Of a stretch of 64,000 nt of DNA, positions 1-64,000 are shown in pieces. Made by a program: the position numbers and the translations under genes. Positions within the stretch are counted from its first letter, which is position 1; every line of letters starts with the position of its first letter. The DNA lies in NCBI RefSeq assembly GCF_020422885.1, contig NZ_CP084622.1:668001-732000 (forward strand). The letters run 5' to 3'. Source of the DNA: Mesobacillus sp. S13 (GTDB lineage Bacteria; Bacillota; Bacilli; Bacillales; Cytobacillaceae). The notes beneath the pieces were generated by a model that saw nothing but the letters and a program-made list of their open reading frames with translations, was not told where the DNA came from and searched no databases.

Positions 1-40
1 ATACAATTATGAGAAATATGTATTTGGAGGTTGATCCCTT

Positions 41-1366
41 TTGGGAACAGAGATAGTGGTATTATTGATCCTGATTGTCTTGAACGCTTTTTTTGCGGCA
101 TCAGAGATCGCGCTGATTTCTTTGAATGACAATAAAGTAAAATTGATGGCTGAAGGCGGTGACCGCAAAGCGCAAATGCTGTACAATCTGATGTCTGAAC
201 CAAGCCGTTTCCTGGCGACAATCCAGATTGGCATCACGCTGGCAGGATTCCTGGCGAGTGCATTTGCAGCTGAAAGCTTTGCTGGACGGATGGCAGCATT
301 TTTAAGCGAAATGGGTGTGCCGCTTTCACAAAGCATGCTGGAATTAATATCTGTCATTACAATCACATTAGTGCTGTCTTATTTTACTCTCGTACTTGGA
401 GAATTGGTCCCGAAGCGGCTCGCGTTGCAGAAAGCTGAACCAATTGCGATGTTCGCTGCTGCTCCTTTGACAGTCTTATCCAAGGTTTCGTCTCCATTCG
501 TTAAGTTATTGACGTTATCCACTAATGGGATCGTCAGACTGTTTGGAGTCGATCCAAATGCGGATGAAGAGAATGTAACAGAGGAAGAAATCCGCATGAT
601 GGTCGATGTGGGTATGGAAAAAGGAACCATCCAGGATACAGAGAAAGAGATGATCAACAATATCTTTGAATTTGATAATAAGACAATCTCTGACATCATG
701 ACACACAGGACCAATATTGTCGCTCTTTCTGTTGATACCAGCCTGAAAGATACGGTTTCCATAGTGAACAGGGAAAAGTACACAAGAATGCCTGTGTATG
801 AAGGAAGCATCGACCATATCGTTGGCATTCTCCATACAAAGGATTTGATTCCGTTCATTGAATGTGAGGATCAGGAACAGTTTGATTTGAGAAGCATGCT
901 TCGCGAACCAAATTTCGTACTGGAATCCATGCGCCTCGATCAGTTCTTTAAAGTGATGCAGAAGAGCAATATCCATATGGCGGTTGCGATTGATGAATAT
1001 GGCGGAACGGATGGAATAGTGACGATCGAGGACCTGCTTGAGGAAATCGTCGGCAATATTTTCGATGAGTATGATGAACCGGAACTTGACGCCGCTGAAA
1101 TTGTCCAGGTAGATGCTAACCAATATATGATGACGGGAACGCTTAATTTATATGAAGTAGAAGATGCTCTAAAAATAGTACTCCCAAGCGAAGAATATGA
1201 TACACTAAGCGGATTTGTCCTTGGCCAGCTTGGATATATCCCTGCCGCGGGTGAACACCCTGAGGTTGAATATCAGGATATCGTGTTTACCGTTGCCGAA
1301 ATGGACGACAGAAGAATTGCTACTGTTAACGTTAGAATAAAAGATTCAGCAATTGCATCTGAATAG
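41..1366 (+). CDS. CNNM/CorC (HlyC/CorC) family membrane protein with CBS pair
   Basis: This is a 441-residue protein with the layout of the YrkA/YhdP/YugS group. An N-terminal DUF21 (CNNM) block of about four membrane segments covers residues 1-190. A pair of CBS domains follows at about 205-325, and a C-terminal CorC_HlyC domain at about 340-430 (it contains [18 protein letters not shown] at the CBS/CorC junction). Family members are linked to magnesium and other divalent-cation efflux or homeostasis at the cytoplasmic membrane. The hemolysin name is historical. The start is TTG at 41, ten bases after GGAGG. It is followed by a strong palindromic terminator and stands as a single gene here. 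The exact substrate cannot be read from sequence. Confidence 0.9.
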
Positions 1367-1374
1367 TAATAATG

Positions 1375-1410
1375 AAAAATGAAGCATAGGAGCGCCTATG
1401 CTTCATTTTT
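1375..1410. terminator. bidirectional rho-independent terminator
   Basis: A near-perfect palindrome with the stem AATGAAGCATAGG and its complement, flanked by A-run and T-run. It lies between the convergent CNNM and ytoQ genes and can serve both strands. Confidence 0.85.
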
Positions 1411-1417
1411 ATTCAAG

Positions 1418-1446
1418 AAGCGCAGGGATGTGCATCCTGCGCTTCC
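1418..1446 (-). terminator. hairpin directly after ytoQ
   Basis: A perfect 10-bp stem GAAGCGCAGG/CCTGCGCTTC lies three bases beyond the ytoQ stop codon. It has no long U-run of its own. It stacks in tandem with the neighbouring bidirectional terminator. Confidence 0.55.
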
Positions 1447-1448
1447 AC

Positions 1449-1889
1449 TTATTCATAAATATAACTGATGACTTCCAATGCCTGGTCGACATTTTCTACC
1501 GTTACATTCGCTTTATTGGATAGCTCTTTCAAAGGATGAATCAAGGATTGTGGTCTGACGATAATCGTTGGTTTGTTCATTGTGATCGCAGCGCTTGCAT
1601 CCATTGCGGTGTTCCATTGTTTATACTTTTCGCCGAAAAGAGCGATGACGATATCGGATTTTTGCATTAAAACCTGCGTCCTGAAGTTGTTGATATCAGA
1701 TGCCGCATCATCCTTATACACATTGCCCGGCTGTTCTCCAAGGATATCCTCACCAATATTATCAGAGCGATCATGGTTCGTCTGCGGACCAACGAAGACA
1801 AGAGGCAAATTCTTTTCCTTCGCCTTTTGTGCCACCTGATCCCGCCAATCATCGTGAATCTGCCCAGCTAAATAAACCGTTAATTCCAT
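1449..1889 (-). CDS. ytoQ: YtoQ family protein
   Basis: A 146-residue cytoplasmic protein closely matching the B. subtilis YtoQ family in length and sequence pattern. It starts with MELTVYLAGQIH and has a central SDIVIALFGEKYKQWNTAMDA segment. The fold resembles nucleoside 2-deoxyribosyltransferase-like domains, with an aspartate plus a Gly-rich edge strand, but the biochemical role of YtoQ is not established. The ATG at 1889 was chosen because GGAGGG lies seven bases upstream; the frame is open further upstream without a ribosome binding site. It is a single gene ended by hairpins at 1375-1446. Confidence 0.88.
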   Translation of the reverse strand: MELTVYLAGQIHDDWRDQVAQKAKEKNLPLVFVGPQTNHDRSDNIGEDILGEQPGNVYKDDAASDINNFRTQVLMQKSDIVIALFGEKYKQWNTAMDASAAITMNKPTIIVRPQSLIHPLKELSNKANVTVENVDQALEVISYIYE

Positions 1890-2202
1890 CGTAACACCCT
1901 CCAATTTGAATAGATTCTTATTCAATCATAGTAAACTTTCCTGGAAATTCAAAGGAATTAGGATCTCTATTCCTCCATCTAGCGGAGTGTTTGAATAAGT
2001 GTTTAAAAACCTAGATAAAACTTTGCTTTTTTTGTAAAAAAGCTTAAAAAAGGATTTTTTAGCTTTCTCGTTGAATACATTTCTATCGAGTGGCAAGTGA
2101 TTACTTTGCAACCGATTGGAAAAAAACGAGAAGTACCTTGTATGTTATGGATTTATTCATCCAGCAGAGGATGATTGACTGCTGAAGGGGAGTGAAAGAG
2201 AC
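1890..2202. other. intergenic region, A/T-rich
   Basis: No gene is seen. It holds the 5' side of ytoQ, a short A/T hairpin near 2029-2045 (GCTTTTTT paired with AAAAAAGC), and the leader of the small membrane-protein gene that starts at 2203. Confidence 0.5.
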
Positions 2203-2469
2203 ATGAAAAAAAAGCTGCAAGGCTTTGTGATGATTGGCGCTCTATTCAGTTTGCTAGGAGTGATTCTGACGTTTTCAAGCGTGTCTTTGGGTTCGTCAAT
2301 GGCTGACTCCTGGCTGGCTAGCCGCGGAGGAGCGGACACAGCATATTATCATCTCATGGTCAAAAGTTATATCAATGCCTTTTTGGTTGCTGGAGGAATC
2401 ATGCTTGTATTTGGGCTGATGCTGACTAGTTTGGCAGCTTTCAAGCTTATGAACATAATGGAAGGCTGA
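2203..2469 (+). CDS. small two-helix membrane protein, unknown function
   Basis: An 88-residue protein with a basic N-terminus (MKKKLQ) and two hydrophobic segments, at about 8-32 and 56-80. They are separated by a short loop with a Gly-Gly pair and aromatic residues. I do not recognise the family. The ATG is preceded by AGGGGAGTGAAAGAG at normal spacing, which makes it a credible real gene. No operon partner is close. Confidence 0.65.
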   Translation: MKKKLQGFVMIGALFSLLGVILTFSSVSLGSSMADSWLASRGGADTAYYHLMVKSYINAFLVAGGIMLVFGLMLTSLAAFKLMNIMEG

Positions 2470-2642
2470 GGCCAGGTTTTACCCTGTGCTTCTTTTTTTT
2501 GCAAGCATTTCGTGAACTTACCACAATGAATGAAAAAGAGCATGTGGTCACATTACACTATGCCCCTTTAATATTTTGGATATATTCACGGATTTTCAGA
2601 CTGTTTACTGGCCCTCTACCTATTCCTCCCACTGTCTAGAAA

Positions 2643-3203
2643 TCACTTTACATATAACTCTCTGAATTCATCTTCTAGAATACTCATTTTTATGCAGTCA
2701 TGGTATTTATGATTGTAGTAGAGATAGTCACGCTGTATCCCTTCTTGTTTAAACCCGAGTTTTTCGTACACATGGATTGCGCGGGGGTTATAAGAGAACA
2801 CCTCTAACTCAATTCGGTGCATGTTCAAAATACCAAATCCGTAATCGAGCATAAGCGGCATGGCTTCGGTTCCATAGCCTTTTCCCTGATACTTGCTTTC
2901 TACAGCAATCCGGATGTTGCAATTCCGGTTGATTGGATCAATATCCTGCAAGGCAATGTCCCCAATGACCTCATCCGTGTCTTTCAGGCAGATAAACAGG
3001 AGGACAGTGGAGGAATCCTGGGATTTTCCATCGATGTAGCGTTGGATTCCTTCTTTTGTGAATGCTCGGGTCGTGCCCGTGAGTCTCCTGACTTCAGGGT
3101 CAAATAATTGCTGGAAATATGTTTCCGTATCCTCCAGGCTGAGCGGCCTTAAATACACTCTATCACCAACCAGCAGCCTGACAGGCTTTGAATCATTTTT
3201 CAT
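2643..3203 (-). CDS. GNAT family N-acetyltransferase (RimJ/RimL type)
   Basis: A 186-residue cytoplasmic acetyltransferase of the RimJ/RimL/SpeG-like subgroup. It has the N-terminal LRPLSLEDTETYFQ signature. The acetyl-CoA-binding motif A is VESKYQGKGYGTEAM (Gln-Gly-x-Gly-Tyr-Gly, residues about 117-131). The C-terminal part NPRAIHVYEKLGFKQEG (about 148-164) completes the fold. These enzymes move an acetyl group from acetyl-CoA to an amine of a protein, amino acid or antibiotic; the acceptor is not predictable here. It stands alone, with its ATG at 3203 after AGGTTTTACCT-type sequence, so the ribosome binding site is only moderate. Confidence 0.88.
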   Translation of the reverse strand: MKNDSKPVRLLVGDRVYLRPLSLEDTETYFQQLFDPEVRRLTGTTRAFTKEGIQRYIDGKSQDSSTVLLFICLKDTDEVIGDIALQDIDPINRNCNIRIAVESKYQGKGYGTEAMPLMLDYGFGILNMHRIELEVFSYNPRAIHVYEKLGFKQEGIQRDYLYYNHKYHDCIKMSILEDEFRELYVK

Positions 3204-3453
3204 AGGTAAAACCTCCGATTATTATACTTGGTACATCAGATGTAGTTTTAATTTCAACAGCGAGCCTGCCATTTCCTTTTTTATCGGTCATGCGCTCTTC
3301 TGTTAATTAACTTGATAGAATTTAAATCGACATCAAGGAGGGTATGTGTGTTGCTGGTGCGTTATATAAGTAAATATTATGGATAATCATTAAAAACATT
3401 AAATTTTCTTATTGAGTAAACAAGAATATAATGGATTAAGGAGGTGTTAAAAT

Positions 3454-4188
3454 ATGGATTATATCATTCTGTTCTTCATTGGAATTTTAGCAACGACAAT
3501 TGGAACTCTGGCGGGTGGCGGAGGCTTGATCAGCTTGCCTTCCATGCTCGTTTTGGGTATACCAGTCCATTCGGCAATTGCCGCAAATAAGGTTTCGAAT
3601 ACGGTCAGCTCGTTCTCGAGCTTTTACCATCTTTATAGGGAAAAGAAAATCACTTTTAAGGAATCGTTCTGGATCATCCCTGTCAGTCTGATTGGCGGAG
3701 TCAGTGGGGGCTTCATTGCTTCAAAGATCTCCAGTGATGATATGTATTTCGTGGCGATTGGCCTGCTGGTTTTTGCTTTCATCGCCTCATTTCTGGGGAA
3801 AGGGAGCATGTCAGGGGATCAGCCATTAAAGCCTTCAGCTAAAAGTGTTCCGGGGTTATACGCAATCGGAATTTATGATGGACTATTTGGGCCAGGGCAA
3901 GGAACTCTCATGCTGTATTTGTTTGATCATTTGAATATCGCCTACATCCGTGCGGTCGGATATGTCCGCCTTGCCACTTTTTCTAGCTGCTTAGGTGCGG
4001 CGATCACCTATATTTCAACAGGGGCCGTGATTTGGCCAGTGACCCTCGCCTTGATGCTCGGTTCAGTGACAGGAGCACAGATCGGCGTCAGGATCGCCAG
4101 CAAGCTGAATCCTCGTTATGTTAAACCGATTTTGCGGCTGATGACGGTGGCTTTGGTCGTACAGATTTTTTTGGAAAAAGTAGTGTGA
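3454..4188 (+). CDS. TauE/SafE family sulfite/organo-anion exporter-like permease
   Basis: A 244-residue integral membrane protein with about eight hydrophobic segments in two homologous halves. Each half opens with a Gly-rich motif: GTLAGGGGLISLPSMLVLGIP at residues 18-38, and YDGLFGPGQGTLMLY at about 143-157. These are typical of the TauE/SafE/YfcA family (DUF81). Members export or import sulfite, sulfoacetate and other small anions across the cytoplasmic membrane. No sulfur-metabolism gene is adjacent, so the substrate is open. An excellent AAGGAGGTG lies eight bases before the ATG, and a TATAAT-like -10 sits at 3427-3432. Confidence 0.9.
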   Translation: MDYIILFFIGILATTIGTLAGGGGLISLPSMLVLGIPVHSAIAANKVSNTVSSFSSFYHLYREKKITFKESFWIIPVSLIGGVSGGFIASKISSDDMYFVAIGLLVFAFIASFLGKGSMSGDQPLKPSAKSVPGLYAIGIYDGLFGPGQGTLMLYLFDHLNIAYIRAVGYVRLATFSSCLGAAITYISTGAVIWPVTLALMLGSVTGAQIGVRIASKLNPRYVKPILRLMTVALVVQIFLEKVV

Positions 4189-4269
4189 GTGGAACACTAG
4201 GGAAAAGCTTTTTTGGAGGATTTTAGGGAGCCCGCATTCTGCAAACTGGTCATTAAAGTTAAACAGTAA

Positions 4270-4662
4270 TCACTCAAATCGAAAAGAACGAATTCCTTTA
4301 TACCGATTTTAGCGCCAATTTCTTATTTTCGTGAGTGCAGGAGGCTTTCTTTACCCATACTAGCGTCAAATTCTCCTTTTCGGTAAATGCAGAAGGTTTT
4401 CTTTTCCCATACTAGCGTCAAATTCTCCTTTTCGGTAAATGCAGGAGGTTTCCTTTACCCGTACTAGCGTTAAATTCTCATTTTCGGTAAATGCAGGAGG
4501 CTTTCTTTTCCCGTACTAGCGTTAAATTATCATTTTCGGTAAATGCAGGAGGCTTTCTTTACCCGTACTCGCGTCAAATTCTCCTTTTCGGTAAATGCAG
4601 AAGGTTTCCTTTACCCGTACTAGCGTCAAATTCTCATTTTCGGTAAATGCAGGAGGTTTCCT
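4270..4662. repeat. tandem array A (left part), 52-bp units
   Basis: About seven units with an exact 52-bp period: the marker CGGTAAATGCAG recurs at 4381, 4433, 4485, 4537, 4589 and 4641, preceded by one degenerate unit. Each unit carries TTTACC(C)G and, about 30 bases later, CGGTAAA, an imperfect inverted repeat. No reading frame is conserved. The array is cut by an IS element and resumes at 6122. Confidence 0.95.
4655..4662. other. left target-site duplication of IS copy 1
   Basis: The 8-bp GGTTTCCT belongs to the repeat unit and is found again at 6122-6129 immediately after the element. This marks a transposition event into array A. Confidence 0.85.
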
Positions 4663-4761
4663 AGTCAAGTCCTGGTTATTGTGTAAAATTAACGGCAAGT
4701 AATCTCAACCAAACCCTTTCATTTTTTTGCGAAACTTCCATGGTTTCTTTTCTTCATCTTC

Positions 4762-4803
4762 GGGAAGGGATGTCAAATGGTTTTCAATTTGATATCCCTT
4801 CCC
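4762..4803. other. long hairpin in the 3' end of the IS element
   Basis: A 17-bp stem (GGGAAGGGAT.TCAAAT against ATTTGA.ATCCCTTCCC) closed by a short loop. It lies between the transposase stop and the left inverted repeat, with no U-run in the transposase direction. It may be a transcription barrier or a transposition-related structure. The second IS copy has the same hairpin. Confidence 0.6.
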
Positions 4804-4846
4804 GGAGATGTAATCATCCATGATGGAAGTGGAGCTGAAAATGCGG

Positions 4847-6022
4847 CTAATATACCCGACCCTTTAAAGATTTCCTCTTTGAGTAGTCTGACACATGGTA
4901 ATGCATCAGAACAGCGCCAACCAAACGATACGCAGATTGGGAATTAGGGAAAATACGAATCACTCTTTCTCTTCTACGAACCTCCTGGTTCAGCCGTTCC
5001 AATGAGTTGGTGCTTCGGATATGGATCCTGATAGCTTCTGGGAAATTCATATATTGTATGGTATCTTCGAAACCTTCATCTAATATAGCAAGCGCTTTTC
5101 CAAACCTTGACTCATTACTAAAACGGTTCATCAATTCATCCTTGAACCGGCGTACATCTTCAATCGTAACTGCTTCAAATACTCGCTTAATCATCATGCG
5201 GATTTCGGCTGAATCCTTTTTAGGCAATTTATCAATAATATTCCGTTTGAAATGGACATTGCATCTTTGCCAAGCAGTGCCAATAAATTCACGTTGGATG
5301 GCTTTCTGTAGTCCTTGGTGGGCATCTGAAATTATAAGTTTTGGTGATTGGAGTCCGCGTGATTTAAGCTGTTGAAAAAAACGGCTCCAGCTTTCAAAAC
5401 TTTCCGTATGGTCAACACTAAGGCCAAGGATTTCACGTGTATGATTCTCTGTAATGGCTGTTGCAATATAAACAGCCTTAGATACGACACGATGGTGCTC
5501 TCGCACCTTTATATACATGGCATCTGCAAAAACGTAAGGGTAGTAGGTAGTATTCAAAGGTCGCCCAGCCCATTCATTTACAATGGGATCAAGCTTCTGT
5601 GTAAGGGATGAAACAAAGGACTTGGAAACATTCTTTCCACAAAGCTGTTCCACGATGTTGGTCACTTTCCGGGTCGAAACACCATTGACAACCATCTCCA
5701 ACATGGAGAGGACCATAGCTTGATCACACCGGGCATACTTTTCGAAAACGGTGGTTGAAAATTCTCCATTACGCGTCCGTGGAACCTTTAGGGCTATATT
5801 TCCAATACTCATCAACAGCTCACGTTCATAGTAACCGTTCCGGTAGTCACGACGTTCGACAGCACGTTCATAAGGTGCAGCCTTTAAATAGTCGTCTCTT
5901 TCCTTTTCCATAAACTCATTTAATACCAACACAACGGCAGATTTAATCACCATATCAAGATTGGAATTTACAATAGCTTCTTTTAAAACATCAACATTCA
6001 GGTTAAACTGTACTTGAGTCAT
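4847..6022 (-). CDS. IS256 family transposase (copy 1)
   Basis: A 391-residue DDE transposase, full length for the family. The catalytic triad is visible: D167 in VFADAMYIKV, D233 in LIISDAHQG and E342 in STNSLERLNQEVRRR. The C-x2-H motif (CNVHFKRN at 254-261) typical of the MULE/IS256 superfamily lies between D233 and E342. The N-terminal third (residues 1-100) is the likely DNA-binding part. It catalyses cut or copy movement of the element through its terminal repeats. It appears intact and identical to the copy at 19155-20330, so the element may still be active. Confidence 0.95.
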   Translation of the reverse strand: MTQVQFNLNVDVLKEAIVNSNLDMVIKSAVVLVLNEFMEKERDDYLKAAPYERAVERRDYRNGYYERELLMSIGNIALKVPRTRNGEFSTTVFEKYARCDQAMVLSMLEMVVNGVSTRKVTNIVEQLCGKNVSKSFVSSLTQKLDPIVNEWAGRPLNTTYYPYVFADAMYIKVREHHRVVSKAVYIATAITENHTREILGLSVDHTESFESWSRFFQQLKSRGLQSPKLIISDAHQGLQKAIQREFIGTAWQRCNVHFKRNIIDKLPKKDSAEIRMMIKRVFEAVTIEDVRRFKDELMNRFSNESRFGKALAILDEGFEDTIQYMNFPEAIRIHIRSTNSLERLNQEVRRRERVIRIFPNSQSAYRLVGAVLMHYHVSDYSKRKSLKGRVY

Positions 6023-6121
6023 TTATATTCCTCTTTTCACTTGTTTATCGTGGTTGAAAACAGTGTTGCCAAGAGTGAATAAAATGACTCTTTATTTTTA
6101 CACAATTATACGGACTTAATC

Positions 6122-6536
6122 GGTTTCCTTTACCCGTACTCGCGTCAAATTCTCCTTTTCGGTAAATGCAGGAGGTTTCCTTTACCCGTACTAGCGTCAA
6201 ATTCTCCTTTTCGGTAAATGCAGGAGGTTTCCTTTACCCGTACTAGCGTCAAATTCTCCTTTTCGGTAAATGCAGGAGGTTTCCTTTACCCGTACTCGCG
6301 TCAAATTCTCCTTTTCGGTAAATGCAGGAGGCTTTCTTTTCCCGTACTAGCGTTAAATTCTCCTTTTCGGTAAATGCAGGAGGCTTTCTTTTCCCGTACT
6401 AGCGTTAAATTCTCATTTTCGGTAAATGCAAAAGGTTTCCTTTACCCGTACTAGCGTCAAATTCTCCTTTTCGGTAAATGCAGGGACGCTCCTTTCCCCG
6501 ATTTAGCGCAAAATCTTGCATTCCAGTAAATGCAGC
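6122..6536. repeat. tandem array A (right part), 52-bp units
   Basis: A continuation of the 52-bp array after the IS: the marker CGGTAAAT is at 6160, 6212, 6264, 6316, 6368, 6420 and 6472, ending in one degenerate unit. With the left part, the array had about 15 units before the insertion. The remaining 6537-6657 holds only the promoter and leader region of the next ABC gene. Confidence 0.95.
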
Positions 6537-6657
6537 GTCTTAATGTAATGAAAATGTTCTATTTTTGTTTCATAGTAGGTAATAATTTGGTCATATATTG
6601 TTCATATTTTCCACTTAAGCTAATCCTTGTACCCAATTTGGTAAAAGGAGAGAAACT

Positions 6658-8115
6658 ATGAATTTTTTAAAGCGATCGTTTTTAAGTGTGAAGGCCAGGA
6701 AGGGAAAGAGTTTGCTGCAAATCTTTGTGTTTTCTGTGATTTGTGTGCTTGTCTTGGCGGGTCTGTCCATCCAGACGGCTGCAAAGAAATCCAGTGATCT
6801 TGCCCGTCAGAAGCTTGGAGCGGATGTTACGCTGCAGGTTGATATGGAAAAAATGCGTGAGAAGATGCAGGCCCAGCAAGCAAGCGGTGAACGCCGACGG
6901 ATCCAGTCCACCCCGATTCCGGCAGAGACAGCGAAAGAACTGACCTCGTATGAACAAATCAAAGGTTATAATTTTTTCTCATCAACTACAGCTTTAGCCT
7001 CAAATTTTGAACCAATCACAAACGAAGAAAGTGAAGCAACTGAGGATAGCACGAACACTCAAGCAGAAGGCCGTGGCGGCAGAATGGGCGGCGGCATGGC
7101 CCAGGGTGATATCAGTCTGCAAGGGGTGAGTTTTACCGACTCCACTGCTGAATTCATGGACGGCACAGCCACCATCGTAGAAGGGGAGCATTTGACTGAA
7201 GAAGATCAGGGGGAAAATTTAACTCTTATTGAACAGACACTTGCAGAAGAGAATGGCTTGAAAGTGGGGGACACCATCTCTGTGGCAAACCCACGGGATG
7301 AGGCCATCACCCTTGAGTTACAAATCAAAGGAATCTATTCTACGACTTCCACAGCGGAACAAGGAATGGATTTCACCGCCATGATTCCTTATAACAAGCT
7401 GTATGTGCCGTATACAGCTGCAGCCATGCTAAAAGGCAGTGAGTATGAAGGCAGTATCGATAGCGCGATTTTTTACATTGATGATCCTGCTGAGATGGAG
7501 AGCTTCATCACCCAGGCACAAAAAGAAAGCAATATTGATTTCGAGACTTTTAAACTGGATGCCGATGACCAGCTGTATCAACAAATGGTCGGCCCGATTG
7601 AGAATGTGGCCAGTTTTTCGAATAATATTGTCTATCTTGTATCCATTGCCGGCGCGATCATTCTAGGTTTGATTGTGATGATGTCGATCCGCGAACGGAA
7701 ATATGAGATGGGTGTTTTGCTGGCGATTGGAGAACGTCGCTGGAAGCTCGCCGGACAATTCATCGTTGAGATCTTGCTCGTTGCAGCGGTTTCCCTCGGG
7801 ATTGCGACAGTCAGCGGGAATGAAGTGGCAAAGCAGGTAAGCGACCAACTTTTGAAACAAGAGCTGGAGGCCGCAGAGCAAACCACTGCACCTGATTCAT
7901 TCCGCGGACGAGGTATGGGCTTCGGAGGAGGCATTATGCCGGGGAGCCAAATTCAACAGGCTGAAACGATTGAGGAAATTGACGTAAGTGTGACGGGAGA
8001 TGACCTTACTCTCCTGGCGATGATTGGAATGCTTATAGCGATTGTATCGGCACTGTTGCCATCTTTGACTGTGCTGCGATTACAGCCTAAGGCGATTCTG
8101 AGCAGACAGGATTAA
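6658..8115 (+). CDS. FtsX-like (MacB-type) ABC transporter permease
   Basis: A 485-residue permease with the MacB/FtsX layout. Membrane segment 1 is near residues 20-38, followed by a large extracytoplasmic domain to about 320. Three C-terminal segments lie near 322-344, 365-387 and 452-473, and the family signature ERKYEMGVLLAIGERRWKLAGQF sits between segments 2 and 3. Two outside stretches are rich in Gly, Met and Arg: GRGGRMGGGMAQG at about 137-149, and FRGRGMGFGGG before segment 4. These are unusual for the family. Such permeases work with an ATPase to export or sense peptides or antibiotics without a classical translocation path. It is 23 bases from its ATPase partner. GGAG precedes the ATG. 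Confidence 0.88.
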   Translation: MNFLKRSFLSVKARKGKSLLQIFVFSVICVLVLAGLSIQTAAKKSSDLARQKLGADVTLQVDMEKMREKMQAQQASGERRRIQSTPIPAETAKELTSYEQIKGYNFFSSTTALASNFEPITNEESEATEDSTNTQAEGRGGRMGGGMAQGDISLQGVSFTDSTAEFMDGTATIVEGEHLTEEDQGENLTLIEQTLAEENGLKVGDTISVANPRDEAITLELQIKGIYSTTSTAEQGMDFTAMIPYNKLYVPYTAAAMLKGSEYEGSIDSAIFYIDDPAEMESFITQAQKESNIDFETFKLDADDQLYQQMVGPIENVASFSNNIVYLVSIAGAIILGLIVMMSIRERKYEMGVLLAIGERRWKLAGQFIVEILLVAAVSLGIATVSGNEVAKQVSDQLLKQELEAAEQTTAPDSFRGRGMGFGGGIMPGSQIQQAETIEEIDVSVTGDDLTLLAMIGMLIAIVSALLPSLTVLRLQPKAILSRQD

Positions 8116-8138
8116 TTTATAAAAAAGGAGATGGAAAA

Positions 8139-8837
8139 ATGAGCGCATTATTAGCATTTCAGAACATCAGTTACTGGTACAAGCAGGAAAATAAAAGGCA
8201 GGAAATACTCAAAAACATTAATGTCGACTTTGACAGGGGGACCTTTTACACAATCATAGGCCCTTCAGGTTCGGGCAAGACAACCTTCCTGGCCCTTGCC
8301 AGCGCATTGGATGTGCCAAAGGAAGGCACTGTTTTATTCGAAGGGAAGGATATCAAGAAAATCGGGCTCACCAAATTTCGCAATAAGTATGTTTCGATTG
8401 TCTTTCAATCTTACAATCTTCTTCCTTATATGACCGCATTGCAGAACGTCACGACCGCGATGGAAATCACCGGGGCAAGCCATAAGAATAAAAAGGAATT
8501 TGCCTTGAGCATGCTCGAGCGGGTGGGAATCACCGCTCAACAGGCGAAGCAAAAGGTGCTGACCTTAAGCGGCGGACAGCAGCAGCGTGTTTCGATTGCC
8601 CGTGCACTTTGCTGTGATACCGACTTGATTGTCGCGGATGAACCGACCGGCAACCTGGACGAAAATACTGCACTTGAAATTGTGAAATTGTTTCAGGACT
8701 TGGCCCATCATGAAGGGAAATGCGTGATTGTCGTGACACATGACCAAAACATCGCAAACATGTCGGACATTACAGTTAAACTGTCAAAAGGGAATATTTC
8801 TCTGACCAATAGAGATCAACTCGTGACGAATAGCTAG
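8139..8837 (+). CDS. MacB/LolD-type ABC transporter ATP-binding protein
   Basis: A 232-residue ATPase with Walker A GPSGSGKT (about 42-49), Q-loop VFQSYNLLP, signature [15 protein letters not shown], Walker [13 protein letters not shown] and H-loop VTHD. It pairs with the FtsX-like permease just upstream to form a four-gene-product (2+2) exporter or sensor complex on the inner face of the membrane. AAGGAG lies seven bases before the ATG, and a strong terminator ends the operon. The substrate is unknown; peptide or lipid-type drug handling is the usual role of the class. Confidence 0.92.
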
Positions 8838-8838
8838 C

Positions 8839-8881
8839 CATGCAGAAAAACCCTAATCTAAAATTAGGGTTTTTCTGCATG
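8839..8881. terminator. long palindromic terminator
   Basis: A stem of about 19 bp (CATGCAGAAAAACCCTAAT and its complement) with a five-base loop, directly after the ATPase gene. It contains its own T-run in the descending arm. Confidence 0.85.
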
Positions 8882-8967
8882 ATACCCCAGATGCCATTCC
8901 AGTATTTTACTACTATGATAGAATGGGAATATGGTATTTTGAACCATTTTTAAAAGGGGGGAGAGTC

Positions 8968-9747
8968 ATGTCTTCGGAGGTATTATTGATTAACGGCCTG
9001 ACAAAATCGTATGGCAGCAAAGAGGTGCTGAAAGGCATCGATTTAAAGGTTAATAGTGGAGAAATCATTGGATATATAGGGCCGAATGGCGCGGGAAAAA
9101 GTACGACGGTAAAACTGATGCTCGGTCTTGAAGAAGGATATTCCGGCAAGATTGAGATTTTTGGGAAGGATATCGCCGGACAGGGCGGCGACTATAAACA
9201 GAGAATCGGTTACATTCCCGAAACGTCGGAAATGTATGATTCGCTAACGGCCCAGGAGTATTTGACGTTCGTTGCCGAGCTGTATGGCATGGATTATGAC
9301 GATGCCGACCGGAAAGCGGAGCAGCTGTTTGATGTGTTTGGCCTGAGTGATGTCTACCATTCGCGGATCTCATCCTTTTCCAAAGGGATGAGACAGAAGA
9401 CGCTGATTGTATCTAGTTTCTTACATAACCCCGATTTGCTGTTCCTGGATGAACCGTTGACTGGCCTGGATGCAAATAGTGTGATGGTGTTCAAAGAAAT
9501 CCTTGCCCGGTTCGCAGCTGAGGGGAAGACGATTTTTTATTCGTCCCATATCATGGATGTCGTTGAGAAGATCAGCAACCGGATTGTCCTGCTGCACGGC
9601 GGCCATATTGTGGCGAATGGAAGTTTTGAAGAATTGAAGTCTCAGAGCAAGGCGGGTTCGCTGGAGAATATTTTCAACCAGATGACCGGTTTCCATGAGC
9701 ATGAGGACCGTGCCGCTGAATTTGTATCCATTGTCAGGGAGGGGTGA
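8968..9747 (+). CDS. ABC-2 type ATP-binding protein
   Basis: A 259-residue ATPase of the drug/Na-export (CcmA/NatA-like) class. It has Walker A GPNGAGKST (about 37-45), Q-loop YIPETSEMYDSLT, signature FSKGMRQK, Walker B LLFLDEPLTGLD and switch His SSHIMD. The ATG at 8968 was chosen because GGGGGGAGAG sits just upstream; the frame extends 45 bases further without a ribosome site. The stop overlaps the start region of the permease (coupled translation), so the two form one exporter at the cytoplasmic membrane. The substrate is unknown. Confidence 0.92.
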   Translation: MSSEVLLINGLTKSYGSKEVLKGIDLKVNSGEIIGYIGPNGAGKSTTVKLMLGLEEGYSGKIEIFGKDIAGQGGDYKQRIGYIPETSEMYDSLTAQEYLTFVAELYGMDYDDADRKAEQLFDVFGLSDVYHSRISSFSKGMRQKTLIVSSFLHNPDLLFLDEPLTGLDANSVMVFKEILARFAAEGKTIFYSSHIMDVVEKISNRIVLLHGGHIVANGSFEELKSQSKAGSLENIFNQMTGFHEHEDRAAEFVSIVREG

Positions 9748-9749
9748 CG

Positions 9750-11363
9750 ATGGAGAACTTTTTCATATTAAAGCTGCTTGATTTGTTCAAACCTCTCTTT
9801 TTAAAAATGGGTGTAGAGTACAAGACGATGCGGCGGATTCTTCAGGTCAAGCTGACAATGGACCAGCGCCGCAAGCCGACCGTGTTCAATCAATCCCGAA
9901 AGAAGAAGGATAAGCCGGAGACGAATGAGTTTTTCAAGTCTTTGTGGATCTATGGCTTGTTTGGTTTGATGCTGATCCCGTTTTTATTTTTAAATGATAA
10001 CTATCTGTTCCAGGTATCCATCCTGTTCAGTATCTTCATGTTCATCATCATGACGACACTGATTTCCGATTTTTCATCGGTGCTGCTCGACTTGCGGGAT
10101 AAAAGTGTCCTCGACACCAAGCCAGTCAAGTCAAAGACAGTGAGTATGGCGAAATTGCTGCATGTGACGATTTATTTGCTGTACATCACCCTTGCCACAA
10201 CAATGATTCCATTGGTAGTCAGCGTAATCTTTAAAGGGATTTTATTCACAGGCCTGCTGCTCGTTTCATTTGCGCTGGCCGATGTCTTCATCATCGCGTT
10301 CACGGCGCTGCTGTATTTATTCATTTTGCGATATTTTGACGGTGAAAAGCTAAAGGATATCATCAACTATGTCCAGATTGCCTTATCTGTTGGGGTCATG
10401 ATTGGCTACCAGGTCGTGGCGCGTTCTTTTGAATTGGTGAATCTAGACTATCATCTGGATTTCGCCTGGTGGCAGCTGTTGCTTCCGCCCATGTGGTTTG
10501 CCGGCCTATTCGATGTCCTGCTAGGGGACAACAGGAGTTTCGGCAATCTGATTTTGACCCTTTTAGCTGTGCTTGGACCTATTGTTTCCATCCTTTTGTA
10601 TGTGAAAATGATTCCGGACTTCGAACGCAATTTGCAAAAGCTGACCGCTCAGACCGGCAAGAAAAAAGCAAGCGGCATGTGGAAGGTCTTTCGTTCCTTG
10701 CCTTTCTTTATCTCCAAAGAGGAGCTGCCATTTTTCCGGTTCACGAGGATCATGATGAAAAACGAGCGCGATTTCAAGCTGAAGGTGTATCCTTCCCTCG
10801 GGTTTGCCGTCGTGATTCCGTTTGTGTTCATGTTCAACGGCTATGGAATGATGAGTTTTGAGGAATTCAGGGCGAGCAGCTATTATTTGACCATCTACTC
10901 AGTCATGCTGGTCATCCCGGCATCCGTCATTATGCTTGCGCATTCCGGTTCCTATAAAGGGGGATGGATTTATCAAGTCTCACCGCTGAAAAATCCTTTC
11001 ATTCTTAATAAAGCGGCATTGAAGGCATTCCTTTTCCAGCTATTTTTGCCATTGTTCCTGCTGGTATCGATCATATTTAGCTTTCTGTTCGGGCTGAGAG
11101 TCCTTGATGACCTGCTTGCCGTATTAGTGGCAGCGTTGATTTTTACAGTGCTCTGCTATCTCGCAGGAGAAAAGGAACTAGCCTTTTCACAGCCATTTGA
11201 CGCCGTAAAGCAAAGTGGGGATATCAGGTTGTTCCTGCTGATGTTAATCATCCCCGTCTTCGTGGGGCTGCACTATTTAGCGTTGAAGGTGCCATTCGGA
11301 GCTATGGGTTATGTTGTTCTGCTGCTTGTATTGAATTTGCTGTTATGGAAGAGGTTGAAATGA
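9750..11363 (+). CDS. large ABC exporter permease, ABC-2 like
   Basis: A polytopic protein of about 537 residues with a basic, soluble N-terminal 60 residues, then about 12 hydrophobic segments from residue 70 to the end. It follows its ATPase by overlap (GTGA at 9744-9747). ATG 9750 fits the GGGAGGGG ribosome site best, and GTG 9744 is an alternative start. The sequence resembles unassigned Firmicute ABC exporter membrane subunits that travel with NatA-like ATPases. No catalytic motif is expected. Function inferred from context: membrane half of an efflux system. Confidence 0.8.
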   Translation: MENFFILKLLDLFKPLFLKMGVEYKTMRRILQVKLTMDQRRKPTVFNQSRKKKDKPETNEFFKSLWIYGLFGLMLIPFLFLNDNYLFQVSILFSIFMFIIMTTLISDFSSVLLDLRDKSVLDTKPVKSKTVSMAKLLHVTIYLLYITLATTMIPLVVSVIFKGILFTGLLLVSFALADVFIIAFTALLYLFILRYFDGEKLKDIINYVQIALSVGVMIGYQVVARSFELVNLDYHLDFAWWQLLLPPMWFAGLFDVLLGDNRSFGNLILTLLAVLGPIVSILLYVKMIPDFERNLQKLTAQTGKKKASGMWKVFRSLPFFISKEELPFFRFTRIMMKNERDFKLKVYPSLGFAVVIPFVFMFNGYGMMSFEEFRASSYYLTIYSVMLVIPASVIMLAHSGSYKGGWIYQVSPLKNPFILNKAALKAFLFQLFLPLFLLVSIIFSFLFGLRVLDDLLAVLVAALIFTVLCYLAGEKELAFSQPFDAVKQSGDIRLFLLMLIIPVFVGLHYLALKVPFGAMGYVVLLLVLNLLLWKRLK

Positions 11364-11371
11364 AGAGAGAG

Positions 11372-11411
11372 GGCGGTACCCTGTGAGTCTTTCTCATAGG
11401 ACCGTTTTCCA
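11372..11411 (+). terminator. probable terminator after the ABC-2 permease
   Basis: An imperfect stem, CGGTACCCTGTGAG against CTCATAGGACCG, followed by TTTTCCATTTT. It is weaker than the other terminators in the window. Confidence 0.5.
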
Positions 11412-11456
11412 TTTTACTTAGGATAAGTAAGTTTCTTGTCTCGAAGGAGAACCATC

Positions 11457-11870
11457 ATGAAGTACTTTTTTAGAGTAAATGCCATCAGTATTTTGTACGC
11501 TCTAATGGTGTTTTTCCCAGTTGAACTTATGGTGAATGTATATCGAATAAACAGGTTAACAAACTGGAGAGTTGATACGGTCAATCTTTTGACTGGCGTA
11601 ATGATTCTATTTGAAATAACAGCTGGCTCACTTCTGATGATTTCTTTAACAAATAAGTGGCTGGGCAGAAGAAAGGCGAACTATTGGACCATTGTCCTGT
11701 GGATACCTTATTTTGTGCTTTTTCTGTATATATTCGCTTCATTATTTCCAATCACTTATGGTGGAGATGACCCGAATCCTGTAACTGGTTTATTCATCAT
11801 AGGGGGATTGCTCGCACATCCATTGTATATTTTCCTGCTCAACTTGTTCGTGATCACAGCTGATGAATAA
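11457..11870 (+). CDS. small four-helix membrane protein, unknown function
   Basis: A 137-residue protein with four hydrophobic segments near residues 5-25, 43-65, 77-100 and 110-132, short loops, and a cytosolic RRK stretch at about 72-74. I do not recognise a family. The ATG at 11457 follows AAGGAGAACCATC, which is a strong reason to start here rather than at the upstream TTG. It is a single gene, followed by a T-rich weak terminator near 11940-11975. Confidence 0.65.
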   Translation: MKYFFRVNAISILYALMVFFPVELMVNVYRINRLTNWRVDTVNLLTGVMILFEITAGSLLMISLTNKWLGRRKANYWTIVLWIPYFVLFLYIFASLFPITYGGDDPNPVTGLFIIGGLLAHPLYIFLLNLFVITADE

Positions 11871-12057
11871 TACCATCAAAGCATGGGAATTGAACTGCCA
11901 CGTAAATGTTAGTATTTTAGTCTGACAATAACGGGACAGTTCAGGTCCTGTGCTTCTTTTTTTTACATCATTGGGCCGTAAAAAACTGGATTATCCATAA
12001 GTGACAAGCGCTTTGTCGCGATTGACACAATGTTTTCACCATTGCTTATGTTATATG

Positions 12058-12075
12058 TAGACCGATTGTTATAAT
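12058..12075 (+). promoter_or_regulatory. promoter and half-operator upstream of the TetR gene
   Basis: TAGACC at 12058-12063 matches one arm of the operator before the neighbouring NmrA gene. The second arm is degenerate (GATTGT). TATAAT at 12070-12075 is a good -10 box. The placement suggests autorepression, but the site is weak. Confidence 0.4.
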
Positions 12076-12097
12076 ATAAAAATGTGGGGTGAGTGAT

Positions 12098-12658
12098 GTG
12101 AAGGAGACTTCTAAGGATAAATTAATCAGCACGGCATCACGGCTGTTTCAGCTGCAGGGTTACCATGGTACCGGACTGAATCATATTTTAAAAGAAAGCG
12201 GTGCTCCGAAGGGTTCTTTATACTATTACTTTCCTGATGGAAAGGAACAGCTTGCGGTTGAGTCTGTGGAATTGACTGCTGAGCATGTCAGGGAACGCAT
12301 TAAGCGCGGGTTGGATCAAAAAACAGATGCCGCTGAAGCGATTCAGGACTTTATTGAAAAAATGGCAGAACAATATCAACATGATGCCATCCAAGAAGGA
12401 GTCCCCATTGCAGCAGTCGCACTTGAGACCGCTCTTTTCAGCGAACGAATTCGAAAAGCCTGCCAAAATGGCTATGAGAGTTTCCAGCAAGTGTTTACCG
12501 ACAAATTGCTTGAATCGGGATATGAAGAAGACAGGGCGAGAGAACTTGGAATAGTCATCAACAGCATGATTGAGGGAGCTTCTCTGCTATCTTTTACAAT
12601 GGGTAACAATGAACCGCTGTTATTGGCGGCTAAAAATATTCCGGCACTCTTGAAGTGA
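12098..12658 (+). CDS. TetR/AcrR family regulator (LmrA/YxaF type)
   Basis: A repressor of about 186 residues with an N-terminal TetR helix-turn-helix. ISTASRLFQLQGYHGTGLNHILKESGAPKGSLYYYFPDGKEQL is characteristic of the LmrA/YxaF branch, which in B. subtilis represses multidrug and quercetin-detoxification genes at TAGACC-type sites. The C-terminal ligand domain is all-alpha. The GTG at 12098 is favoured by GGGGTGAG five bases upstream; a GTG nine bases earlier lacks a ribosome site. It is followed by its own terminator and then an operator-like palindrome ahead of an NmrA-type gene, its likely target. Confidence 0.85.
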   Translation: MKETSKDKLISTASRLFQLQGYHGTGLNHILKESGAPKGSLYYYFPDGKEQLAVESVELTAEHVRERIKRGLDQKTDAAEAIQDFIEKMAEQYQHDAIQEGVPIAAVALETALFSERIRKACQNGYESFQQVFTDKLLESGYEEDRARELGIVINSMIEGASLLSFTMGNNEPLLLAAKNIPALLK

Positions 12659-12676
12659 GTAGTGCTGGGATTTTTT
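12641..12676 (+). terminator. terminator overlapping the TetR stop codon
   Basis: Stem CCGGCACT/AGTGCTGG (one G-T pair) followed by a T-run. The stop codon lies in the loop. Confidence 0.7.
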
Positions 12677-12691
12677 GAAAAGTGAATTATA

Positions 12692-12703
12692 TAGACTGGT
12701 CTA
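12692..12703 (+). promoter_or_regulatory. candidate TetR-family operator
   Basis: The 12-bp inverted repeat TAGACTGGTCTA (arms TAGAC/GTCTA) lies 24 bases before the NmrA start codon. It has the form of LmrA/YxaF boxes (TAGACC-GTCTA core). It is the natural site for the TetR protein encoded just upstream. Confidence 0.65.
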
Positions 12704-12726
12704 CAAAAATGATAAGGTGGATGAAC

Positions 12727-13572
12727 ATGACAATATTAGTGACTGGTTTCAATGGCAAGGTTGGTTATGAAGTAGCGGAGAAATTAAAGGACAGGGAAGT
12801 CTCAATGAAATGTGGTGTCCGGAATGTGGACCGGGCAAGGGAGCGGCATGGTTCAGCGTTCGATTTTGTCGCCCTCGATTTTTCAAAGCCAGATACTTTC
12901 GAGGAGGCGTTGGAAGGAATTAATGGGATTTTCCTGATGTACCCGCCTGGAGAGCGTATCGAGTTTGAAGCCTTTATCACACTGGCCAAGCAGAAGGGCG
13001 TCCGCCATATTGTCTACCTTTCAGTGAAGGACGTCCAATTCATGCCATTCATCCACCATTTTAAAAATGAAAAATTAATAAAAAAGGCTGGAATTCCTTA
13101 TACATTTTTGCGGGCAGGCTACTTCATGCAAAATTTGAATGACTTCTTACTCAAAGAGCTAAAAGAGCGAAAACGCATCTTTGTGCCTGCAGGAAATGGG
13201 AAGACGAGCTTTGTCGATGCCAGGGATATTGCCGAGGTTGCGGCGATTGCCTTGACTGATCCGACAGGGCACAGCAATAAAAATTACGTCATCACCGGAA
13301 AGGAAGCGCTGGATTTTTATGAAGTGGCCAGGATCATGTCAGAAGTGATGAATACGAAGGTTGAGTACTCTAACCCTTCCGTAAAAGAGTTTAAAGATTA
13401 TATGATCTCTACGGGAAATGATGAGAGTTTTATCAATGTGGTTGCCGGCATCCACATGCCGACGAAATTGGGCCTGGCAAAAGGCATAAAGCATGACTTT
13501 GAAAAGGTAACTGGGAAGGAACCATTAAGCATCAGGAAGTATATCGAGGATTACAAAGAAGTATGGCTTTAG
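12727..13572 (+). CDS. NmrA/SDR-type NAD(P)-binding oxidoreductase
   Basis: A 281-residue Rossmann-fold protein of the atypical short-chain dehydrogenase (NmrA/QorB-like) group. The nucleotide-binding motif is VTGFNGKVGYEVA (about 5-17). Downstream elements RHIVYLSVKDVQ and YTFLRAGYFMQN are typical of this family. Members reduce quinones or act as redox sensors. The ATG at 12727 has AAGGTGG six bases upstream. It lies 24 bases beyond an operator palindrome and next to a TetR gene, so induced quinone or electrophile detoxification is a reasonable inference, not shown. Confidence 0.83.
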   Translation: MTILVTGFNGKVGYEVAEKLKDREVSMKCGVRNVDRARERHGSAFDFVALDFSKPDTFEEALEGINGIFLMYPPGERIEFEAFITLAKQKGVRHIVYLSVKDVQFMPFIHHFKNEKLIKKAGIPYTFLRAGYFMQNLNDFLLKELKERKRIFVPAGNGKTSFVDARDIAEVAAIALTDPTGHSNKNYVITGKEALDFYEVARIMSEVMNTKVEYSNPSVKEFKDYMISTGNDESFINVVAGIHMPTKLGLAKGIKHDFEKVTGKEPLSIRKYIEDYKEVWL

Positions 13573-13598
13573 GGATTTTTAAAAAATTCTTCAGAATG

Positions 13599-13628
13599 GA
13601 GAGTGACCAATGGGCGCTCTCTTTTTTT
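13599..13628 (+). terminator. terminator after the NmrA gene
   Basis: Stem GAGAGTG/CGCTCTC followed by seven Ts. Confidence 0.75.
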
Positions 13629-13717
13629 GTGCATTTTAATCATTTATTAATAATTTCATAAGAGCATTTTAGGTTTTTGTTGGCAGAATAAAGAATGTAA
13701 AAGGGAGGCAATGACCT

Positions 13718-14629
13718 ATGAAAAAGCCGATTGTGGAGATAAAGAATTTAAAGAAAGTGATTGGAGATAAAACGATTATCCATGGAATCAGCATGGATGT
13801 GTTTCCTGGTGAGGTGTTTGGGTTCCTGGGGCCGAATGGTGCGGGGAAGACGACGACAATCCGGATGATGGTCGGGTTGATGGGAATCACGGAAGGTGAA
13901 GTGCTAATCAATGGTTACAGCATACAGAAAAACTTTGAGAAGGCGATTTCGCATGTTGGCGGAATCATTGAAAATCCAGAGATGTATAAGTTCCTTTCAG
14001 GTTATGATAATTTGCTTCAATATGCGCGGATGCTGCCGGTTCCGGTGAAGAAGGAAAGAATCAATGAAATCGTGAAGCTGGTCGGGCTCGAGAAGCGAAT
14101 CCATGAAAAGGTGAAGGGCTATTCGCTCGGAATGAGGCAGAGGCTCGGACTCGCACAGGCCTTATTGCATTCTCCGGCTTTATTGATCCTTGATGAGCCG
14201 ACAAACGGCCTGGACCCTGCCGGAATCAGGGAAATCCGCACATATATAAGGAAGATTGCCCATGAGGAAGGAATCGCTGTGTTTGTATCCAGCCACATGC
14301 TTTCGGAAATGCAAATGATGTGTGACCGGATTGGCATCATCCAGGATGGCCATCTGGTGAGTGTGGAAAGTGTCGGGGAATTTGTTGGAGATAAGGTGAA
14401 CACGGTGATTGAAGTGGAACCGCTTGAAAAAGCCAAGGAGTTTATTGAAAATACACTTCCTGAACTCAATCCGAAGATTAATGGGAATGAGCTGCAGGTT
14501 TCTGCCAGCCGTGAAAACATACCAGCACTTGTTAAGGCGCTTGCGGAAAATGAATTCAGTATCTATAAAATCTCTTCCGGGAATAAGACATTGGAGGAAA
14601 AATTCCTGGAAATGACGGAGGGGAAATAA
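13718..14629 (+). CDS. BcrA/YhcH-like ABC transporter ATP-binding protein
   Basis: A 303-residue ATPase of the bacitracin/lantibiotic immunity class. It has Walker A GPNGAGKTTTIRMMVGL (about 39-55), Q-loop IENPEMYKFLSGYDNL, signature YSLGMRQRLGLAQAL, Walker B LLILDEPTNGLDPAGI and switch SSHMLSEMQ. A C-terminal extension of about 80 residues (from about 220) is typical of BcrA-like subunits. It is joined without a gap to its permease gene, and a two-component system lies just downstream. GGGAGG precedes the ATG. Confidence 0.92.
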   Translation: MKKPIVEIKNLKKVIGDKTIIHGISMDVFPGEVFGFLGPNGAGKTTTIRMMVGLMGITEGEVLINGYSIQKNFEKAISHVGGIIENPEMYKFLSGYDNLLQYARMLPVPVKKERINEIVKLVGLEKRIHEKVKGYSLGMRQRLGLAQALLHSPALLILDEPTNGLDPAGIREIRTYIRKIAHEEGIAVFVSSHMLSEMQMMCDRIGIIQDGHLVSVESVGEFVGDKVNTVIEVEPLEKAKEFIENTLPELNPKINGNELQVSASRENIPALVKALAENEFSIYKISSGNKTLEEKFLEMTEGK

Positions 14630-15580
14630 ATGAGCCATTTTTTCAGATTGGTGCATAATGAGAATATAAAAATATATAAGCGGGCGGGAACATGGGTGAT
14701 GATCGGGATCATGGTTCTCGTCGTGGCCCTTGTTGGTATTTTTACAAAGTTTGTGTTGGATCCTGGCGGAAATGCTGATTGGAAGGCTCAGCTGAGCGCT
14801 GAGAATGCACAGTTGACAGAAAGTGTAGAGTCGACGCCAATGCTTGAAGCGCAAAAGCGAATGATGAAAGAAAGGATTGCCTTGAATGAGTATCGGATCG
14901 AAAATGATGTTGCACCAATCGAACGGGATTCACTTTGGGGCTATATGGTGGATGCGACGACATTCACCGGAATCGCGGCTTTGTTCACGATTGTGATTGC
15001 CGCTGGAATGGTGGCGAGTGAATTTTCCTGGGGAACCGTCAAGCTGTTGCTCATTCGCCCGGTCAGCAGGACGAAAATCCTTCTGGCAAAATACGCGTCG
15101 ACCTTGATGTTCGCACTCTTAATGCTACTATTATTGTTCAGCGCATCCTTTCTGTTTGGAACCCTCTTTTTCGGGCTCGGCGGTGCAGAAACACCATACC
15201 TGGCCTATAGCAATGGACAGGTCGTCGAGCAGAATATGGTCACCCATATCATCCAGCTGTTTGGCTTCAGGAGCATCGACCTTGTCATGATGGTGACTCT
15301 TGCTTTCATGATTTCGACCGTCTTCCGGAGCAGCTCGCTCGCGATTGGGATTTCTTTGTTCCTTATGTTTACGGGACCGCAGCTCGTCCAGCTTTTAAGC
15401 CAGTACGACTGGGCAAAATTTATCCTGTTCGCGAACACGGACTTGCAGCAGTACACAACGGGCACACCGCTTGTTGAAGGAATGACGATGACGTTTTCCA
15501 TTGTCATGCTGTTGATTTACTTCGCGTTGTTCGCTTTTCTGTCACTGTACATTTTTAAAAAGCGTGACGTTGCGGCTTAA
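14630..15580 (+). CDS. ABC-2 permease (BcrB/YhcI-like)
   Basis: A 316-residue membrane subunit with one segment near residues 20-42 and an extracytoplasmic helical loop at about 50-100 rich in Glu, Gln and Met. Five further segments lie between about 115 and 310. The motif SEFSWGTVKLLLIRPVSRTKILLAKY (about 130-155) is typical of ABC-2 drug/peptide exporters. It starts directly after the ATPase stop. Together they form a BcrAB-type efflux pump whose usual substrates are cell-wall-targeting peptides; this substrate is inferred only. Confidence 0.88.
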   Translation: MSHFFRLVHNENIKIYKRAGTWVMIGIMVLVVALVGIFTKFVLDPGGNADWKAQLSAENAQLTESVESTPMLEAQKRMMKERIALNEYRIENDVAPIERDSLWGYMVDATTFTGIAALFTIVIAAGMVASEFSWGTVKLLLIRPVSRTKILLAKYASTLMFALLMLLLLFSASFLFGTLFFGLGGAETPYLAYSNGQVVEQNMVTHIIQLFGFRSIDLVMMVTLAFMISTVFRSSSLAIGISLFLMFTGPQLVQLLSQYDWAKFILFANTDLQQYTTGTPLVEGMTMTFSIVMLLIYFALFAFLSLYIFKKRDVAA

Positions 15581-15595
15581 GCTTAACTATGGTAT

Positions 15596-15635
15596 GAAAG
15601 AGGAAACCGCTTTTGTGGTTTCCTTTCATTTTTTT
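15596..15635 (+). terminator. terminator between the ABC pair and the two-component genes
   Basis: Stem GAAAGAGGAAACCGC/GTGGTTTCCTTTC with a TTTT loop and a seven-T tail. The response regulator may therefore depend on read-through or its own promoter. Confidence 0.85.
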
Positions 15636-15649
15636 AAAATAGGGCGGTA

Positions 15650-16357
15650 ATGAGCATGGAAGAAGATTTGATTCTGATTGTTGAAGATGAACGGGAAATT
15701 GCCGAGCTTGTCTCCGATTATCTGGAGGCGGAGGGCTTCGGCAGTATTTTGGCTTATGATGGGCTTGACGGGTTAAACCAATTCAATGAACATCAGCCAA
15801 CGGTGGCGGTGCTAGATGTGATGCTGCCAAAAATGGACGGCATCGAGCTTTGCCGCAGGATCAGGGCGGAGTCGAATATTCCGATTATCATCATGAGTGC
15901 GAAGAAGAGCGATACCGACAAGATTATCGGACTCGGAATTGGCGCGGATGATTATGTGACCAAACCGTTCAGTCCGGGAGAGCTTGTTGCCAGGATAAAA
16001 GCGCAACTTCGGCGGTTCAAGCATTTGTCTGTGCAAAAAGAGCCGGAGAAGGTAATTAGGTTCCCGGGACTTGAGATTAATTTAAAAGAATACACAGTGT
16101 TTTCTGCTGGAAATCAGGTCGAGCTTTCGGCCAAAGAGTTCCAGCTGCTTGCGTTCATGGCAGGCAATAAAGGGCAGGTATTCACAAAAGAACAGCTGCT
16201 CGAGAATGTCTGGGGATACCAGCATGTGGGCGATACGAACACGATCACTGTGTATGTGCGAAAGCTGCGCGAGAAGATTGAATCAGACCCGTCAGAACCA
16301 CAATATATAAAAACGGTCTGGGGAATAGGCTATAAATTCGATGGTGGAAACACATGA
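15650..16357 (+). CDS. OmpR/PhoB-family response regulator
   Basis: A 235-residue regulator. The receiver domain (about 8-120) has acidic residues VEDE, the phosphoacceptor Asp in AVLDVMLPKMDG (about D58), the switch Ser in IIMSAKK and Lys in DYVTKPFSPGEL. The C-terminal winged-helix DNA-binding domain (about 140-232) contains LSAKEFQLLAFM and TNTITVYVRKLREKIE. Its stop overlaps the start of the histidine kinase. It probably senses, through that kinase, the same stress handled by the preceding ABC pair. Confidence 0.95.
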   Translation: MSMEEDLILIVEDEREIAELVSDYLEAEGFGSILAYDGLDGLNQFNEHQPTVAVLDVMLPKMDGIELCRRIRAESNIPIIIMSAKKSDTDKIIGLGIGADDYVTKPFSPGELVARIKAQLRRFKHLSVQKEPEKVIRFPGLEINLKEYTVFSAGNQVELSAKEFQLLAFMAGNKGQVFTKEQLLENVWGYQHVGDTNTITVYVRKLREKIESDPSEPQYIKTVWGIGYKFDGGNT

Positions 16358-17736
16358 GATGGGGGTTGAAGCCGCGGCTGATCTTCGCTTTCATCAGCAT
16401 TATCGTGCTGCCGATTGTGGCATCGATTTTATTTATAACTTTATTTTCTTCAGGTGTGGAACAACAATCAGGGAATGAGGATGAACTGAATATTCTCCTG
16501 TCTGAGGTCAAAAGAACGATTCACGAGAATGCTGATTATCTGGCAGAACCGGCTTTCTTTTACGAAAAGATAAGGCCGCTCCTGAAAAAATATGATATTG
16601 AGCTGACGGTTTTTTCCGCTGAAGGAGCTCCGGTATTTAATTCTGCCGCACATCAAAAACGTGGCGATGCATCTATATGGCCGGATAGGCTTGGGAAGTT
16701 TACTGTAGACATACTGACCGAAGAACAGGGGGAATTGTCTGCGGAAATCCAGGCCAATTCTTTCTCTGTGCCGCCATTCAGGCAGTTTCAAGAAATGATC
16801 TATGCCGTTCTTGGCGGGGTTGCGATCGGGCTGACAGTACTGGCCGCTCTCATTTTGCTGTGGACCTGGTTTATCTCCAGGACGGTCCTTCATCCTTTAA
16901 AGGAAATATATCATGCGACTGAGGAAGTCATTGAAGGGAACCTGGATTATAAAATCAGATACGGAAAACAGGACGAAATCGGCCGGTTCATACAGGGCTT
17001 TAACCTGATGCGTGAGCACCTGAAAAAATCGATCGAGCAAAGGCAGCAATATGAACGGTCGCGAAAGCAGCTGATTGCCAGCATATCGCATGATCTGCGC
17101 ACGCCGCTTGCCTCAATCAAGGGCTATGTTGAGGGCCTTGAAGACGGAATTGCTAAAAATGAAGAGATGCAGAATAAGTATTATCGGGTCATCAAATCAA
17201 AGACCGACCAGCTGGACAGGCTCATTGAAGACTTGTTTGAGTTCTCCAAGTTCGAGCTGGAGCAGCTCTCGATTGATAAGAATCTTGTGAACAGCTCCGA
17301 GTTTTTTCAGGAAGCTTTCCACAGTGCGCAATTGGATTATCGAGGTGTAGAGCTGGTGCTGGCGGGGGCAATGCCATCGGTCAGCCTGAATATCGACAGC
17401 GGCAGGATCAAGCAGGTTATGGTGAACTTGATTGATAATGCCGTCAAGTATGGCGGGACGAAAATCATCATTAAAATCGAGGAACAGGGCAGTTTTATTC
17501 AGGTTAGCATAAAGGATAATGGACAAGGGATAAGTGCAGAAGATCTGCCAAACATCTTCAATCCATTCTTCCGCGTCGAAAAGTCGCGTTCCAGGGAATC
17601 CGGCGGCACGGGCCTTGGCCTTGCGATTGTAAAATACATCATCGAAGCACATGGCGGAGAAATCCAGGTGACAAGCGAACCTGGAAAAGGCAGCGAATTT
17701 ACTTTCACTTTGCCATTGTATCTGAGGCATGGATGA
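16354..17736 (+). CDS. sensor histidine kinase with HAMP domain
   Basis: A 460-residue membrane kinase. Membrane segment 1 is near 7-29, followed by an extracytoplasmic sensor of about 110 residues. Segment 2 is at about 152-175 and a HAMP linker at about 176-230. The H-box is ASISHDLRTPLASIKGYVEGL (His about 244), then N-box MVNLIDNAVKYG, G1 DNGQGISAEDLPNIF and G2 GGTGLGLAIVKYI. It autophosphorylates and transfers to the overlapping OmpR-type regulator. The ATGA overlap shows translational coupling. The ligand is unknown, and the pair's location after a BcrAB-like exporter suggests envelope stress. Confidence 0.95.
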   Translation: MRWGLKPRLIFAFISIIVLPIVASILFITLFSSGVEQQSGNEDELNILLSEVKRTIHENADYLAEPAFFYEKIRPLLKKYDIELTVFSAEGAPVFNSAAHQKRGDASIWPDRLGKFTVDILTEEQGELSAEIQANSFSVPPFRQFQEMIYAVLGGVAIGLTVLAALILLWTWFISRTVLHPLKEIYHATEEVIEGNLDYKIRYGKQDEIGRFIQGFNLMREHLKKSIEQRQQYERSRKQLIASISHDLRTPLASIKGYVEGLEDGIAKNEEMQNKYYRVIKSKTDQLDRLIEDLFEFSKFELEQLSIDKNLVNSSEFFQEAFHSAQLDYRGVELVLAGAMPSVSLNIDSGRIKQVMVNLIDNAVKYGGTKIIIKIEEQGSFIQVSIKDNGQGISAEDLPNIFNPFFRVEKSRSRESGGTGLGLAIVKYIIEAHGGEIQVTSEPGKGSEFTFTLPLYLRHG

Positions 17737-17768
17737 AGCACGGGGACATACCCTGTGCTTTCTTTTTT
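17736..17768 (+). terminator. terminator overlapping the kinase stop
   Basis: Stem AAGCACGGG/CCCTGTGCTT followed by TCTTTTTT. Confidence 0.75.
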
Positions 17769-17846
17769 GTCTGAATACTAAGTTTATTGCATGGAATAAT
17801 ATGTTAAAATTTGAGTGAAGTCTTAAATGAAATTGGAGCGATTGAA

Positions 17847-18602
17847 TTGTCAATTGAGATGATCGAACAAAACAAAAAGAGCTGGAATACTGTGGCACAT
17901 CATTTTAACGGGAAGGACGCTTTGCCAAGCTATGGCCCTTTTGCCCAAAGTGAAGATGAGTTAGGCCTTTTTGGCGAGCTCAAGAATAAAAAGGTCCTTG
18001 ATATTGGCTGTGGCAGCGGGCATTCACTTGCCTATATGGCTGAAAAGGGAGCAAGTGAACTTTGGGGAGTGGATTTGTCAGAGAAACAAATAAGGACTGC
18101 AGAAGGAACACTTAAGGATGTAGAACACCATTTGTTCTGTGCACCAATGGAATCTGAAATTGGTTTGCCAAAACAATACTTTGACGTGGTTTACTCCATT
18201 TATGCAATCGGCTGGACATCAGACCTATCTGCTACTTTCGGACTGATCCATAACTATTTGAAGCCAGGCGGCTCCTTCATATTCAGCTGGGACCATCCGT
18301 TATATGGTCATTTGAAAAGCCAGAACGGAGAACTCTGTCTCGATGGATCCTATCAGGTCGAAGGGATGATACAATACCAAAACTTTAAAGGAGAGGAAGC
18401 GCCGGTAATCATTCCAAAAAGGAAAATGTCCACTTACATAAATGAATTAATCAAAGCAGGTTTTACGATTGAGTCTGTGATTGAAAGCGAAGTGTCATCT
18501 GAATTTGATGGCGTGGATGAGGAAGTGTCCGATCGTTACTATTCTTTATATAAGGCTAGAAGATTCCCGTCAACGATGATCATTAAATCTGTAAAAGGTT
18601 AA
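17847..18602 (+). CDS. class I SAM-dependent methyltransferase
   Basis: A cytoplasmic methyltransferase of about 251 residues. Motif I VLDIGCGSGHSLAYMAEKGA binds S-adenosylmethionine, and the acidic end of strand 2 is in LWGVDLSEKQI. Motif post-II includes FDVVYSIYAIGW, followed by LKPGGSFIFSWDHP. Family members of the UbiE/Methyltransf_11 class act on small molecules; the acceptor is unknown. The TTG at 17847 is chosen because GGAG lies nine bases upstream and a TTAAAAT -10-like box near 17803 would place the transcript start after the earlier in-frame TTG at 17811. It is a single gene. Confidence 0.82.
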   Translation: MSIEMIEQNKKSWNTVAHHFNGKDALPSYGPFAQSEDELGLFGELKNKKVLDIGCGSGHSLAYMAEKGASELWGVDLSEKQIRTAEGTLKDVEHHLFCAPMESEIGLPKQYFDVVYSIYAIGWTSDLSATFGLIHNYLKPGGSFIFSWDHPLYGHLKSQNGELCLDGSYQVEGMIQYQNFKGEEAPVIIPKRKMSTYINELIKAGFTIESVIESEVSSEFDGVDEEVSDRYYSLYKARRFPSTMIIKSVKG

Positions 18603-18665
18603 TTGTATGGCAGGAATGAATGGAGACACTCGCCATTCATTGGGCTGGTGAGCCGTATGATTCTC

Positions 18666-18970
18666 AATCGAGCCTCGAAAGATACCCTTATGTAGAGGGA
18701 ATCGGCTCCATAAGTATACGATTCCGCTCGAAAGATACCCTTATGTAAAGGAAACCAGTCGCATAAGGGTACGATTCCGCTCGAATGGTACCCTTATGTA
18801 GAGGAAATTGGTTTTATAAGGGTACGATTAGCCCCGAAAGATACCCTTATGTAAAGGAAACCAGTCGCATAAGGGTACGATTAAGTCCGAAAGATACCCT
18901 TATGTAAAGGGAGCCAGTCGCATAAGGGTACGATTCCGCTCGAAAGATACCCTTATGTAGAGGGAATTAG
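18666..18970. repeat. tandem array B (left part), 53-bp units
   Basis: Units begin at 18666, 18719, 18772, 18825, 18878 and 18931, an exact 53-bp period. Each unit holds a perfect 10-bp inverted repeat, TACCCTTATG and CATAAGGGTA, around a purine-rich 16-base loop. The sixth unit is cut by an IS element. Confidence 0.95.
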
Positions 18971-20429
18971 AGTCAAGTCCTGGTTATTGTGTAAAATTAA
19001 CGGCAAGTAATCTCAACCAAACCCTTTCATTTTTTTGCGAAACTTCCATGGTTTCTTTTCTTCATCTTCGGGAAGGGATGTCAAATGGTTTTCAATTTGA
19101 TATCCCTTCCCGGAGATGTAATCATCCATGATGGAAGTGGAGCTGAAAATGCGGCTAATATACCCGACCCTTTAAAGATTTCCTCTTTGAGTAGTCTGAC
19201 ACATGGTAATGCATCAGAACAGCGCCAACCAAACGATACGCAGATTGGGAATTAGGGAAAATACGAATCACTCTTTCTCTTCTACGAACCTCCTGGTTCA
19301 GCCGTTCCAATGAGTTGGTGCTTCGGATATGGATCCTGATAGCTTCTGGGAAATTCATATATTGTATGGTATCTTCGAAACCTTCATCTAATATAGCAAG
19401 CGCTTTTCCAAACCTTGACTCATTACTAAAACGGTTCATCAATTCATCCTTGAACCGGCGTACATCTTCAATCGTAACTGCTTCAAATACTCGCTTAATC
19501 ATCATGCGGATTTCGGCTGAATCCTTTTTAGGCAATTTATCAATAATATTCCGTTTGAAATGGACATTGCATCTTTGCCAAGCAGTGCCAATAAATTCAC
19601 GTTGGATGGCTTTCTGTAGTCCTTGGTGGGCATCTGAAATTATAAGTTTTGGTGATTGGAGTCCGCGTGATTTAAGCTGTTGAAAAAAACGGCTCCAGCT
19701 TTCAAAACTTTCCGTATGGTCAACACTAAGGCCAAGGATTTCACGTGTATGATTCTCTGTAATGGCTGTTGCAATATAAACAGCCTTAGATACGACACGA
19801 TGGTGCTCTCGCACCTTTATATACATGGCATCTGCAAAAACGTAAGGGTAGTAGGTAGTATTCAAAGGTCGCCCAGCCCATTCATTTACAATGGGATCAA
19901 GCTTCTGTGTAAGGGATGAAACAAAGGACTTGGAAACATTCTTTCCACAAAGCTGTTCCACGATGTTGGTCACTTTCCGGGTCGAAACACCATTGACAAC
20001 CATCTCCAACATGGAGAGGACCATAGCTTGATCACACCGGGCATACTTTTCGAAAACGGTGGTTGAAAATTCTCCATTACGCGTCCGTGGAACCTTTAGG
20101 GCTATATTTCCAATACTCATCAACAGCTCACGTTCATAGTAACCGTTCCGGTAGTCACGACGTTCGACAGCACGTTCATAAGGTGCAGCCTTTAAATAGT
20201 CGTCTCTTTCCTTTTCCATAAACTCATTTAATACCAACACAACGGCAGATTTAATCACCATATCAAGATTGGAATTTACAATAGCTTCTTTTAAAACATC
20301 AACATTCAGGTTAAACTGTACTTGAGTCATTTATATTCCTCTTTTCACTTGTTTATCGTGGTTGAAAACAGTGTTGCCAAGAGTGAATAAAATGACTCTT
20401 TATTTTTACACAATTATACGGACTTAATC
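18971..20429 (-). mobile_element. IS256-family insertion sequence, copy 2
   Basis: The same 1459-bp element as copy 1, in the same orientation, with flanking 9-bp direct repeats GGGAATTAG (18962-18970 and 20430-20438). It is again inserted in an intergenic tandem array. Confidence 0.93.
19155..20330 (-). CDS. IS256 family transposase (copy 2)
   Basis: A 391-residue transposase identical in protein sequence to copy 1, with D167, D233 and E342 all present. The identity of the two elements suggests recent transposition or ongoing homogenisation. The transposase gene starts 99 bases inside the right inverted repeat. Confidence 0.95.
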   Translation of the reverse strand: MTQVQFNLNVDVLKEAIVNSNLDMVIKSAVVLVLNEFMEKERDDYLKAAPYERAVERRDYRNGYYERELLMSIGNIALKVPRTRNGEFSTTVFEKYARCDQAMVLSMLEMVVNGVSTRKVTNIVEQLCGKNVSKSFVSSLTQKLDPIVNEWAGRPLNTTYYPYVFADAMYIKVREHHRVVSKAVYIATAITENHTREILGLSVDHTESFESWSRFFQQLKSRGLQSPKLIISDAHQGLQKAIQREFIGTAWQRCNVHFKRNIIDKLPKKDSAEIRMMIKRVFEAVTIEDVRRFKDELMNRFSNESRFGKALAILDEGFEDTIQYMNFPEAIRIHIRSTNSLERLNQEVRRRERVIRIFPNSQSAYRLVGAVLMHYHVSDYSKRKSLKGRVY

Positions 20430-20575
20430 GGGAATTAGTTTTATAAGGATACGATTAGCCCCGAAAGATACCCTTATGTAGAGGGAATCGGCTCCATAAG
20501 GATACGATTCCACTCGAAACATAGCCTTATGTAAAGGGAACCATCCCCATAAGGATACGATTCCCCCGAAAGGTC
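20430..20575. repeat. tandem array B (right part), 53-bp units
   Basis: A continuation of array B with about two and a half more divergent units. CCTTATG and CATAAGG arms are still recognisable. About eight units existed before the insertion. Confidence 0.9.
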
Positions 20576-20678
20576 CATATAATTAATAAGATCTCCTAAT
20601 CTCCACAGTCTCAAATTCAAACCTCGCGCATATATTTATAGTTAACAACATTTTAATGGACAGCGAGGTGATGACATC

Positions 20679-21410
20679 ATGTTTTCTGTTTCGGGAATGC
20701 AGGGGTTTGAGTTGTTTTCTGCTGAGCATTTGATTACTCTTGGAATTTTCTTTGGGGTATGTCTGGGATTGGTGTTATTCAGAAACCAAATCAGGCACCA
20801 TAAAAATATTTTGAAATGGACGATCTTCTGGACTCTGGTGGCATGCCAGGTTTCGCACCAGCTTTGGCTCATCCTTACCGGGCAATGGCAAATCGGCGAC
20901 CTGCCTTTGCATCTGTGCTCGATGAGTTCCTTCCTGGCGATGTACCTTCTTTTAAGGAAAAGCGTAAAAGGTTTTTATGTGCTCTACTTCATTGGCAGTT
21001 TACCAGCGGTTTTAGCCATGGTTACACCTGAAATGTCTTATACCTTTCCTCATTTCGACTATATCGAATACTTCCTCAATCACTCAGTCATTCCGATTGC
21101 CGTATTGTACTTCATCCTTTTTGAAGGCTACAGAATCCCCCGCAAAGCCATTCTTTTCGCTTATCTAGTAGTGAACATCGTCGCTGTCCCAATCTTCCTT
21201 TTCAATTTCTTGTTCGATACGAATTTCTTTTACTTGGCGAGTCCGACAGAAGCTAAGACCATCCTCAGCTTTTTTGGCAGCGGGATTATGTATTATTTGA
21301 ACCTTGAAGCCGCGGCACTCATCGTTTTCAGCATTACCTATATACCGATGTGGCAGCTGATAAAATCGGAAAATCGTAAAAGGTTAATCAGCACCTACTC
21401 GCAAAAATGA
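20679..21410 (+). CDS. YwaF/TIGR02206-type integral membrane protein
   Basis: A 243-residue protein with about seven hydrophobic segments. It resembles the YwaF (TIGR02206, TMEM164-like) family: an N-terminal FELFSAEHLITLGIFF, a conserved HQLWLILTGQW...LPLHLCSMSSFLAMYLLL region, and HFDYIEYFLNHSVIPIAVLYF in the middle. The conserved His and acidic residues inside the membrane suggest an enzyme-like role, but no function is established in bacteria. GAGGTGATGACATC precedes the ATG. It is a single gene. Confidence 0.82.
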   Translation: MFSVSGMQGFELFSAEHLITLGIFFGVCLGLVLFRNQIRHHKNILKWTIFWTLVACQVSHQLWLILTGQWQIGDLPLHLCSMSSFLAMYLLLRKSVKGFYVLYFIGSLPAVLAMVTPEMSYTFPHFDYIEYFLNHSVIPIAVLYFILFEGYRIPRKAILFAYLVVNIVAVPIFLFNFLFDTNFFYLASPTEAKTILSFFGSGIMYYLNLEAAALIVFSITYIPMWQLIKSENRKRLISTYSQK

Positions 21411-21538
21411 TGGAATACCAATCTTCTTTTTTCTAAAAATCTTGCATCTTATTACTAACAAAAAATGTAATTTGAATGTATAATATAGTAAAATATTACT
21501 ATACTTACAGGATTATTCAGAAGAGAAGAAGGGTGTTC

Positions 21539-22492
21539 ATGAACGTTCTATATTTCATCTTAGGAATGGTTTTTATTTACGGTGTGTATCAGTTATGGCA
21601 GAAAATACAGCAAAGGATGAACTATTTAACGACCATTTCTAATCTGGTAGAGTACTCCAAGGATATCATTTACTACTTGGAACTGAAGCCAGTGTTTAAA
21701 TACCGATATTTAAGTCCATCCATCAATTCAATCTTGAGTCCGAATATTGTTGAAGAGAGCATGAGGAACCCATATACAGCGTTTGAAAGGATTCATCCTG
21801 AAGATCTTCCAATCTTGATGAAAAAAACTTCCGGCGGGCTTGACTATAATCAACCCATCATCCAGCGCTGGAAAAATGATGCTGGTGAATATATCTGGTT
21901 CGAGGAACATGCGACACCGATTTATCAGAGAGGTGAAATCGTTGCGATCCAGGGAATCATCAGGAATATCAGTGATAAAGTTAAGCTGCAAAAACAGCTG
22001 GAATTTAAGGTTTCACATGATATTTTAACCAGTCTATACAATCGGGAATACTTTGAAACCATGATGGAGCGGTATGATCATCAGGTCAATACACCGATTT
22101 CGATTTTGGTTTTCGATTTGGATGATTTGAAGAAAATTAATGATCGATATGGCCATAAAGTGGGCGATCAGCTAATCAAGGAAGCGGCCGCCATTTTAAA
22201 AAACTTCTCGAACGATGATGTGATTGTCTCAAGAATTGGCGGTGACGAATTCGCCATATTGATGGTGAATAGCACTCCTGAGCAGGCAGAGGCTATAATG
22301 GCCGCGATTCAAAGGCAGTTTGATCATCTGAACGGCGATGGAAACAGGTTGTATAAAATTCACCTTTCCAAGGGCTATGCCTTTGGCCACACGTCAATCG
22401 GCAAAATGGAAGAATTGTTCATCGAAGCTGATAATCAGATGTACAGAGAGAAGAAGTACAATAAGAAAAATAGGTTTGCCAATTCATGGTGA
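21539..22492 (+). CDS. membrane-anchored PAS-GGDEF diguanylate cyclase
   Basis: A 317-residue protein with one N-terminal membrane helix (about 2-20), a PAS-type sensor region (about 35-145, with a PAC-like WFEEHATPIYQRGEIVAIQGIIRNIS end) and a GGDEF domain (about 155-312). The active-site motif SRIGGDEFAIL (about 231-241) is canonical, so synthesis of cyclic di-GMP from two GTP is expected. No RxxD inhibitory site is present just before GGDEF. The ATG at 21539 is preceded by AGAAGGGTG, and upstream in-frame codons look like leader. Confidence 0.88.
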   Translation: MNVLYFILGMVFIYGVYQLWQKIQQRMNYLTTISNLVEYSKDIIYYLELKPVFKYRYLSPSINSILSPNIVEESMRNPYTAFERIHPEDLPILMKKTSGGLDYNQPIIQRWKNDAGEYIWFEEHATPIYQRGEIVAIQGIIRNISDKVKLQKQLEFKVSHDILTSLYNREYFETMMERYDHQVNTPISILVFDLDDLKKINDRYGHKVGDQLIKEAAAILKNFSNDDVIVSRIGGDEFAILMVNSTPEQAEAIMAAIQRQFDHLNGDGNRLYKIHLSKGYAFGHTSIGKMEELFIEADNQMYREKKYNKKNRFANSW

Positions 22493-22535
22493 AAAATGAA
22501 CCTCGAGGAATTTATGCTAGATCGAAAATATTGAA

Positions 22536-22568
22536 GGGACGGGAGATTCAGTATCCGTCTCTTTTTCA
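22536..22568 (+). terminator. terminator after the diguanylate cyclase
   Basis: Stem GGGACGG/CCGTCTC with a TTTTT tail. Confidence 0.7.
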
Positions 22569-22734
22569 TGGTTGTTGAAATTTTTTGCAGTAGTGTTCTA
22601 GTACTAAAACGGCAGCAACTGACAAATAAATCATATTGACTACAACACTTGAATCCTATAAAGTACAAAAGTATGTTTTTAAAATGTAGAGTGCTAGAAC
22701 AAGGCGCTTGCGCATTTATTTATAGGAGGCAGAA

Positions 22735-23352
22735 ATGGATACTCAGAATCAAACACAGATTAAAATTACAACAGCAGATCCATCAGCCCTTGGCTTGTTT
22801 GGACTGGCGATGGTTACATTGGTGGCGTCTTCCCAGAAGCTTGGATTCACAGATGGCGTTTCACTCATCATTCCTTGGGCTATTTTCCTTGGCGGACTGG
22901 CACAGCTTTACGCTGCGATTCTTGATGGGAAGCATAATAATATTTTCGGGATGACAGCTTTCGGTGCGTTCGGACTCTTCTGGTTCGGTGTCGGAACGAC
23001 TTGGCTGATCCAGCTCGGCTTTTTCGGTGAAAACCTCGCCGCAGATGGTGATGGGAAGCAACTGGGGATGGCCTTCATCGGTTATCTGATTTTCAGTGTA
23101 TTCATGACGATTGGAGCACTTGAAACGAATAAAGTCTTATTTTTCATTTTCGTGTTGATCGACTTTTTATTCATTGGTCTTTCATTGAGTTCATTCGATA
23201 TCATCCATGAGGCCTCGCATATGCTGGCGGCCGTGTCGGAACTGGGTATTGCGATCCTTTCATTCTACGGATCAGCAGCCAATGTGCTGAATACCCACTT
23301 CGGAAGGGTTGTCCTGCCAATCGGCAAGCCATTCGGGATTTTTAAGAAATAA
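22735..23352 (+). CDS. GPR1/FUN34/YaaH (SatP-type) acetate uptake transporter
   Basis: A 205-residue membrane protein with six hydrophobic segments. The N-terminal motif ADPSALGLFGLAMVTL corresponds to the NPAPLGL signature of the acetate/succinate transporter family, and GGLAQLYAAILDGKHNNIFGMTAFGAFGLFW is the conserved second block. Family members move acetate (often with protons) across the cytoplasmic membrane and form hexameric channels in solved homologues. AGGAGG lies six bases before the ATG, and TTGACT and TATAAA boxes are visible at 22636-22662. A second candidate acetate-type transporter is at 35225-36790. Confidence 0.9.
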   Translation: MDTQNQTQIKITTADPSALGLFGLAMVTLVASSQKLGFTDGVSLIIPWAIFLGGLAQLYAAILDGKHNNIFGMTAFGAFGLFWFGVGTTWLIQLGFFGENLAADGDGKQLGMAFIGYLIFSVFMTIGALETNKVLFFIFVLIDFLFIGLSLSSFDIIHEASHMLAAVSELGIAILSFYGSAANVLNTHFGRVVLPIGKPFGIFKK

Positions 23353-23359
23353 GAGGGAA

Positions 23360-23390
23360 GGCACTAAGCATGACTGCTTAGTGCTTTTTT
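23360..23390 (+). terminator. terminator after the acetate transporter
   Basis: Stem GCACTAAGCA/TGCTTAGTGC with a three-base loop and six Ts. Confidence 0.9.
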
Positions 23391-23405
23391 CGATACCAAG
23401 TAGGC

Positions 23406-23549
23406 TTAGTCCAAGAAATCACTTGCATCGATATCATCTTCACAACTTGGACAGTATAAATTATCACTTTGACTTGTTTCTAAAAGCCTGCTTCCGCATC
23501 TGGGACAACGAATATTTGTTTCCTTTGTTTCTGGTTCTAAATTGAACAT
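23406..23549 (-). CDS. 47-residue zinc-ribbon protein
   Basis: A small gene with a strong ribosome site (GGAGGAAGAAAA before the ATG). The protein begins MFNLEPETKETNIRCPRCGS and has a second knuckle, YCPSCED. The two CPxC pairs (Cys 15/18 and 33/36) form a treble-clef or zinc-ribbon motif. The C-terminus is acidic. No other domain is present, so a nucleic-acid or protein-binding accessory role is possible but unproven. It lies convergent to the acetate-transporter gene, just past its terminator. Codon pattern and ribosome site argue that it is real despite its size. Confidence 0.75.
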   Translation of the reverse strand: MFNLEPETKETNIRCPRCGSRLLETSQSDNLYCPSCEDDIDASDFLD

Positions 23550-23804
23550 TTTTCTTCCTCCTTTTCATTTGCGACAAGCATATAAAATTAATTTTTTTTT
23601 AGCAAATATGAAAAATGGAGGAAACAGGAGATAAACAGAGATTGTCACAAATCATTTTTGTCTACGTTCGAGGATTTGCATACTCTCAATTTTTGGGGTA
23701 AGCAAAAATGACGTTTTTTAGTAGAAATAATTTGATTTATAAATCCTAATGAATTGTAAACAATGTACACAATAGGGTTCTAATGTAAATATAGAGTATA
23801 TGTA
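23550..23804. other. intergenic, no gene seen
   Basis: A/T-rich DNA upstream of the zinc-ribbon gene, holding its promoter and leader. There are no convincing frames or repeats. Confidence 0.5.
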
Positions 23805-23836
23805 AAAAATGCTTGGAGTTTCTCCAAGCATTTTTC
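23805..23836. terminator. bidirectional terminator beyond the sortase gene
   Basis: A perfect stem AATGCTTGGAG/CTCCAAGCATT flanked by A-run and T-run. It most likely ends the sortase transcript, which arrives from the right. Confidence 0.8.
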
Positions 23837-23918
23837 TTTGCTAACTTATAGTGAGTTTGGTTCGATATTTGTATTTAGGAGGCGGCCTTCATTCTGTCTC
23901 TAGCAGCAGTTTTATACA

Positions 23919-24551
23919 TCAGAGACGATCATTTTCATCCTCAACCAATTTGGTATAAATAACAGTCCGTTCAGCACGTTCGGTTGTTTTGGGATCAAAG
24001 TCGCCGCTGCAGGTAATGAGGTTGAGCGTGCTGGCAAATGAGAAGCCGAAGATATCCTCGATTGGGGCATCCAGACGCGGGAAGGTTTTTTGCTCGTAGA
24101 CTTCAAAGGTCAGTGTCTGGCCCTCGGCGTCCGTTACCATGATTTTGTCGCCATTTTTCAGTTTGTGAAGGTCATAGAAAACAGCAGGGCTTGTCAGGTC
24201 GTCTACATGTCCGGCGAGGACAGCATTTCCTGGAGCTCCTGGTAATGTGCCAGGCTCATACCAGCCAACATTGTCAGGGTTTTTCGGAACATCCATGCGA
24301 CCGTCCTTCAAGGTGCCTACTTGTTCAATCTGTGTTTTGACACTGATTGCAGGAATTTCAATTGTCACAGGAACGATCCCTGTCCGGTTATCTTTAATGA
24401 TTTCAACCTTTGATTCTGAGGAAGGGACAGATACAGAAGCCACTTGCTGCTCATTATTTGGAGCTTGAGTTTCTTCTGCCGTTTCAGCACCGAGTTGGCT
24501 TGAGCAGCCTGCCATTATCAGTGCAGCAACTATTATAAGAATTTTTTTCAA
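23919..24551 (-). CDS. class F sortase with lipoprotein signal
   Basis: A 210-residue sortase. The N-terminus MKKILIIVAALIMAGC is a lipoprotein signal peptide with Cys16 as lipid site, followed by a Ser/Gln/Glu-rich linker and a sortase barrel (about 55-205). The catalytic set is visible: His in NAVLAGHVDD (about 115), Cys in LNLITCSGDFD (about 181) and Arg in ERAERTVIYTKL (about 195). Class F enzymes cleave LPxTG-like signals and join the protein to the cell wall. TTG 24551 fits the GAGGTG ribosome site; GTG 24560 is an alternative. It lies 63 bases after a gene whose product ends in an MPKTG sorting signal, its obvious substrate. Confidence 0.88.
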   Translation of the reverse strand: MKKILIIVAALIMAGCSSQLGAETAEETQAPNNEQQVASVSVPSSESKVEIIKDNRTGIVPVTIEIPAISVKTQIEQVGTLKDGRMDVPKNPDNVGWYEPGTLPGAPGNAVLAGHVDDLTSPAVFYDLHKLKNGDKIMVTDAEGQTLTFEVYEQKTFPRLDAPIEDIFGFSFASTLNLITCSGDFDPKTTERAERTVIYTKLVEDENDRL

Positions 24552-24572
24552 ATGAATCACCTCAGTAAAAAG

Positions 24573-24603
24573 TCAGAAGAGAGAAGGGGAGATTCCTTCT
24601 CTC
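24573..24603 (-). terminator. weak terminator or attenuator between surface-protein and sortase genes
   Basis: Stem GAGAGAAGG/CCTTCTCTC followed by a broken T-rich tail. It probably lowers sortase expression relative to the upstream gene. Confidence 0.5.
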
Positions 24604-24614
24604 AATCTAGCTTA

Positions 24615-25961
24615 TTATTTTTTGTCAGCAGCGAGACGTCGAACAGTTACGAATCCTGCAGCGGCTATCGCCAGAATGGCTGAGATTAGGATCGCCTCAA
24701 ATGGAAGTCCTTGGGAAGCAGTGCCGCCCATTCCAGTCTTAGGCATTTCAGAAGGCATTTCTGCTTTGAACTTGTCAGGGAATTGGTCTACGATTGCTCC
24801 CGATAGTCCTTTTGATGTTCCAAACATATGTCCATAAGCTTCCCTAACTGAAGGGTAGGTGGTGGCGTAATCTCCAGCCGTGTAGGTATCAAAAGCTTTG
24901 ATCAACTGATCAACATGCATTTGCAAGCCTTCTGCCAGGGCATCTGCTTTCAGTCTGCCATCGGTTGCACTTTCCAGGAACTTCGCAAAGGAATCCTTGT
25001 ACTGGGAAAGTGCCGTCAGGGCTGCTTTTTTTGCGTCTTCATCGTTTGCGCCTGTCGCTTTTACATAATTGACAAAGTGTCCAATGTGGTCTGCCCACAT
25101 CTGTTTGAATTGCTCGCCAGCTTCTGCTCCATAAACTGAAGCAATAGCTGCGCTTAAGTCTTCGGTATTGGCTGAAAGAGCCGCGGCAGATGCCTCAAAA
25201 TCCTTTGAGCCGTCAATGCCGTTTTGCATCGCTGTCACGGCCAGGCCGGCATGCTCTGATAGCAAGTAGTTCAAGTCGGAGCGTAAATCAGCTGCAGGAG
25301 TGACTGCCTGATGGTTTTCAAATTTATCCGGGAATTGCATGACGATCGCATTGGAAAGTCCCTTGCTCACCATGTACATATGGTGGATCGCTTCACGTTC
25401 GTATTCATAGGCTTTTTCATAATCCCCTGCAACGTAGGCATTGAAGGCGCCGACCAGCTGGTCAACATGCATCTGCAGGCCTTCAGCCAGGGCATCGGCT
25501 TCCAGGCGTTTTTCGGTTGCGGTGGAAAGGAAGTTCGAGAAGTCTTCTTTATATTGTGCCAGTTCGTCTAGGGCCGCATTCTTTGCTGCTTCATCATTTC
25601 CTGCTGTTCCTTTGACATAGTCCACAAAGAAGCCAATGTGTGCGGACCACATATCCTTGAATTTTGCACCTGCTTCATCACCGTATACAGAGGCAATCGC
25701 TGCGCTTAAATCATCGGTGTTTCCTTGGAGGGCGGCGGCGGATTGTTCAAAGTCCTTCGCGCCATCGACGCCCTTACGCATCGTTTCAACCGCTAAATAA
25801 ACATGTTCACTAAGGAGCTGGTCAAGGGTAGCTCTTAAATCGACTGCTGAATCGGATACTGTGGGAACTGCGTGATCATGGGCTGCTGCTGAGTTTGCTG
25901 CAACAGGAAGTAAGAGGGATAGGCTGAGTGGCACGGCAATCGCTGCTTTTTTAAAATTCAT
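24615..25961 (-). CDS. cell-wall-anchored surface protein with duplicated His-containing helical domain
   Basis: A 448-residue protein with a signal peptide (1-27), two copies of a predicted all-helical domain (about 41-215 and 225-398, 184 residues apart) and a sorting signal. The sorting signal is MPKTG at 406-410, a hydrophobic stretch at 420-440 and the tail RRLAADKK. Histidines recur at matching places: SEH 53/237, HIG 108/292, QMHVDQL 165/349 and a His at 194/378. This suggests metal or heme-type binding, or a helical-bundle sensor. I do not recognise the family. The neighbouring class F sortase should anchor it. An ECF-type promoter at 25997-26028 lies at the right distance, and the same motif precedes the sigma-factor operon. 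Confidence 0.85.
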   Translation of the reverse strand: MNFKKAAIAVPLSLSLLLPVAANSAAAHDHAVPTVSDSAVDLRATLDQLLSEHVYLAVETMRKGVDGAKDFEQSAAALQGNTDDLSAAIASVYGDEAGAKFKDMWSAHIGFFVDYVKGTAGNDEAAKNAALDELAQYKEDFSNFLSTATEKRLEADALAEGLQMHVDQLVGAFNAYVAGDYEKAYEYEREAIHHMYMVSKGLSNAIVMQFPDKFENHQAVTPAADLRSDLNYLLSEHAGLAVTAMQNGIDGSKDFEASAAALSANTEDLSAAIASVYGAEAGEQFKQMWADHIGHFVNYVKATGANDEDAKKAALTALSQYKDSFAKFLESATDGRLKADALAEGLQMHVDQLIKAFDTYTAGDYATTYPSVREAYGHMFGTSKGLSGAIVDQFPDKFKAEMPSEMPKTGMGGTASQGLPFEAILISAILAIAAAGFVTVRRLAADKK

Positions 25962-25996
25962 TATGAAATCTCTCCTTTGTTTTTGGTTTTCACTAT

Positions 25997-26028
25997 GCTA
26001 ACGGGAGAAATTTGAAGATGGATCACTT
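25997..26028 (-). promoter_or_regulatory. predicted ECF-type promoter of the surface-protein/sortase operon
   Basis: On the minus strand, AAGTGATC (26028-26021), a 17-base spacer and CGTTAGC (26003-25997) followed by ATAG. The same two blocks with the same spacing lie upstream of the ECF sigma gene. The -10 is about 36 bases before the start codon, as expected. Confidence 0.7.
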
Positions 26029-26058
26029 TTTTTTGAAAAAATTTAAAAAAAATGAAAA

Positions 26059-26094
26059 AAACCTGATCCGGAGTTCCAAAACCGGGTCAGGTTC
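26059..26094 (-). terminator. terminator after the anti-sigma gene
   Basis: Stem AACCTGACCCGG/CCGGATCAGGTT followed on the minus strand by a long T-run. It separates the sigma operon from the surface-protein operon. Confidence 0.85.
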
Positions 26095-26104
26095 AAATTC
26101 ATTT

Positions 26105-26908
26105 TTATAACTGTGAAGCTAAAACAACATCACCCTTTGGCTGTTTGCTGTCAGGGGTCGGTTCGAGTGTAACTGCGATGGTGGTCCAGTTGTGCTCGCC
26201 TTCGTAATTAACCGAGTATGTGACGGCACCATTGCCTTCAGAGTTGGTACGGAAAGTTCCTGCCCTGAACTTTTCGCCAGCTTCATCAATCAGCCAAACC
26301 TGGTAGGCTTCATTGCCGGTTAATGGCTTGAGGTTGCTTGCCTGGACAACTAGGGCCATTCCTTCTTCCTTTTTGATCATGGCTGCTTCAGCATTTCCTT
26401 CATATCCTTCCGAAACTGCCAATTGAACCTGCTTTACGATTTCATCCGTTCCTTCCCGGGATGGTTCGCTGATTTCCTGGCCATTTTGGCTTAAATAAAA
26501 GTATGCGTTAGCGGATAAGGAGAGAAGCAATGACGCAGCCAGAAGGGGTTGAAGCCAACTGTAATTTCGGCGTTTGGTTTCCTTCATTTCTGCTGGTTTT
26601 TTCACTTCCTCAGTTTTTGCTGGTTTTTCAACTTCCTCAGTATCTGCTGGCTTCTCAAATTTCTCAGCTTGCTCAGCTTGCTCTTTCTCTTCAAAAACAG
26701 AAGCAAGGATTCGGTCCTTCATTCCTTTATTCGGCTCGACCAATTCTGCTGAAAAAGGAAGGTCAGCTGTCAGCATAGTCAGTTCCTCCAGCTCTTCACG
26801 GCAATCTTTGCAGGTGGCTAAATGGTTCTCAAATAATGATTTTTCCTCATCAGTCAGTGTGTTGTTAAAATAATCCAGTAAACATTCACATGCTTTATGA
26901 TCGGTCAT
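26105..26908 (-). CDS. RskA-type anti-sigma factor
   Basis: A 267-residue single-pass membrane protein. The N-terminal zinc-finger anti-sigma domain contains HLATCKDCREELEEL (about 29-43, the H-x3-C-x2-C motif). A repetitive Lys/Glu/Pro linker follows at about 79-113, then one membrane helix at about 118-138. The extracytoplasmic RskA domain (about 165-265) contains LKPLTGNEAYQVWLIDEAGEKFRAGTF. It should hold the overlapping ECF sigma factor inactive until a signal outside the membrane releases it. The start overlaps the sigma stop by 14 bases, which shows translational coupling. The linker has near-repeats of KPAxTEEV. Confidence 0.9.
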   Translation of the reverse strand: MTDHKACECLLDYFNNTLTDEEKSLFENHLATCKDCREELEELTMLTADLPFSAELVEPNKGMKDRILASVFEEKEQAEQAEKFEKPADTEEVEKPAKTEEVKKPAEMKETKRRNYSWLQPLLAASLLLSLSANAYFYLSQNGQEISEPSREGTDEIVKQVQLAVSEGYEGNAEAAMIKKEEGMALVVQASNLKPLTGNEAYQVWLIDEAGEKFRAGTFRTNSEGNGAVTYSVNYEGEHNWTTIAVTLEPTPDSKQPKGDVVLASQL

Positions 26909-27467
26909 AGCTATGATCCCTCCCTTCCCTGATACCGCCTATTGTTTTATGGAGATGCTTAAGAGCCAATCGTATTCGTCCTTTAACCGTCCCCAGAGGG
27001 ATCTGAAATGTATCTGCAATTTTTTGCTGTGAGAGTCCTTTAAAATAAAAAAGTTCAACAATTTGCTGCTGCTCTTCTGCCAGTTGATTGATGGCCACCC
27101 TGATCTCACTTCGTTTTTCTTTCCACTCTGCCACTTCTTCCACTGAAGGTTCAGTCGATTTCAATGCATCGCGGTCCTCAAGCTCGACATGGTTCTCATC
27201 CTTTTTACGCAGACAGTCGATTGCAGCATATCTGGTAACGGTCAATATCCATGAAGAAAATTTCCCTTTCGTTTCATCATACATTCCCGGTTTCGTCCAC
27301 AGTTTAAGGAAAACATCCTGTACGATTTCCTCTGACAAATCACGCCTGCCAGTCATCCTGTATGCGAACGAAAAGAGAAGCTTTTCATATCGGTCATATA
27401 AGAGTTCAAGTGCCCGTTTATCTTTTGCCTGCAAACGTGCATAAAGCTCGATATCATGTTCGCTCAT
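26895..27467 (-). CDS. ECF sigma factor (SigK/RpoE type, RskA partner)
   Basis: A 190-residue sigma-70 family factor. Region 2 (about 20-85) contains YDRYEKLLFSFAYRMTGRRDLSEEIVQDVFLKLW, and region 4 (about 125-175) contains FYFKGLSQQKIADTFQIPLGTVKGRIRLALKHL. It has no region 1 or 3, so it is a Group 4 factor. AAGGAG is six bases before the ATG at 27467. It directs RNA polymerase to a small regulon. The shared motif AAGTGATC-N17-CGTTAGC found before this gene and before the surface-protein gene is its most likely promoter. Confidence 0.92.
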   Translation of the reverse strand: MSEHDIELYARLQAKDKRALELLYDRYEKLLFSFAYRMTGRRDLSEEIVQDVFLKLWTKPGMYDETKGKFSSWILTVTRYAAIDCLRKKDENHVELEDRDALKSTEPSVEEVAEWKEKRSEIRVAINQLAEEQQQIVELFYFKGLSQQKIADTFQIPLGTVKGRIRLALKHLHKTIGGIREGRDHSYDRS

Positions 27468-27540
27468 CACTTTCTCCTTCTATATGTATTTTGTAACATC
27501 ATAACCTATTTAGTTAAAGATGTAATTTTAGAGTCTGCTA

Positions 27541-27572
27541 AGCTAACGATTTAAAAAGGAATAAAGATCACT
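27541..27572 (-). promoter_or_regulatory. predicted autoregulated ECF promoter of the sigma operon
   Basis: AAGTGATC (27572-27565), a 17-base spacer and CGTTAGC (27547-27541) followed by TTAG. It differs from the surface-protein promoter only in the spacer and one base after the -10. It lies 74 bases before the sigma start codon. Confidence 0.7.
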
Positions 27573-27685
27573 TATTAAAACAGGAATTATGCCTTTTTAT
27601 ATAGAAATTACTGACAAACATTAGCAAAAAATGACCGGATTGCACCATGGAATCTTGATAGGATGATTTTAAGGGAGTGAGCTGT

Positions 27686-28546
27686 ATGGCGTGGATTGAA
27701 TCCTTGCAGAGGGCAATTGACTATATAGAGGAGCATTTACTTGACGATATGACAGTGGAGGACATTGCGAAAAAGGCGAGTTCATCTCCGTTTCATTTTC
27801 AACGGACATTTGCCATTCTAACGGACATATCTGTTGGCGAGTACATTAGACGGAGGCGTTTGTCGCTGGCAGCGGGTGAATTATGCAACAGCGATGCAAA
27901 AGTCATTGACCTTGCGCTGAAATATGGCTACGACACTCCTGAAGCATTTACGAAAGCTTTTCGCAGGCAGCATGGCATTTCTCCAACTGAAGCACGGAAG
28001 TACACCGGAAAGCTGAAATCATACAGCCGCCTGGGAATCCAGGTGAGTTTGAAGGGAGCGGAACCGATGCAATACAAAGTGGTAGAGCAAGATGGTTTTG
28101 AAGTGATGGGTATTAAGCAGGGATTTTCTTATGGTAATGGGGAGAATCTGGATGGTATTCCTAAGATGTGGGATCAGGTGAATCAGGATGGTACTTGTGA
28201 TTTTTTGATCTGTAAAAACAATGGCCCTTTAAAAGGAGTTCTTGGTGTATGTGTGGACCAAGGCAAGATCCGGGAAAAGCAGATGGATTATTGGGTTGCG
28301 GCAGCATATAATGGGGAAACACCGGATGGCTATCTGAAAATGGAAATCCCTGCGTCCAAGTGGGCGATCTTTGAAGTTCACGGTCCAATGCCTCATGCCA
28401 TGCAAAAGGTATGGAAGCAAATCTTTACAGAATGGTTTCCCGCCAGCGGATTCCAACATGCTGGGACACCAGAGCTGGAGGTTTATCCAGCAGGGGATTC
28501 AGCTGACCCAGATTATTATTCTGAAGTATGGATACCGGTTAAGTAA
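27686..28546 (+). CDS. AraC family regulator with GyrI-like ligand domain
   Basis: A 286-residue regulator. The N-terminal AraC/XylS DNA-binding domain (about 5-105) has two helix-turn-helix units, including TVEDIAKKASSSPFHFQRTFAILT and VIDLALKYGYDTPEAFTKAFRRQHGISPTEARKY. The C-terminal GyrI-like/SOUL-type effector domain (about 125-285) contains VMGIKQGFSYG and PASKWAIFEVHGPMP. This matches the Rob/BmrR-like ligand-binding fold for lipophilic compounds. AAGGGAG precedes the ATG at 27686. It is a single gene, and its regulated target is not obvious locally. Confidence 0.9.
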   Translation: MAWIESLQRAIDYIEEHLLDDMTVEDIAKKASSSPFHFQRTFAILTDISVGEYIRRRRLSLAAGELCNSDAKVIDLALKYGYDTPEAFTKAFRRQHGISPTEARKYTGKLKSYSRLGIQVSLKGAEPMQYKVVEQDGFEVMGIKQGFSYGNGENLDGIPKMWDQVNQDGTCDFLICKNNGPLKGVLGVCVDQGKIREKQMDYWVAAAYNGETPDGYLKMEIPASKWAIFEVHGPMPHAMQKVWKQIFTEWFPASGFQHAGTPELEVYPAGDSADPDYYSEVWIPVK

Positions 28547-28616
28547 GAGCTTCGGGAGGGTGATTTGAAGGCGTCCTCTCAGAAAAAATTCTTGATAGAG
28601 TGCATGTTTAAACTGC

Positions 28617-28636
28617 TTAATCAAACGTTTGATTAA
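28617..28636. promoter_or_regulatory. orphan 20-bp perfect palindrome
   Basis: TTAATCAAACGTTTGATTAA is perfectly symmetrical and of the size bound by TetR or GntR dimers. It lies between two convergent genes, where an operator has no clear target. Confidence 0.5.
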
Positions 28637-28669
28637 TAAGTATTCCAGCTGCTTAAGCCTTTAAAGCGA

Positions 28670-28702
28670 AAAACCATCCCTCTTTTAAAAGAGAGATGGT
28701 TC
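28670..28702. terminator. bidirectional terminator
   Basis: Stem AACCATC(C)CTCTTTT/AAAAGAGAGATGGTT. It serves the YvrJ-side transcript coming from the right. Confidence 0.75.
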
Positions 28703-28707
28703 TGATG

Positions 28708-28908
28708 TTAATTGATTTCACGGATTTGTTGTTGAGCAATATTGGCGGAATGAACGGCGTCCGTTTCAGGCTTTTCCTGTAATCTCGCGGGCAGGCCCTG
28801 GATTGATTGGACGACGGTATCCAACTTTGCTTCGATTCGGTGAAGCAGGTACAGTGTCACGACAATCGGGAACCCAACATCGCTGATGAATGGAATCAGC
28901 TGCTCCAT
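28708..28908 (-). CDS. yvrJ: YvrJ family protein
   Basis: A 66-residue protein with one hydrophobic N-terminal helix (about 5-23, ISDVGFPIVVTLYLLHRIEAKLD), then an amphipathic helix and a charged tail. It matches the YvrJ family in length and in the conserved DVGFPIVVTLYLL block. The family is widespread in Bacillaceae, without assigned function. AAGGAGGAAGCGCAT lies before the ATG. It is the last gene of a three-gene run with DUF2922 and DUF1659 proteins, a common arrangement in this group of bacteria. Confidence 0.85.
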   Translation of the reverse strand: MEQLIPFISDVGFPIVVTLYLLHRIEAKLDTVVQSIQGLPARLQEKPETDAVHSANIAQQQIREIN

Positions 28909-28977
28909 ATGCGCTTCCTCCTTCCTTGCATTTTTAAAATAAGAGCCGGTCTATAGAAAAAGACCGGCCCAAGCTTA

Positions 28978-29196
28978 TTACACTAGTTCGTAATCGGTAA
29001 TGTTGCGTTCGACAACACGTGCGCTGTGAACAGCAACAAGGGTTCCATTCGTCGGCTGGAATGCGTTGGAAGCAATGATCTGCTCCATTGCCAGCTTGAC
29101 TGCTGCTGGATCAACTGGCTCCTTCGGGTTATCAACCGCCAGCTTGGCGTATTTGCCAAGAGCCGTAGTGAATTGCAACTCAAGAGTTTTTGCCAT
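28978..29196 (-). CDS. DUF2922 family protein
   Basis: A 72-residue soluble protein starting MAKTLELQFTTALGKYAKLAVDNPKEPVDP and ending near RNITDYELV, the pattern of the DUF2922 family. The ATG at 29196 is set by a perfect AGGAGGTG seven bases upstream, rather than the GTG within that site. Function is unknown. It lies between the DUF1659 and YvrJ genes in one operon. Confidence 0.85.
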   Translation of the reverse strand: MAKTLELQFTTALGKYAKLAVDNPKEPVDPAAVKLAMEQIIASNAFQPTNGTLVAVHSARVVERNITDYELV

Positions 29197-29232
29197 GTTT
29201 TTCACCTCCTATTAAAAGAGTAGATTGCCAGA

Positions 29233-29448
29233 TTAGATGATATCGAAGCTGTCGTTACGCTCCACAGAGCTTAACAAGTTCGCGCTAAGGCCACCAAGTG
29301 CAAGAGCCGCCTGCTGAACCTGATCAGCAGTAGCTTCCTTTCTCACATAACGGTAAGTCTTAGGCTTGAAAATCGACTCGCCCTTCTCATCCACACCAGC
29401 CTCAAACATCAGCCTGATATTAGAATCCTTCAACATCGCCATTGCCAT
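29233..29448 (-). CDS. DUF1659 family protein
   Basis: A 71-residue soluble protein, MAMAMLKDSNIRLMFEAGVD..., with YRYVRKEATADQVQQAALALGGLS typical of DUF1659. An AAGGAGGTG ribosome site is seven bases upstream of ATG 29448. It is the first gene of the DUF1659-DUF2922-YvrJ run. No biochemical role is known. The conserved small-operon context suggests the three products act together. Confidence 0.85.
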   Translation of the reverse strand: MAMAMLKDSNIRLMFEAGVDEKGESIFKPKTYRYVRKEATADQVQQAALALGGLSANLLSSVERNDSFDII

Positions 29449-29534
29449 TTGCCTCACCTCCTTTCACCTTCTATATACAGATGGGGAAGGGGAAAGGACA
29501 GGGTGAGTGAAAAAATTATTGGAGGACTTCATTT

Positions 29535-29930
29535 GAAGGTAGCAGGTCCTATCGGCCAAACACAGAGGGAAAGAAGGTGAAAGTGTCCGATAGAAGGTCC
29601 CTATCGGTCAAACGCAGAGGGAAAGAAGGGAAAAGTGTCCGATAGAAGGGCTCTATCGGACAAACGCGTAGGGAAAGAAAGGGAAAGTGTCCGATAGAAG
29701 AGTCCTATTGGACAAACACGGAGGAAAAGAAGAGGAAAGTGTCCGATAGAAAGGCTCTATCGGCCAAACACAGAGGGAAAAAAGGTGAAAGTGTCCGATA
29801 GAAGGTCCCTATCGGTCAAACGCAGAGGGAAAGAAGGGAAAAGTGTCCGATAGAAGGGCTCTATCGGTCAAACACAGAGGGAAAGAAGGTGAAAGTGTCC
29901 GATAGAAGGGCTTCCAATAGACAAAAAAAT
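29535..29930. repeat. tandem array C, 52-bp units
   Basis: About eight units: the marker GTGTCCGATAGA recurs at 29583, 29635, 29687, 29739, 29791, 29843 and 29895, an exact 52-bp period. Most units have the perfect 7-bp inverted repeat CCGATAG/CTATCGG with a seven-base loop. The rest of the unit is purine-rich. Frames through it are artefacts of the period. Confidence 0.95.
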
Positions 29931-30218
29931 ACCTTACCAATATGGAACATCTTCCTAAAGACATTCTCATGCTTCCTACCGTATTGATTTGGATTTTATT
30001 TTCAGGTAGTATGGTAATACTATTTTGTGGAAGGGTGACTTGGGGCGATGCATAACTAATCCTGTTTGAGAATGAATTGAAATACACAATTTTTCTGGAT
30101 AGGATTAGGCTTGCCTTTAAGAACTCCATGTTTTATATGATCATGCTTTGGCATGTTCTGTGTTCTTTTATGGTTGAAGTGCTGCTCTCTATCCAGTCAG
30201 GAATAGGGGGCTTTTTTT
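29931..30218. other. intergenic leader of the MFS gene
   Basis: No gene is seen. It contains a small hairpin GTAGTATGGTAATACTAT near 30005-30022 and a CATGCTTTGGCATG dyad near 30143-30156. Either could belong to regulation of the MFS gene. Confidence 0.35.
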
Positions 30219-31466
30219 ATGTCGGAAATGACGCATGATCAAAATGTGGGCATGGGGGCATTATTTAAAAATCAGGTAATCCGAACAATTTTGCTTTCAG
30301 TGCTGTTTCTTCAGATCGGGATCTGGGTCCGGAATTACTCCATTCTCTTGTATGTGATTGAGAAGACGAATGGTAACGCGATTGCGGTTTCTTTGATATC
30401 CGTTGCTGAATTTGCGCCGATTTTCTTGTTTTCGTTTATAGGCGGGACATTTGCGGATCGCTGGCGGCCGAAGCGGACGATGATTTGGTGTGATGTTTTA
30501 AGTGCAGTATCTGTTTTCGCGGTGCTGCTGACGTTGTTTTTTGGCAGCTGGAAAATGATTTTCTTCGCGACATTGGTTTCATCCATTCTATCGCAATTTT
30601 CACAGCCGTCGGGAATGAAGCTGTTCAAGCAGCACGTACCGATGGAGCTTGTTCAGATGGGGATGTCGATGTACCAGACCGTATTTGCGCTATTTATGAT
30701 TCTTGGGCCTATCCTCGGAACCTTTGTCTATCAGCGTTTCGGCATTCTCGCAGCTGTCGCTGTTATGGGAATTGCCTTCATTTGCTCGGCAGCTGTCTTG
30801 CTGATGCTGCCGGCAGACAAGGAATCGACTGCTGAAAAATCAAAAACAACCCTGATGGAAGAGATGAAGGCAGGATTCCGCTATGTATTGAACAGCAGGG
30901 CGTTGTCATTGCTAGGCGGATGTTTCGCGGCAGCAGGTCTCGCCATTGGTTTGACCCAGCCGCTTGGCGTTTTCCTGATTACAGAAAGATTAGGACTTCC
31001 TAAGGAAGAGTTGCAGTGGCTAATGGCTGCATTCGGAGTTGGGATGATTCTGGGAGGAGGCATCACAGTTGCGATATCAAGGAAGGTTCAGCCGCAGGTG
31101 CTGCTTGCGATTGGTATGGCTGCCAGTGCAATAGGGTTTGTCGGAATGGGATTATCAACCGTATTCTGGCTGACATTGACGGCGCAATTTTTCTCAGGAT
31201 TGTTTATGCCATGCATTCACATCGGCATCAATACGATGATTTTACAAAACACGGAAGAATCTTTCATTGGCAGGGTGAATGGCATCCTTAACCCAGTCTT
31301 CATGGGGGCAATGGTCATCACCATGTCAGTGGCGGGTTGGCTTAAAACGCATCTTTCCATTGTTTACATTTATGAAACAGCAGCAATTCTGCTCTTTATC
31401 GGCATTATGGTTTTGGTTCCTTTGATGAAAAAGAATCCAAAGGTAAGCTTGGAAGAGGGAGTATAA
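30219..31466 (+). CDS. MFS transporter (drug-efflux type)
   Basis: A 415-residue protein with twelve hydrophobic segments in two halves and a central cytoplasmic loop (about 195-215, PADKESTAEKSKTTLMEE). Motif A, GGTFADRWRPKRTM (about 72-85), is the classic major-facilitator signature between segments 2 and 3. It resembles the enterobactin-exporter/MFS-3 type of drug-proton antiporters. The start ATG is preceded by AGGGGG at a slightly long spacing; ATG 30228 is an alternative. It is a single gene with its own terminator. The substrate is unknown. Confidence 0.88.
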   Translation: MSEMTHDQNVGMGALFKNQVIRTILLSVLFLQIGIWVRNYSILLYVIEKTNGNAIAVSLISVAEFAPIFLFSFIGGTFADRWRPKRTMIWCDVLSAVSVFAVLLTLFFGSWKMIFFATLVSSILSQFSQPSGMKLFKQHVPMELVQMGMSMYQTVFALFMILGPILGTFVYQRFGILAAVAVMGIAFICSAAVLLMLPADKESTAEKSKTTLMEEMKAGFRYVLNSRALSLLGGCFAAAGLAIGLTQPLGVFLITERLGLPKEELQWLMAAFGVGMILGGGITVAISRKVQPQVLLAIGMAASAIGFVGMGLSTVFWLTLTAQFFSGLFMPCIHIGINTMILQNTEESFIGRVNGILNPVFMGAMVITMSVAGWLKTHLSIVYIYETAAILLFIGIMVLVPLMKKNPKVSLEEGV

Positions 31467-31470
31467 GGTA

Positions 31471-31502
31471 AAGGAGGCCCAGTTTATAAGGGCCTCCTTT
31501 TC
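31471..31502. terminator. bidirectional terminator
   Basis: Stem AAGGAGGCCC/GGGCCTCCTT with T-run, between the convergent MFS and DUF438 genes. Confidence 0.88.
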
Positions 31503-31505
31503 TTG

Positions 31506-32735
31506 TTATGACAGTATCCTCTTTTCACCTTCAAGGGCTTGAATCGGGTTGATGTTCTGTGTGAATTCGAGCGTGCCGATATATTGATTGTCTTCATCGC
31601 GGACCGCAAAGTAACGAATGTATACGAATTTATCACGCACTTTGACCCAAAAATCCTCAGTATCTTTTTTTCCTGACTTAAAGTCCCTCAACAAATCCTC
31701 AACGACATGGACGCTTCTTGGCGGGTGGCAATTCTGGACGGTGCGGCCGATGACAGCCTTTGTCCGTGCGAAAATCCTTTCTTTTCCATGTGAGAAGTAG
31801 CGGACTACATCATCCTGGTCGATGAACGTGATGTCGACTGGCAGGTGGTTCAGCAGCAGTTCAAGTTGCTTCAATGACAGGATGCCTGTTTCCATTTTGA
31901 TATAGCCTTCAGAGATGGCGTCTGTGTCAAGGTGTTTTCGGGCCGGCTTCCATTCCTCAGTCGGTGACGTCAGGCAATAGCCGATCTCATCACTTTCATG
32001 GGCGATTTTTACCCATTCATCTTCCGTAAAGTTTTGCAAAGCCATCGGGAAGAGGATGTTTTCTTCCCTGTAAATCATGCTGCTCACTTCCCTGAGGACA
32101 AATTGGACCTCCTCGATCACGCCATTTTTATTACCATCATAGTTGGACAGCCTTTTCTTTGCCAGTTTGATGCCGTCACGGATGAAATCATCGATGCGCC
32201 ACATATTCGTCGTCGGGCCGTAGATTCCGTACTTTTCCAGGTAAGGGAAGATCAGGTTTTCCTTGCGGCTGTAGTGCTTGTCAATGTCATAGAGAAGGTT
32301 GCAATCCTCCAGAAGCAGATTGATGTTTTCAGCACTGTCTTCCATAGCAAATTGCTCAAGGTGAACGGCCAATCGATTTTGTAAAAGCTGTTCAATCTCG
32401 CGGTTTTCCATCTCGAATGTATGGACCGGGTGTCCTGGCTGGTTTTCTGGTCCGTACACGGATTCATTCTCTTCGATTGCACCTTTAAAAAGGTCGGTGT
32501 GAGCCGCATAAATACGCTGCATTTCGGTAACGGAAATATCGCCATCAATCAACTCGACATGCTGGAGGCCGGCAATTTCCTCGATGGTGATTTTTCCAAT
32601 AAAAGCATCAAAATGAGCTTTAACTTCATTCACATTTTTCCCATCATGCAGATCTTTGAAAAGCTGCTTCAAAGTCGCCTTTCGCTTGGCAGGATCCATA
32701 GCTTTCAATTCACGGTTATTTATCATTTCACTCAT
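31506..32735 (-). CDS. DUF438 / hemerythrin-like / PAS protein
   Basis: A 409-residue cytoplasmic protein with three parts. An N-terminal DUF438 block (about 10-80) contains LKQLFKDLHDGKNVNEVKAHFDAFIG. A hemerythrin HHE-type helical bundle (about 90-255) has conserved His/Glu positions such as PGHPVHTFEMENREIEQLL, DKHYSRKENLIFPYLEKYG and REENILFPMAL. A C-terminal PAS domain (about 285-400) contains DITFIDQDDVVRYFSHGKERIFART and GRTVQNCHPPRSVHVVEDLL. The bundle can bind a di-iron or heme-type cofactor, so oxygen, NO or redox sensing is plausible. It is a single gene. Confidence 0.9.
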   Translation of the reverse strand: MSEMINNRELKAMDPAKRKATLKQLFKDLHDGKNVNEVKAHFDAFIGKITIEEIAGLQHVELIDGDISVTEMQRIYAAHTDLFKGAIEENESVYGPENQPGHPVHTFEMENREIEQLLQNRLAVHLEQFAMEDSAENINLLLEDCNLLYDIDKHYSRKENLIFPYLEKYGIYGPTTNMWRIDDFIRDGIKLAKKRLSNYDGNKNGVIEEVQFVLREVSSMIYREENILFPMALQNFTEDEWVKIAHESDEIGYCLTSPTEEWKPARKHLDTDAISEGYIKMETGILSLKQLELLLNHLPVDITFIDQDDVVRYFSHGKERIFARTKAVIGRTVQNCHPPRSVHVVEDLLRDFKSGKKDTEDFWVKVRDKFVYIRYFAVRDEDNQYIGTLEFTQNINPIQALEGEKRILS

Positions 32736-32906
32736 GATTATCTTTCCTCCTAGAGTGTGTATAGGTAATAACTGATAATGTTTCTCATGCTAAAAATAAC
32801 ACTTATCAAAACACAAAGTAGTGATACAAATCATTAATTGGCGTTTTTTTCATAGAAATTCAATGTTATGATGGAACGAGCAAAAAATAGAGAGGGGAAT
32901 GACGAA

Positions 32907-33998
32907 ATGACCTGGTGGGAATATCTTTTGTCTTACGAAGTGCTGAAAAATCTGGGGATCTCCATAGGAATCTTCTTCTTGTTCCTTTTGTTCAGGAAGC
33001 TTTTCACAAAATATGTGTTCAAGCTGATGTTGAAGCTGGGACAGAAAACGCCGACTGAGCTTTTCTCCAGTATGACCGTCGCATTTGAGCAGCCGATCCG
33101 ATGGTTATTTATCATTATAGGAATCTATGTTGCCGCGGATTATTTTCCGTTTATGGAGCAATCGAATCCGCTATTTTCAAAGATTATCAGAGCATCGATC
33201 ATCATGCTGATTGCATGGGGGCTGTATAATCTATCTTCGGGTTCATCGCTATTGTTCATGAAAATCAATGATCGTTTTAATATGGAAATTGACCAGATTC
33301 TGATTCCGTTTTTCTCGAAGGCAATCCGGTTTATCATCGTTGCCATTAGCATCAGCATTATCGCGCAGGTGTTTGAGTATGATGTTAACGGATTTATCGC
33401 AGGGCTTGGACTGGGCGGCCTGGCGTTTGCGCTGGCTGCAAAGGACGCAATCGGGAATTTATTTGGCGGCATCATCATTATTACGGAAAAACCTTTTACG
33501 ATTGGTGAGTGGATCAAGACACCGAGTGTCGAGGGGACAGTTGAGGATATTTCCTTCAGAAGCACGAGGGTCCGCACTTTCGCACAGGCTGTGGTCACGG
33601 TTCCGAACGCCATTTTAGCAAATGAATCGATTACAAACTGGAGCAAGATGGGCAAGAGGCAAATCACCTTTAAACTTGGCGTTACGTACGACACACCAAG
33701 AATGAAGCTGCAAAGAACGATTCACAGAATTGAAGAGATGCTGATGTCAAACGAAGACATTCATCCAGATACGATTTTTGTAAAGTTTGACGAGTACAAT
33801 GACAGCAGCCTCGATATCTTCCTGTATTTCTTCACGAAAACCACTGTCTGGGAAGAATACCTGACAGTTAAGGAAGAAATCAACTTCGCCATCATGGAAA
33901 TCCTTGAAGAAGAGGGAGTTTCCGTGGCATTCCCAAGCAGGACACTCTATGTGGAGACACAGGGAGAATCTGCTGGAAGGGTTGCGGAGTCTATATAG
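32907..33998 (+). CDS. MscS family mechanosensitive channel
   Basis: A 363-residue membrane channel with four to five hydrophobic segments in the first 170 residues. The pore helix GLGLGGLAFALAAKDAIGNLFGGI is followed by the MscS beta domain (TIGEWIKTPSVEGTVEDISFRSTRVRTF) and the alpha/beta cage. Channels of this type open under membrane tension and release solutes on osmotic downshift. The ATG at 32907 follows GAGGGGAATGACGAA; codons upstream in frame look non-coding. It is a single gene. Confidence 0.9.
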   Translation: MTWWEYLLSYEVLKNLGISIGIFFLFLLFRKLFTKYVFKLMLKLGQKTPTELFSSMTVAFEQPIRWLFIIIGIYVAADYFPFMEQSNPLFSKIIRASIIMLIAWGLYNLSSGSSLLFMKINDRFNMEIDQILIPFFSKAIRFIIVAISISIIAQVFEYDVNGFIAGLGLGGLAFALAAKDAIGNLFGGIIIITEKPFTIGEWIKTPSVEGTVEDISFRSTRVRTFAQAVVTVPNAILANESITNWSKMGKRQITFKLGVTYDTPRMKLQRTIHRIEEMLMSNEDIHPDTIFVKFDEYNDSSLDIFLYFFTKTTVWEEYLTVKEEINFAIMEILEEEGVSVAFPSRTLYVETQGESAGRVAESI

Positions 33999-34002
33999 CG
34001 GA

Positions 34003-34038
34003 AAGAGAAGCCAGGGAGAAAATTCTGGCTTCTCTTTG
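34003..34038 (+). terminator. terminator after MscS
   Basis: A perfect stem GAGAAGCCAG/CTGGCTTCTC with a T-rich tail. Confidence 0.8.
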
Positions 34039-34172
34039 TGTGAACAATTGTTAACTGCATGAATCTTAGAAGGGATTCATGCTTTTTTAATTGAATACTA
34101 CTACGTAGGTGTTTAAAACAGTAGTTTTCATAGTAACTGGAGTTATTCTTTTTTACAAAGAGGAGAATCAAT

Positions 34173-34649
34173 ATGGAAATAGTATATTTTGCTGGTGGAT
34201 GTTTATGGGGAGTTCAAGCTTTTATAAAAACCTTACCTGGAGTTCAGTTTACAGAAGCGGGGAGAGCGAATGGAACAAGTCAAACACTTGATGGTGATTA
34301 TGATGGCTACGCCGAATGTGTGAAAACAGGATTTGATCCAACGGTAGTAACAATGAAGGAATTAATGGGCTATTTTTTTGAAATTATTGATCCCTACAGT
34401 TTGAATAAACAAGGGCAGGATGTTGGCAAGAAATACAGGACAGGAGTATATAGTGAAAATCCTGAACACTTAATAGAGGCGAAGGCGTTTCTTAAAGAGA
34501 GAAATGATTATGACCTTATAGTGGTTGAAGTATTACCTCTTACAAACTATGTGAGAAGTGCAGAAGAACATCAAGATCGATTAGCTAGATGTCCCGATGA
34601 TTATTGCCATATTCCAGAAGAAATATTAAGTAAATATAAGATAATGTAG
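34173..34649 (+). CDS. msrA: peptide-methionine (S)-S-oxide reductase (MsrA family, short form)
   Basis: A 158-residue enzyme that reduces methionine-S-sulfoxide using a catalytic Cys. The motif is GGCLWG at residues 8-13 (usually GGCFWG). The motif IDPYSLNKQGQDVGKKYRTGVY is typical of the family, and a later Cys pair (CPDDYC) may resolve the disulfide. The protein is shorter than the 177-residue B. subtilis MsrA, and the usual Gly-rich YxGGxxxxPxY segment is altered. The gene and its neighbour look more A/T-rich than flanking genes. GAGGAG is upstream. Confidence 0.82.
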   Translation: MEIVYFAGGCLWGVQAFIKTLPGVQFTEAGRANGTSQTLDGDYDGYAECVKTGFDPTVVTMKELMGYFFEIIDPYSLNKQGQDVGKKYRTGVYSENPEHLIEAKAFLKERNDYDLIVVEVLPLTNYVRSAEEHQDRLARCPDDYCHIPEEILSKYKIM

Positions 34650-34744
34650 ATTCCCAGAGTGATTTAATTCTATATTTTGGAAGGAGACAGACACAAAGAA
34701 GAGAATTATTTGATAGACCCGATTAAAGATAAGGAGAGTTAGAT

Positions 34745-35119
34745 ATGAGTTCATCATTTATTGAACAAGTACATTATATTAGAATTCCTGTGAAAGATTT
34801 GGAACAGTCTGTACAATGGTATAGAGATGTATTAGGGATTCAGTTATTAAACATTACTGATGATCCATTTGCGATTTTTAAAGTTAATGAGGGAGCTTTT
34901 TTACTGATTTTGGTTCCAACTGACGATGAAACATTTGCACACTTTACCGTTAATAAGGAACCAGCTTTTAGTATCGGCTTTACCAGCCCGAAACTATCCG
35001 AATTTCATCAGCACCTAATGAATCATCAAGTTGAGGTCGAGGATATACAAGAAGATAACGGTCATTCGTATTTCCACTTTTATGATCCAAATGGTAATAA
35101 ACTTCAAGTACACTGGTAG
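34745..35119 (+). CDS. VOC/glyoxalase-like protein
   Basis: A 124-residue protein of the vicinal-oxygen-chelate superfamily. It contains YIRIPVKDLEQSVQWYRDVLGIQLL (about 11-35) and a C-terminal HSYFHFYDPNGNKLQVHW (about 107-124). Metal ligands of the paired beta-alpha-beta-beta-beta motif (such as His 9 and the terminal Glu/His positions) are only partly present. Members include lyases, dioxygenases and antibiotic-binding proteins. AAGGAGAG precedes the ATG. Like the MsrA gene just upstream it is A/T-rich, and the two may have been acquired together. Confidence 0.82.
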   Translation: MSSSFIEQVHYIRIPVKDLEQSVQWYRDVLGIQLLNITDDPFAIFKVNEGAFLLILVPTDDETFAHFTVNKEPAFSIGFTSPKLSEFHQHLMNHQVEVEDIQEDNGHSYFHFYDPNGNKLQVHW

Positions 35120-35156
35120 GAACAAAATACTTTCTATATTGCACATAAAACAAGAA

Positions 35157-35196
35157 AATGGCGTGTAAAACTGATATCAGTTTTACACGCCATTTC
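35157..35196. terminator. bidirectional terminator
   Basis: A perfect 19-bp-arm palindrome built on ATGGCGTGTAAAACTG and its complement, between convergent VOC and symporter genes. Confidence 0.88.
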
Positions 35197-35224
35197 GATT
35201 GTCATTTAACCTGAATCAGAACGA

Positions 35225-36790
35225 TTACGCTGCTTCGGACTCTTTGGAGTGAACTTGTTTCATGAATTCGTTCACGTCAGAAGGTACTTTTCGGTCTAGC
35301 TTTGAAACGATGTATACGGACAGGAATCCGATTGGCACGGTGATGATTCCTGGTACGTTGAACTGCAGGAACTCTGGCAGTGTCGTCTTGAAGAAGATCA
35401 TGTACATGGAAGCCACGAGGCCGAGAACAAGGCCGGCGATGGCTCCTTTTTCGGTCATTCCTCTCCACCAGATGCCAAGGATGAAGATAGGTGTGAACGT
35501 ACTGGCCGCAACGGTGAAAGCGAGGGCGACCAGGTGGCCGATGGATGCTTCTTTTACCAACAGGCCAAGGATTCCGTATAAGACACCGAGCACGATAATG
35601 GATGCTTTTCCAGCGATAACGCGCTCTTTTTCGGTAATATTTTTACGGAAGAAGGTTGCGTACAAATCATGGGCCAGGGCACCGGAGCTTGCGATGAACA
35701 GCCCGGAAAGATTCGAGAACACGGCTGCGAAAGCACCGGCGATGACAAGGCCAAGCAGCCATTCTCCGCCAAGGGCCTGTGCTGTTGACGGGACAACCAT
35801 GTTATTCCCGCCGGTAATCAGATCTTTCATGACTGCGGGATCAGCTTCACCAGTCAAGAAGATTGAGCGTCCTACTACTCCAAGGTAAACAGCGAACAGG
35901 AAGAACGCGCTCGCGATTCCGATCGCCATCAAGGCAGAACGGCGGGCAGCTTTCGCACTTGGGTTCGTGTAGAAGCGCAAAAGGATGTGCGGAAGACCGA
36001 TCGTGCCAAGTGAAAGGCCGATTGTCATCGAAATGGTTTGCCAGAATGACGGGAAGTAGTTGCCTGTTCCAGTCCAGACAGAACCATCGAATGGAATGTC
36101 CTTTCCATCAGCTGTGAGGCTTGCTGTGCCAGTAATCGTTCCTTTGAACTCATTGATCGAGGCAAGGATATCCTGATAATGAAGCCCGCCCCAGATGGCT
36201 GCGCCGACCATGAGGAGGAAAGCGCCAAGGCGTATCCATAATTCAAGCGCCTGGTTAAGGGTTGTTCCTTTCATGCCGCCAATCCCCACATAGAAAATCA
36301 TGACGGAGCAGGTAAAAATGATTCCGAACTCATAGCTGGTGCCAAAAAACATGCTAAGAATCTGGGCAGCACCAAGCAGCTGAGGGGCTGCATAAAAACC
36401 GGAAATGGCTAGTACGACAGCGACGGCAGCAAGGCGGGCGCGTCGGCTGTGGAAGCGGTACGCCAAAAAGTCAGCGACTGTATAGGCTCCAAAACGGCGA
36501 AGAGGTCCAGCGACGAAAATCGCCAGGAGGGTCAAGCCGATCGAGAAGCAAAAGGCATAGTAAGCACCGTCATAGCCGAGCTGATAGGTCAAGCCGGCAA
36601 TCCCGAGGAAGGTGGCTGCGCTCAAATAATCGCCGCCTATTGCTGATCCGTTTGTGAACCAGCCGAAGCTGCGACCTCCGACGAAGTAGTCTGAAGCTGT
36701 CGCGTTTCTTTTTGTCAGATAGGTGATATAGACAATGGTCCCCATCAGGATCATTGTTAAAAGGAATTTCGGCTCAAGGAATGTCGACAT
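35225..36790 (-). CDS. sodium:solute symporter (ActP/YwcA type)
   Basis: A 521-residue SSS-family carrier with about thirteen hydrophobic segments. Family signatures are FVGGRSFGWFTNGSAIGGDYLSAATFLG (about 36-63) and GVVGRSIF...FAAVFSNLSGLFIASSGALAHDLY (residues about 305-375). Close homologues transport acetate or other short carboxylates with Na+. It shares a one-base stop/start overlap with the preceding DUF485 gene, the same pair as B. subtilis ywcB-ywcA. A divergent AraC-type regulator gene follows the promoter region. The carboxylate substrate is inferred from family. Confidence 0.88.
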   Translation of the reverse strand: MSTFLEPKFLLTMILMGTIVYITYLTKRNATASDYFVGGRSFGWFTNGSAIGGDYLSAATFLGIAGLTYQLGYDGAYYAFCFSIGLTLLAIFVAGPLRRFGAYTVADFLAYRFHSRRARLAAVAVVLAISGFYAAPQLLGAAQILSMFFGTSYEFGIIFTCSVMIFYVGIGGMKGTTLNQALELWIRLGAFLLMVGAAIWGGLHYQDILASINEFKGTITGTASLTADGKDIPFDGSVWTGTGNYFPSFWQTISMTIGLSLGTIGLPHILLRFYTNPSAKAARRSALMAIGIASAFFLFAVYLGVVGRSIFLTGEADPAVMKDLITGGNNMVVPSTAQALGGEWLLGLVIAGAFAAVFSNLSGLFIASSGALAHDLYATFFRKNITEKERVIAGKASIIVLGVLYGILGLLVKEASIGHLVALAFTVAASTFTPIFILGIWWRGMTEKGAIAGLVLGLVASMYMIFFKTTLPEFLQFNVPGIITVPIGFLSVYIVSKLDRKVPSDVNEFMKQVHSKESEAA

Positions 36791-37149
36791 CAGCCTATCC
36801 TCCTTTCATCAGCAGGAGATGTGGGTTGTTCTGCTTGGTTTTTCAGGCGTTTCTCATACAAAGTCGTATGGATGAGTGCAATGACAAACGCCATCGCCAT
36901 CGCGACGATACTTGTAAAGAACCAGCTGTAGGTCATGCCGCCCCACATCCGGGAGAACATGAAATCTCCTGCATACCAATTCAAAATAGGAATGGAAAGA
37001 ATGAATACATAATAAAAGAGCGTAAGTTTAATACCTGTACTGAATTCACTTTTCATGATTTGCTTTGTTTCCGGATCAAGCGGCTTCAGCTCGCTGACGT
37101 CAATTGTATCAGCCGCTACATAATTATACTCCCGATACTCCCCTGCCAA
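36790..37149 (-). CDS. DUF485 small membrane protein (YwcB type)
   Basis: A 119-residue protein with two hydrophobic helices near 40-62 and 76-98 and the family motif LKPLDPETKQIMKSEFSTGIKLTLFYYVF. DUF485 proteins (YjcH/YwcB) always accompany an SSS acetate-type symporter and are thought to help its assembly or activity. The start is TTG 37149, eight bases after GGGGG. The overlapping symporter gene makes it a two-gene operon. Confidence 0.85.
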   Translation of the reverse strand: MAGEYREYNYVAADTIDVSELKPLDPETKQIMKSEFSTGIKLTLFYYVFILSIPILNWYAGDFMFSRMWGGMTYSWFFTSIVAMAMAFVIALIHTTLYEKRLKNQAEQPTSPADERRIG

Positions 37150-37348
37150 ATATGATTCCCCCTAGTTAAAATTATGGCCCAACCCGTTATCAAGATTTCC
37201 CTCCTTTAGGCAAGCCATGATATGATTAAATTGATTGTACGATAGAGAATTGTCCAATACCTTACAATAAATTATCAGAAATATACAAATATTTAATGTG
37301 ATTTAAATTTTTATTCACTCATGTGAATGAGACAAGGAGGTGGTAAGG

Positions 37349-38584
37349 TTGCATTCAATTTGGCTTGGGGTTGAAGATGAAGGGGAGTATAGGAAGCTGG
37401 CTGCATGGATTCTGGAAGAATGCCAGGAGAATTGCAAGCTAGTAGATGAAGAGAATGATATACAGATCGCGATCATTGAAGTGAACAAATGGCATGATTG
37501 GGTAAAAATCCATCGGTTCCGCAAACGAAATAAGAACTGCAGGATCATTCCGCTGCTGGACCCTTCACTTTTGCACACCACTCCGCTGGCCATCGAGTTC
37601 AAACTGACCTACCTGTTGGTGAAATCGGTGAAACAACGGGTTTTTATACGTACTCTAAAGCGAGCGGTCGAAGAGATTGAAAGTGAGAATACCAGATACA
37701 TAGAAAGCGAGGAAGTGTTCCAATTTTTCGATGCAGCTCAGGCAGCTGGGCGCAACACCTTGCCATTTAGGGAGGCTTTTTTACGGAGATTGTTGTCAGG
37801 GGAAGTGAAGACAGAGGAGGAGCTTCTGCAATCCCGTTTTTTCCTGCCGGGGGAGGCTGTGCCGAATGTAGTCTGTTTCATTCAGGGTTTCGTCCGCTGC
37901 CCCGCTAAACGAATGCAAGAAGGCTGGCAGGCGCCGATGGTCATCCAGGACTATTTTAAAAAGCAGTTTGAGGGGAATCAGCTTACCTTCCTTTCATACA
38001 GGAAACACCTTCTCATGCTCCTTCAGGTGCCGTCCGAATATGGTTCACTGAAGCATTGGAAAGAGAGAGAGGAGCGAATCCTTGAGACGATTGAATCTCT
38101 GGAAAAAGAATATGGGATCCAGCTTTATATTGGTGTAGGCTCCGTTTATCGCGAGCCTCTGCTGCTGCACCATTCATACAAAGAAGCTTGTAAAGCAAGA
38201 CGGACATCGCCGTACGAAAGACTGCAGCTGCGCTATTTTGAGGACATCACGATGGACACCCAAATTCAAAAGTGCGCCGATTACATTTCCCAATATTGCA
38301 CGGACGATTTGTCAATTAAGCAGGTTGCTGACCAAATCAATCTGAGCGTGCCATACTTCAGCCGCATTTTTAAACAAGAAACCGGACGAAGCTTCGTAGA
38401 ATATGTCACCTTCGTCCGTATGCAGCGAGCTGTCTGGATGCTGCGGCACACCGACCACACGGTAGAAGCAATAGCGGAAGAACTGGGATACAATACCCCA
38501 AACTACTTCAGCGGGACTTTTAAAAAATACGTTGGCCTGTCACCAAGGGACTATAGGGCGACTGAGGAGATTATTTTTATTTAG
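37349..38584 (+). CDS. AraC-type regulator with degenerate receiver-like N-terminus
   Basis: A 411-residue transcription factor divergent to the DUF485/symporter operon. The first 110 residues have a receiver-like alternation of helices and strands but no phospho-acceptor Asp. The middle (about 120-290) resembles the variable region of YesN-like response regulators. The C-terminus (about 305-407) is a full AraC DNA-binding domain with LSIKQVADQINLSVPYFSRIFKQETGRSFVEYV and VEAIAEELGYNTPNYFSGTFKKYVGLSPRDYR. The TTG at 37349 is six bases from a perfect AAGGAGGTG. It likely controls the neighbouring symporter operon. Confidence 0.86.
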   Translation: MHSIWLGVEDEGEYRKLAAWILEECQENCKLVDEENDIQIAIIEVNKWHDWVKIHRFRKRNKNCRIIPLLDPSLLHTTPLAIEFKLTYLLVKSVKQRVFIRTLKRAVEEIESENTRYIESEEVFQFFDAAQAAGRNTLPFREAFLRRLLSGEVKTEEELLQSRFFLPGEAVPNVVCFIQGFVRCPAKRMQEGWQAPMVIQDYFKKQFEGNQLTFLSYRKHLLMLLQVPSEYGSLKHWKEREERILETIESLEKEYGIQLYIGVGSVYREPLLLHHSYKEACKARRTSPYERLQLRYFEDITMDTQIQKCADYISQYCTDDLSIKQVADQINLSVPYFSRIFKQETGRSFVEYVTFVRMQRAVWMLRHTDHTVEAIAEELGYNTPNYFSGTFKKYVGLSPRDYRATEEIIFI

Positions 38585-38595
38585 GAAGAGTCTAG

Positions 38596-38632
38596 AAAAG
38601 GAGGTCCAGCCATGACGGCGGACCTCCTTTTT
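38596..38632. terminator. bidirectional terminator
   Basis: Stem AAAGGAGGTCC/GGACCTCCTTT with T-run, between convergent regulator and ABC genes. Confidence 0.88.
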
Positions 38633-38637
38633 GATGT

Positions 38638-40371
38638 TTATGCCAGCTGCTGTTCAGCAAACTCCCTATATAAATCATGTGTCTGGATTAACTCCTGATG
38701 TGTGCCGATACCAGTGACTCTTCCTTTTTCGATAAAAACAATTTTATCGGCATTGACGATGGTGGAGAGTCTGTGGGCGATGACGAATGTTGTCCGGCCC
38801 TCCATCAGGCGGGTCAAGGCTTGCTGGACGATGCCTTCTGACTGGCTGTCGAGGCTGGCGGTGGCTTCGTCCATCATCAGGATTTTCGGATCACGCAGGA
38901 AGGCGCGGGCAATGGCGATGCGCTGCCTTTGTCCGCCAGAAAGTTTGACCCCGCGTTCGCCGACTTCGGTATCAAGCCCTTTTGGAAAATCTGCAATGAA
39001 CTGGTCTGCATAGGCCATTTTTGCAACTTCCCACAGGCGTTCATCCGGAATCTGATTTCCACTTTCCAGGCCGTAATATAGATTTTCGCGGATGGTTCCG
39101 GCCATCATCGCGCTTTCCTGGGACACATAGCCGATTTGATTGCGCCAGGAGTTAAGCGATAGTTGCTGGATTGGAGTGTCTCCAATCCGGATTTCTCCTT
39201 TTGTCGGTTCGTAAAAGCGTTCAATCAACCCGAACATGGTCGTCTTGCCGCCGCCGCTTGGTCCGACGAATGCCACCATCTGGCCAGGCTGCGCGTCCAG
39301 CGAAACTCCCTCAATAACCGGCTCCTCCTCACTGTAGGAGAAGCTGACATTTTCAATGGTGATCGGCAGGTTGCTAATATCTGTTTCGATGCCATCCTGT
39401 CCTTCTTCAAGGTGCTGGTCGAGAATTTCGATGATTCGTTCTGTCGCGCCTTTTGCTTTTTGCAGCTGCGTAAAGAACATCGCGAACGAAGTGATTGGCA
39501 TGATGATTTGGAATAAATAAAGCAGGAAAGCGATGAGCGATCCTGTCGACATGGTTCCATTTACGACGCGCATACCTCCGTAGGCAATGATGATGACGAT
39601 GACGACCATGATCATCAGCTGCATGACGGGACCGATCAACGCGAAGATTCGCGCTTCCTTCAAACCAAAGTTGAATAGCTTATCAATTCCGTTATAGCCA
39701 TTGTCTTCTTCAATTTTTTCAGCCGTTGAAGCTTTCATTAAACGGATTTCACCGAGTGTCTGGGTGATATGCCCGGTGAAAATGGCGGTCTCATCCTGCA
39801 ATCCACGCGCAATCTTGGCCATTTTCCTGCCAAGTGGCATCATGATGGCGAACGTAAGCGGAACGGAAATGAGCATCAGCAAAGTCATTTTCCAGTCCAT
39901 CACAAGCAAGATCACAACAGCACCGATGATGGAAATGATCCCCGTTGCGAAGTTTGGAAAATGATTGGTGATCAGCTCTTTGACAATACTCGTGTCATTG
40001 ACAATCCGGCTGACCGTTTCCCCGCTCGACTGCTTGTCAAAATAGCGGACAGGCATTCGAATCAGCTTCGACCACATCCGTTCGCGCAATCTCGCAACGA
40101 CCTTTTGCCCAACATAGCTGAGCAGGTAGATGGAAATCCCGCTGATCAATGCCTGAATGATAAAGGCAGCGCCGATGGCAATCATAAGCGGAACACTGAT
40201 CGCCTCAACAGAAAAACCATCAACCAGGTTTTTCGTCAAGAGCGGGACCACCAGGCCAGCCAGGGTAGTGATGATACTCGCGGCTAGTCCAGTGAAAAGA
40301 GCAGCCTTCGGAAGATTCGTCGATAAAATCAGATTGAGGAAAGGTTTTAAGCTTGTATGCTGTTTCTCCAT
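38638..40371 (-). CDS. BmrA/LmrA-like multidrug ABC half-transporter
   Basis: A 577-residue protein that fuses a six-helix exporter membrane domain (about 15-320) with an ATPase (about 335-575). Walker A is GPSGGGKTT, Q-loop YVSQESAMMAGT, signature KLSGGQRQRIAIARAFL, Walker B ILMMDEATASLD and H-loop IAHRLSTI. It works as a homodimer pumping lipophilic drugs or lipids outward, as does B. subtilis BmrA (about 589 residues). ATG 40371 was set by AGGAGAATAGTA; the frame upstream of it (about 64 codons) shows no coding character. It is a single gene. Confidence 0.92.
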   Translation of the reverse strand: MEKQHTSLKPFLNLILSTNLPKAALFTGLAASIITTLAGLVVPLLTKNLVDGFSVEAISVPLMIAIGAAFIIQALISGISIYLLSYVGQKVVARLRERMWSKLIRMPVRYFDKQSSGETVSRIVNDTSIVKELITNHFPNFATGIISIIGAVVILLVMDWKMTLLMLISVPLTFAIMMPLGRKMAKIARGLQDETAIFTGHITQTLGEIRLMKASTAEKIEEDNGYNGIDKLFNFGLKEARIFALIGPVMQLMIMVVIVIIIAYGGMRVVNGTMSTGSLIAFLLYLFQIIMPITSFAMFFTQLQKAKGATERIIEILDQHLEEGQDGIETDISNLPITIENVSFSYSEEEPVIEGVSLDAQPGQMVAFVGPSGGGKTTMFGLIERFYEPTKGEIRIGDTPIQQLSLNSWRNQIGYVSQESAMMAGTIRENLYYGLESGNQIPDERLWEVAKMAYADQFIADFPKGLDTEVGERGVKLSGGQRQRIAIARAFLRDPKILMMDEATASLDSQSEGIVQQALTRLMEGRTTFVIAHRLSTIVNADKIVFIEKGRVTGIGTHQELIQTHDLYREFAEQQLA

Positions 40372-40545
40372 TACTATTCTCCTGTTCTTCTGGATAATTC
40401 CATCATAAACCACTTTCAGCATAGATGGAAATATGGGTGTAAGGCATAAATAGATATGATAATCGCCTCTTTTACCTTTAAAAATAAACAAGCATTCTGG
40501 TACATGCATATGATGAAGGTGAACAATCATTTGGAGGTGAAGCAT

Positions 40546-40785
40546 ATGAGTAACGGTGTTCATGCTGCATGCAGCGTGTTCGAATTGTTTCTTGGAGTCT
40601 TGGTAGGCGTAGGATTGATTCTATTGTCTACTTTTGGACTAGTCGCGGGAATCCTGGCATTCCTTGGCCCAGTGGCTGCTACTATAGGTACAATCATTGG
40701 AGTAATTGGTTTAATCGTGGTCATCCTGTTTGCCTACTGCATCATACGAAGGTTATGGCGTTGTTGTTTTGGCGGACGGTGCTAA
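40546..40785 (+). CDS. small hydrophobic two-helix protein with Cys-rich tail
   Basis: A 79-residue protein with two long hydrophobic, Gly-rich helices (about 18-42 and 44-66) and a basic, Cys-containing end, IIRRLWRCCFGGRC. A strong GGAGGTG precedes the ATG at 40546. I do not recognise a family. The shape resembles small membrane-active or peptide-toxin-like proteins, but nothing adjacent supports a toxin role. Confidence 0.65.
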   Translation: MSNGVHAACSVFELFLGVLVGVGLILLSTFGLVAGILAFLGPVAATIGTIIGVIGLIVVILFAYCIIRRLWRCCFGGRC

Positions 40786-40805
40786 ACGTTTAAGGTAGAT
40801 TGAAG

Positions 40806-40841
40806 AAACAGTCTCAAATTCTTATTTGAGGCTGTTTTTTT
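40806..40841 (+). terminator. terminator after the small membrane protein
   Basis: Stem ACAGTCTCAAAT/ATTTGAGGCTGT followed by seven Ts. Confidence 0.88.
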
Positions 40842-40919
40842 GTTCGTTTGGCTTTTCCATGCACGAGAAGGACTTTTTTAAAGGAGATACTCCCAATAAA
40901 TTATAAAATTGGTTAATTT

Positions 40920-40946
40920 TGAAACTTTTCATATATCAGTCTCGTA
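40920..40946 (+). promoter_or_regulatory. sigma-W-type promoter of the ykn operon
   Basis: TGAAAC at 40920-40925, a 17-base spacer and CGTA at 40943-40946 match the sigma-W consensus of B. subtilis, where the orthologous operon is known to be sigma-W dependent. The start codon of yknW is 44 bases downstream. Confidence 0.75.
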
Positions 40947-40989
40947 AAAGGTAAGTCGAAAGGCTTAAAAAGAATGGGAGTGTAATGAA

Positions 40990-41655
40990 ATGGAACAAGA
41001 AATGAAAAGCAAAATCGAGAAACCAAGTTTAATAGGGATGTTCTGGAGTCCGGGAGAGCAGTTTGACCGGATTAGAAAGAACCCGAAGATCTGGGTTCCT
41101 CTGATTTTAGTAAGTGTTCTTTATGTCATTGGCATGTATCTGATGACATTGTCGATGGATGCCTCATACCTTGGGCTTGATGGAATGAGTGAAGAAGAAG
41201 CCGCCATGGTGTTGGCTTTCTCTAAGATTACAGTTGCGATTACAGGAATCCTTACACCCGTGTTCGTAGTGCTGATATCAAGTGCGATTTATATGATCTT
41301 CACAAAAATCGCTGGATCTGATGTAACGTTCAAACAGTTATTTTCAATGAACACACATATCATGATCATCGGTGCTGCTGGCTTGTTGCTGAATATGCTC
41401 CTTAGGGCAGCTATTGGCGGAAATCCGGAAATTTTCATAACCAGCCTGGCTGGATTGATGAACAGTGACAAGCCTGGTGTCCTTGGATCAATCGAGGTAT
41501 TTTCCATCTGGCAGTCGATTTTGACAGCGATCGGTCTTCACCGTGTTGCGGGCTTGTCAAAAGGATGGGCATGGGGCATTGCCATCGCATTCTTCTTGAT
41601 TGGAATCGGCTTTGCCATTATTGGAGCCATGTTCTCTAACACAATGGGTGTCTAA
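40990..41655 (+). CDS. yknW: YknW-like Yip1-family membrane protein
   Basis: A 221-residue protein with about five hydrophobic segments and a cytoplasmic N-terminus rich in charged residues (KPSLIGMFWSPGEQFDRIRKNPKIWVP). It fits the Yip1/YknW family in length (B. subtilis 231) and order of genes. In B. subtilis YknW helps assemble the YknXYZ transporter that protects against the SdpC toxin. A sigma-W-type promoter lies upstream, and yknX starts two bases after its stop. Confidence 0.85.
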   Translation: MEQEMKSKIEKPSLIGMFWSPGEQFDRIRKNPKIWVPLILVSVLYVIGMYLMTLSMDASYLGLDGMSEEEAAMVLAFSKITVAITGILTPVFVVLISSAIYMIFTKIAGSDVTFKQLFSMNTHIMIIGAAGLLLNMLLRAAIGGNPEIFITSLAGLMNSDKPGVLGSIEVFSIWQSILTAIGLHRVAGLSKGWAWGIAIAFFLIGIGFAIIGAMFSNTMGV

Positions 41656-41657
41656 CG

Positions 41658-42776
41658 ATGAATAAGAAGATTTGGATTGCCATTGGCGTAGCCAGCCTGG
41701 TGCTGCTGATGGCAGGGGTGAGCATTTACAGGCAGGCCTTTGCAAAGGGACCCGAAGTGAAGGTGGTAAATCCGGCGAAGGAAGAAATTGCGGATGAAAT
41801 CATGATCCCCGGAACCGTCGTACTCGAAGAAGAACAGAAGGTTTACGCTTCACCTGAGAAAGGCAAGCTGGCTGAGATTTTGGTTAAAGAAGGCGAAACG
41901 GTCAAGAAAGGTGATGTGTTGGCAAAGTATGATGCCAGCGCCTTGAACCTGGAACTGGAGCGAGTAAAACTTCAAGCGGAATCAGGCTACTTGCGAATCA
42001 ATCAGCTGGATAAAAAGATAAAAAACGTATGGGAAAAGGAATCTGAGCTCAGCAAGCAAATTGGAAAAAAAGCTGCGAAAGAACAGACTGAAGCAGAAGT
42101 CGACCAGCTTGATGCTGAAAAAAGACTGGCGAATATTGACCTCAGACAGGTGCTGCTCCAACAGAAGGATGCAGAATCGCGGTTAAAGGATTTGGAGATT
42201 AAGAGTTTGATAGATGGCGTGGTCCTCCAGGTGAATGAGGAAAACCCAGCAGATCCTGCAGCAGCAGTGAAGCCAGTAATTCATATTGGGAATCTTGATG
42301 CAAAAGGAGCCACCGGGTATTTATCCGAGTTTGACAGCATGAAGGTAAAAGAAGGACAGAAGGTCAAGCTTCATTCAGATGTCCTGCCAGATGAAGAATG
42401 GAATGGTGTCGTCGAGGAAATTGCTGTTTTTCCTGAAGAGACGCAGGCACAGGCATTGGTCGAGACGACTGCCGCGCAATATCCCATCAAGGTGAAAGTT
42501 AGCGGCATGGATATGAAGCCAGGATTCCAGCTAATCATGGAAATCGAGACAGAACGGAAAGAGGCGCTGACTGTTCCCGCTGAGGCCGTCCTCACCGACA
42601 AGGATACTGTCTATGTATTCATTGTAAAAGAAGGCAAAAGCCACAAGCAGGAAATTGAGACAGGAATCGCTTTTGGCAGCAAAATGGAAGTCATCAGTGG
42701 TTTGATCGAGGAAGTTCAGGTTATAGCCAATCCGTCCGACAATTTGAAGGATGGAATGGAAGTGAGTGTAAAGTGA
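41658..42776 (+). CDS. yknX: membrane fusion protein YknX
   Basis: A 372-residue HlyD/AcrA-like adaptor with a signal-anchor helix at about 5-22. Two lipoyl half-motifs are split by a long alpha-helical coiled coil (about 100-175): KVYASPEKGKLAEILVKEGETVKKGDVLAKYD before it and LKDLEIKSLIDGVVLQVNEENP after it. Beta-barrel and membrane-proximal domains complete the protein. Matching B. subtilis YknX in length and position, it bridges the YknYZ ABC complex to the cell envelope. The stop overlaps yknY by four bases. Confidence 0.9.
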   Translation: MNKKIWIAIGVASLVLLMAGVSIYRQAFAKGPEVKVVNPAKEEIADEIMIPGTVVLEEEQKVYASPEKGKLAEILVKEGETVKKGDVLAKYDASALNLELERVKLQAESGYLRINQLDKKIKNVWEKESELSKQIGKKAAKEQTEAEVDQLDAEKRLANIDLRQVLLQQKDAESRLKDLEIKSLIDGVVLQVNEENPADPAAAVKPVIHIGNLDAKGATGYLSEFDSMKVKEGQKVKLHSDVLPDEEWNGVVEEIAVFPEETQAQALVETTAAQYPIKVKVSGMDMKPGFQLIMEIETERKEALTVPAEAVLTDKDTVYVFIVKEGKSHKQEIETGIAFGSKMEVISGLIEEVQVIANPSDNLKDGMEVSVK

Positions 42777-43465
42777 TTGAGCTGAAACAAATTAAGAAAT
42801 CCTTTGAAGTTGGCAAGGAAACAATTGAAGTTTTAAAAGGAATCGATCTAAGCATTCGAGCAGGTGAAGCGGTCGCCATAATGGGACCATCGGGTTCGGG
42901 CAAATCGACCTTGATGAACATCATCGGCTGCCTCGATAAACCAACAGCCGGTGAGTATGAACTGGCTGGTGAGAACGTCTCACGCTATTTGGATGCTGAA
43001 CTAGCCAAGGTGAGGAACCAATCAATCGGATTTGTTTTTCAGCAGTTCCATTTGTTGCCGAGGCTGACTGCGGTCCAGAATGTCGAGCTGCCGATGATCT
43101 ACAGCGGCATTTCGAAAAAGGAGAGACTGGAAAGGGCAAGGGCTGCCCTCGAAAAGGTTGGGCTTGGGGACCGGATGGACCATCTACCGAATGCCTTGTC
43201 CGGCGGTCAAAAGCAGCGTGTCGCTATAGCCAGGGCAATCGTGAATGAGCCGAAAATCATACTCGCCGATGAACCGACCGGCGCTCTTGATACGAAAACG
43301 AGCGAGACGATCATGGAGCTTTTCACAGGATTGAATGAGGAAGGTTCCACGATCGTCATGGTCACGCACGAACCGGAAGTCGCGGAATATGCGCAGCGGA
43401 CCATCATGGTCAGGGATGGTCTTATTGTTTCTTCCACACCAGCTGGAAGGGGGATGCGCTCATGA
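42773..43465 (+). CDS. yknY: ABC transporter ATPase YknY
   Basis: A 230-residue LolD/MacB-type ATPase with Walker A GPSGSGKST (about 39-47), Q-loop VFQQFHLLP, signature LSGGQKQRVAIARAI, Walker B IILADEPTGALD and H-loop VTHE. The length equals that of B. subtilis YknY (230). The GTGA overlap with yknX and ATGA overlap with yknZ show a tightly coupled operon. It energises the YknZ permease. Confidence 0.93.
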   Translation: MIELKQIKKSFEVGKETIEVLKGIDLSIRAGEAVAIMGPSGSGKSTLMNIIGCLDKPTAGEYELAGENVSRYLDAELAKVRNQSIGFVFQQFHLLPRLTAVQNVELPMIYSGISKKERLERARAALEKVGLGDRMDHLPNALSGGQKQRVAIARAIVNEPKIILADEPTGALDTKTSETIMELFTGLNEEGSTIVMVTHEPEVAEYAQRTIMVRDGLIVSSTPAGRGMRS

Positions 43466-44655
43466 ATATGATGGAAAATCTCCGCATGGCACTCGGCTCA
43501 CTGAAAGCACACAAAATGCGCTCGATTTTAACGATGATCGGCATCATCATTGGCGTTGGGGCAGTCATCATCGTTGTTGCCATCGGCCAGGGCGGGGAAG
43601 CAATGCTGAAAACACAGCTGACTGGTCCGGGCAACACAATTGAACTGTTTTACCAGCCGTCTGATGAAGAAATTCAGGCCAATCCGAATATTTTCAATGA
43701 AGCTCCATTTGAACAGGAAGATATCCGTTCATTGGAAAAAATACCAGAAATCAAGCAGGTGGTAGCATCGAGCTCCCAGCTTTCCAAAGCTTCCTTTGGG
43801 GAACATACAGTGGATGCTTCCACAACTGGAGTGAGCCAGGCTTTTTTCGAAATGAATGATATCAAGGCTGAAAAAGGCAGAAGCTTCACCGCAGCCGATT
43901 TCCTTGGTGGCAGAAGGGTCGGGATTGTCAGTTATTCGATGCAGGAGGAATTATTTGATGGGGAATCACCAATCGGCAAGGTGATCCGCATCGGTGTCCA
44001 ACCGATCGAAATCGTCGGTGTATTGGAAAAACCGACTGGACTGTTCGCGTTTGGGACCATGCAAATATACGTTCCAAGCAAAACCTGGCAGGTCATTTAC
44101 GGCAAAAGCGATTTTAACCAGGTAACACTCCAGGCCGCGTCCGCCGATGAGCTGCAGATCGCTGGCAAAAAGGCAGCAGACCTGCTGAATAAAATGCATG
44201 GTACCGAGGAATCGTACATGGTCATCAACATGGAGGAAATGGCTGAGGGGATCGGCAAAATCACCAAGGTGATGACCCTGATCATCGGCAGCATCGCCGG
44301 GATCTCCCTGTTTGTCGGCGGCATCGGTGTCATGAATATCATGCTCGTCTCCGTAACCGAGCGAACGAGAGAAATCGGTATAAGGAAAGCGCTTGGCGCA
44401 ACCAGGTCGCAAATCATGACCCAGTTCCTGATCGAATCCGTCACGCTGACGCTGATCGGAGGAGTGATCGGCATCCTGGTAGGCTGGGGATCAGCTTCGT
44501 TGATTTCCTATTTCGCTGGCTGGCCGTCGCTCGTTTCCTGGCAGGTTGTCACCGGAGCCATGCTGTTCTCGATGATCATCGGAGTCGTTTTCGGACTGCT
44601 TCCAGCCAACAAAGCATCAAGACTCGATCCAATCGCGGCATTGAGGTATGAATAG
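43462..44655 (+). CDS. yknZ: MacB-type ABC permease YknZ
   Basis: A 397-residue permease, the same length as B. subtilis YknZ. It has an N-terminal membrane helix (about 18-43), a large outer domain (about 45-270), and three C-terminal helices near 275-300, 325-350 and 360-385. The family signature TERTREIGIRKALGATRSQIMTQFLIESVTLTLIGG is present. With YknWXY it forms an exporter or toxin-protection complex; B. subtilis data show a role against the SdpC toxin. Confidence 0.93.
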   Translation: MNMMENLRMALGSLKAHKMRSILTMIGIIIGVGAVIIVVAIGQGGEAMLKTQLTGPGNTIELFYQPSDEEIQANPNIFNEAPFEQEDIRSLEKIPEIKQVVASSSQLSKASFGEHTVDASTTGVSQAFFEMNDIKAEKGRSFTAADFLGGRRVGIVSYSMQEELFDGESPIGKVIRIGVQPIEIVGVLEKPTGLFAFGTMQIYVPSKTWQVIYGKSDFNQVTLQAASADELQIAGKKAADLLNKMHGTEESYMVINMEEMAEGIGKITKVMTLIIGSIAGISLFVGGIGVMNIMLVSVTERTREIGIRKALGATRSQIMTQFLIESVTLTLIGGVIGILVGWGSASLISYFAGWPSLVSWQVVTGAMLFSMIIGVVFGLLPANKASRLDPIAALRYE

Positions 44656-44707
44656 ACATGAAGCGGGTGCCCTTTCGAGGTCCAGCTATCTGTTAGATTT
44701 GGAAAAA

Positions 44708-44746
44708 GTGCAGCGGATGCCTAAAAAGGTTCTCGCTGCATTTTTA
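44708..44746 (+). terminator. terminator of the ykn operon
   Basis: Stem AGTGCAGCG/CGCTGCAT with a TTTTT tail. Confidence 0.75.
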
Positions 44747-44775
44747 ACTGGAAAAAAACGAGCATAATTTCCAAT

Positions 44776-44891
44776 TCGCTATATTATTCAAAAAGTCGCT
44801 ATAAAAAGGAAAAACTCGCTATAAAACTCAGAAAGTCGCTATAAAAAAGAGAATCTCGCTATATAAATAAAAAAGTCGCTATATAAAAAAC
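44776..44891. repeat. 20-bp tandem repeat, about six units
   Basis: The pentamer TCGCT(ATA) recurs at 44776, 44796, 44816, 44836, 44856 and 44876, an exact 20-bp period (about two helical turns). Units are A-rich. No frame is conserved. The rest of 44656-44983 has only the ykn terminator and the leader of the next gene. Confidence 0.93.
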
Positions 44892-44983
44892 TTTTCTCTG
44901 AAAAATCAGTTTCATGGTTTCATATGTATAGCTTTTTGCGCCAGATGAAGAATGGATTTCATTAAAAAAAGTGGGTGAACGCA

Positions 44984-45385
44984 ATGACTTGCCATCATTT
45001 TATTGCAACAATGAGGCCGATTGAGGAATTCCATGTTAAAGGCCAGGATTATCCTTTTATAAGTGGTGAGGCTTATAAGAAGGAGCTTCCGCTTTCTCTT
45101 CCATATGTGTATGAATTCGGAGGCGAAGATGTCGAATTTATCTCATTTCTGGATGACTTCATGGAGTTTGGCGATGTTGTTGAGTTTTACATATATGAAG
45201 AAGGGAAGCGGGGGAGGCCTTTGTCTCTCAATCTTCCCGAAGAAGCCCGGACAATTAATCTATTGAAAAAGACCTATAGAGATGAATATGGGGAATACCA
45301 GCTGGACGAGAAAGAATGGAAAGAACAGCTCGCCAGAAAAACGATTGCTTCGAAGCGAAGTATTACCACCTTCGTGAAATATTGA
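44984..45385 (+). CDS. hypothetical protein whose 3' end seeds a repeat array
   Basis: A soluble protein of about 133 residues, acidic in the middle (YEFGGEDVEFISFLDDFMEFGDVVEFYIYEEG) with a basic end. I do not recognise a family. The last ten codons (SITTFVKY end) lie in the first unit of a 39-bp tandem array that continues downstream. The ATG at 44984 follows GTGGGTG; GTG 44975 is an alternative start. Confidence 0.6.
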   Translation: MTCHHFIATMRPIEEFHVKGQDYPFISGEAYKKELPLSLPYVYEFGGEDVEFISFLDDFMEFGDVVEFYIYEEGKRGRPLSLNLPEEARTINLLKKTYRDEYGEYQLDEKEWKEQLARKTIASKRSITTFVKY

Positions 45386-45525
45386 AATTCAAAGCGGGGC
45401 ATAACCACATTTGTGAAATATTGAAATTCGAAGCGGTGCATTACCACATTTGTGAAATATTGAAATTCGAAGCGTGGCATCATTACATTCATGAAATGTT
45501 GAACCTCGAAGCGGAGTCTCATCAA
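45353..45525. repeat. 39-bp tandem array growing from a gene end
   Basis: AAGCG markers at 45353, 45392, 45431, 45470 and 45509 show an exact 39-bp period. The period is a multiple of three, so both strands stay open over the array. The first unit contains the stop of the upstream gene. Confidence 0.93.
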
Positions 45526-45570
45526 TGTATCGAACATCATCCAACACGCATCATATAAAATCTAGCCCTC

Positions 45571-45602
45571 AGGCCACTTGAGAGAGTTCCAAGTGGCCTT
45601 TG
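45571..45602. terminator. bidirectional terminator
   Basis: A perfect stem AGGCCACTTG/CAAGTGGCCT right after the minus-strand gene stop. T-runs are short. Confidence 0.7.
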
Positions 45603-46352
45603 TTATACCGTTACCAATCGATCATCATGGATACGATCTAGTTTTTCTTTGATTAAATCAGCGAATTCATCAGGCTGGTCAATGTACAAAAGCACTTTTT
45701 GCACTTCTTTTTCCTGGCCAAAATATCCTCTTGCGATGACGGGTTGCTTGAAGACGATTTCATATTTTGCTTCATCGCTCATCCCGAAAATCCGGGTGAG
45801 TGCCCGGGGGAAGGCGGTGGCGTGGAATACCCCTTTTTCATGGATGATCCCGCCGCTATTGTTGTATTTCAGTTTTGCTGGCTGGATGGTTTCAATTTCA
45901 TTTAAGGTGAAACTCAATCGCCTGCGAGCGCCAATCTGGATGTGGACAGCATTCTTTTTCAACAGGATCGGTGTATTCCTCAACAGATTATAATCTCCCA
46001 TTATGTAAAAGACGCTGTAAATATGAAGCAGCAGCATGGCCAGGGCAATTTCCGGCGCTTCTTTTCTCAAATATATATGGAAGACAATCATCTCGATGAC
46101 CTGTTCATGGACGAGGGCGAGATATAGCCAGAAGTAGCTGGAATTCTTATGATAATAGAAAGTCTCCCGACCCCGGGACGGAAGTTTCCATTTAAAAAAA
46201 GCATAAAACAGGATCATCATTTCTTTTTTATAGATTAACAGCAAGGGGTTCTCCGTAATTTTTCCCTTCCTATATAAAAGAAACAAATGCACAAGAAAGC
46301 CTTCGAGAAGCACAACAACAATGATGCCCGTCACAATCAGGCGCGTTTCCAT
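45603..46352 (-). CDS. membrane protein with PH-like C-terminal domain, unknown
   Basis: A 249-residue protein with membrane helices near residues 5-28, 48-62, 75-95 and 105-128. A soluble beta-rich half follows (about 135-249, for example VHIQIGARRRLSFTLNEIETIQPAKLKY), which looks like the PH-like domain of YdbS/YdeJ-type membrane proteins. Function is unknown. ATG 46352 follows GGGGGGATC. It is the last gene of a three-gene operon with an XRE regulator. Confidence 0.72.
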   Translation of the reverse strand: METRLIVTGIIVVVLLEGFLVHLFLLYRKGKITENPLLLIYKKEMMILFYAFFKWKLPSRGRETFYYHKNSSYFWLYLALVHEQVIEMIVFHIYLRKEAPEIALAMLLLHIYSVFYIMGDYNLLRNTPILLKKNAVHIQIGARRRLSFTLNEIETIQPAKLKYNNSGGIIHEKGVFHATAFPRALTRIFGMSDEAKYEIVFKQPVIARGYFGQEKEVQKVLLYIDQPDEFADLIKEKLDRIHDDRLVTV

Positions 46353-46366
46353 AAAGATCCCCCCGT

Positions 46367-46798
46367 TTACGAGTATCGTTTCATTTGGAACCAATAGATC
46401 AAGTACTGCGCAACTCCCATGACGATGAACAGAATGATCGGCAAATATGGAATGTGACTGAAGTAAGCGGTAAGGGCAATCGCGACCGGAATGGATAGAG
46501 CAAAGAAGATGTACACCTTTCTCGTCGCCTTAAAAGTCAGCCATTGCATCCCTTCGTCTTCTTCACGCATTTCCATCGGGATGATCTGTGGTTTTATCGG
46601 ATCTTCAGGATTACGTTTGTTATAAAGCGGAATTACGGCAATCATGATGAGAATCGGAATGCCGAGCACCATTGGGTCGATTTTAAGCCATGCCGGTACA
46701 TGCTCGCTATAATAGTTGCCAATCATGATGATGCCCAGCCCTAATATTAGGACAACGTTGAATAACGGTGATTGAAACGTTCTTTTTAACACGGTCAT
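46367..46798 (-). CDS. membrane protein, unknown, in XRE operon
   Basis: A 143-residue protein with four hydrophobic segments (near 12-28, 37-55, 93-110 and 114-134) and a charged cytosolic loop, KRNPEDPIKPQIIPMEMREEDEG. Its start overlaps the stop of the XRE gene by four bases. I do not recognise the family. Small DUF-type membrane proteins next to a short XRE repressor are common in Firmicutes. Confidence 0.7.
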   Translation of the reverse strand: MTVLKRTFQSPLFNVVLILGLGIIMIGNYYSEHVPAWLKIDPMVLGIPILIMIAVIPLYNKRNPEDPIKPQIIPMEMREEDEGMQWLTFKATRKVYIFFALSIPVAIALTAYFSHIPYLPIILFIVMGVAQYLIYWFQMKRYS

Positions 46799-46998
46799 TC
46801 CTCTCCTTCTAAGCGAAATACTTCTTCCACAGGCACTTGGAAAGCAGCTGCGATCTTTAAGGCAAGGGTGACGGATGGGGCGTAATCGCCCTTTTCAATT
46901 AGTCCAATAGTCTGCCTCGTCACGCCAATCTTGTCCGCCAAGTCTTGCTGTGAAAAACGGAATCTCGCACGGTATTCACGAACAGAGTTTTTCAGCAT
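46795..46998 (-). CDS. small XRE-family transcriptional regulator
   Basis: A 67-residue protein that is almost only a helix-turn-helix: RFSQQDLADKIGVTRQTIGLIEKGDYAPSVTLALKIAAAFQVPVEEVFRLE. It fits the short YozG/YgzD-type XRE repressors that control adjacent membrane-protein genes, here two genes in the same operon. The ATG at 46998 is preceded by a GGAGTAAAC-like ribosome site. Confidence 0.88.
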   Translation of the reverse strand: MLKNSVREYRARFRFSQQDLADKIGVTRQTIGLIEKGDYAPSVTLALKIAAAFQVPVEEVFRLEGEE

Positions 46999-47219
46999 TT
47001 ACATGTTTACTCCTTTGGAAATATTTGTTTTTATACTTAAAATGTAATATATCCTTTGCATTTTGTAAATGATTTTTAACATTTGTTTTTTAAAAAATTA
47101 GAAAGTAAACTATATGATATGGTAAAAAGAGGTTTATTTTACTAAAAAGTGGTTGTAAGATAGATGAGGGATAACATAGTATAAAGATTGGTATTCGTAG
47201 GTATAAAGGAGGGGTTATC

Positions 47220-48104
47220 GTGCTCGAAATTAAGGGGTTATCAAAAACATATGGCTCGAAAGTAGCTGTGGATTCGCTTTCCTTCACCGTTTCTCCAGGG
47301 GAGGTATTTGGACTTTTGGGAAGAAATGGCGCGGGAAAGACGACAACCATCAAAATGATGTTAGGCTTGGTCGCACCTGATAGCGGAAGCGTCAGCTGGG
47401 ATCATCAAAAGGGATTGAGGCATGCGTCATATGGCTATTTGCCAGAGGAAAGAGGTTTGTATCCAAAGACCAAGGTTGTGGAGCAACTTTCCTATTTTGC
47501 AAAGCTTGAAGGCATGGGAAAAAACGATATCAAGAAAAGCATAGATTACTGGATTGAGAGATTCGATATCGGCATGTACAAGAATAAGCTTGCCGGCGAT
47601 TTATCGAAAGGTAATCAGCAAAAGGTTCAATTAGTTGCGACCCTCTTACATAATCCGGATCTCATCATCCTTGATGAGCCTTTCAGCGGGCTCGATCCAG
47701 TTAATACAAACTTACTGACTGAAGTGATTCTGGAAGAAAAGGAAAAGGGAAAAGTCATCATCATGTCCAGCCATCAGATGGACCAGGTTGAGAAATTTTG
47801 CAAAGATGTGGTGCTTATGAAGGATGGGAAAGCAGTCATCTCTGGGGATTTGGCTGCTGTGAAAGATTCGTATGGAATGATGAATCTATCACTATACGGA
47901 AATCTTCCTGGGCTGGCCAAGTTCTGTGCAGCTCATGACTATCCATTTGCGGAAGAAGCGAAAAGAATTATTGTTTCGCTGAAAAAAGAACAAGATCCTT
48001 TAATCATTCTTTCACAATTAAAACAAGAAGGAGTGGGAGTCAGTGAGGTAACTTACCTGCAGCCAACCCTTCATCAAATCTTTATCGATAAGGTGGGGTC
48101 ATAA
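47220..48104 (+). CDS. ABC transporter ATPase, YhaQ/NatA-like
   Basis: A 294-residue ATPase with Walker A GRNGAGKTTTIKMMLGL (about 37-53), Q-loop YLPEERGLYPKTKV, signature LSKGNQQKVQLVATLL, Walker B LIILDEPFSGLDP and switch SSHQMDQV. A C-terminal extension (about 215-294) agrees in length with B. subtilis YhaQ (298), a sodium-efflux-type subunit. The start GTG 47220 follows AGGAGG. The next gene begins two bases after its stop and encodes the matching permease. Confidence 0.9.
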   Translation: MLEIKGLSKTYGSKVAVDSLSFTVSPGEVFGLLGRNGAGKTTTIKMMLGLVAPDSGSVSWDHQKGLRHASYGYLPEERGLYPKTKVVEQLSYFAKLEGMGKNDIKKSIDYWIERFDIGMYKNKLAGDLSKGNQQKVQLVATLLHNPDLIILDEPFSGLDPVNTNLLTEVILEEKEKGKVIIMSSHQMDQVEKFCKDVVLMKDGKAVISGDLAAVKDSYGMMNLSLYGNLPGLAKFCAAHDYPFAEEAKRIIVSLKKEQDPLIILSQLKQEGVGVSEVTYLQPTLHQIFIDKVGS

Positions 48105-48105
48105 C

Positions 48106-49332
48106 ATGAAGGCGCTCGGAACTGCGTTTCTTTTTCATTTTAAGGAGCAAACTCGCTCCAAAGGATTCAGGATTACCTCGATCGTTCTTTCTTTGTTGAT
48201 TCTTGGATTCTTCGCCTACAATCATTTCATGTCAAAAGAAGAAGAAGTCCGTGTCTCTGTTATTAACAATTCGGACTTTCAAGTGGATGAAGACGGGCTG
48301 AAAGGCATGATTGAGGGTTTGCAGCTATCAGTAAAGGATGCGGGCGATGTCGATTCAGAAAAGGGGAAAATCAAAGAGCAGGACCTCGATCATCTCGTCA
48401 TCATCGACCAAAAAGACACCCTTCCAACAGTGGAGTATTTCTATCACCGGATGCCTGATCCGAACGTAATCTTTGCTTTTTCAACCCAGCTGCAGCAGCA
48501 ATACCTGCAGAATGTATCAAGCGAAAATAATCTTTCTGGCGATGTGGTGGCTGACTTGTTCACGCAAATACCTGTGGAGAGGAATATGCTTGCCGAAAAC
48601 AATGGCAGCCTCGGAATCGTATATGTCTTCATCTTCTTGATGTATACCTTCATCCTGATGTTCGGCCAGGGAATTGCCATGAGCATTACAGGTGAAAAAT
48701 CCACACGCGTAATGGAAGTCATGATCACAAAAATCAAGCCGATCTACATGCTGTTTGCCAAGGTACTCTCCAACCTTGCTGCGGGTCTTATCCAGGTATC
48801 AATCTTTTTCCTTGCCGGCTATCTGGCTTACCTGCTGGGGTGGATGAACACGGATCAATTCAGTGTGTTCGGATTCTCCTTTGATCTCTCACAAGTTGGA
48901 CCTGGCTTGATATTCGCTTTCGTTTTCTTTTTTGCCGGCGGTTACCTGGTATACGCCCTTTGTTTTGCCGCACTTGGTTCTGTTATCTCTCGTACGGAAG
49001 ACCTCGGCAGTGTCATGGGCCCAGTCATCATGCTCGTCATGGGTGCATTGATGGTAGGAATCAAGACCATGATGGATCCAACAGGTGCATTGGTCACATT
49101 CTCAACCTATTTCCCATTCTTTTCACCGATCGTCGCTTTCTCAAAGTATGTAATGGGTGAGTTAACGACTGGAGAACTGCTATTAAGCGGAGCAGTTTTG
49201 GTCGCATCGATCCTGTTGATCGCATACTTAGCTTCACGAATCTATGTAAAAGGCGTAATGGTTTATGGTGAAAAATTCAAATGGTCACAGATGAGCGGGA
49301 TGTTGAAGAAGGAAAAAACAGAAGTGCTATAA
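48106..49332 (+). CDS. ABC-2 permease, YhaP/NatB-like
   Basis: A 408-residue membrane subunit. It has helix 1 at about 22-40 and a large extracytoplasmic domain to about 165. Five or six helices fill the C-terminal half, with the ABC-2 signature GEKSTRVMEVMITKIKPIYMLFAKV. Length and domain order match B. subtilis YhaP (419). Together with the ATPase it is predicted to export Na+ or a small hydrophobic toxin. The substrate is an inference from B. subtilis relatives. Confidence 0.88.
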   Translation: MKALGTAFLFHFKEQTRSKGFRITSIVLSLLILGFFAYNHFMSKEEEVRVSVINNSDFQVDEDGLKGMIEGLQLSVKDAGDVDSEKGKIKEQDLDHLVIIDQKDTLPTVEYFYHRMPDPNVIFAFSTQLQQQYLQNVSSENNLSGDVVADLFTQIPVERNMLAENNGSLGIVYVFIFLMYTFILMFGQGIAMSITGEKSTRVMEVMITKIKPIYMLFAKVLSNLAAGLIQVSIFFLAGYLAYLLGWMNTDQFSVFGFSFDLSQVGPGLIFAFVFFFAGGYLVYALCFAALGSVISRTEDLGSVMGPVIMLVMGALMVGIKTMMDPTGALVTFSTYFPFFSPIVAFSKYVMGELTTGELLLSGAVLVASILLIAYLASRIYVKGVMVYGEKFKWSQMSGMLKKEKTEVL

Positions 49333-49348
49333 ATGTGGAAATTTGAAT

Positions 49349-49381
49349 CGGGCGCCGTTTACGGCTCCGGTCTTTTTTCTT
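49349..49381 (+). terminator. terminator of the YhaQP-like operon
   Basis: Stem CGGGCGCCG/CGGCTCCGG with a TTTA loop and TCTTTTTTC tail. Confidence 0.75.
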
Positions 49382-49447
49382 GCTAAAATACGGACCGGAA
49401 TTCGCTTTTCAACCAGAGAAGAAACTTTGAAATTTGGCAAAAGCCCA

Positions 49448-49700
49448 TTTAAGAAGAAAGGTATCTCTTATGAACAGGGAGGATCGTTCATAAGGACCTC
49501 TAAGAGTGAGAAAGAGACCCTTATGCAGGAGGAAGAGCGATCATAAGGGTCTCTAAGAGTGAGAAAGAGACCCTTATGCAGGAGGAAGAACGATTATAAG
49601 GGTCTCTAAGAGTGAGAAAGAGACCCTTATACAGGAGGAAGAGCGTCCAAAAGGGTCTCTAAGAGGAAGAAAGGCACCCATATGCAGGAGGAGAAATGAG
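49448..49700. repeat. tandem array D, 53-bp units
   Basis: Five units with TAAGAGTGAG at 49501, 49554 and 49607 and the same period on both sides (49660). Each unit has a long inverted repeat AGAGACCCTTATG/CATAAGGGTCTCT around a purine-rich loop. The CCCTTATG/CATAAGGG core is the same as in array B. The remaining 49701-49856 is the promoter region of the next gene. Confidence 0.93.
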
Positions 49701-49856
49701 GTATACAATCTTATAAATAACCAACCCTGAATTAAGGGCCTTTTTCTATTGTATTTGTTCATTAACCCCTATTGTAAAAATATACCTCTACAGTCAGAGT
49801 CAGGGAGTGTCGATATAACATGTATATACTGAAAGTTAGAGGGGCGGGTGACTTTA

Positions 49857-52037
49857 ATGCAGCCAGATTTAAACAGCAGATCTCTTTTTGAAGTTTATAA
49901 GTCGTTATTTAATTTCAATCATGATGGGTGTTACGCCCTTGATGTGCAAGGAAATTTCATCGCATTCAATGAGGAGGCTGCGGTGATTACGGGTTACTCG
50001 CTGGAAGAGGCTTTGGAAATGAACTTCATCTCGATGATTCATGATGAGTTTGTGGATGATACGATCCAGCAGTTTAAGTCTGTCATATCAGGAGAGCGAA
50101 CGAAATTTGAAACAGCGATTGTTAAAAATGGCAGCGGTGAACGAATTGATTTGATGATCACCGCTGTCCCGATTTCGGTCGATGGAGAGGTTTTGGGCAT
50201 TGTCGGATGTGCACAGGATCTTACTGAAAAAAAGGAGCTCGAGGCTTTATTGAGGGGCCAGAATAGAGTCCTTAAAATGATGGCGAAGGGAGCCTCCTTT
50301 CAAGAGGTCCTGGATGAGATGGTCCTCTTTATCGAGAGTTTCACGGACGGAGCGCACTGTGCCATTCTGATTGCTGACCAGGAAGGGAAGAGATTATTAC
50401 ATGGATCCTCGCCTAACTTGCCGCAAGCCTACAATGATGCAGTGGATGGGTTACCAATCGGTCCTACGATTGGTTCCTGTGGCCGTGCCGCCTTTTTAAA
50501 GGAATCTGTGGTCACAACGGATATTGCCTCTGACCCACTGTGGGAGGGTTACCGTGACTTGGCACTGTCGTATGGTTTAAAGGCCTGCTGGTCAACTCCG
50601 GTCTTTGATGATGATCAAAGAGTGATTGGCACTTTTGGCCTTTATTATTGCCGTGCAAGATCTCCGCGTGAAAAGGACAGGGAGATCATCCAGAAAGCAA
50701 CTGATCTCGCAAGCCTGGTGATTCAGCATTATAGGGCAAAAGAAAGAATTAATTTCATGGCGTATCATGATGCGCTGACAGGGCTGGCGAACCGGCGCCT
50801 GTTTGATGATCGGGTTCAAAAGGCGTTTGCAGAAACAAAAGTGGATAAAGGCGAAAAGCTGAGCCTCGTGTTCCTGGATCTTGACCGGTTCAAGTATGTC
50901 AATGATTCACTGGGCCATTCAATAGGAGACCGCTTGCTGGTGTATGTGGCTGAGAAGCTGAAAAAAAGCCTAGGGAACGGAGTGGTTTTTTCAAGGCAGG
51001 GTGGGGACGAGTTTGCAATTTTACTAGAGCATACGACGAAAGAAAAAGCGGAAGCCGTAGCCCGTACGATCCTGAGAACATTGGAGGAGCCTTTTTCGAT
51101 TGATGGTACAGATATTTTCATTACAACGAGCATTGGCATGAGCTTTTACCCTGATGATGGAGAAAAGATTGACATATTGTTGAGCAAAGCGGATGTGGCG
51201 ATGTACCAGGCAAAAAAGCAGGGGCGGAACAATTTCCAGATGTACGATGTGATGCTGGACCGCCAAGCATTCGAAAAGCTCCAGGTTGAAAATGAACTCC
51301 GGAAAGCACTTGAGCGGGAGGAATTTGAGCTCCATTATCAGCCGATTGTGAACTTGTGCAAGAATGAAATCACAGGAGCCGAGGCGCTGATTCGCTGGCA
51401 GAATGACAGAGTTGATTTTGTATCACCCGATCAGTTCATTCCGATTGCCGAAGAAACAGGGCTGATCATTCACATTGGAGAATGGGTGCTGAAAACCGCC
51501 CTGCTGCAGCTTAAGGAATGGCACGAAAACGGAATGGAAGGGCTGACGGTGTCAGTGAATTTATCGATTCGCCAGTTTTACCAGCCTAATTTAATCACGA
51601 TGGTGAAGGAAACACTTGTGCTGACCGGAGTACAACCTCACTTCCTTACCATTGAAATCACCGAAAGCATGACGATGGACGTGGAAAAAGCCAGCTTCAT
51701 TCTCCAAGAACTGAAAATGCTTGGAGTAAATATTTCCATCGATGATTTTGGGACAGGCTACAGTTCACTAAGCTACCTGAAAAGATTTCCGATTGATGAT
51801 TTGAAAATTGACCGCTGCTTTGTGAAGGACATCGCCGAGAGTAAAAGCGACGAAAACATTGCGACGACCATTATTTTGATGGCTCATAATCTTGGCTTGT
51901 CTGTCATTGCAGAAGGCGTTGAAACAGCAGAGCAGTTACGATTGCTGAAGCAGCATCACTGCAACGAAGCCCAGGGCTATCATTTCAGCAAGCCTGTTCC
52001 GGCTGAAGAATTTATTAAGATCAAGGTTCCTTCGTGA
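49857..52037 (+). CDS. PAS-GAF-GGDEF-EAL cyclic di-GMP protein
   Basis: A soluble protein of about 726 residues: PAS (about 12-125), GAF (about 140-285), GGDEF (about 295-455) and EAL (about 470-720). The cyclase motif SRQGGDEF (about 380-387) is intact. The phosphodiesterase motif ITGAEALIRWQ (about 505-515) and the metal-binding stretches NLSIRQF, EITES, DDFGTGYSSLSYLKRFPIDDLKID and EGVE are all canonical. It can therefore make and degrade cyclic di-GMP, with direction set by the sensor domains. The ATG at 49857 follows GAGGGGCGGGTG; GTG 49848 is an alternative. It is a single gene. Confidence 0.93.
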   Translation: MQPDLNSRSLFEVYKSLFNFNHDGCYALDVQGNFIAFNEEAAVITGYSLEEALEMNFISMIHDEFVDDTIQQFKSVISGERTKFETAIVKNGSGERIDLMITAVPISVDGEVLGIVGCAQDLTEKKELEALLRGQNRVLKMMAKGASFQEVLDEMVLFIESFTDGAHCAILIADQEGKRLLHGSSPNLPQAYNDAVDGLPIGPTIGSCGRAAFLKESVVTTDIASDPLWEGYRDLALSYGLKACWSTPVFDDDQRVIGTFGLYYCRARSPREKDREIIQKATDLASLVIQHYRAKERINFMAYHDALTGLANRRLFDDRVQKAFAETKVDKGEKLSLVFLDLDRFKYVNDSLGHSIGDRLLVYVAEKLKKSLGNGVVFSRQGGDEFAILLEHTTKEKAEAVARTILRTLEEPFSIDGTDIFITTSIGMSFYPDDGEKIDILLSKADVAMYQAKKQGRNNFQMYDVMLDRQAFEKLQVENELRKALEREEFELHYQPIVNLCKNEITGAEALIRWQNDRVDFVSPDQFIPIAEETGLIIHIGEWVLKTALLQLKEWHENGMEGLTVSVNLSIRQFYQPNLITMVKETLVLTGVQPHFLTIEITESMTMDVEKASFILQELKMLGVNISIDDFGTGYSSLSYLKRFPIDDLKIDRCFVKDIAESKSDENIATTIILMAHNLGLSVIAEGVETAEQLRLLKQHHCNEAQGYHFSKPVPAEEFIKIKVPS

Positions 52038-52054
52038 TACGAAGGGGCTTTTTC
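52028..52054 (+). terminator. terminator overlapping the end of the GGDEF-EAL gene
   Basis: Stem CCTTCG/CGAAGG with a GGCTTTTTC tail. A related hairpin (CTTC/GAAG with GCTTTTTC) follows about 60 bases on at 52091-52118, like a tandem duplication. Confidence 0.55.
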
Positions 52055-52184
52055 ATTTTTAGTTCTGAAATGAAGAAGGCTTAATTATTCCTTCTTGAGT
52101 TGGAAGAGCTTTTTCGTTTTTAACAATAAATGTTGAAACACCTGGAATGAATTTCCGTCTAATTCTTCAAAGGGGCTGAAAAAG

Positions 52185-54359
52185 ATGAAAAAATGGTGGT
52201 TGATAATCGGGTTGATGTTCATTTCTATTGCAGCAGTGGCTTTTTATTCTTTTTCCCAGTTCAAGGTGGTCAATGCCTTGGAAGAGGAGCATATCGTCTT
52301 GCCGACCAAGGTATGGCAGCTGCAGTTTTCGGAGAAGATTTCTGAACAAAGTCTTGATCATGAATTGATGTATGTGACGAATGACAAGGGAGAGAAACTT
52401 GATACGAAGCTGGAGCTGGGTGACGACCGAAAAACCATTTTCATCCATCCTCCGGAAGAAGGATATGACCCACAGGCGGGATATAGTGTTCATTTTAAAA
52501 AAGGGATCAAATCAGCTTTGGGCAAAGAGCTGGACTCTGAGCATAGCTGGAAGTTCGTTGTAAAAGAAACCCTTCCGACCGTTGGGACGCAGGAAAACCT
52601 GGCGAGTTATTTTGAAGAAATCATCAAGGAAGAAAAAAAGGCTCGGGGCTGGTTTGGCGGGTTGAAGGAATCCTTCTCTGTTGGCGAGGATAAAGCGACG
52701 GAAGAGTCAGTGGCTGCTGATAAATCCGGAGGCGGCGGGGATGTTTCCGAAACGAATGTCCAGGTCCAGGGTGTCGATGAAGCGGATATTGTCAAAACAG
52801 ATGGAAAAAGCATTTTCCAGGCGGAGCATGATAAGGTGCGGATCATTCAGGCTGTGCCAGGTGCGCAGATGAAGGTATTGTCGACGATTCCTTATAAAGG
52901 GAATTTTTCACCTAGCCAGTTGTTCTTGCAAAAGGATCAGCTTGTGGTCATTGGGCACCAGTACAATGAGATGTACAGACCTTATGAAGATGTTGCCAAA
53001 GATTCGCTGATTGCTCCAATGATGCAGTCGACGACCATCATTATCTATGATGTGAAAAATCCAGCCGACCCAAAACAGATTCGTGAAGTGAAGATGGAGG
53101 GTCACTATGTTTCGGCCCGGAAGGTGGATAACCTTGTTTACCTGATCACGCAGCATTATCCGGATTACTGGCTGCTGAAGGAAAGCAGGAAGATTGATAT
53201 TCGGCCGAAGTTCACCGACTCAGCAGTGAGTTCGAAAGAGAGAATGATTGATTATGACGATATTCACTATTTTCCGGAATCGCGCCAGCCGAACTATACA
53301 CTCATAGCCGCACTCGACCTTGAGCAGCCGAAAAAAGAAGTTTCGATGACGACTTATCTGGGCAGCGGCAACCAGCTTTATATGTCAAAAGAAAACCTCT
53401 ACCTCGCAGTCGAGAATTATGGAGATATGGACCTGAAAGAGAGCGGTGTGATCGCACCTGACACGGATGTCCATAAATTTGCGATCAGCGGAATGGACGT
53501 TCAATACCACAGCTCTGCTACCGTGCCGGGAACCGTGCTGAATCAGTTCTCGATGGATGAGCACAACGGCTATTTCCGTGTTGTGACGACAAAAGGCTAC
53601 GCGTGGGACGAGAAGCGCCCATCTTCCAACCATTTATATATACTGGATAAAAACTTGAAGGAAACCGGGAAAATCGAGGAGTTAGCGCGCGGGGAGAGAA
53701 TCTATTCCGCGAGATTCATGGGTGACCGGATTTATATGGTTACTTTTAAAGAAACCGACCCGCTGTTTGTGTTTGACGCAAGCGATCCGGCCAACCCGAA
53801 AGTGCTTGGCGAGCTGAAAATTCCTGGCTTCAGCAATTACCTGCATCCTTATGATGAAAACCATATTATCGGATTCGGCCAGGATACGAAAATCGTTGCT
53901 GAAAAAGGAGCGTCACAGCCGCGGATCCTGACAGACGGAGTCAAGATTTCCCTGTTCGATGTCAGCGATATGTCCAATCCGAAAGAAAAATTCACCGAAA
54001 TCATCGGTGGGCGAGGAACTTACTCACCATTGAACCATGACCATAAAGCCCTGCTATTCAATAAAGACAAAGACATTTTCGCCTTCCCGATCTCGGTTTA
54101 CCAAAACAGCGAGAAGAACGAATACGAACAAATTTTTGAATATCAGGGAGCATACGTTTACGATATCGATCCGGCAACCGGTATTCACTTGAAGACGAAA
54201 ATCACCCATATCAACGGCGAAATGCCGTATTACGAAGAATGGGAAAACCAAATCCAGCGCTTGCTTTACATCGGAGACACACTCTACGCCCTGTCGGCAG
54301 ATAAAATCACGAGCCATAAAATGGGCAGTTATGAGAAGGTTGGAGAGCTGGGATTTTAG
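52185..54359 (+). CDS. secreted or membrane-anchored C-terminal beta-propeller protein
   Basis: A 724-residue protein with an N-terminal signal-anchor helix (about 5-22). An Ig-like Big_5/SbsA-type domain follows (about 30-130, ending SEHSWKFVVKE), then a low-complexity Gly/Ser linker and a beta-propeller region from about 190 (GVDEADIVKTDGKSIFQAEHDKVRII) to the end. This is the DUF (PF09826-type) secreted beta-propeller family of Bacillaceae, found outside the membrane, role unknown. GGGGCTGAAAAAG precedes the ATG. The last codons GELGF and stop lie in the first unit of a tandem array. Confidence 0.82.
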   Translation: MKKWWLIIGLMFISIAAVAFYSFSQFKVVNALEEEHIVLPTKVWQLQFSEKISEQSLDHELMYVTNDKGEKLDTKLELGDDRKTIFIHPPEEGYDPQAGYSVHFKKGIKSALGKELDSEHSWKFVVKETLPTVGTQENLASYFEEIIKEEKKARGWFGGLKESFSVGEDKATEESVAADKSGGGGDVSETNVQVQGVDEADIVKTDGKSIFQAEHDKVRIIQAVPGAQMKVLSTIPYKGNFSPSQLFLQKDQLVVIGHQYNEMYRPYEDVAKDSLIAPMMQSTTIIIYDVKNPADPKQIREVKMEGHYVSARKVDNLVYLITQHYPDYWLLKESRKIDIRPKFTDSAVSSKERMIDYDDIHYFPESRQPNYTLIAALDLEQPKKEVSMTTYLGSGNQLYMSKENLYLAVENYGDMDLKESGVIAPDTDVHKFAISGMDVQYHSSATVPGTVLNQFSMDEHNGYFRVVTTKGYAWDEKRPSSNHLYILDKNLKETGKIEELARGERIYSARFMGDRIYMVTFKETDPLFVFDASDPANPKVLGELKIPGFSNYLHPYDENHIIGFGQDTKIVAEKGASQPRILTDGVKISLFDVSDMSNPKEKFTEIIGGRGTYSPLNHDHKALLFNKDKDIFAFPISVYQNSEKNEYEQIFEYQGAYVYDIDPATGIHLKTKITHINGEMPYYEEWENQIQRLLYIGDTLYALSADKITSHKMGSYEKVGELGF

Positions 54360-54515
54360 GATTGGGTTGATGCTTAAAACAAGGAGAGTTGTAAATTTAG
54401 GATTGGCCGGCATTTAATACAAAGGGAGCTTTAATCGAACGACTCCCATTCAATACTAGGAGAGCTGGAATTTTAGGAGCGGACTTCTGTTCAGTACTAG
54501 AAGAACTTCCGCTCA
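54342..54515. repeat. 35-41-bp tandem array growing from a gene end
   Basis: GGAGAG-type markers at 54342, 54383, 54424, 54459 and 54500. The first unit contains the final codons and stop of the beta-propeller gene. Units are moderately degenerate. Confidence 0.8.
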
Positions 54516-54521
54516 AAATAA

Positions 54522-54568
54522 AAGTGGAGTCAGGCTGTCAGTTGCGGCCAGACTCCACTATTTTTTTG
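54522..54568. terminator. bidirectional terminator
   Basis: Stem AGTGGAGTC/GACTCCACT with a longer loop and a seven-T tail, between convergent genes. Confidence 0.8.
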
Positions 54569-54577
54569 CAGCGAAAT

Positions 54578-54991
54578 TTACCCTAATCCCTCTGTGTTCT
54601 GCAGCACAATCCTCCAGCCATCAGGATCGGCAATCGTTATGCCGGATCTTTTCCAGTACGGATTTTCCGGTTCGACCTCAGGATATCCCATAGTATGGAG
54701 GCGCTCTGCGATTGCATCGCGTGCTTCTTTATTCGGAATATAGAAGACTAACAGATTGTCTTCCGTCGGTGCAGGGCAGGGACTGCCATTTTCATGCTGG
54801 GTGAATTCAAGATGATAGCTCAAATCAGGCAGGCCAAGCATCACGCCATCATACCCATCATGCTTTTCAAAACCGCCCACCACTTCCAGCCCAACTCCAT
54901 CGCGGTAAAACTCAACAACCTTTTCCAATTGATCCGTTGGCCGGGCAATCCGGAATTGGACCGCAGGCATTTTTTCAGACCAAGGCTTCAT
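54578..54991 (-). CDS. VOC family protein (glyoxalase/fosfomycin-resistance superfamily)
   Basis: A 137-residue protein with two beta-alpha-beta-beta-beta modules. It contains VQFRIARPTDQLEKVVEFYRDGVGLEVVGGF and a C-terminal KRSGITIADPDGWRIVLQNT. These place it in the VOC superfamily, whose members use a divalent metal for lyase or dioxygenase chemistry or bind drugs. The ATG at 54991 has GAGGTG six bases upstream. It is a single gene. Confidence 0.85.
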   Translation of the reverse strand: MKPWSEKMPAVQFRIARPTDQLEKVVEFYRDGVGLEVVGGFEKHDGYDGVMLGLPDLSYHLEFTQHENGSPCPAPTEDNLLVFYIPNKEARDAIAERLHTMGYPEVEPENPYWKRSGITIADPDGWRIVLQNTEGLG

Positions 54992-55138
54992 CTTCAGCAC
55001 CTCGATTCCATTTGATGGTTTAATTATATAATAATGCTGGTGACTTTTTCCTGAAAGATGGAATGGAACGGGGTTAATCGAACTTCTAGTTTGCTATAAT
55101 GATAACGAGAGGATTTTTCCTAAATAAGAGGTGTTAGT

Positions 55139-55333
55139 ATGACCATTGGCCTTATATTGGTATTCATCATTATCATTGGAGCACTGCTGGCAACATTGTT
55201 ACTCTCTGGCAAGGGAGACGAGGAGTATAGCAAAGCCACGAAAAGAAACACGACGAATCTTTCTCTGATTTATATTGTGGTCATTCTGCTATCCTTTCTG
55301 GCAGTGGGAATTTATATTAAGTGGTTTGTGTAG
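55139..55333 (+). CDS. small two-helix membrane protein
   Basis: A 64-residue protein with two hydrophobic helices (about 3-22 and 42-60) joined by a charged loop, KGDEEYSKATKRNTT. AGAGGTG precedes the ATG. I do not recognise a family. It lies alone ahead of the terminator shared with gntP. Confidence 0.6.
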   Translation: MTIGLILVFIIIIGALLATLLLSGKGDEEYSKATKRNTTNLSLIYIVVILLSFLAVGIYIKWFV

Positions 55334-55346
55334 TGATAATAGAATA

Positions 55347-55379
55347 AAGGTCAGCCCGATTATGAGGGCTGACCTTTTC
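55347..55379. terminator. bidirectional terminator
   Basis: A perfect stem AAGGTCAGCCC/GGGCTGACCTT with T-runs on both sides, ending gntP on the minus strand. Confidence 0.88.
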
Positions 55380-55382
55380 CTA

Positions 55383-56729
55383 TTATACGAACAGGCTAAG
55401 CAATAAGATAAATCCTAATCCTGCTACTGAAATAATCGTTTCAAGCAATGTCCATGTTGCGAATGTTTCTTTCATACTCAAGCCGAAGTATTCTTTGAAC
55501 ATCCAGAAGCCTGCGTCGTTCACGTGTGAAGCGATCAAGCTTCCTGCGCCAGTTGCCAGTACGACAAGGGCAAGGTTCACATCTGTCTGGCCAAGCAATG
55601 GAATGACTAGGCCAGCTGTCGTCAATGCTGCCACCGTTGCTGATCCAAGTGAGATACGCAGGATCGCTGCGATGATCCAAGCCAGCAGGATTGGTGATAG
55701 GGAAGTACCGTTGAATAGTTCAGCTACATAGTCGCCAACGCCGCCGTTGATCAAAACTTGTTTGAAGGCGCCGCCGCCACCGATGATCAAAAGCATCATG
55801 CCGATGTGAGAGATCGCTGTTGTACAAGAATCCATCACTGTTTTAATAGGGATGTTACGTGCGATACCCATTGTGTAAATGGCTACAAGCAGGGATAGTA
55901 ACATCGCCGTACCTGCATCACCGATGAACTGGATGGCTGCAAGAAAAGCATTATCCTCGAATCCCATCGTTTTTTGTAGTAAAGAAATGATTGTTGCGAT
56001 CGACATTAAGATAACTGGTAGAAGTGCTGTGAAAACGCTGATTCCGAAACCAGGTGTTTCTTCAAGTTTGAAAGTTTTTTGTTCTCCTAAAGAAGCAATG
56101 TTTCCTGTTTTGTTAAAAGATTCTGGGACAAGCTTCTTCGCGATTTTCGTGAAAACTGGACCAGCCAGGATGACAGTTGGAATCGCAATGATGAATCCGT
56201 ATAGCAATACTTCACCAATGTTTGCGCCGTACTCACCAGCGATTACAGTTGGACCCGGGTGAGGAGGCAGGAAGCCGTGTGTGACAGATAAAGCGGCAGT
56301 CATTGGAATACCAAGATACAGAATAGAAATCTTTAATTCTCTTGAAATCGCAAATACGATTGGAATCAATAATACTAAACCTACTTCGAAAAATAGAGCA
56401 ACACCGATGATGAATGAAGCAGCAACGACTGCCCATTGGATGTTCTTTTCACCGAATTTGTTCACAAGTGTCATGGCGATTCGCTGGGCACCGCCGGAAT
56501 CCGCAATTAATTTACCAAGCATCGCACCAAGACCAAAAATCAGTGCTAAGTGGCCAAGAGTTCCGCCAAGTCCAGCTTCAATTGTTTTAACAATCTCGCC
56601 AAGTGGCATTCCAAGCGCCAATGCTACGCCAAACGATACGATAATCAAGGAAATGAATGTGTTGAGCTTTAAGCCCATGATCAATAATAGTAAAGCTAAG
56701 ATACCAATTGCTACAATAACCAATGGCAT
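55383..56729 (-). CDS. gntP: gluconate permease
   Basis: A 448-residue member of the GntP family, identical in length to B. subtilis GntP, with twelve or more hydrophobic segments. Conserved blocks are GLGAMLGKLIADSGGAQRIA, PMTAALSVTHGFLPPHPGPTVIAGEYGANIG and SHVNDAGFWMFKEYFGLSMKETF. It imports gluconate with protons. It lies downstream of gntK in the gnt operon, 313 bases away, with a repeat array in that gap. No gntZ follows. Confidence 0.93.
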   Translation of the reverse strand: MPLVIVAIGILALLLLIMGLKLNTFISLIIVSFGVALALGMPLGEIVKTIEAGLGGTLGHLALIFGLGAMLGKLIADSGGAQRIAMTLVNKFGEKNIQWAVVAASFIIGVALFFEVGLVLLIPIVFAISRELKISILYLGIPMTAALSVTHGFLPPHPGPTVIAGEYGANIGEVLLYGFIIAIPTVILAGPVFTKIAKKLVPESFNKTGNIASLGEQKTFKLEETPGFGISVFTALLPVILMSIATIISLLQKTMGFEDNAFLAAIQFIGDAGTAMLLSLLVAIYTMGIARNIPIKTVMDSCTTAISHIGMMLLIIGGGGAFKQVLINGGVGDYVAELFNGTSLSPILLAWIIAAILRISLGSATVAALTTAGLVIPLLGQTDVNLALVVLATGAGSLIASHVNDAGFWMFKEYFGLSMKETFATWTLLETIISVAGLGFILLLSLFV

Positions 56730-56829
56730 TGTAATTTCCCCCTAAGATGTTTGTGATCCGCTATTCGCGGGTGTTTCCCTCTGTAAAATAAAGCGCTGCC
56801 ATTTTTGAGCGGGGATTAGTGTCCCCTTT

Positions 56830-57070
56830 GTGATAATCCCTTGTTTAACCAAACTTCTTTGTAATACCTAACCCGATCAGGCTACTTTAATAGGCCATTA
56901 TTTAATCAAACTATTTACTTTGATAGTCCCTTATCGAATCAGACTTCTTGGATAGCCCTTATTTAATCAGGCTTCTTTAGTAGTCCCTTATCTGATCAGA
57001 CTCCTTTGAAGGCCCTTATCGAATCAACTTCTTGGATAGCCCTTATTTAATCAGGCTTCTTTGATAGTTT
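56830..57070. repeat. 28-bp tandem array between gntK and gntP
   Basis: About eight units: the marker CCCTTAT recurs at 56928, 56956, 56985, 57013 and 57040, spaced 27-29 bp. The most gntK-proximal unit contains the last codons and stop of gntK. Outer units (56830-56927) are more degenerate. The stretch 56730-56830 shows nothing else. Confidence 0.85.
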
Positions 57071-58578
57071 GCGATTCTTGAATAATCCTGTTCCAGTGCT
57101 CTGGATAAGCTGATGAAAATCGGCACTAGCTGTCTGTATTCTTTTGCGGCTTCTTCGTTCGGCGTGTGCTTGTGGGTGCTGCCGATCATCTCGGAAGCGA
57201 CTTCAAATGAGTCGATTTTCCCTGTTGCATAGAGGCCGAGGATGCAAGCACCAAGGCAAGAGCTTTCATAGCTTTCAGGTACGACTACCTCGATGTCGAA
57301 AATATCGGACATCATCTGGCGCCACACATCCGATCTAGCAAAACCGCCGGTAGCCTGAATCCTTGTAACCGGGCTTTCCATAGCTTCCGTAAGCGCTAAG
57401 AAAACGGTATAAAGGTTGAAAATGACCCCCTCTAATGCTGCACGAATCATATGCTCTTTTTTATGGGACATAGTCAGTCCGAAAAAGGATCCGCGGACAT
57501 CTGGATTCCAAAGTGGAGCACGCTCACCTGCAAGGTATGGGTGGAACAGCAAACCTTCCGCACCGGGTCTTACGCGTTCAGCGATTTTCGTTAAAACGTT
57601 ATAAGGGTCGATGCCTAAACGCTTGGCCGTCTCGACTTCAGATGCTGCGAATTCATCGCGGATCCAGCGAAGGACCATTCCGCCATTGTTGACAGGACCG
57701 CCGATGACCCAGTGGTTCTCGGTCAGGGCGTAGCAGAAAATCCGTCCTTTTTCATCGGTTTGCGGCTCGTCGATGATCGTGCGGATTGCACCGCTTGTCC
57801 CAATTGTGACCGCAATCTCGCCTTTGCCAATCGCATTGACGCCGAGGTTGGAAAGGACACCGTCACTAGCACCGATGACAAAAGGAGTTTCAGGGTCAAT
57901 CCCGATTTGCTTCGCTAATTCTGAATTGCAGTTCGTGAAGGTCTTTGTTGTCGGTACAAGCTCTGATAATTGGTCTTTCGTGATTCCGGTAATTTTCAGA
58001 GCCTCTTCATCCCATTCGAGCTTTTTAAGATTCATCATTCCCATCGCTGACGCAAGCGAATGGTCCACCACATACTGGTCAAAGAACTTTTTAAAAATAA
58101 ATTCCTTGATGCCGATGTATTTCTTCGCTTTAGCGGCAATTTCAGGACGCTCATTCACAATCCATGCAATTTTGCTTAATGGTGACATCGGATGGATCGG
58201 CGTTCCGGTGCGCTTGTAAATCTCATGTCCGTTGAGTTCTGTTTTGATCTTATGCGCCCATGCTTCACTGCGGTTATCGGCCCAGGTGATACAGGGTGTA
58301 AGCGGCTCATCATTTTCATCAATGGCAATGACGCTGTGCATCGCGCTGCTGAAGGAAATAAACGCCAGCTTTTTTTGCTGATTGTGTTTCATGATTTTCG
58401 TAATGGCAGTCAGGACCGCCATATAAATTTCTTCAGGATCTTGCTCGGCTGTTGATATATCCGGCGTATGGAGCGGGTAGCCAATGTTCTCCTGCTGGAT
58501 GACTTCGCCTTTTTCGCTGAAAAGGACAGCCTTGGTACTCGTCGTACCGATGTCGACCCCTAGCATATATTCAGTCAC
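57043..58578 (-). CDS. gntK: gluconokinase
   Basis: A 511-residue FGGY-family kinase (B. subtilis GntK is 513) that phosphorylates gluconate with ATP to 6-phosphogluconate. It has the N-terminal phosphate-binding motif LGVDIGTTSTKAVLF, the FGGY motif region in GASDGVLSNLGVNA and GGFARSDVWRQMMSDIFDIEVVVPES, and the adenosine-binding segment IGTSGAIRT. GTG 58578 gives MTEYMLGVDIG, as in B. subtilis. It overlaps gntR by eight bases. Its last codons lie inside a tandem array. Confidence 0.93.
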   Translation of the reverse strand: MTEYMLGVDIGTTSTKAVLFSEKGEVIQQENIGYPLHTPDISTAEQDPEEIYMAVLTAITKIMKHNQQKKLAFISFSSAMHSVIAIDENDEPLTPCITWADNRSEAWAHKIKTELNGHEIYKRTGTPIHPMSPLSKIAWIVNERPEIAAKAKKYIGIKEFIFKKFFDQYVVDHSLASAMGMMNLKKLEWDEEALKITGITKDQLSELVPTTKTFTNCNSELAKQIGIDPETPFVIGASDGVLSNLGVNAIGKGEIAVTIGTSGAIRTIIDEPQTDEKGRIFCYALTENHWVIGGPVNNGGMVLRWIRDEFAASEVETAKRLGIDPYNVLTKIAERVRPGAEGLLFHPYLAGERAPLWNPDVRGSFFGLTMSHKKEHMIRAALEGVIFNLYTVFLALTEAMESPVTRIQATGGFARSDVWRQMMSDIFDIEVVVPESYESSCLGACILGLYATGKIDSFEVASEMIGSTHKHTPNEEAAKEYRQLVPIFISLSRALEQDYSRIANYQRSLIK

Positions 58579-59299
58579 TTTTCTCCACTCCCTTGGAAAG
58601 CGTTTGCTGCGATATCCAAAGGTCATCTACTTTACCTTGAACATCATCAAAATTTTGGTGTAAGGATTTAATCATCAGGTCGCGATTCTTCGTTTTGATG
58701 GCTTCAATATAAAGCTCGTGATTCTCGAGGATGCGATCGAAGTCTTCGTACTTTTCTTCAACCCTTGCTCGCATCGATAAAAGAATGAAAGCTTCCATGA
58801 CGGGCTTCGTGTTATCCCAGATCATTCGGATGTAAGAGTGGTTGATGGCCCGGATGATCGTTTCGTGAAAAAGAACATCCTGGAGGCTGAACTCGTCGGC
58901 ATCCTTGTACTTGATGGCAATCTTCATCATCTCGAGAATTTTGCTCAATTCAACTACTAGGTTGGTTGTATCTATTTTGATAAGTCGTTCAAAAACGAAT
59001 GACTCAATCAATAAGCGGACATCATAAATCTCTTCAATATCTTTTTCTGTAAGGCCAATGACCACGGCACCCATTCTTTCCAGGCGGATCAGGTTTTCAG
59101 CTGAAAGAATTTTAAGCGCTTCACGGATCGGCGAACGGCTTACGTTAAAATCAGCAGCTAGTTTGTTCTCCGAAAGGATGGCACCGCTTTCAATCAAGCC
59201 CGAAATAATTTGCATCCGGAGCTCACTCGCAACCCGGTCACCCGTTGAAGCCTTAGAAAGCCATTTTTGCGGATAAAGAAAATTACTATTTTCCGTCAT
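58571..59299 (-). CDS. gntR: gluconate operon repressor GntR
   Basis: A 242-residue GntR/FadR-type repressor, as long as B. subtilis GntR (243). The winged helix (about 20-85) contains LRMQIISGLIESGAILSENKLAADFNVSRSPIREALKILSAENLIRLERMGAVVIGLTE. The C-terminal FCD ligand domain (about 90-235) has the conserved His positions FHETIIRAINH. ATG 59299 follows GGAAGGTGAGGAA. It binds ATACTTGTATACAAGTAT in its own promoter region and is released by gluconate. Confidence 0.93.
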   Translation of the reverse strand: MTENSNFLYPQKWLSKASTGDRVASELRMQIISGLIESGAILSENKLAADFNVSRSPIREALKILSAENLIRLERMGAVVIGLTEKDIEEIYDVRLLIESFVFERLIKIDTTNLVVELSKILEMMKIAIKYKDADEFSLQDVLFHETIIRAINHSYIRMIWDNTKPVMEAFILLSMRARVEEKYEDFDRILENHELYIEAIKTKNRDLMIKSLHQNFDDVQGKVDDLWISQQTLSKGVEKSD

Positions 59300-59325
59300 T
59301 TCCTCACCTTCCTGGTTAATCAAGT

Positions 59326-59347
59326 ATACTTGTATACAAGTATTATA
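59326..59347 (-). promoter_or_regulatory. GntR operator overlapping the gnt promoter
   Basis: ATACTTGTATACAAGTAT (59326-59343) is a perfect 18-bp palindrome and is the same as the known B. subtilis GntR operator. It overlaps the -10 box TATAAT (59347-59342 on the minus strand), with -35 TTGCAA at 59364-59369, spacer 16. Confidence 0.92.
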
Positions 59348-59363
59348 AAACGAATATGAAAAA

Positions 59364-59379
59364 TTGCAAGCGTTTTCTA
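59364..59379 (-). promoter_or_regulatory. candidate CcpA cre site at the gnt promoter
   Basis: TTGCAAGCGTTTTCTA matches the cre consensus WTGNAANCGNWWNCAW at every position but one. It overlaps the -35, so carbon catabolite repression of gntRKP is expected, as known in B. subtilis. Confidence 0.65.
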
Positions 59380-59444
59380 TTATGATTATTTTGGCAAATT
59401 TTTTTGTTGTTATTCGAGGAAGGGGTAAGGAAGTTAAGGAAGAT

Positions 59445-59700
59445 CATGATATGTGCCCGGTTATGGGAGGGAGAGCGAAAACCGGTAACATAAAGAGGAG
59501 ATATGTTCCCCGTTATGGGAGAGAGAGCGAAAACCGGTAACATAAAGAAGAGATATGTGCCCGGTTATGGGAGGAGAGCGAAAACTGGGCTCATAAAGAG
59601 GTAATATGTTCCCCGTTATGGGAGGGAGAGGAAAAACCGGTAACATAAAGAGGAGATATGTTCCCCGTTATGGGTAGAAGGAGAACAACTGAGCACATAA
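59445..59700. repeat. tandem array E, 52-bp units
   Basis: Five units: GTTATGGG markers at 59460, 59512, 59564, 59615 and 59667 (period 52, once 51). Some units have the inverted repeat TATGTGCCCGGTT/AACTGGGCTCATA. It lies upstream of the gnt promoter and downstream of the NERD gene. Confidence 0.9.
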
Positions 59701-59734
59701 AAAAGCCTAGATGGAAGAAATCACGATCTAGGCC
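59701..59734 (-). terminator. terminator after the NERD gene
   Basis: Stem GCCTAGAT/ATCTAGGC followed on the minus strand by six Ts. Confidence 0.78.
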
Positions 59735-59752
59735 CAAGTCTTGCAGAATATT

Positions 59753-60658
59753 TTACTCGTAATAAGTAGACTTACATTCTCCACTGGCTGATAAATTGTC
59801 TTTTAATACTCGTCTTATTGATTTTTTTGGCAAATTTCCATTGCACCAATCGTAAATAGCGGTTGTGGTTACTTTTTGACCTGGAAATAGTATTAGAAAA
59901 CTTTTTAACGCTTGCAAAATAAGAGATTCAATTGAGTCTCCTGTGCCACAATAACTACATACAGCTCTTTTTTGCCTGAAACTCTCCAAAAACCCCCCGC
60001 AACCTCCACAAATAACGCCTTTCCTCAACATTCCAAAATCATAACTCGGCACTCTTGAATACGGTGATTTCGTTATATGCAAAGACAATAGAGCTTCGGC
60101 CAATTTGGTATGTTTGTTATTCAGCTTGGAAGAGGTTCTGTTCATTTTATCCATAAAGCGGTTGAGTTGGTTGGGTAGAATAATGTGTGATTTCAATGGT
60201 GCTTGCAGAAGGGCGAATTCTGGGTTAATGAACACGAGGTGAGGTTCAAGAGGAATGTAAAAGCCAAGTTCCTTTAGCAGTTGTTTTAGCAGTGATTCGG
60301 CGCGGCTTAGTTGGTGGAGGGGGTTTTTGGTTTCTTTGCCGGCGACAGTCTTGAATTTGTCTCCATCCAGATAATAGTCCCCTTCAAGATTCTTCACTTC
60401 AAAAAGATGCAACCGGTCCTGTGTGATCACAAACGAATCGATTTGAAAAAGGGTGCCATTCACTTCTAGTAACAGGTCGTTGAGAATTAAACTTTCAACT
60501 TGGTATCCCGTAAACCATTGGTCGAATTGGACTTCACCTTCATATCCTTTTTCCAGTGTCCATAGGTTTTGCGCATCTTTCTCTTCTAATTCCATTCTAG
60601 GCTTCAGAGCATGCAACAATACTAGTTCTTCTGGTTTGGTTCGTTCTTTTACTATCAT
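59753..60658 (-). CDS. NERD domain protein with C-terminal zinc finger
   Basis: A 301-residue cytoplasmic protein. The N-terminal NERD (nuclease-related) domain (about 35-145) has the PD-(D/E)xK-like core: GYEGEVQFDQWF, then LLEVNGTLFQIDSFVIT, then LHLFEVKNLEG with the catalytic-type Glu-Val-Lys. The C-terminal part (about 210-300) has a zinc finger, CGGCGGFLESFRQKRAVCSYCG. Predicted role: DNA processing or repair, partner unknown. ATG 60658 follows GGAAGTGGAAT. It is a single gene. Confidence 0.85.
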   Translation of the reverse strand: MIVKERTKPEELVLLHALKPRMELEEKDAQNLWTLEKGYEGEVQFDQWFTGYQVESLILNDLLLEVNGTLFQIDSFVITQDRLHLFEVKNLEGDYYLDGDKFKTVAGKETKNPLHQLSRAESLLKQLLKELGFYIPLEPHLVFINPEFALLQAPLKSHIILPNQLNRFMDKMNRTSSKLNNKHTKLAEALLSLHITKSPYSRVPSYDFGMLRKGVICGGCGGFLESFRQKRAVCSYCGTGDSIESLILQALKSFLILFPGQKVTTTAIYDWCNGNLPKKSIRRVLKDNLSASGECKSTYYE

Positions 60659-60763
60659 ATTCCACTTCCTTTCTTTTTCATTGTAAAAGAATGTCAAGCA
60701 AAAATCAGTGAACATTCTTGGACATTTATGATACTATTAACCTAATTTCATATGATCTTATCA

Positions 60764-60943
60764 GATCGGTGAGGTAGAGGAGCGAATAACAAGAGTAGTC
60801 CATCGGAGATCGACAATCGTTGATGGTGGCTGAAAGGGTTGTTTGCCGAAGCGTGATCAGGGTCAGACTGATTATTGCTGGGCTGCTTTCTGAACAAGGA
60901 GCAGACTGTCATGCGGGGTTTTGTGCATGGAGAACTACTGATC
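60764..60943 (+). ncRNA. lysine (L-box) riboswitch aptamer
   Basis: The conserved core is recognisable: GAGGTAGAGG(A)GCGAATAACAAGAGTAGTC near 60771-60800, GGCTGAAAGGG near 60828, GCCGAAGC near 60845, the GGGCTGCTTTC region and the final GGAGAACTACT. P1 closes as GATCGGT (60764-60770) with ACTGATC (60937-60943). A Rho-independent terminator follows at 60967-61006, so control is by premature termination in lysine. No other gene intervenes before the amidohydrolase. Confidence 0.88.
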
Positions 60944-60966
60944 GAAATGGAGGATAACGTATATTG

Positions 60967-61006
60967 TAAAAGCAATGGTAGGTTATTTTCTGCCATTGCT
61001 TTTTTG
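60967..61006 (+). terminator. riboswitch-controlled terminator
   Basis: Stem AAAAGCAATGG/CCATTGCTTTT followed by a T-run, 24 bases after the aptamer. Confidence 0.88.
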
Positions 61007-61095
61007 CATGCCAGAGCTTACCAACTATCCCCCTTCTATCAAACTCCTTATGCACTCCCCAGGCATTCACATTTTATCCAAAGGGGAGAATCTTC

Positions 61096-62694
61096 TTGAG
61101 AACCATCTACAAAAATGGAATCATCTATACATTTAATTCACGCAATCCAATTGTACAAGCAGTGGTCATCGAAAATGGCCGTTTTATTGATATGGGAACT
61201 ACCGAGGACATGGTGCTGCACTGGGGAAGCCAGGCACAAATCATTGACCTAGAAGGGAAAACGGCCACGCCAGGCCTCATCGACAGCCACCTTCACCTGT
61301 CCATCATGGCGGATAGCTTCATCAACCTTGATTTTGTGGGCGTCACGTCAAGGCATGAGATGCTGGCAAAAATTAAGGCAAAAGCTAGTCAGCTTGAGCC
61401 TGGTGAATGGATTGTCGGCTCAAGCTGGGATGAGAATCTTTTTACCGATGGAGGAATTCCGACGATGGCTGAGCTGGATTATGTGGCGCCAGCCAACCCG
61501 TTATTTTTAACAAGGACTTGCTTGCATGCGACCTTGGTCAACAGTAAAGCTTTGGAAGTGAGCGGCTATCATCCGGCGATCACAGTGCCGGAGGGCGGAA
61601 CAATCTTACTCGATGAAATCACGAAACAGCCGACTGGCCTGTTCCTTGAGTCAGCGGCGAATCTGGTCAGGGCCTACATTCCTGAGCGTTCATACGATGA
61701 CTGGAAAAAAGCGATGCGCCAGACGATGAATTTTGCGATGAGCAAAGGGCTGACCAGCGTGCATACGAATGACCCGCTCTATCTTGGCGGGTTGGAAAAA
61801 ACATGGGATCTATTCAATGAGCTATTAAATGGAGAGCAGCTTGGCTTACGAAGTAATCTCCTGATAAACCATGAATTTTTACCAAACTTAAAAGAAGCGG
61901 GAATGTACACGGGCTATGGCAATGACACGCTGCAAATCGGTGCGGTGAAAATTTTTGCCGACGGGGCGTTTGGACGAAGGACAGCTTTGTTGTCGGAGCC
62001 TTATAGCGATGCGCCGGGTCACTATGGTGATGCGATGTATGACCAGGAGCAGCTCTATGAAATCGTGAAAGGGGCACGCGAACTGGACATGCCGATTGCG
62101 GTCCATACAATTGGTGACCAGGCGCTAGAAAATGTCCTTGATGTGCTGGACCAGTTCCCGGCTGCAGCTTATCGTGACAGGCTGATACATGCCCAAGTTC
62201 TGCGGGAGGAATTGATTCCTCGCCTGAAATCACCAAGCCGGATTGCCGATATTCAGCCGCGCTTCATTGCGAGTGACTTTCCTTGGGTTCAGGAGCGCCT
62301 TGGTGCAGAGCGGATCAAGCTTTCATACGCCTGGAAAACTTTGATGGATGCAGGCGTCATTTGTGCCGGGGGTTCTGATTCTCCGGTTGAGCCAGTCGAT
62401 CCTATTCTCGGAATCCATGCTGCTGTCACCCGGAAAAAGCCAGGCGAAATTCACGATGGCTACGTGCCAGAGCAGAAACTGTCAATGGTCGACGCGTTCC
62501 GTCTATTTACAGAATTAGGAGCTTATCCAACAAACGAAGAGACGTTAAAAGGCACGATCTCAAGGGGGAAATTAGCTGATTTGACACTTTATTCGAAAAA
62601 TCCATTTGAAATGAAGGATGCGGATGAGCTTTTATCGATGAATATCGAGATGACCATCATTGGCGGGGAAATCAAGTATCGAAGGCTTACATAG
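61096..62694 (+). CDS. YtcJ-like amidohydrolase (amidohydrolase 3 family)
   Basis: A 532-residue metal-dependent hydrolase (B. subtilis YtcJ is 529). Motif 1 is PGLIDSHLHLS (about 56-66) with the metal-binding His-x-His. Next come FADGAFGRRTALLSEPY and AVHTIGDQALENVLDVL with further ligand His. The last active-site Asp is in CAGGSDSPVEPVDP. Relatives cleave C-N bonds of small amides such as N-substituted formamides. The start is TTG 61096, nine bases after AAGGGGAG. A lysine riboswitch precedes the gene, which points to a lysine-related substrate or product; this is inferred only. Confidence 0.85.
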   Translation: MRTIYKNGIIYTFNSRNPIVQAVVIENGRFIDMGTTEDMVLHWGSQAQIIDLEGKTATPGLIDSHLHLSIMADSFINLDFVGVTSRHEMLAKIKAKASQLEPGEWIVGSSWDENLFTDGGIPTMAELDYVAPANPLFLTRTCLHATLVNSKALEVSGYHPAITVPEGGTILLDEITKQPTGLFLESAANLVRAYIPERSYDDWKKAMRQTMNFAMSKGLTSVHTNDPLYLGGLEKTWDLFNELLNGEQLGLRSNLLINHEFLPNLKEAGMYTGYGNDTLQIGAVKIFADGAFGRRTALLSEPYSDAPGHYGDAMYDQEQLYEIVKGARELDMPIAVHTIGDQALENVLDVLDQFPAAAYRDRLIHAQVLREELIPRLKSPSRIADIQPRFIASDFPWVQERLGAERIKLSYAWKTLMDAGVICAGGSDSPVEPVDPILGIHAAVTRKKPGEIHDGYVPEQKLSMVDAFRLFTELGAYPTNEETLKGTISRGKLADLTLYSKNPFEMKDADELLSMNIEMTIIGGEIKYRRLT

Positions 62695-62804
62695 AGCCTT
62701 CTTTTTTTTTGAGTTTTTATAACTAAAGTCCTAAAATTTTCTGAATCTTAGCCGAAATAGAAGGTAAGAGGGGTAATTTATATTACTGGACAGGAGAGCG
62801 GAAA

Positions 62805-64000
62805 ATGAAATTCAAAAAGAGATTCGCAAAACCACAGGTAAGATTCGCAAAACCGCAAATGAAAACCAGTGTCCGTGCCAAGTTATTGGCGGGTTTTTTT
62901 TCAGTATTGGCCTTGTTGGCTTTAGTGGCCATTATCTCGAACTTTGAGTTTAACAAAATGAACAGCCAGTACTCTTCATCTATTGAAGACCGGATGGAAA
63001 AGCTGAATCTGATTGTCGAGATGAAGGATGCCATCATGAGGGAGCAGCTTGCACTTCAAAAATATATGGCAAATGGCGATGGTGAAAGTCTGATCGAATT
63101 TGAGGGAGCTGTTGAGGATTTTAAGAAAAGCTCTAAGAAATATATGAGCACAACAGAATCCTCCGAGGGGAAAAAGGTAGGGGAAAACCTGATTGCAGCA
63201 GAAGCGCAATATTATGAAGTCGCTTCAGAGGCCTTTGTTTTAATAAGAGATGAACAGACGGTCAAGGTCCGATTGCTTATGCAGAAAGAAGGGAATCCAC
63301 TCATCTTCAACCTGAATTCTGCGGCAGAGGATGCAATCGAGTACCAGCAGGATGCGTTGAATGCTACGAGTGAAACTTTATCCGGACAAGTACAGAAAGT
63401 AGCGCTGCTCATCATTTTGCTCAGTGCAGCTGCTTTTATCATCGGAACAGTGATTGCTACCTATATCAGCAGGATCATTTCAAAGCCTGTCCAGCTTGTA
63501 TCACATGCAGCTAAGCAAATGGCTGACGGAAATCTGGCTATTGAAAAAATCAATGTGAAGAATAACGACGAAATTGGCCAGTTGGCAGCCGATTTCAATG
63601 AAATGGCAACAAACTTGCGGAATCTGATTTATCAAGTTAGCAGTACATCCGAGCAGGTTGCGGCATCTGCTGAAGAAATGATGGCAAGTGCGGATCAGAC
63701 CAACTCGGCTACGAATCAGGTAGCAACAGCCATCCAGGAAGTTGCCGGCGGTGCAGAACTCCAAAGCAAAAATACGGAGGAAAGTGCGAGGGCCGTAGGC
63801 GAAATGTCGGAAGGAATCCAGAGGGTTGCCGTTACGACATCCACGGTCGCTGAGTCTGCGGCTGATACAACGAAACAGGCAATGCTCGGACATGATTCTC
63901 TGGAAAAAGTAATCGAGAAGATGAAGACAATCAATCATACGACAAGTGAAACGAATGCTGTCATCAAGGATTTGGATCACAAATCAGCTGAAATTGGCAA
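62805..64000 (+). CDS. methyl-accepting chemotaxis protein (cut by window end)
   Basis: The first 398 codons of a receptor. An N-terminal basic stretch has a 7-residue tandem duplication, RFAKPQV then RFAKPQM. A membrane helix (about 30-52) is followed by a four-helix-bundle sensor (about 55-200). Membrane helix 2 is at about 203-225 and HAMP at about 226-280 (SKPVQLVSHAAKQMADGNLAIEKINVKNNDEIGQLAADFNEM). The start of the signalling domain is ASAEEMMASADQTNSATNQVATAIQEVAGGAELQSKNTEESARAVGEMSEGIQRVA. The conserved hairpin tip is beyond the window. ATG 62805 follows AGGAGAGCGG. Confidence 0.93.
   Translation, partial: MKFKKRFAKPQVRFAKPQMKTSVRAKLLAGFFSVLALLALVAIISNFEFNKMNSQYSSSIEDRMEKLNLIVEMKDAIMREQLALQKYMANGDGESLIEFEGAVEDFKKSSKKYMSTTESSEGKKVGENLIAAEAQYYEVASEAFVLIRDEQTVKVRLLMQKEGNPLIFNLNSAAEDAIEYQQDALNATSETLSGQVQKVALLIILLSAAAFIIGTVIATYISRIISKPVQLVSHAAKQMADGNLAIEKINVKNNDEIGQLAADFNEMATNLRNLIYQVSSTSEQVAASAEEMMASADQTNSATNQVATAIQEVAGGAELQSKNTEESARAVGEMSEGIQRVAVTTSTVAESAADTTKQAMLGHDSLEKVIEKMKTINHTTSETNAVIKDLDHKSAEIG

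Follow-up and report, generated by a model that had tools for sequence, protein, structure and literature searches.

The described systems against which the locus reported here can be set are two pairs of ECF sigma factor and anti-sigma factor and one type of wall-anchoring machinery, the class F sortase with its sorted surface protein. In the ECF11 pair RpoE-ChrR, known from Rhodobacter sphaeroides and, as RpoE2-ChrR, from Shewanella, ChrR is described as a cytoplasmic protein (PMC6852236), and the promoters of Shewanella RpoE2 are given as TGATCC-N16-CGTA, with starts mapped for two genes (PMC4336711). The ECF19 pair SigK-RskA of Mycobacterium tuberculosis has a regulon that includes the exported proteins MPT70 and MPT83 (PMC7509140), and its RskA does not depend on a zinc motif (PMC7406223). 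No paper on the sigma/sortase module reported here was found in the open-access literature searched.

Here we examine a locus of Mesobacillus sp. S13 in which a sigma/anti-sigma operon and a surface-protein/sortase operon are each preceded by the same two-box sequence, within a window of 64,000 nucleotides that forms part of a complete 4.8 Mb genome. The explanation that we consider very probable is a self-contained module, in which an ECF sigma factor held by its anti-sigma factor would, once released, activate both its own operon and the wall-protein/sortase operon at TGATC(C/T)-N16-CGTTAGC.

Two operons and a shared two-box site

The sigma factor, 191 aa in length, carries sigma regions 2 and 4 only, both above their Pfam cut-offs, and has an adjacent anti-sigma gene, as in ECF group IV; the two genes overlap. 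The sigma factor may already carry an ECF group number. At its N-terminus the anti-sigma factor has a zinc finger (HLATCKDC), at about residues 122-140 there is a single hydrophobic stretch, and its C-terminal domain is RskA (58.7 bits against a Pfam cut-off of 29.4). Divergent from the sigma gene, at 27677-28546 on the plus strand, lies an AraC-type regulator whose ligand domain is GyrI-like/Cass2, and a similar-looking gene stands there in four congeners. The surface protein, 448 aa and devoid of Cys, ends as sortase-anchored proteins do in MPKTG, a helix at 421-446 and RRLAADKK, the motif being MPxTG rather than LPxTG, and by analogy the neighbouring sortase presumably anchors it to the wall. 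Because a strong hairpin separates the two operons and another follows the sortase gene (Table 1), the surface-protein/sortase operon should need a promoter of its own; the former hairpin was missed by a pattern scan that covered loops of up to 8 only. Further along the minus strand, at 19155-20330, is a transposase-like gene that we take to be IS256-like.

Table 1. Features of the two operons, in window coordinates.
Feature	Position	Strand	Basis
ECF sigma factor gene	26895..27470	-	Pfam Sigma70_r2 and Sigma70_r4_2
Anti-sigma factor gene	26105..26908	-	Pfam zf-HC2 and RskA_C
Promoter-like site, sigma operon: AAGTGATCT-N16-CGTTAGC	27542..27573	-	window and genome matches; conserved upstream of sigma in relatives
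Further promoter-like site before sigma, of housekeeping type: ATTACA-N17-TATGAT	27498..27526	-	9/12 consensus bases
Terminator-like hairpin and T run after anti-sigma gene	26059..26094	-	-17.2 kcal/mol, z -3.3
Promoter-like site, surface-protein operon: AAGTGATCC-N16-CGTTAGC	25997..26028	-	window and genome matches; conserved in relatives
Surface protein gene	24615..25961	-	signal peptide, two six-helix domains, MPKTG, hydrophobic helix, positive tail
Class F-like sortase gene	23919..24560	-	Pfam Sortase 86.7 bits (cut-off 26.6)
Terminator-like hairpin and T run after sortase gene	23804..23836	-	-19.5 kcal/mol, z -8.1

The preliminary description had placed a repeated motif at equal spacing before the sigma and surface-protein genes, and AAGTGATC-N17-CGTTAGC does occur twice in the window, both times on the minus strand and with identical spacing, with no match across 100 dinucleotide shuffles of the window. 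One copy was correctly located at 25997-26028; the other, given as 27541-27572, was one base low and lies at 27542-27573. Its finer claims were confirmed: CGTTAGC is followed by ATAG at one copy and TTAG at the other, the spacers are unlike beyond base composition when judged by eye, and the start codons lie at suitable distances past the end of CGTTAGC, with the surface gene's ATG (25961) at 35 nt and, for the sigma gene, the GTG (27470) at 71 nt or the next ATG at 74 nt. The boxes are better written as TGATC(C/T)-N16-CGTTAGC, with TGATCC at the surface-gene site and TGATCT at the sigma site; since this is the layout of published RpoE/ChrR-type promoters, the presumed promoter type is not new.

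Over the 4.8 Mb genome, GTGATCYN16CGTTAGC finds two perfect matches, which are the two window sites. At one mismatch there is no match and at two there are 19; a reversed control pattern gives 52 matches at up to two mismatches. A looser form, RTGATCN{16,18}CGTTAKC, has four matches in the same genome, two of them with a different gap; it proved not to be discriminating, with matches in 78 of 121 genomes, and was dropped in favour of the fixed-gap form. The scan that located the housekeeping-type site found eight such sites against a shuffle mean of 5.3 and adds little alone. TAT[AG]AT, on the other hand, stands 15-90 nt upstream of sigma in 44 of 93 regions from relatives against 10.5 expected, which suggests that the sigma gene has a second, housekeeping promoter.

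A structural model of the surface protein (pLDDT 84.2, pTM 0.80) places six-helix domains at 38-209 and 222-393, and in a comparison with solved structures no fold stands out. Over 29 sequences from both subfamilies, no variation is seen at His53, His108, His165, His237, His292 and His349, or at Glu52, Met61, Asn81 and Met195. In each of the twelve helices one selected residue (His, Asn, Tyr or His/Met) sits no more than one position from the helix midpoint; the set was picked after inspection and positioned without model coordinates, and its residues are placed as one buried layer would place them. Binding of a metal or another cofactor is a lead rather than a result.

Site and gene pairing among relatives

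Among 299 genomes of the order, with cut-offs set by hand (E <= 1e-40 for sigma, E <= 1e-20 for the surface protein), the sigma factor is found in 117 and the surface protein in 119. Both occur together in 117, the surface protein only in two (G115 and G221), sigma only in none and neither in 180 (p=1.8e-82; genomes of the same genus are not independent and p-values are overstated, though the pattern spans many genera). Counted by genus, sigma occurs in 43 of 117 and the surface protein in 44 of 117. One of the two exceptions, G115, has the surface gene and a perfect motif without a sigma factor at E <= 1e-40. The window's own genus is patchy, with a close sigma factor (E < 1e-100) in 5 of the 21 genomes searched, the window's included; among the named loci the closest surface protein, 93% identical in a comparison that may omit the window's own genome, belongs to Mesobacillus selenatarsenatis. 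In three congeners (L061, L062 and L064) the anti-sigma gene is separated from the surface gene by inserted genes of opposite orientation, among them a distant relative of ECF sigma factors, and the surface-gene site is kept.

Absence of the motif from orthologous loci had been named beforehand as the outcome that would count against a shared promoter; upstream of the surface gene the motif is present in many genera. In the best 80 of 391 relatives, both boxes are perfect in 52 (three with one extra spacer base) against 1 of 400 shuffled regions, TGATC[CT]N16CG[TA][TA][AT] stands upstream in 70, and with the three extra-base sites about 73 are recognisable. Of 73 sites with up to two mismatches, 68 have a gap of 16 bases, and the extended consensus runs from an A tract through AGTGATCCA to CGTTAGCT and TGAAA. 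The motif is also kept at surface genes remote from sigma (for example L161 and L280). Seven of the 80 loci, judged from the table, are without a site, five in Exiguobacterium and two in Planococcus; sigma is present in all 45 genomes checked from the 80 loci, the seven site-less ones included, and in the two Planococcus genomes another surface-gene paralogue is divergent from sigma, with one site per side. Upstream of sigma itself, 93 distinct regions yield 20 perfect sites. Allowing one mismatch brings the count to 43 (0.2 expected) and allowing two brings it to 64 (7.9 expected), which leaves 29 regions with no site at up to two mismatches. Since perfect sites are found in 20 of 93 sigma regions against 52 of 80 surface-gene loci (p=7e-9), the site of sigma stands further from the consensus than that of its target.

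The exact motif RTGATCCN16CGTTAKC occurs in 79 of the 299 genomes, 70 of them sigma-positive (p=1.3e-26), so that it is absent from 47 of 117 sigma-positive genomes and present in 9 of 182 sigma-negative ones; the reversed pattern occurs in 9 sigma-positive and 22 sigma-negative genomes, 31 in all. Positions were counted for 144 listed matches, leaving out six in sigma-negative genomes. Twenty-two stand 30-131 nt upstream of the matched sigma start, another 31 lie within 6 kb of sigma and are all (31/31) on its strand, 90 lie elsewhere and one is in G118. In this sigma-negative genome, the one read among the nine that carry the motif, a perfect site (L191) precedes a short frame with similarity to the beginning of the surface protein alone, which looks like decay following loss of the regulator.

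Sixty distant matches (59 of the 90, plus that in G118) were read for their first downstream gene, domain names being tested on one example per type and the rest assigned by eye or from BLAST comparison with the proteins of the window. In 32 of them this gene encodes a surface protein (25, one being the G118 remnant) or a class F-like sortase alone (7); the others are DoxX (5), long secreted repeat proteins (5), YtkA-like proteins (2), CHRD with MPQTG (2), CopC-CopD followed by DUF1775 (1), PepSY (1), a molybdopterin oxidoreductase (1) and arrays of tiny-peptide genes (6), with four matches inside or against other genes and one unassigned. The common theme of these predicted targets is surface and secretion. 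Three of the peptide loci (L142, L149 and L188) have the exact motif upstream of tandem genes for peptides of 29-30 aa with strong ribosome sites, in 7, 4 and 2 copies as seen, and ABC transporter genes downstream; in L145, L146 and L147 the motif is followed by 5, 7 and 3 tandem genes for amphipathic peptides of 21 aa and then by a dehydrogenase-like gene. In the surface proteins at L078 2133-3821 and L080 6615-8312 the sorting tail is replaced by another C-terminus, which in L080 is a Cu_amine_oxidN1 domain. Copper was considered as a signal because CopC/CopD, DUF1775, YtkA and Cu_amine_oxidN1 occur among targets or target variants, and is kept as a lead because each such domain occurs in one or two loci. 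The view of the display module as a dedicated target needs qualifying: further genes for surface and secreted proteins stand behind the motif in relatives, and in the window's own genome a second surface (MPETG)/sortase pair, about 60% identical (L272 4098-6278, about G000:C1:581097-583277), has no TGATCC-N16-CGTTA site upstream.

The probable reader of the sites and the proposed circuit

The region-4 recognition helix of the sigma factor, IPLGTVKGRIRLALKHL, keeps 13-17 of its 17 positions in 20 aligned relatives and shares 12 of 17 with R. sphaeroides RpoE and 8 of 17 with M. tuberculosis SigK. An RpoE-like helix, taken with the form of RpoE2 promoters, ties the motif to this sigma factor independently of position, and we infer that the window's sigma reads the two sites.

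Some ECF factors share promoters, and 19 further sequences in the genome score as sigma relatives, from which it might be argued that the sites are promoters of another ECF sigma factor and that the neighbouring one is not their reader; yet in all 19 the recognition helix matches at no more than 9 of 17 positions, and over genomes the motif tracks the window's sigma, so that we hold this reading to be highly improbable. Much the same low standing is given to a shared activator or repressor site served by a housekeeping promoter. Two boxes, a fixed gap (the 16 bases noted above), promoter distance and the layout of mapped ECF promoters all speak against it, despite the frequency of housekeeping-like TAT[AG]AT near the sigma gene. 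Chance matching or recent local duplication has in its favour that there are two copies only in the genome, and is next to negligible given that the spacers differ, that the shuffles returned nothing and that the pair of sites is kept in relatives whose sigma factors are about 47-63% identical, a conservation that already contradicts it.

If the neighbouring sigma does drive both operons, a membrane anti-sigma factor, with its zinc-finger part inside and its RskA-type domain outside, would keep the ECF sigma factor inactive until a signal outside the membrane set it free to direct RNA polymerase to TGATC(C/T)-N16-CGTTAGC promoters. The site of its own operon, with a slightly weaker TGATCT box, would provide positive feedback, the second site would lead to transcription of the operon for the wall-anchored helical surface protein and sortase, and the sortase would link that protein to the wall; the basal level probably comes from a promoter of housekeeping type that lies closer to the sigma gene. 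The sites, their rarity and conservation, the gene pairing, the inter-operon terminator and the recognition-helix match are read directly from the sequence, and we infer sigma release, the signal step and anchoring from the families named. The original suggestion that the sigma factor drives itself and a wall display module gains support from motif conservation and from co-occurrence in 117 genomes.

More speculative, and in our judgement rather unlikely as a whole, is an undescribed order-wide Bacillales ECF regulon with an obligate sigma/wall-protein core, a new six-helix domain and a buried His/Met/Glu/Asn metal or cofactor layer, with wider targets in relatives (DoxX, YtkA, CopC/CopD and DUF1775, CHRD, and tandem tiny peptides, some of them by ABC exporters), in which the wall protein might feed back on the anti-sigma factor as part of the sensor. 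For a sigma/anti-sigma pair present in 117 of 299 genomes, the analysis offers a putative promoter code, TGATCC-N16-CGTTAGC, together with a set of candidate targets, and the near-perfect pairing of one sigma factor with one surface family makes both testable. A genome in which two sites were found is a clean case for asking what a Gram-positive membrane anti-sigma factor of the RskA type responds to, and why a wall protein should need a sigma factor to itself.

Comparison with described systems

With class F sortase systems the locus shares the sortase family and a sorting-type tail on the neighbouring protein. The earlier assignment to class F stands insofar as this is the best-scoring subclass model (NCBIfam), and is tempered by a score of 140.2 bits that falls under the curated cut-off of 166; in relatives, MPxTG is found in 67 of 80 loci, with no xPxTG in 13, and the sortase lies directly downstream of the surface gene in 48 of 80. 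The likeness to ECF11 RpoE-ChrR extends to the nearest PDB sigma factor by sequence (2q1z, E 1e-19), a like promoter, TGATCC-N16-CGT (PMC4336711), and a zinc-ligand N-terminus in both anti-sigma factors. ChrR, however, is cytoplasmic (PMC6852236), whereas the window's anti-sigma factor contains an RskA domain as well as a hydrophobic stretch and falls short of the NCBIfam ChrR model (23.9 against 124.5 bits); the predicted targets here are surface proteins, and those listed there are photolyase, fatty-acid and peroxidase genes (PMC4336711). Set against SigK-RskA of M. tuberculosis, the window's sigma factor scores under the SigK model cut-off (115.1 against 226 bits), and its anti-sigma factor has a zinc-finger N-terminus whereas RskA of M. 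tuberculosis does not depend on a zinc motif (PMC7406223). SigK is nevertheless second in the PDB list (4nqw), the RskA C-terminal domain is likewise present in the window's anti-sigma factor, and exported proteins belong to the SigK regulon (PMC7509140) as they do to the predicted targets here.
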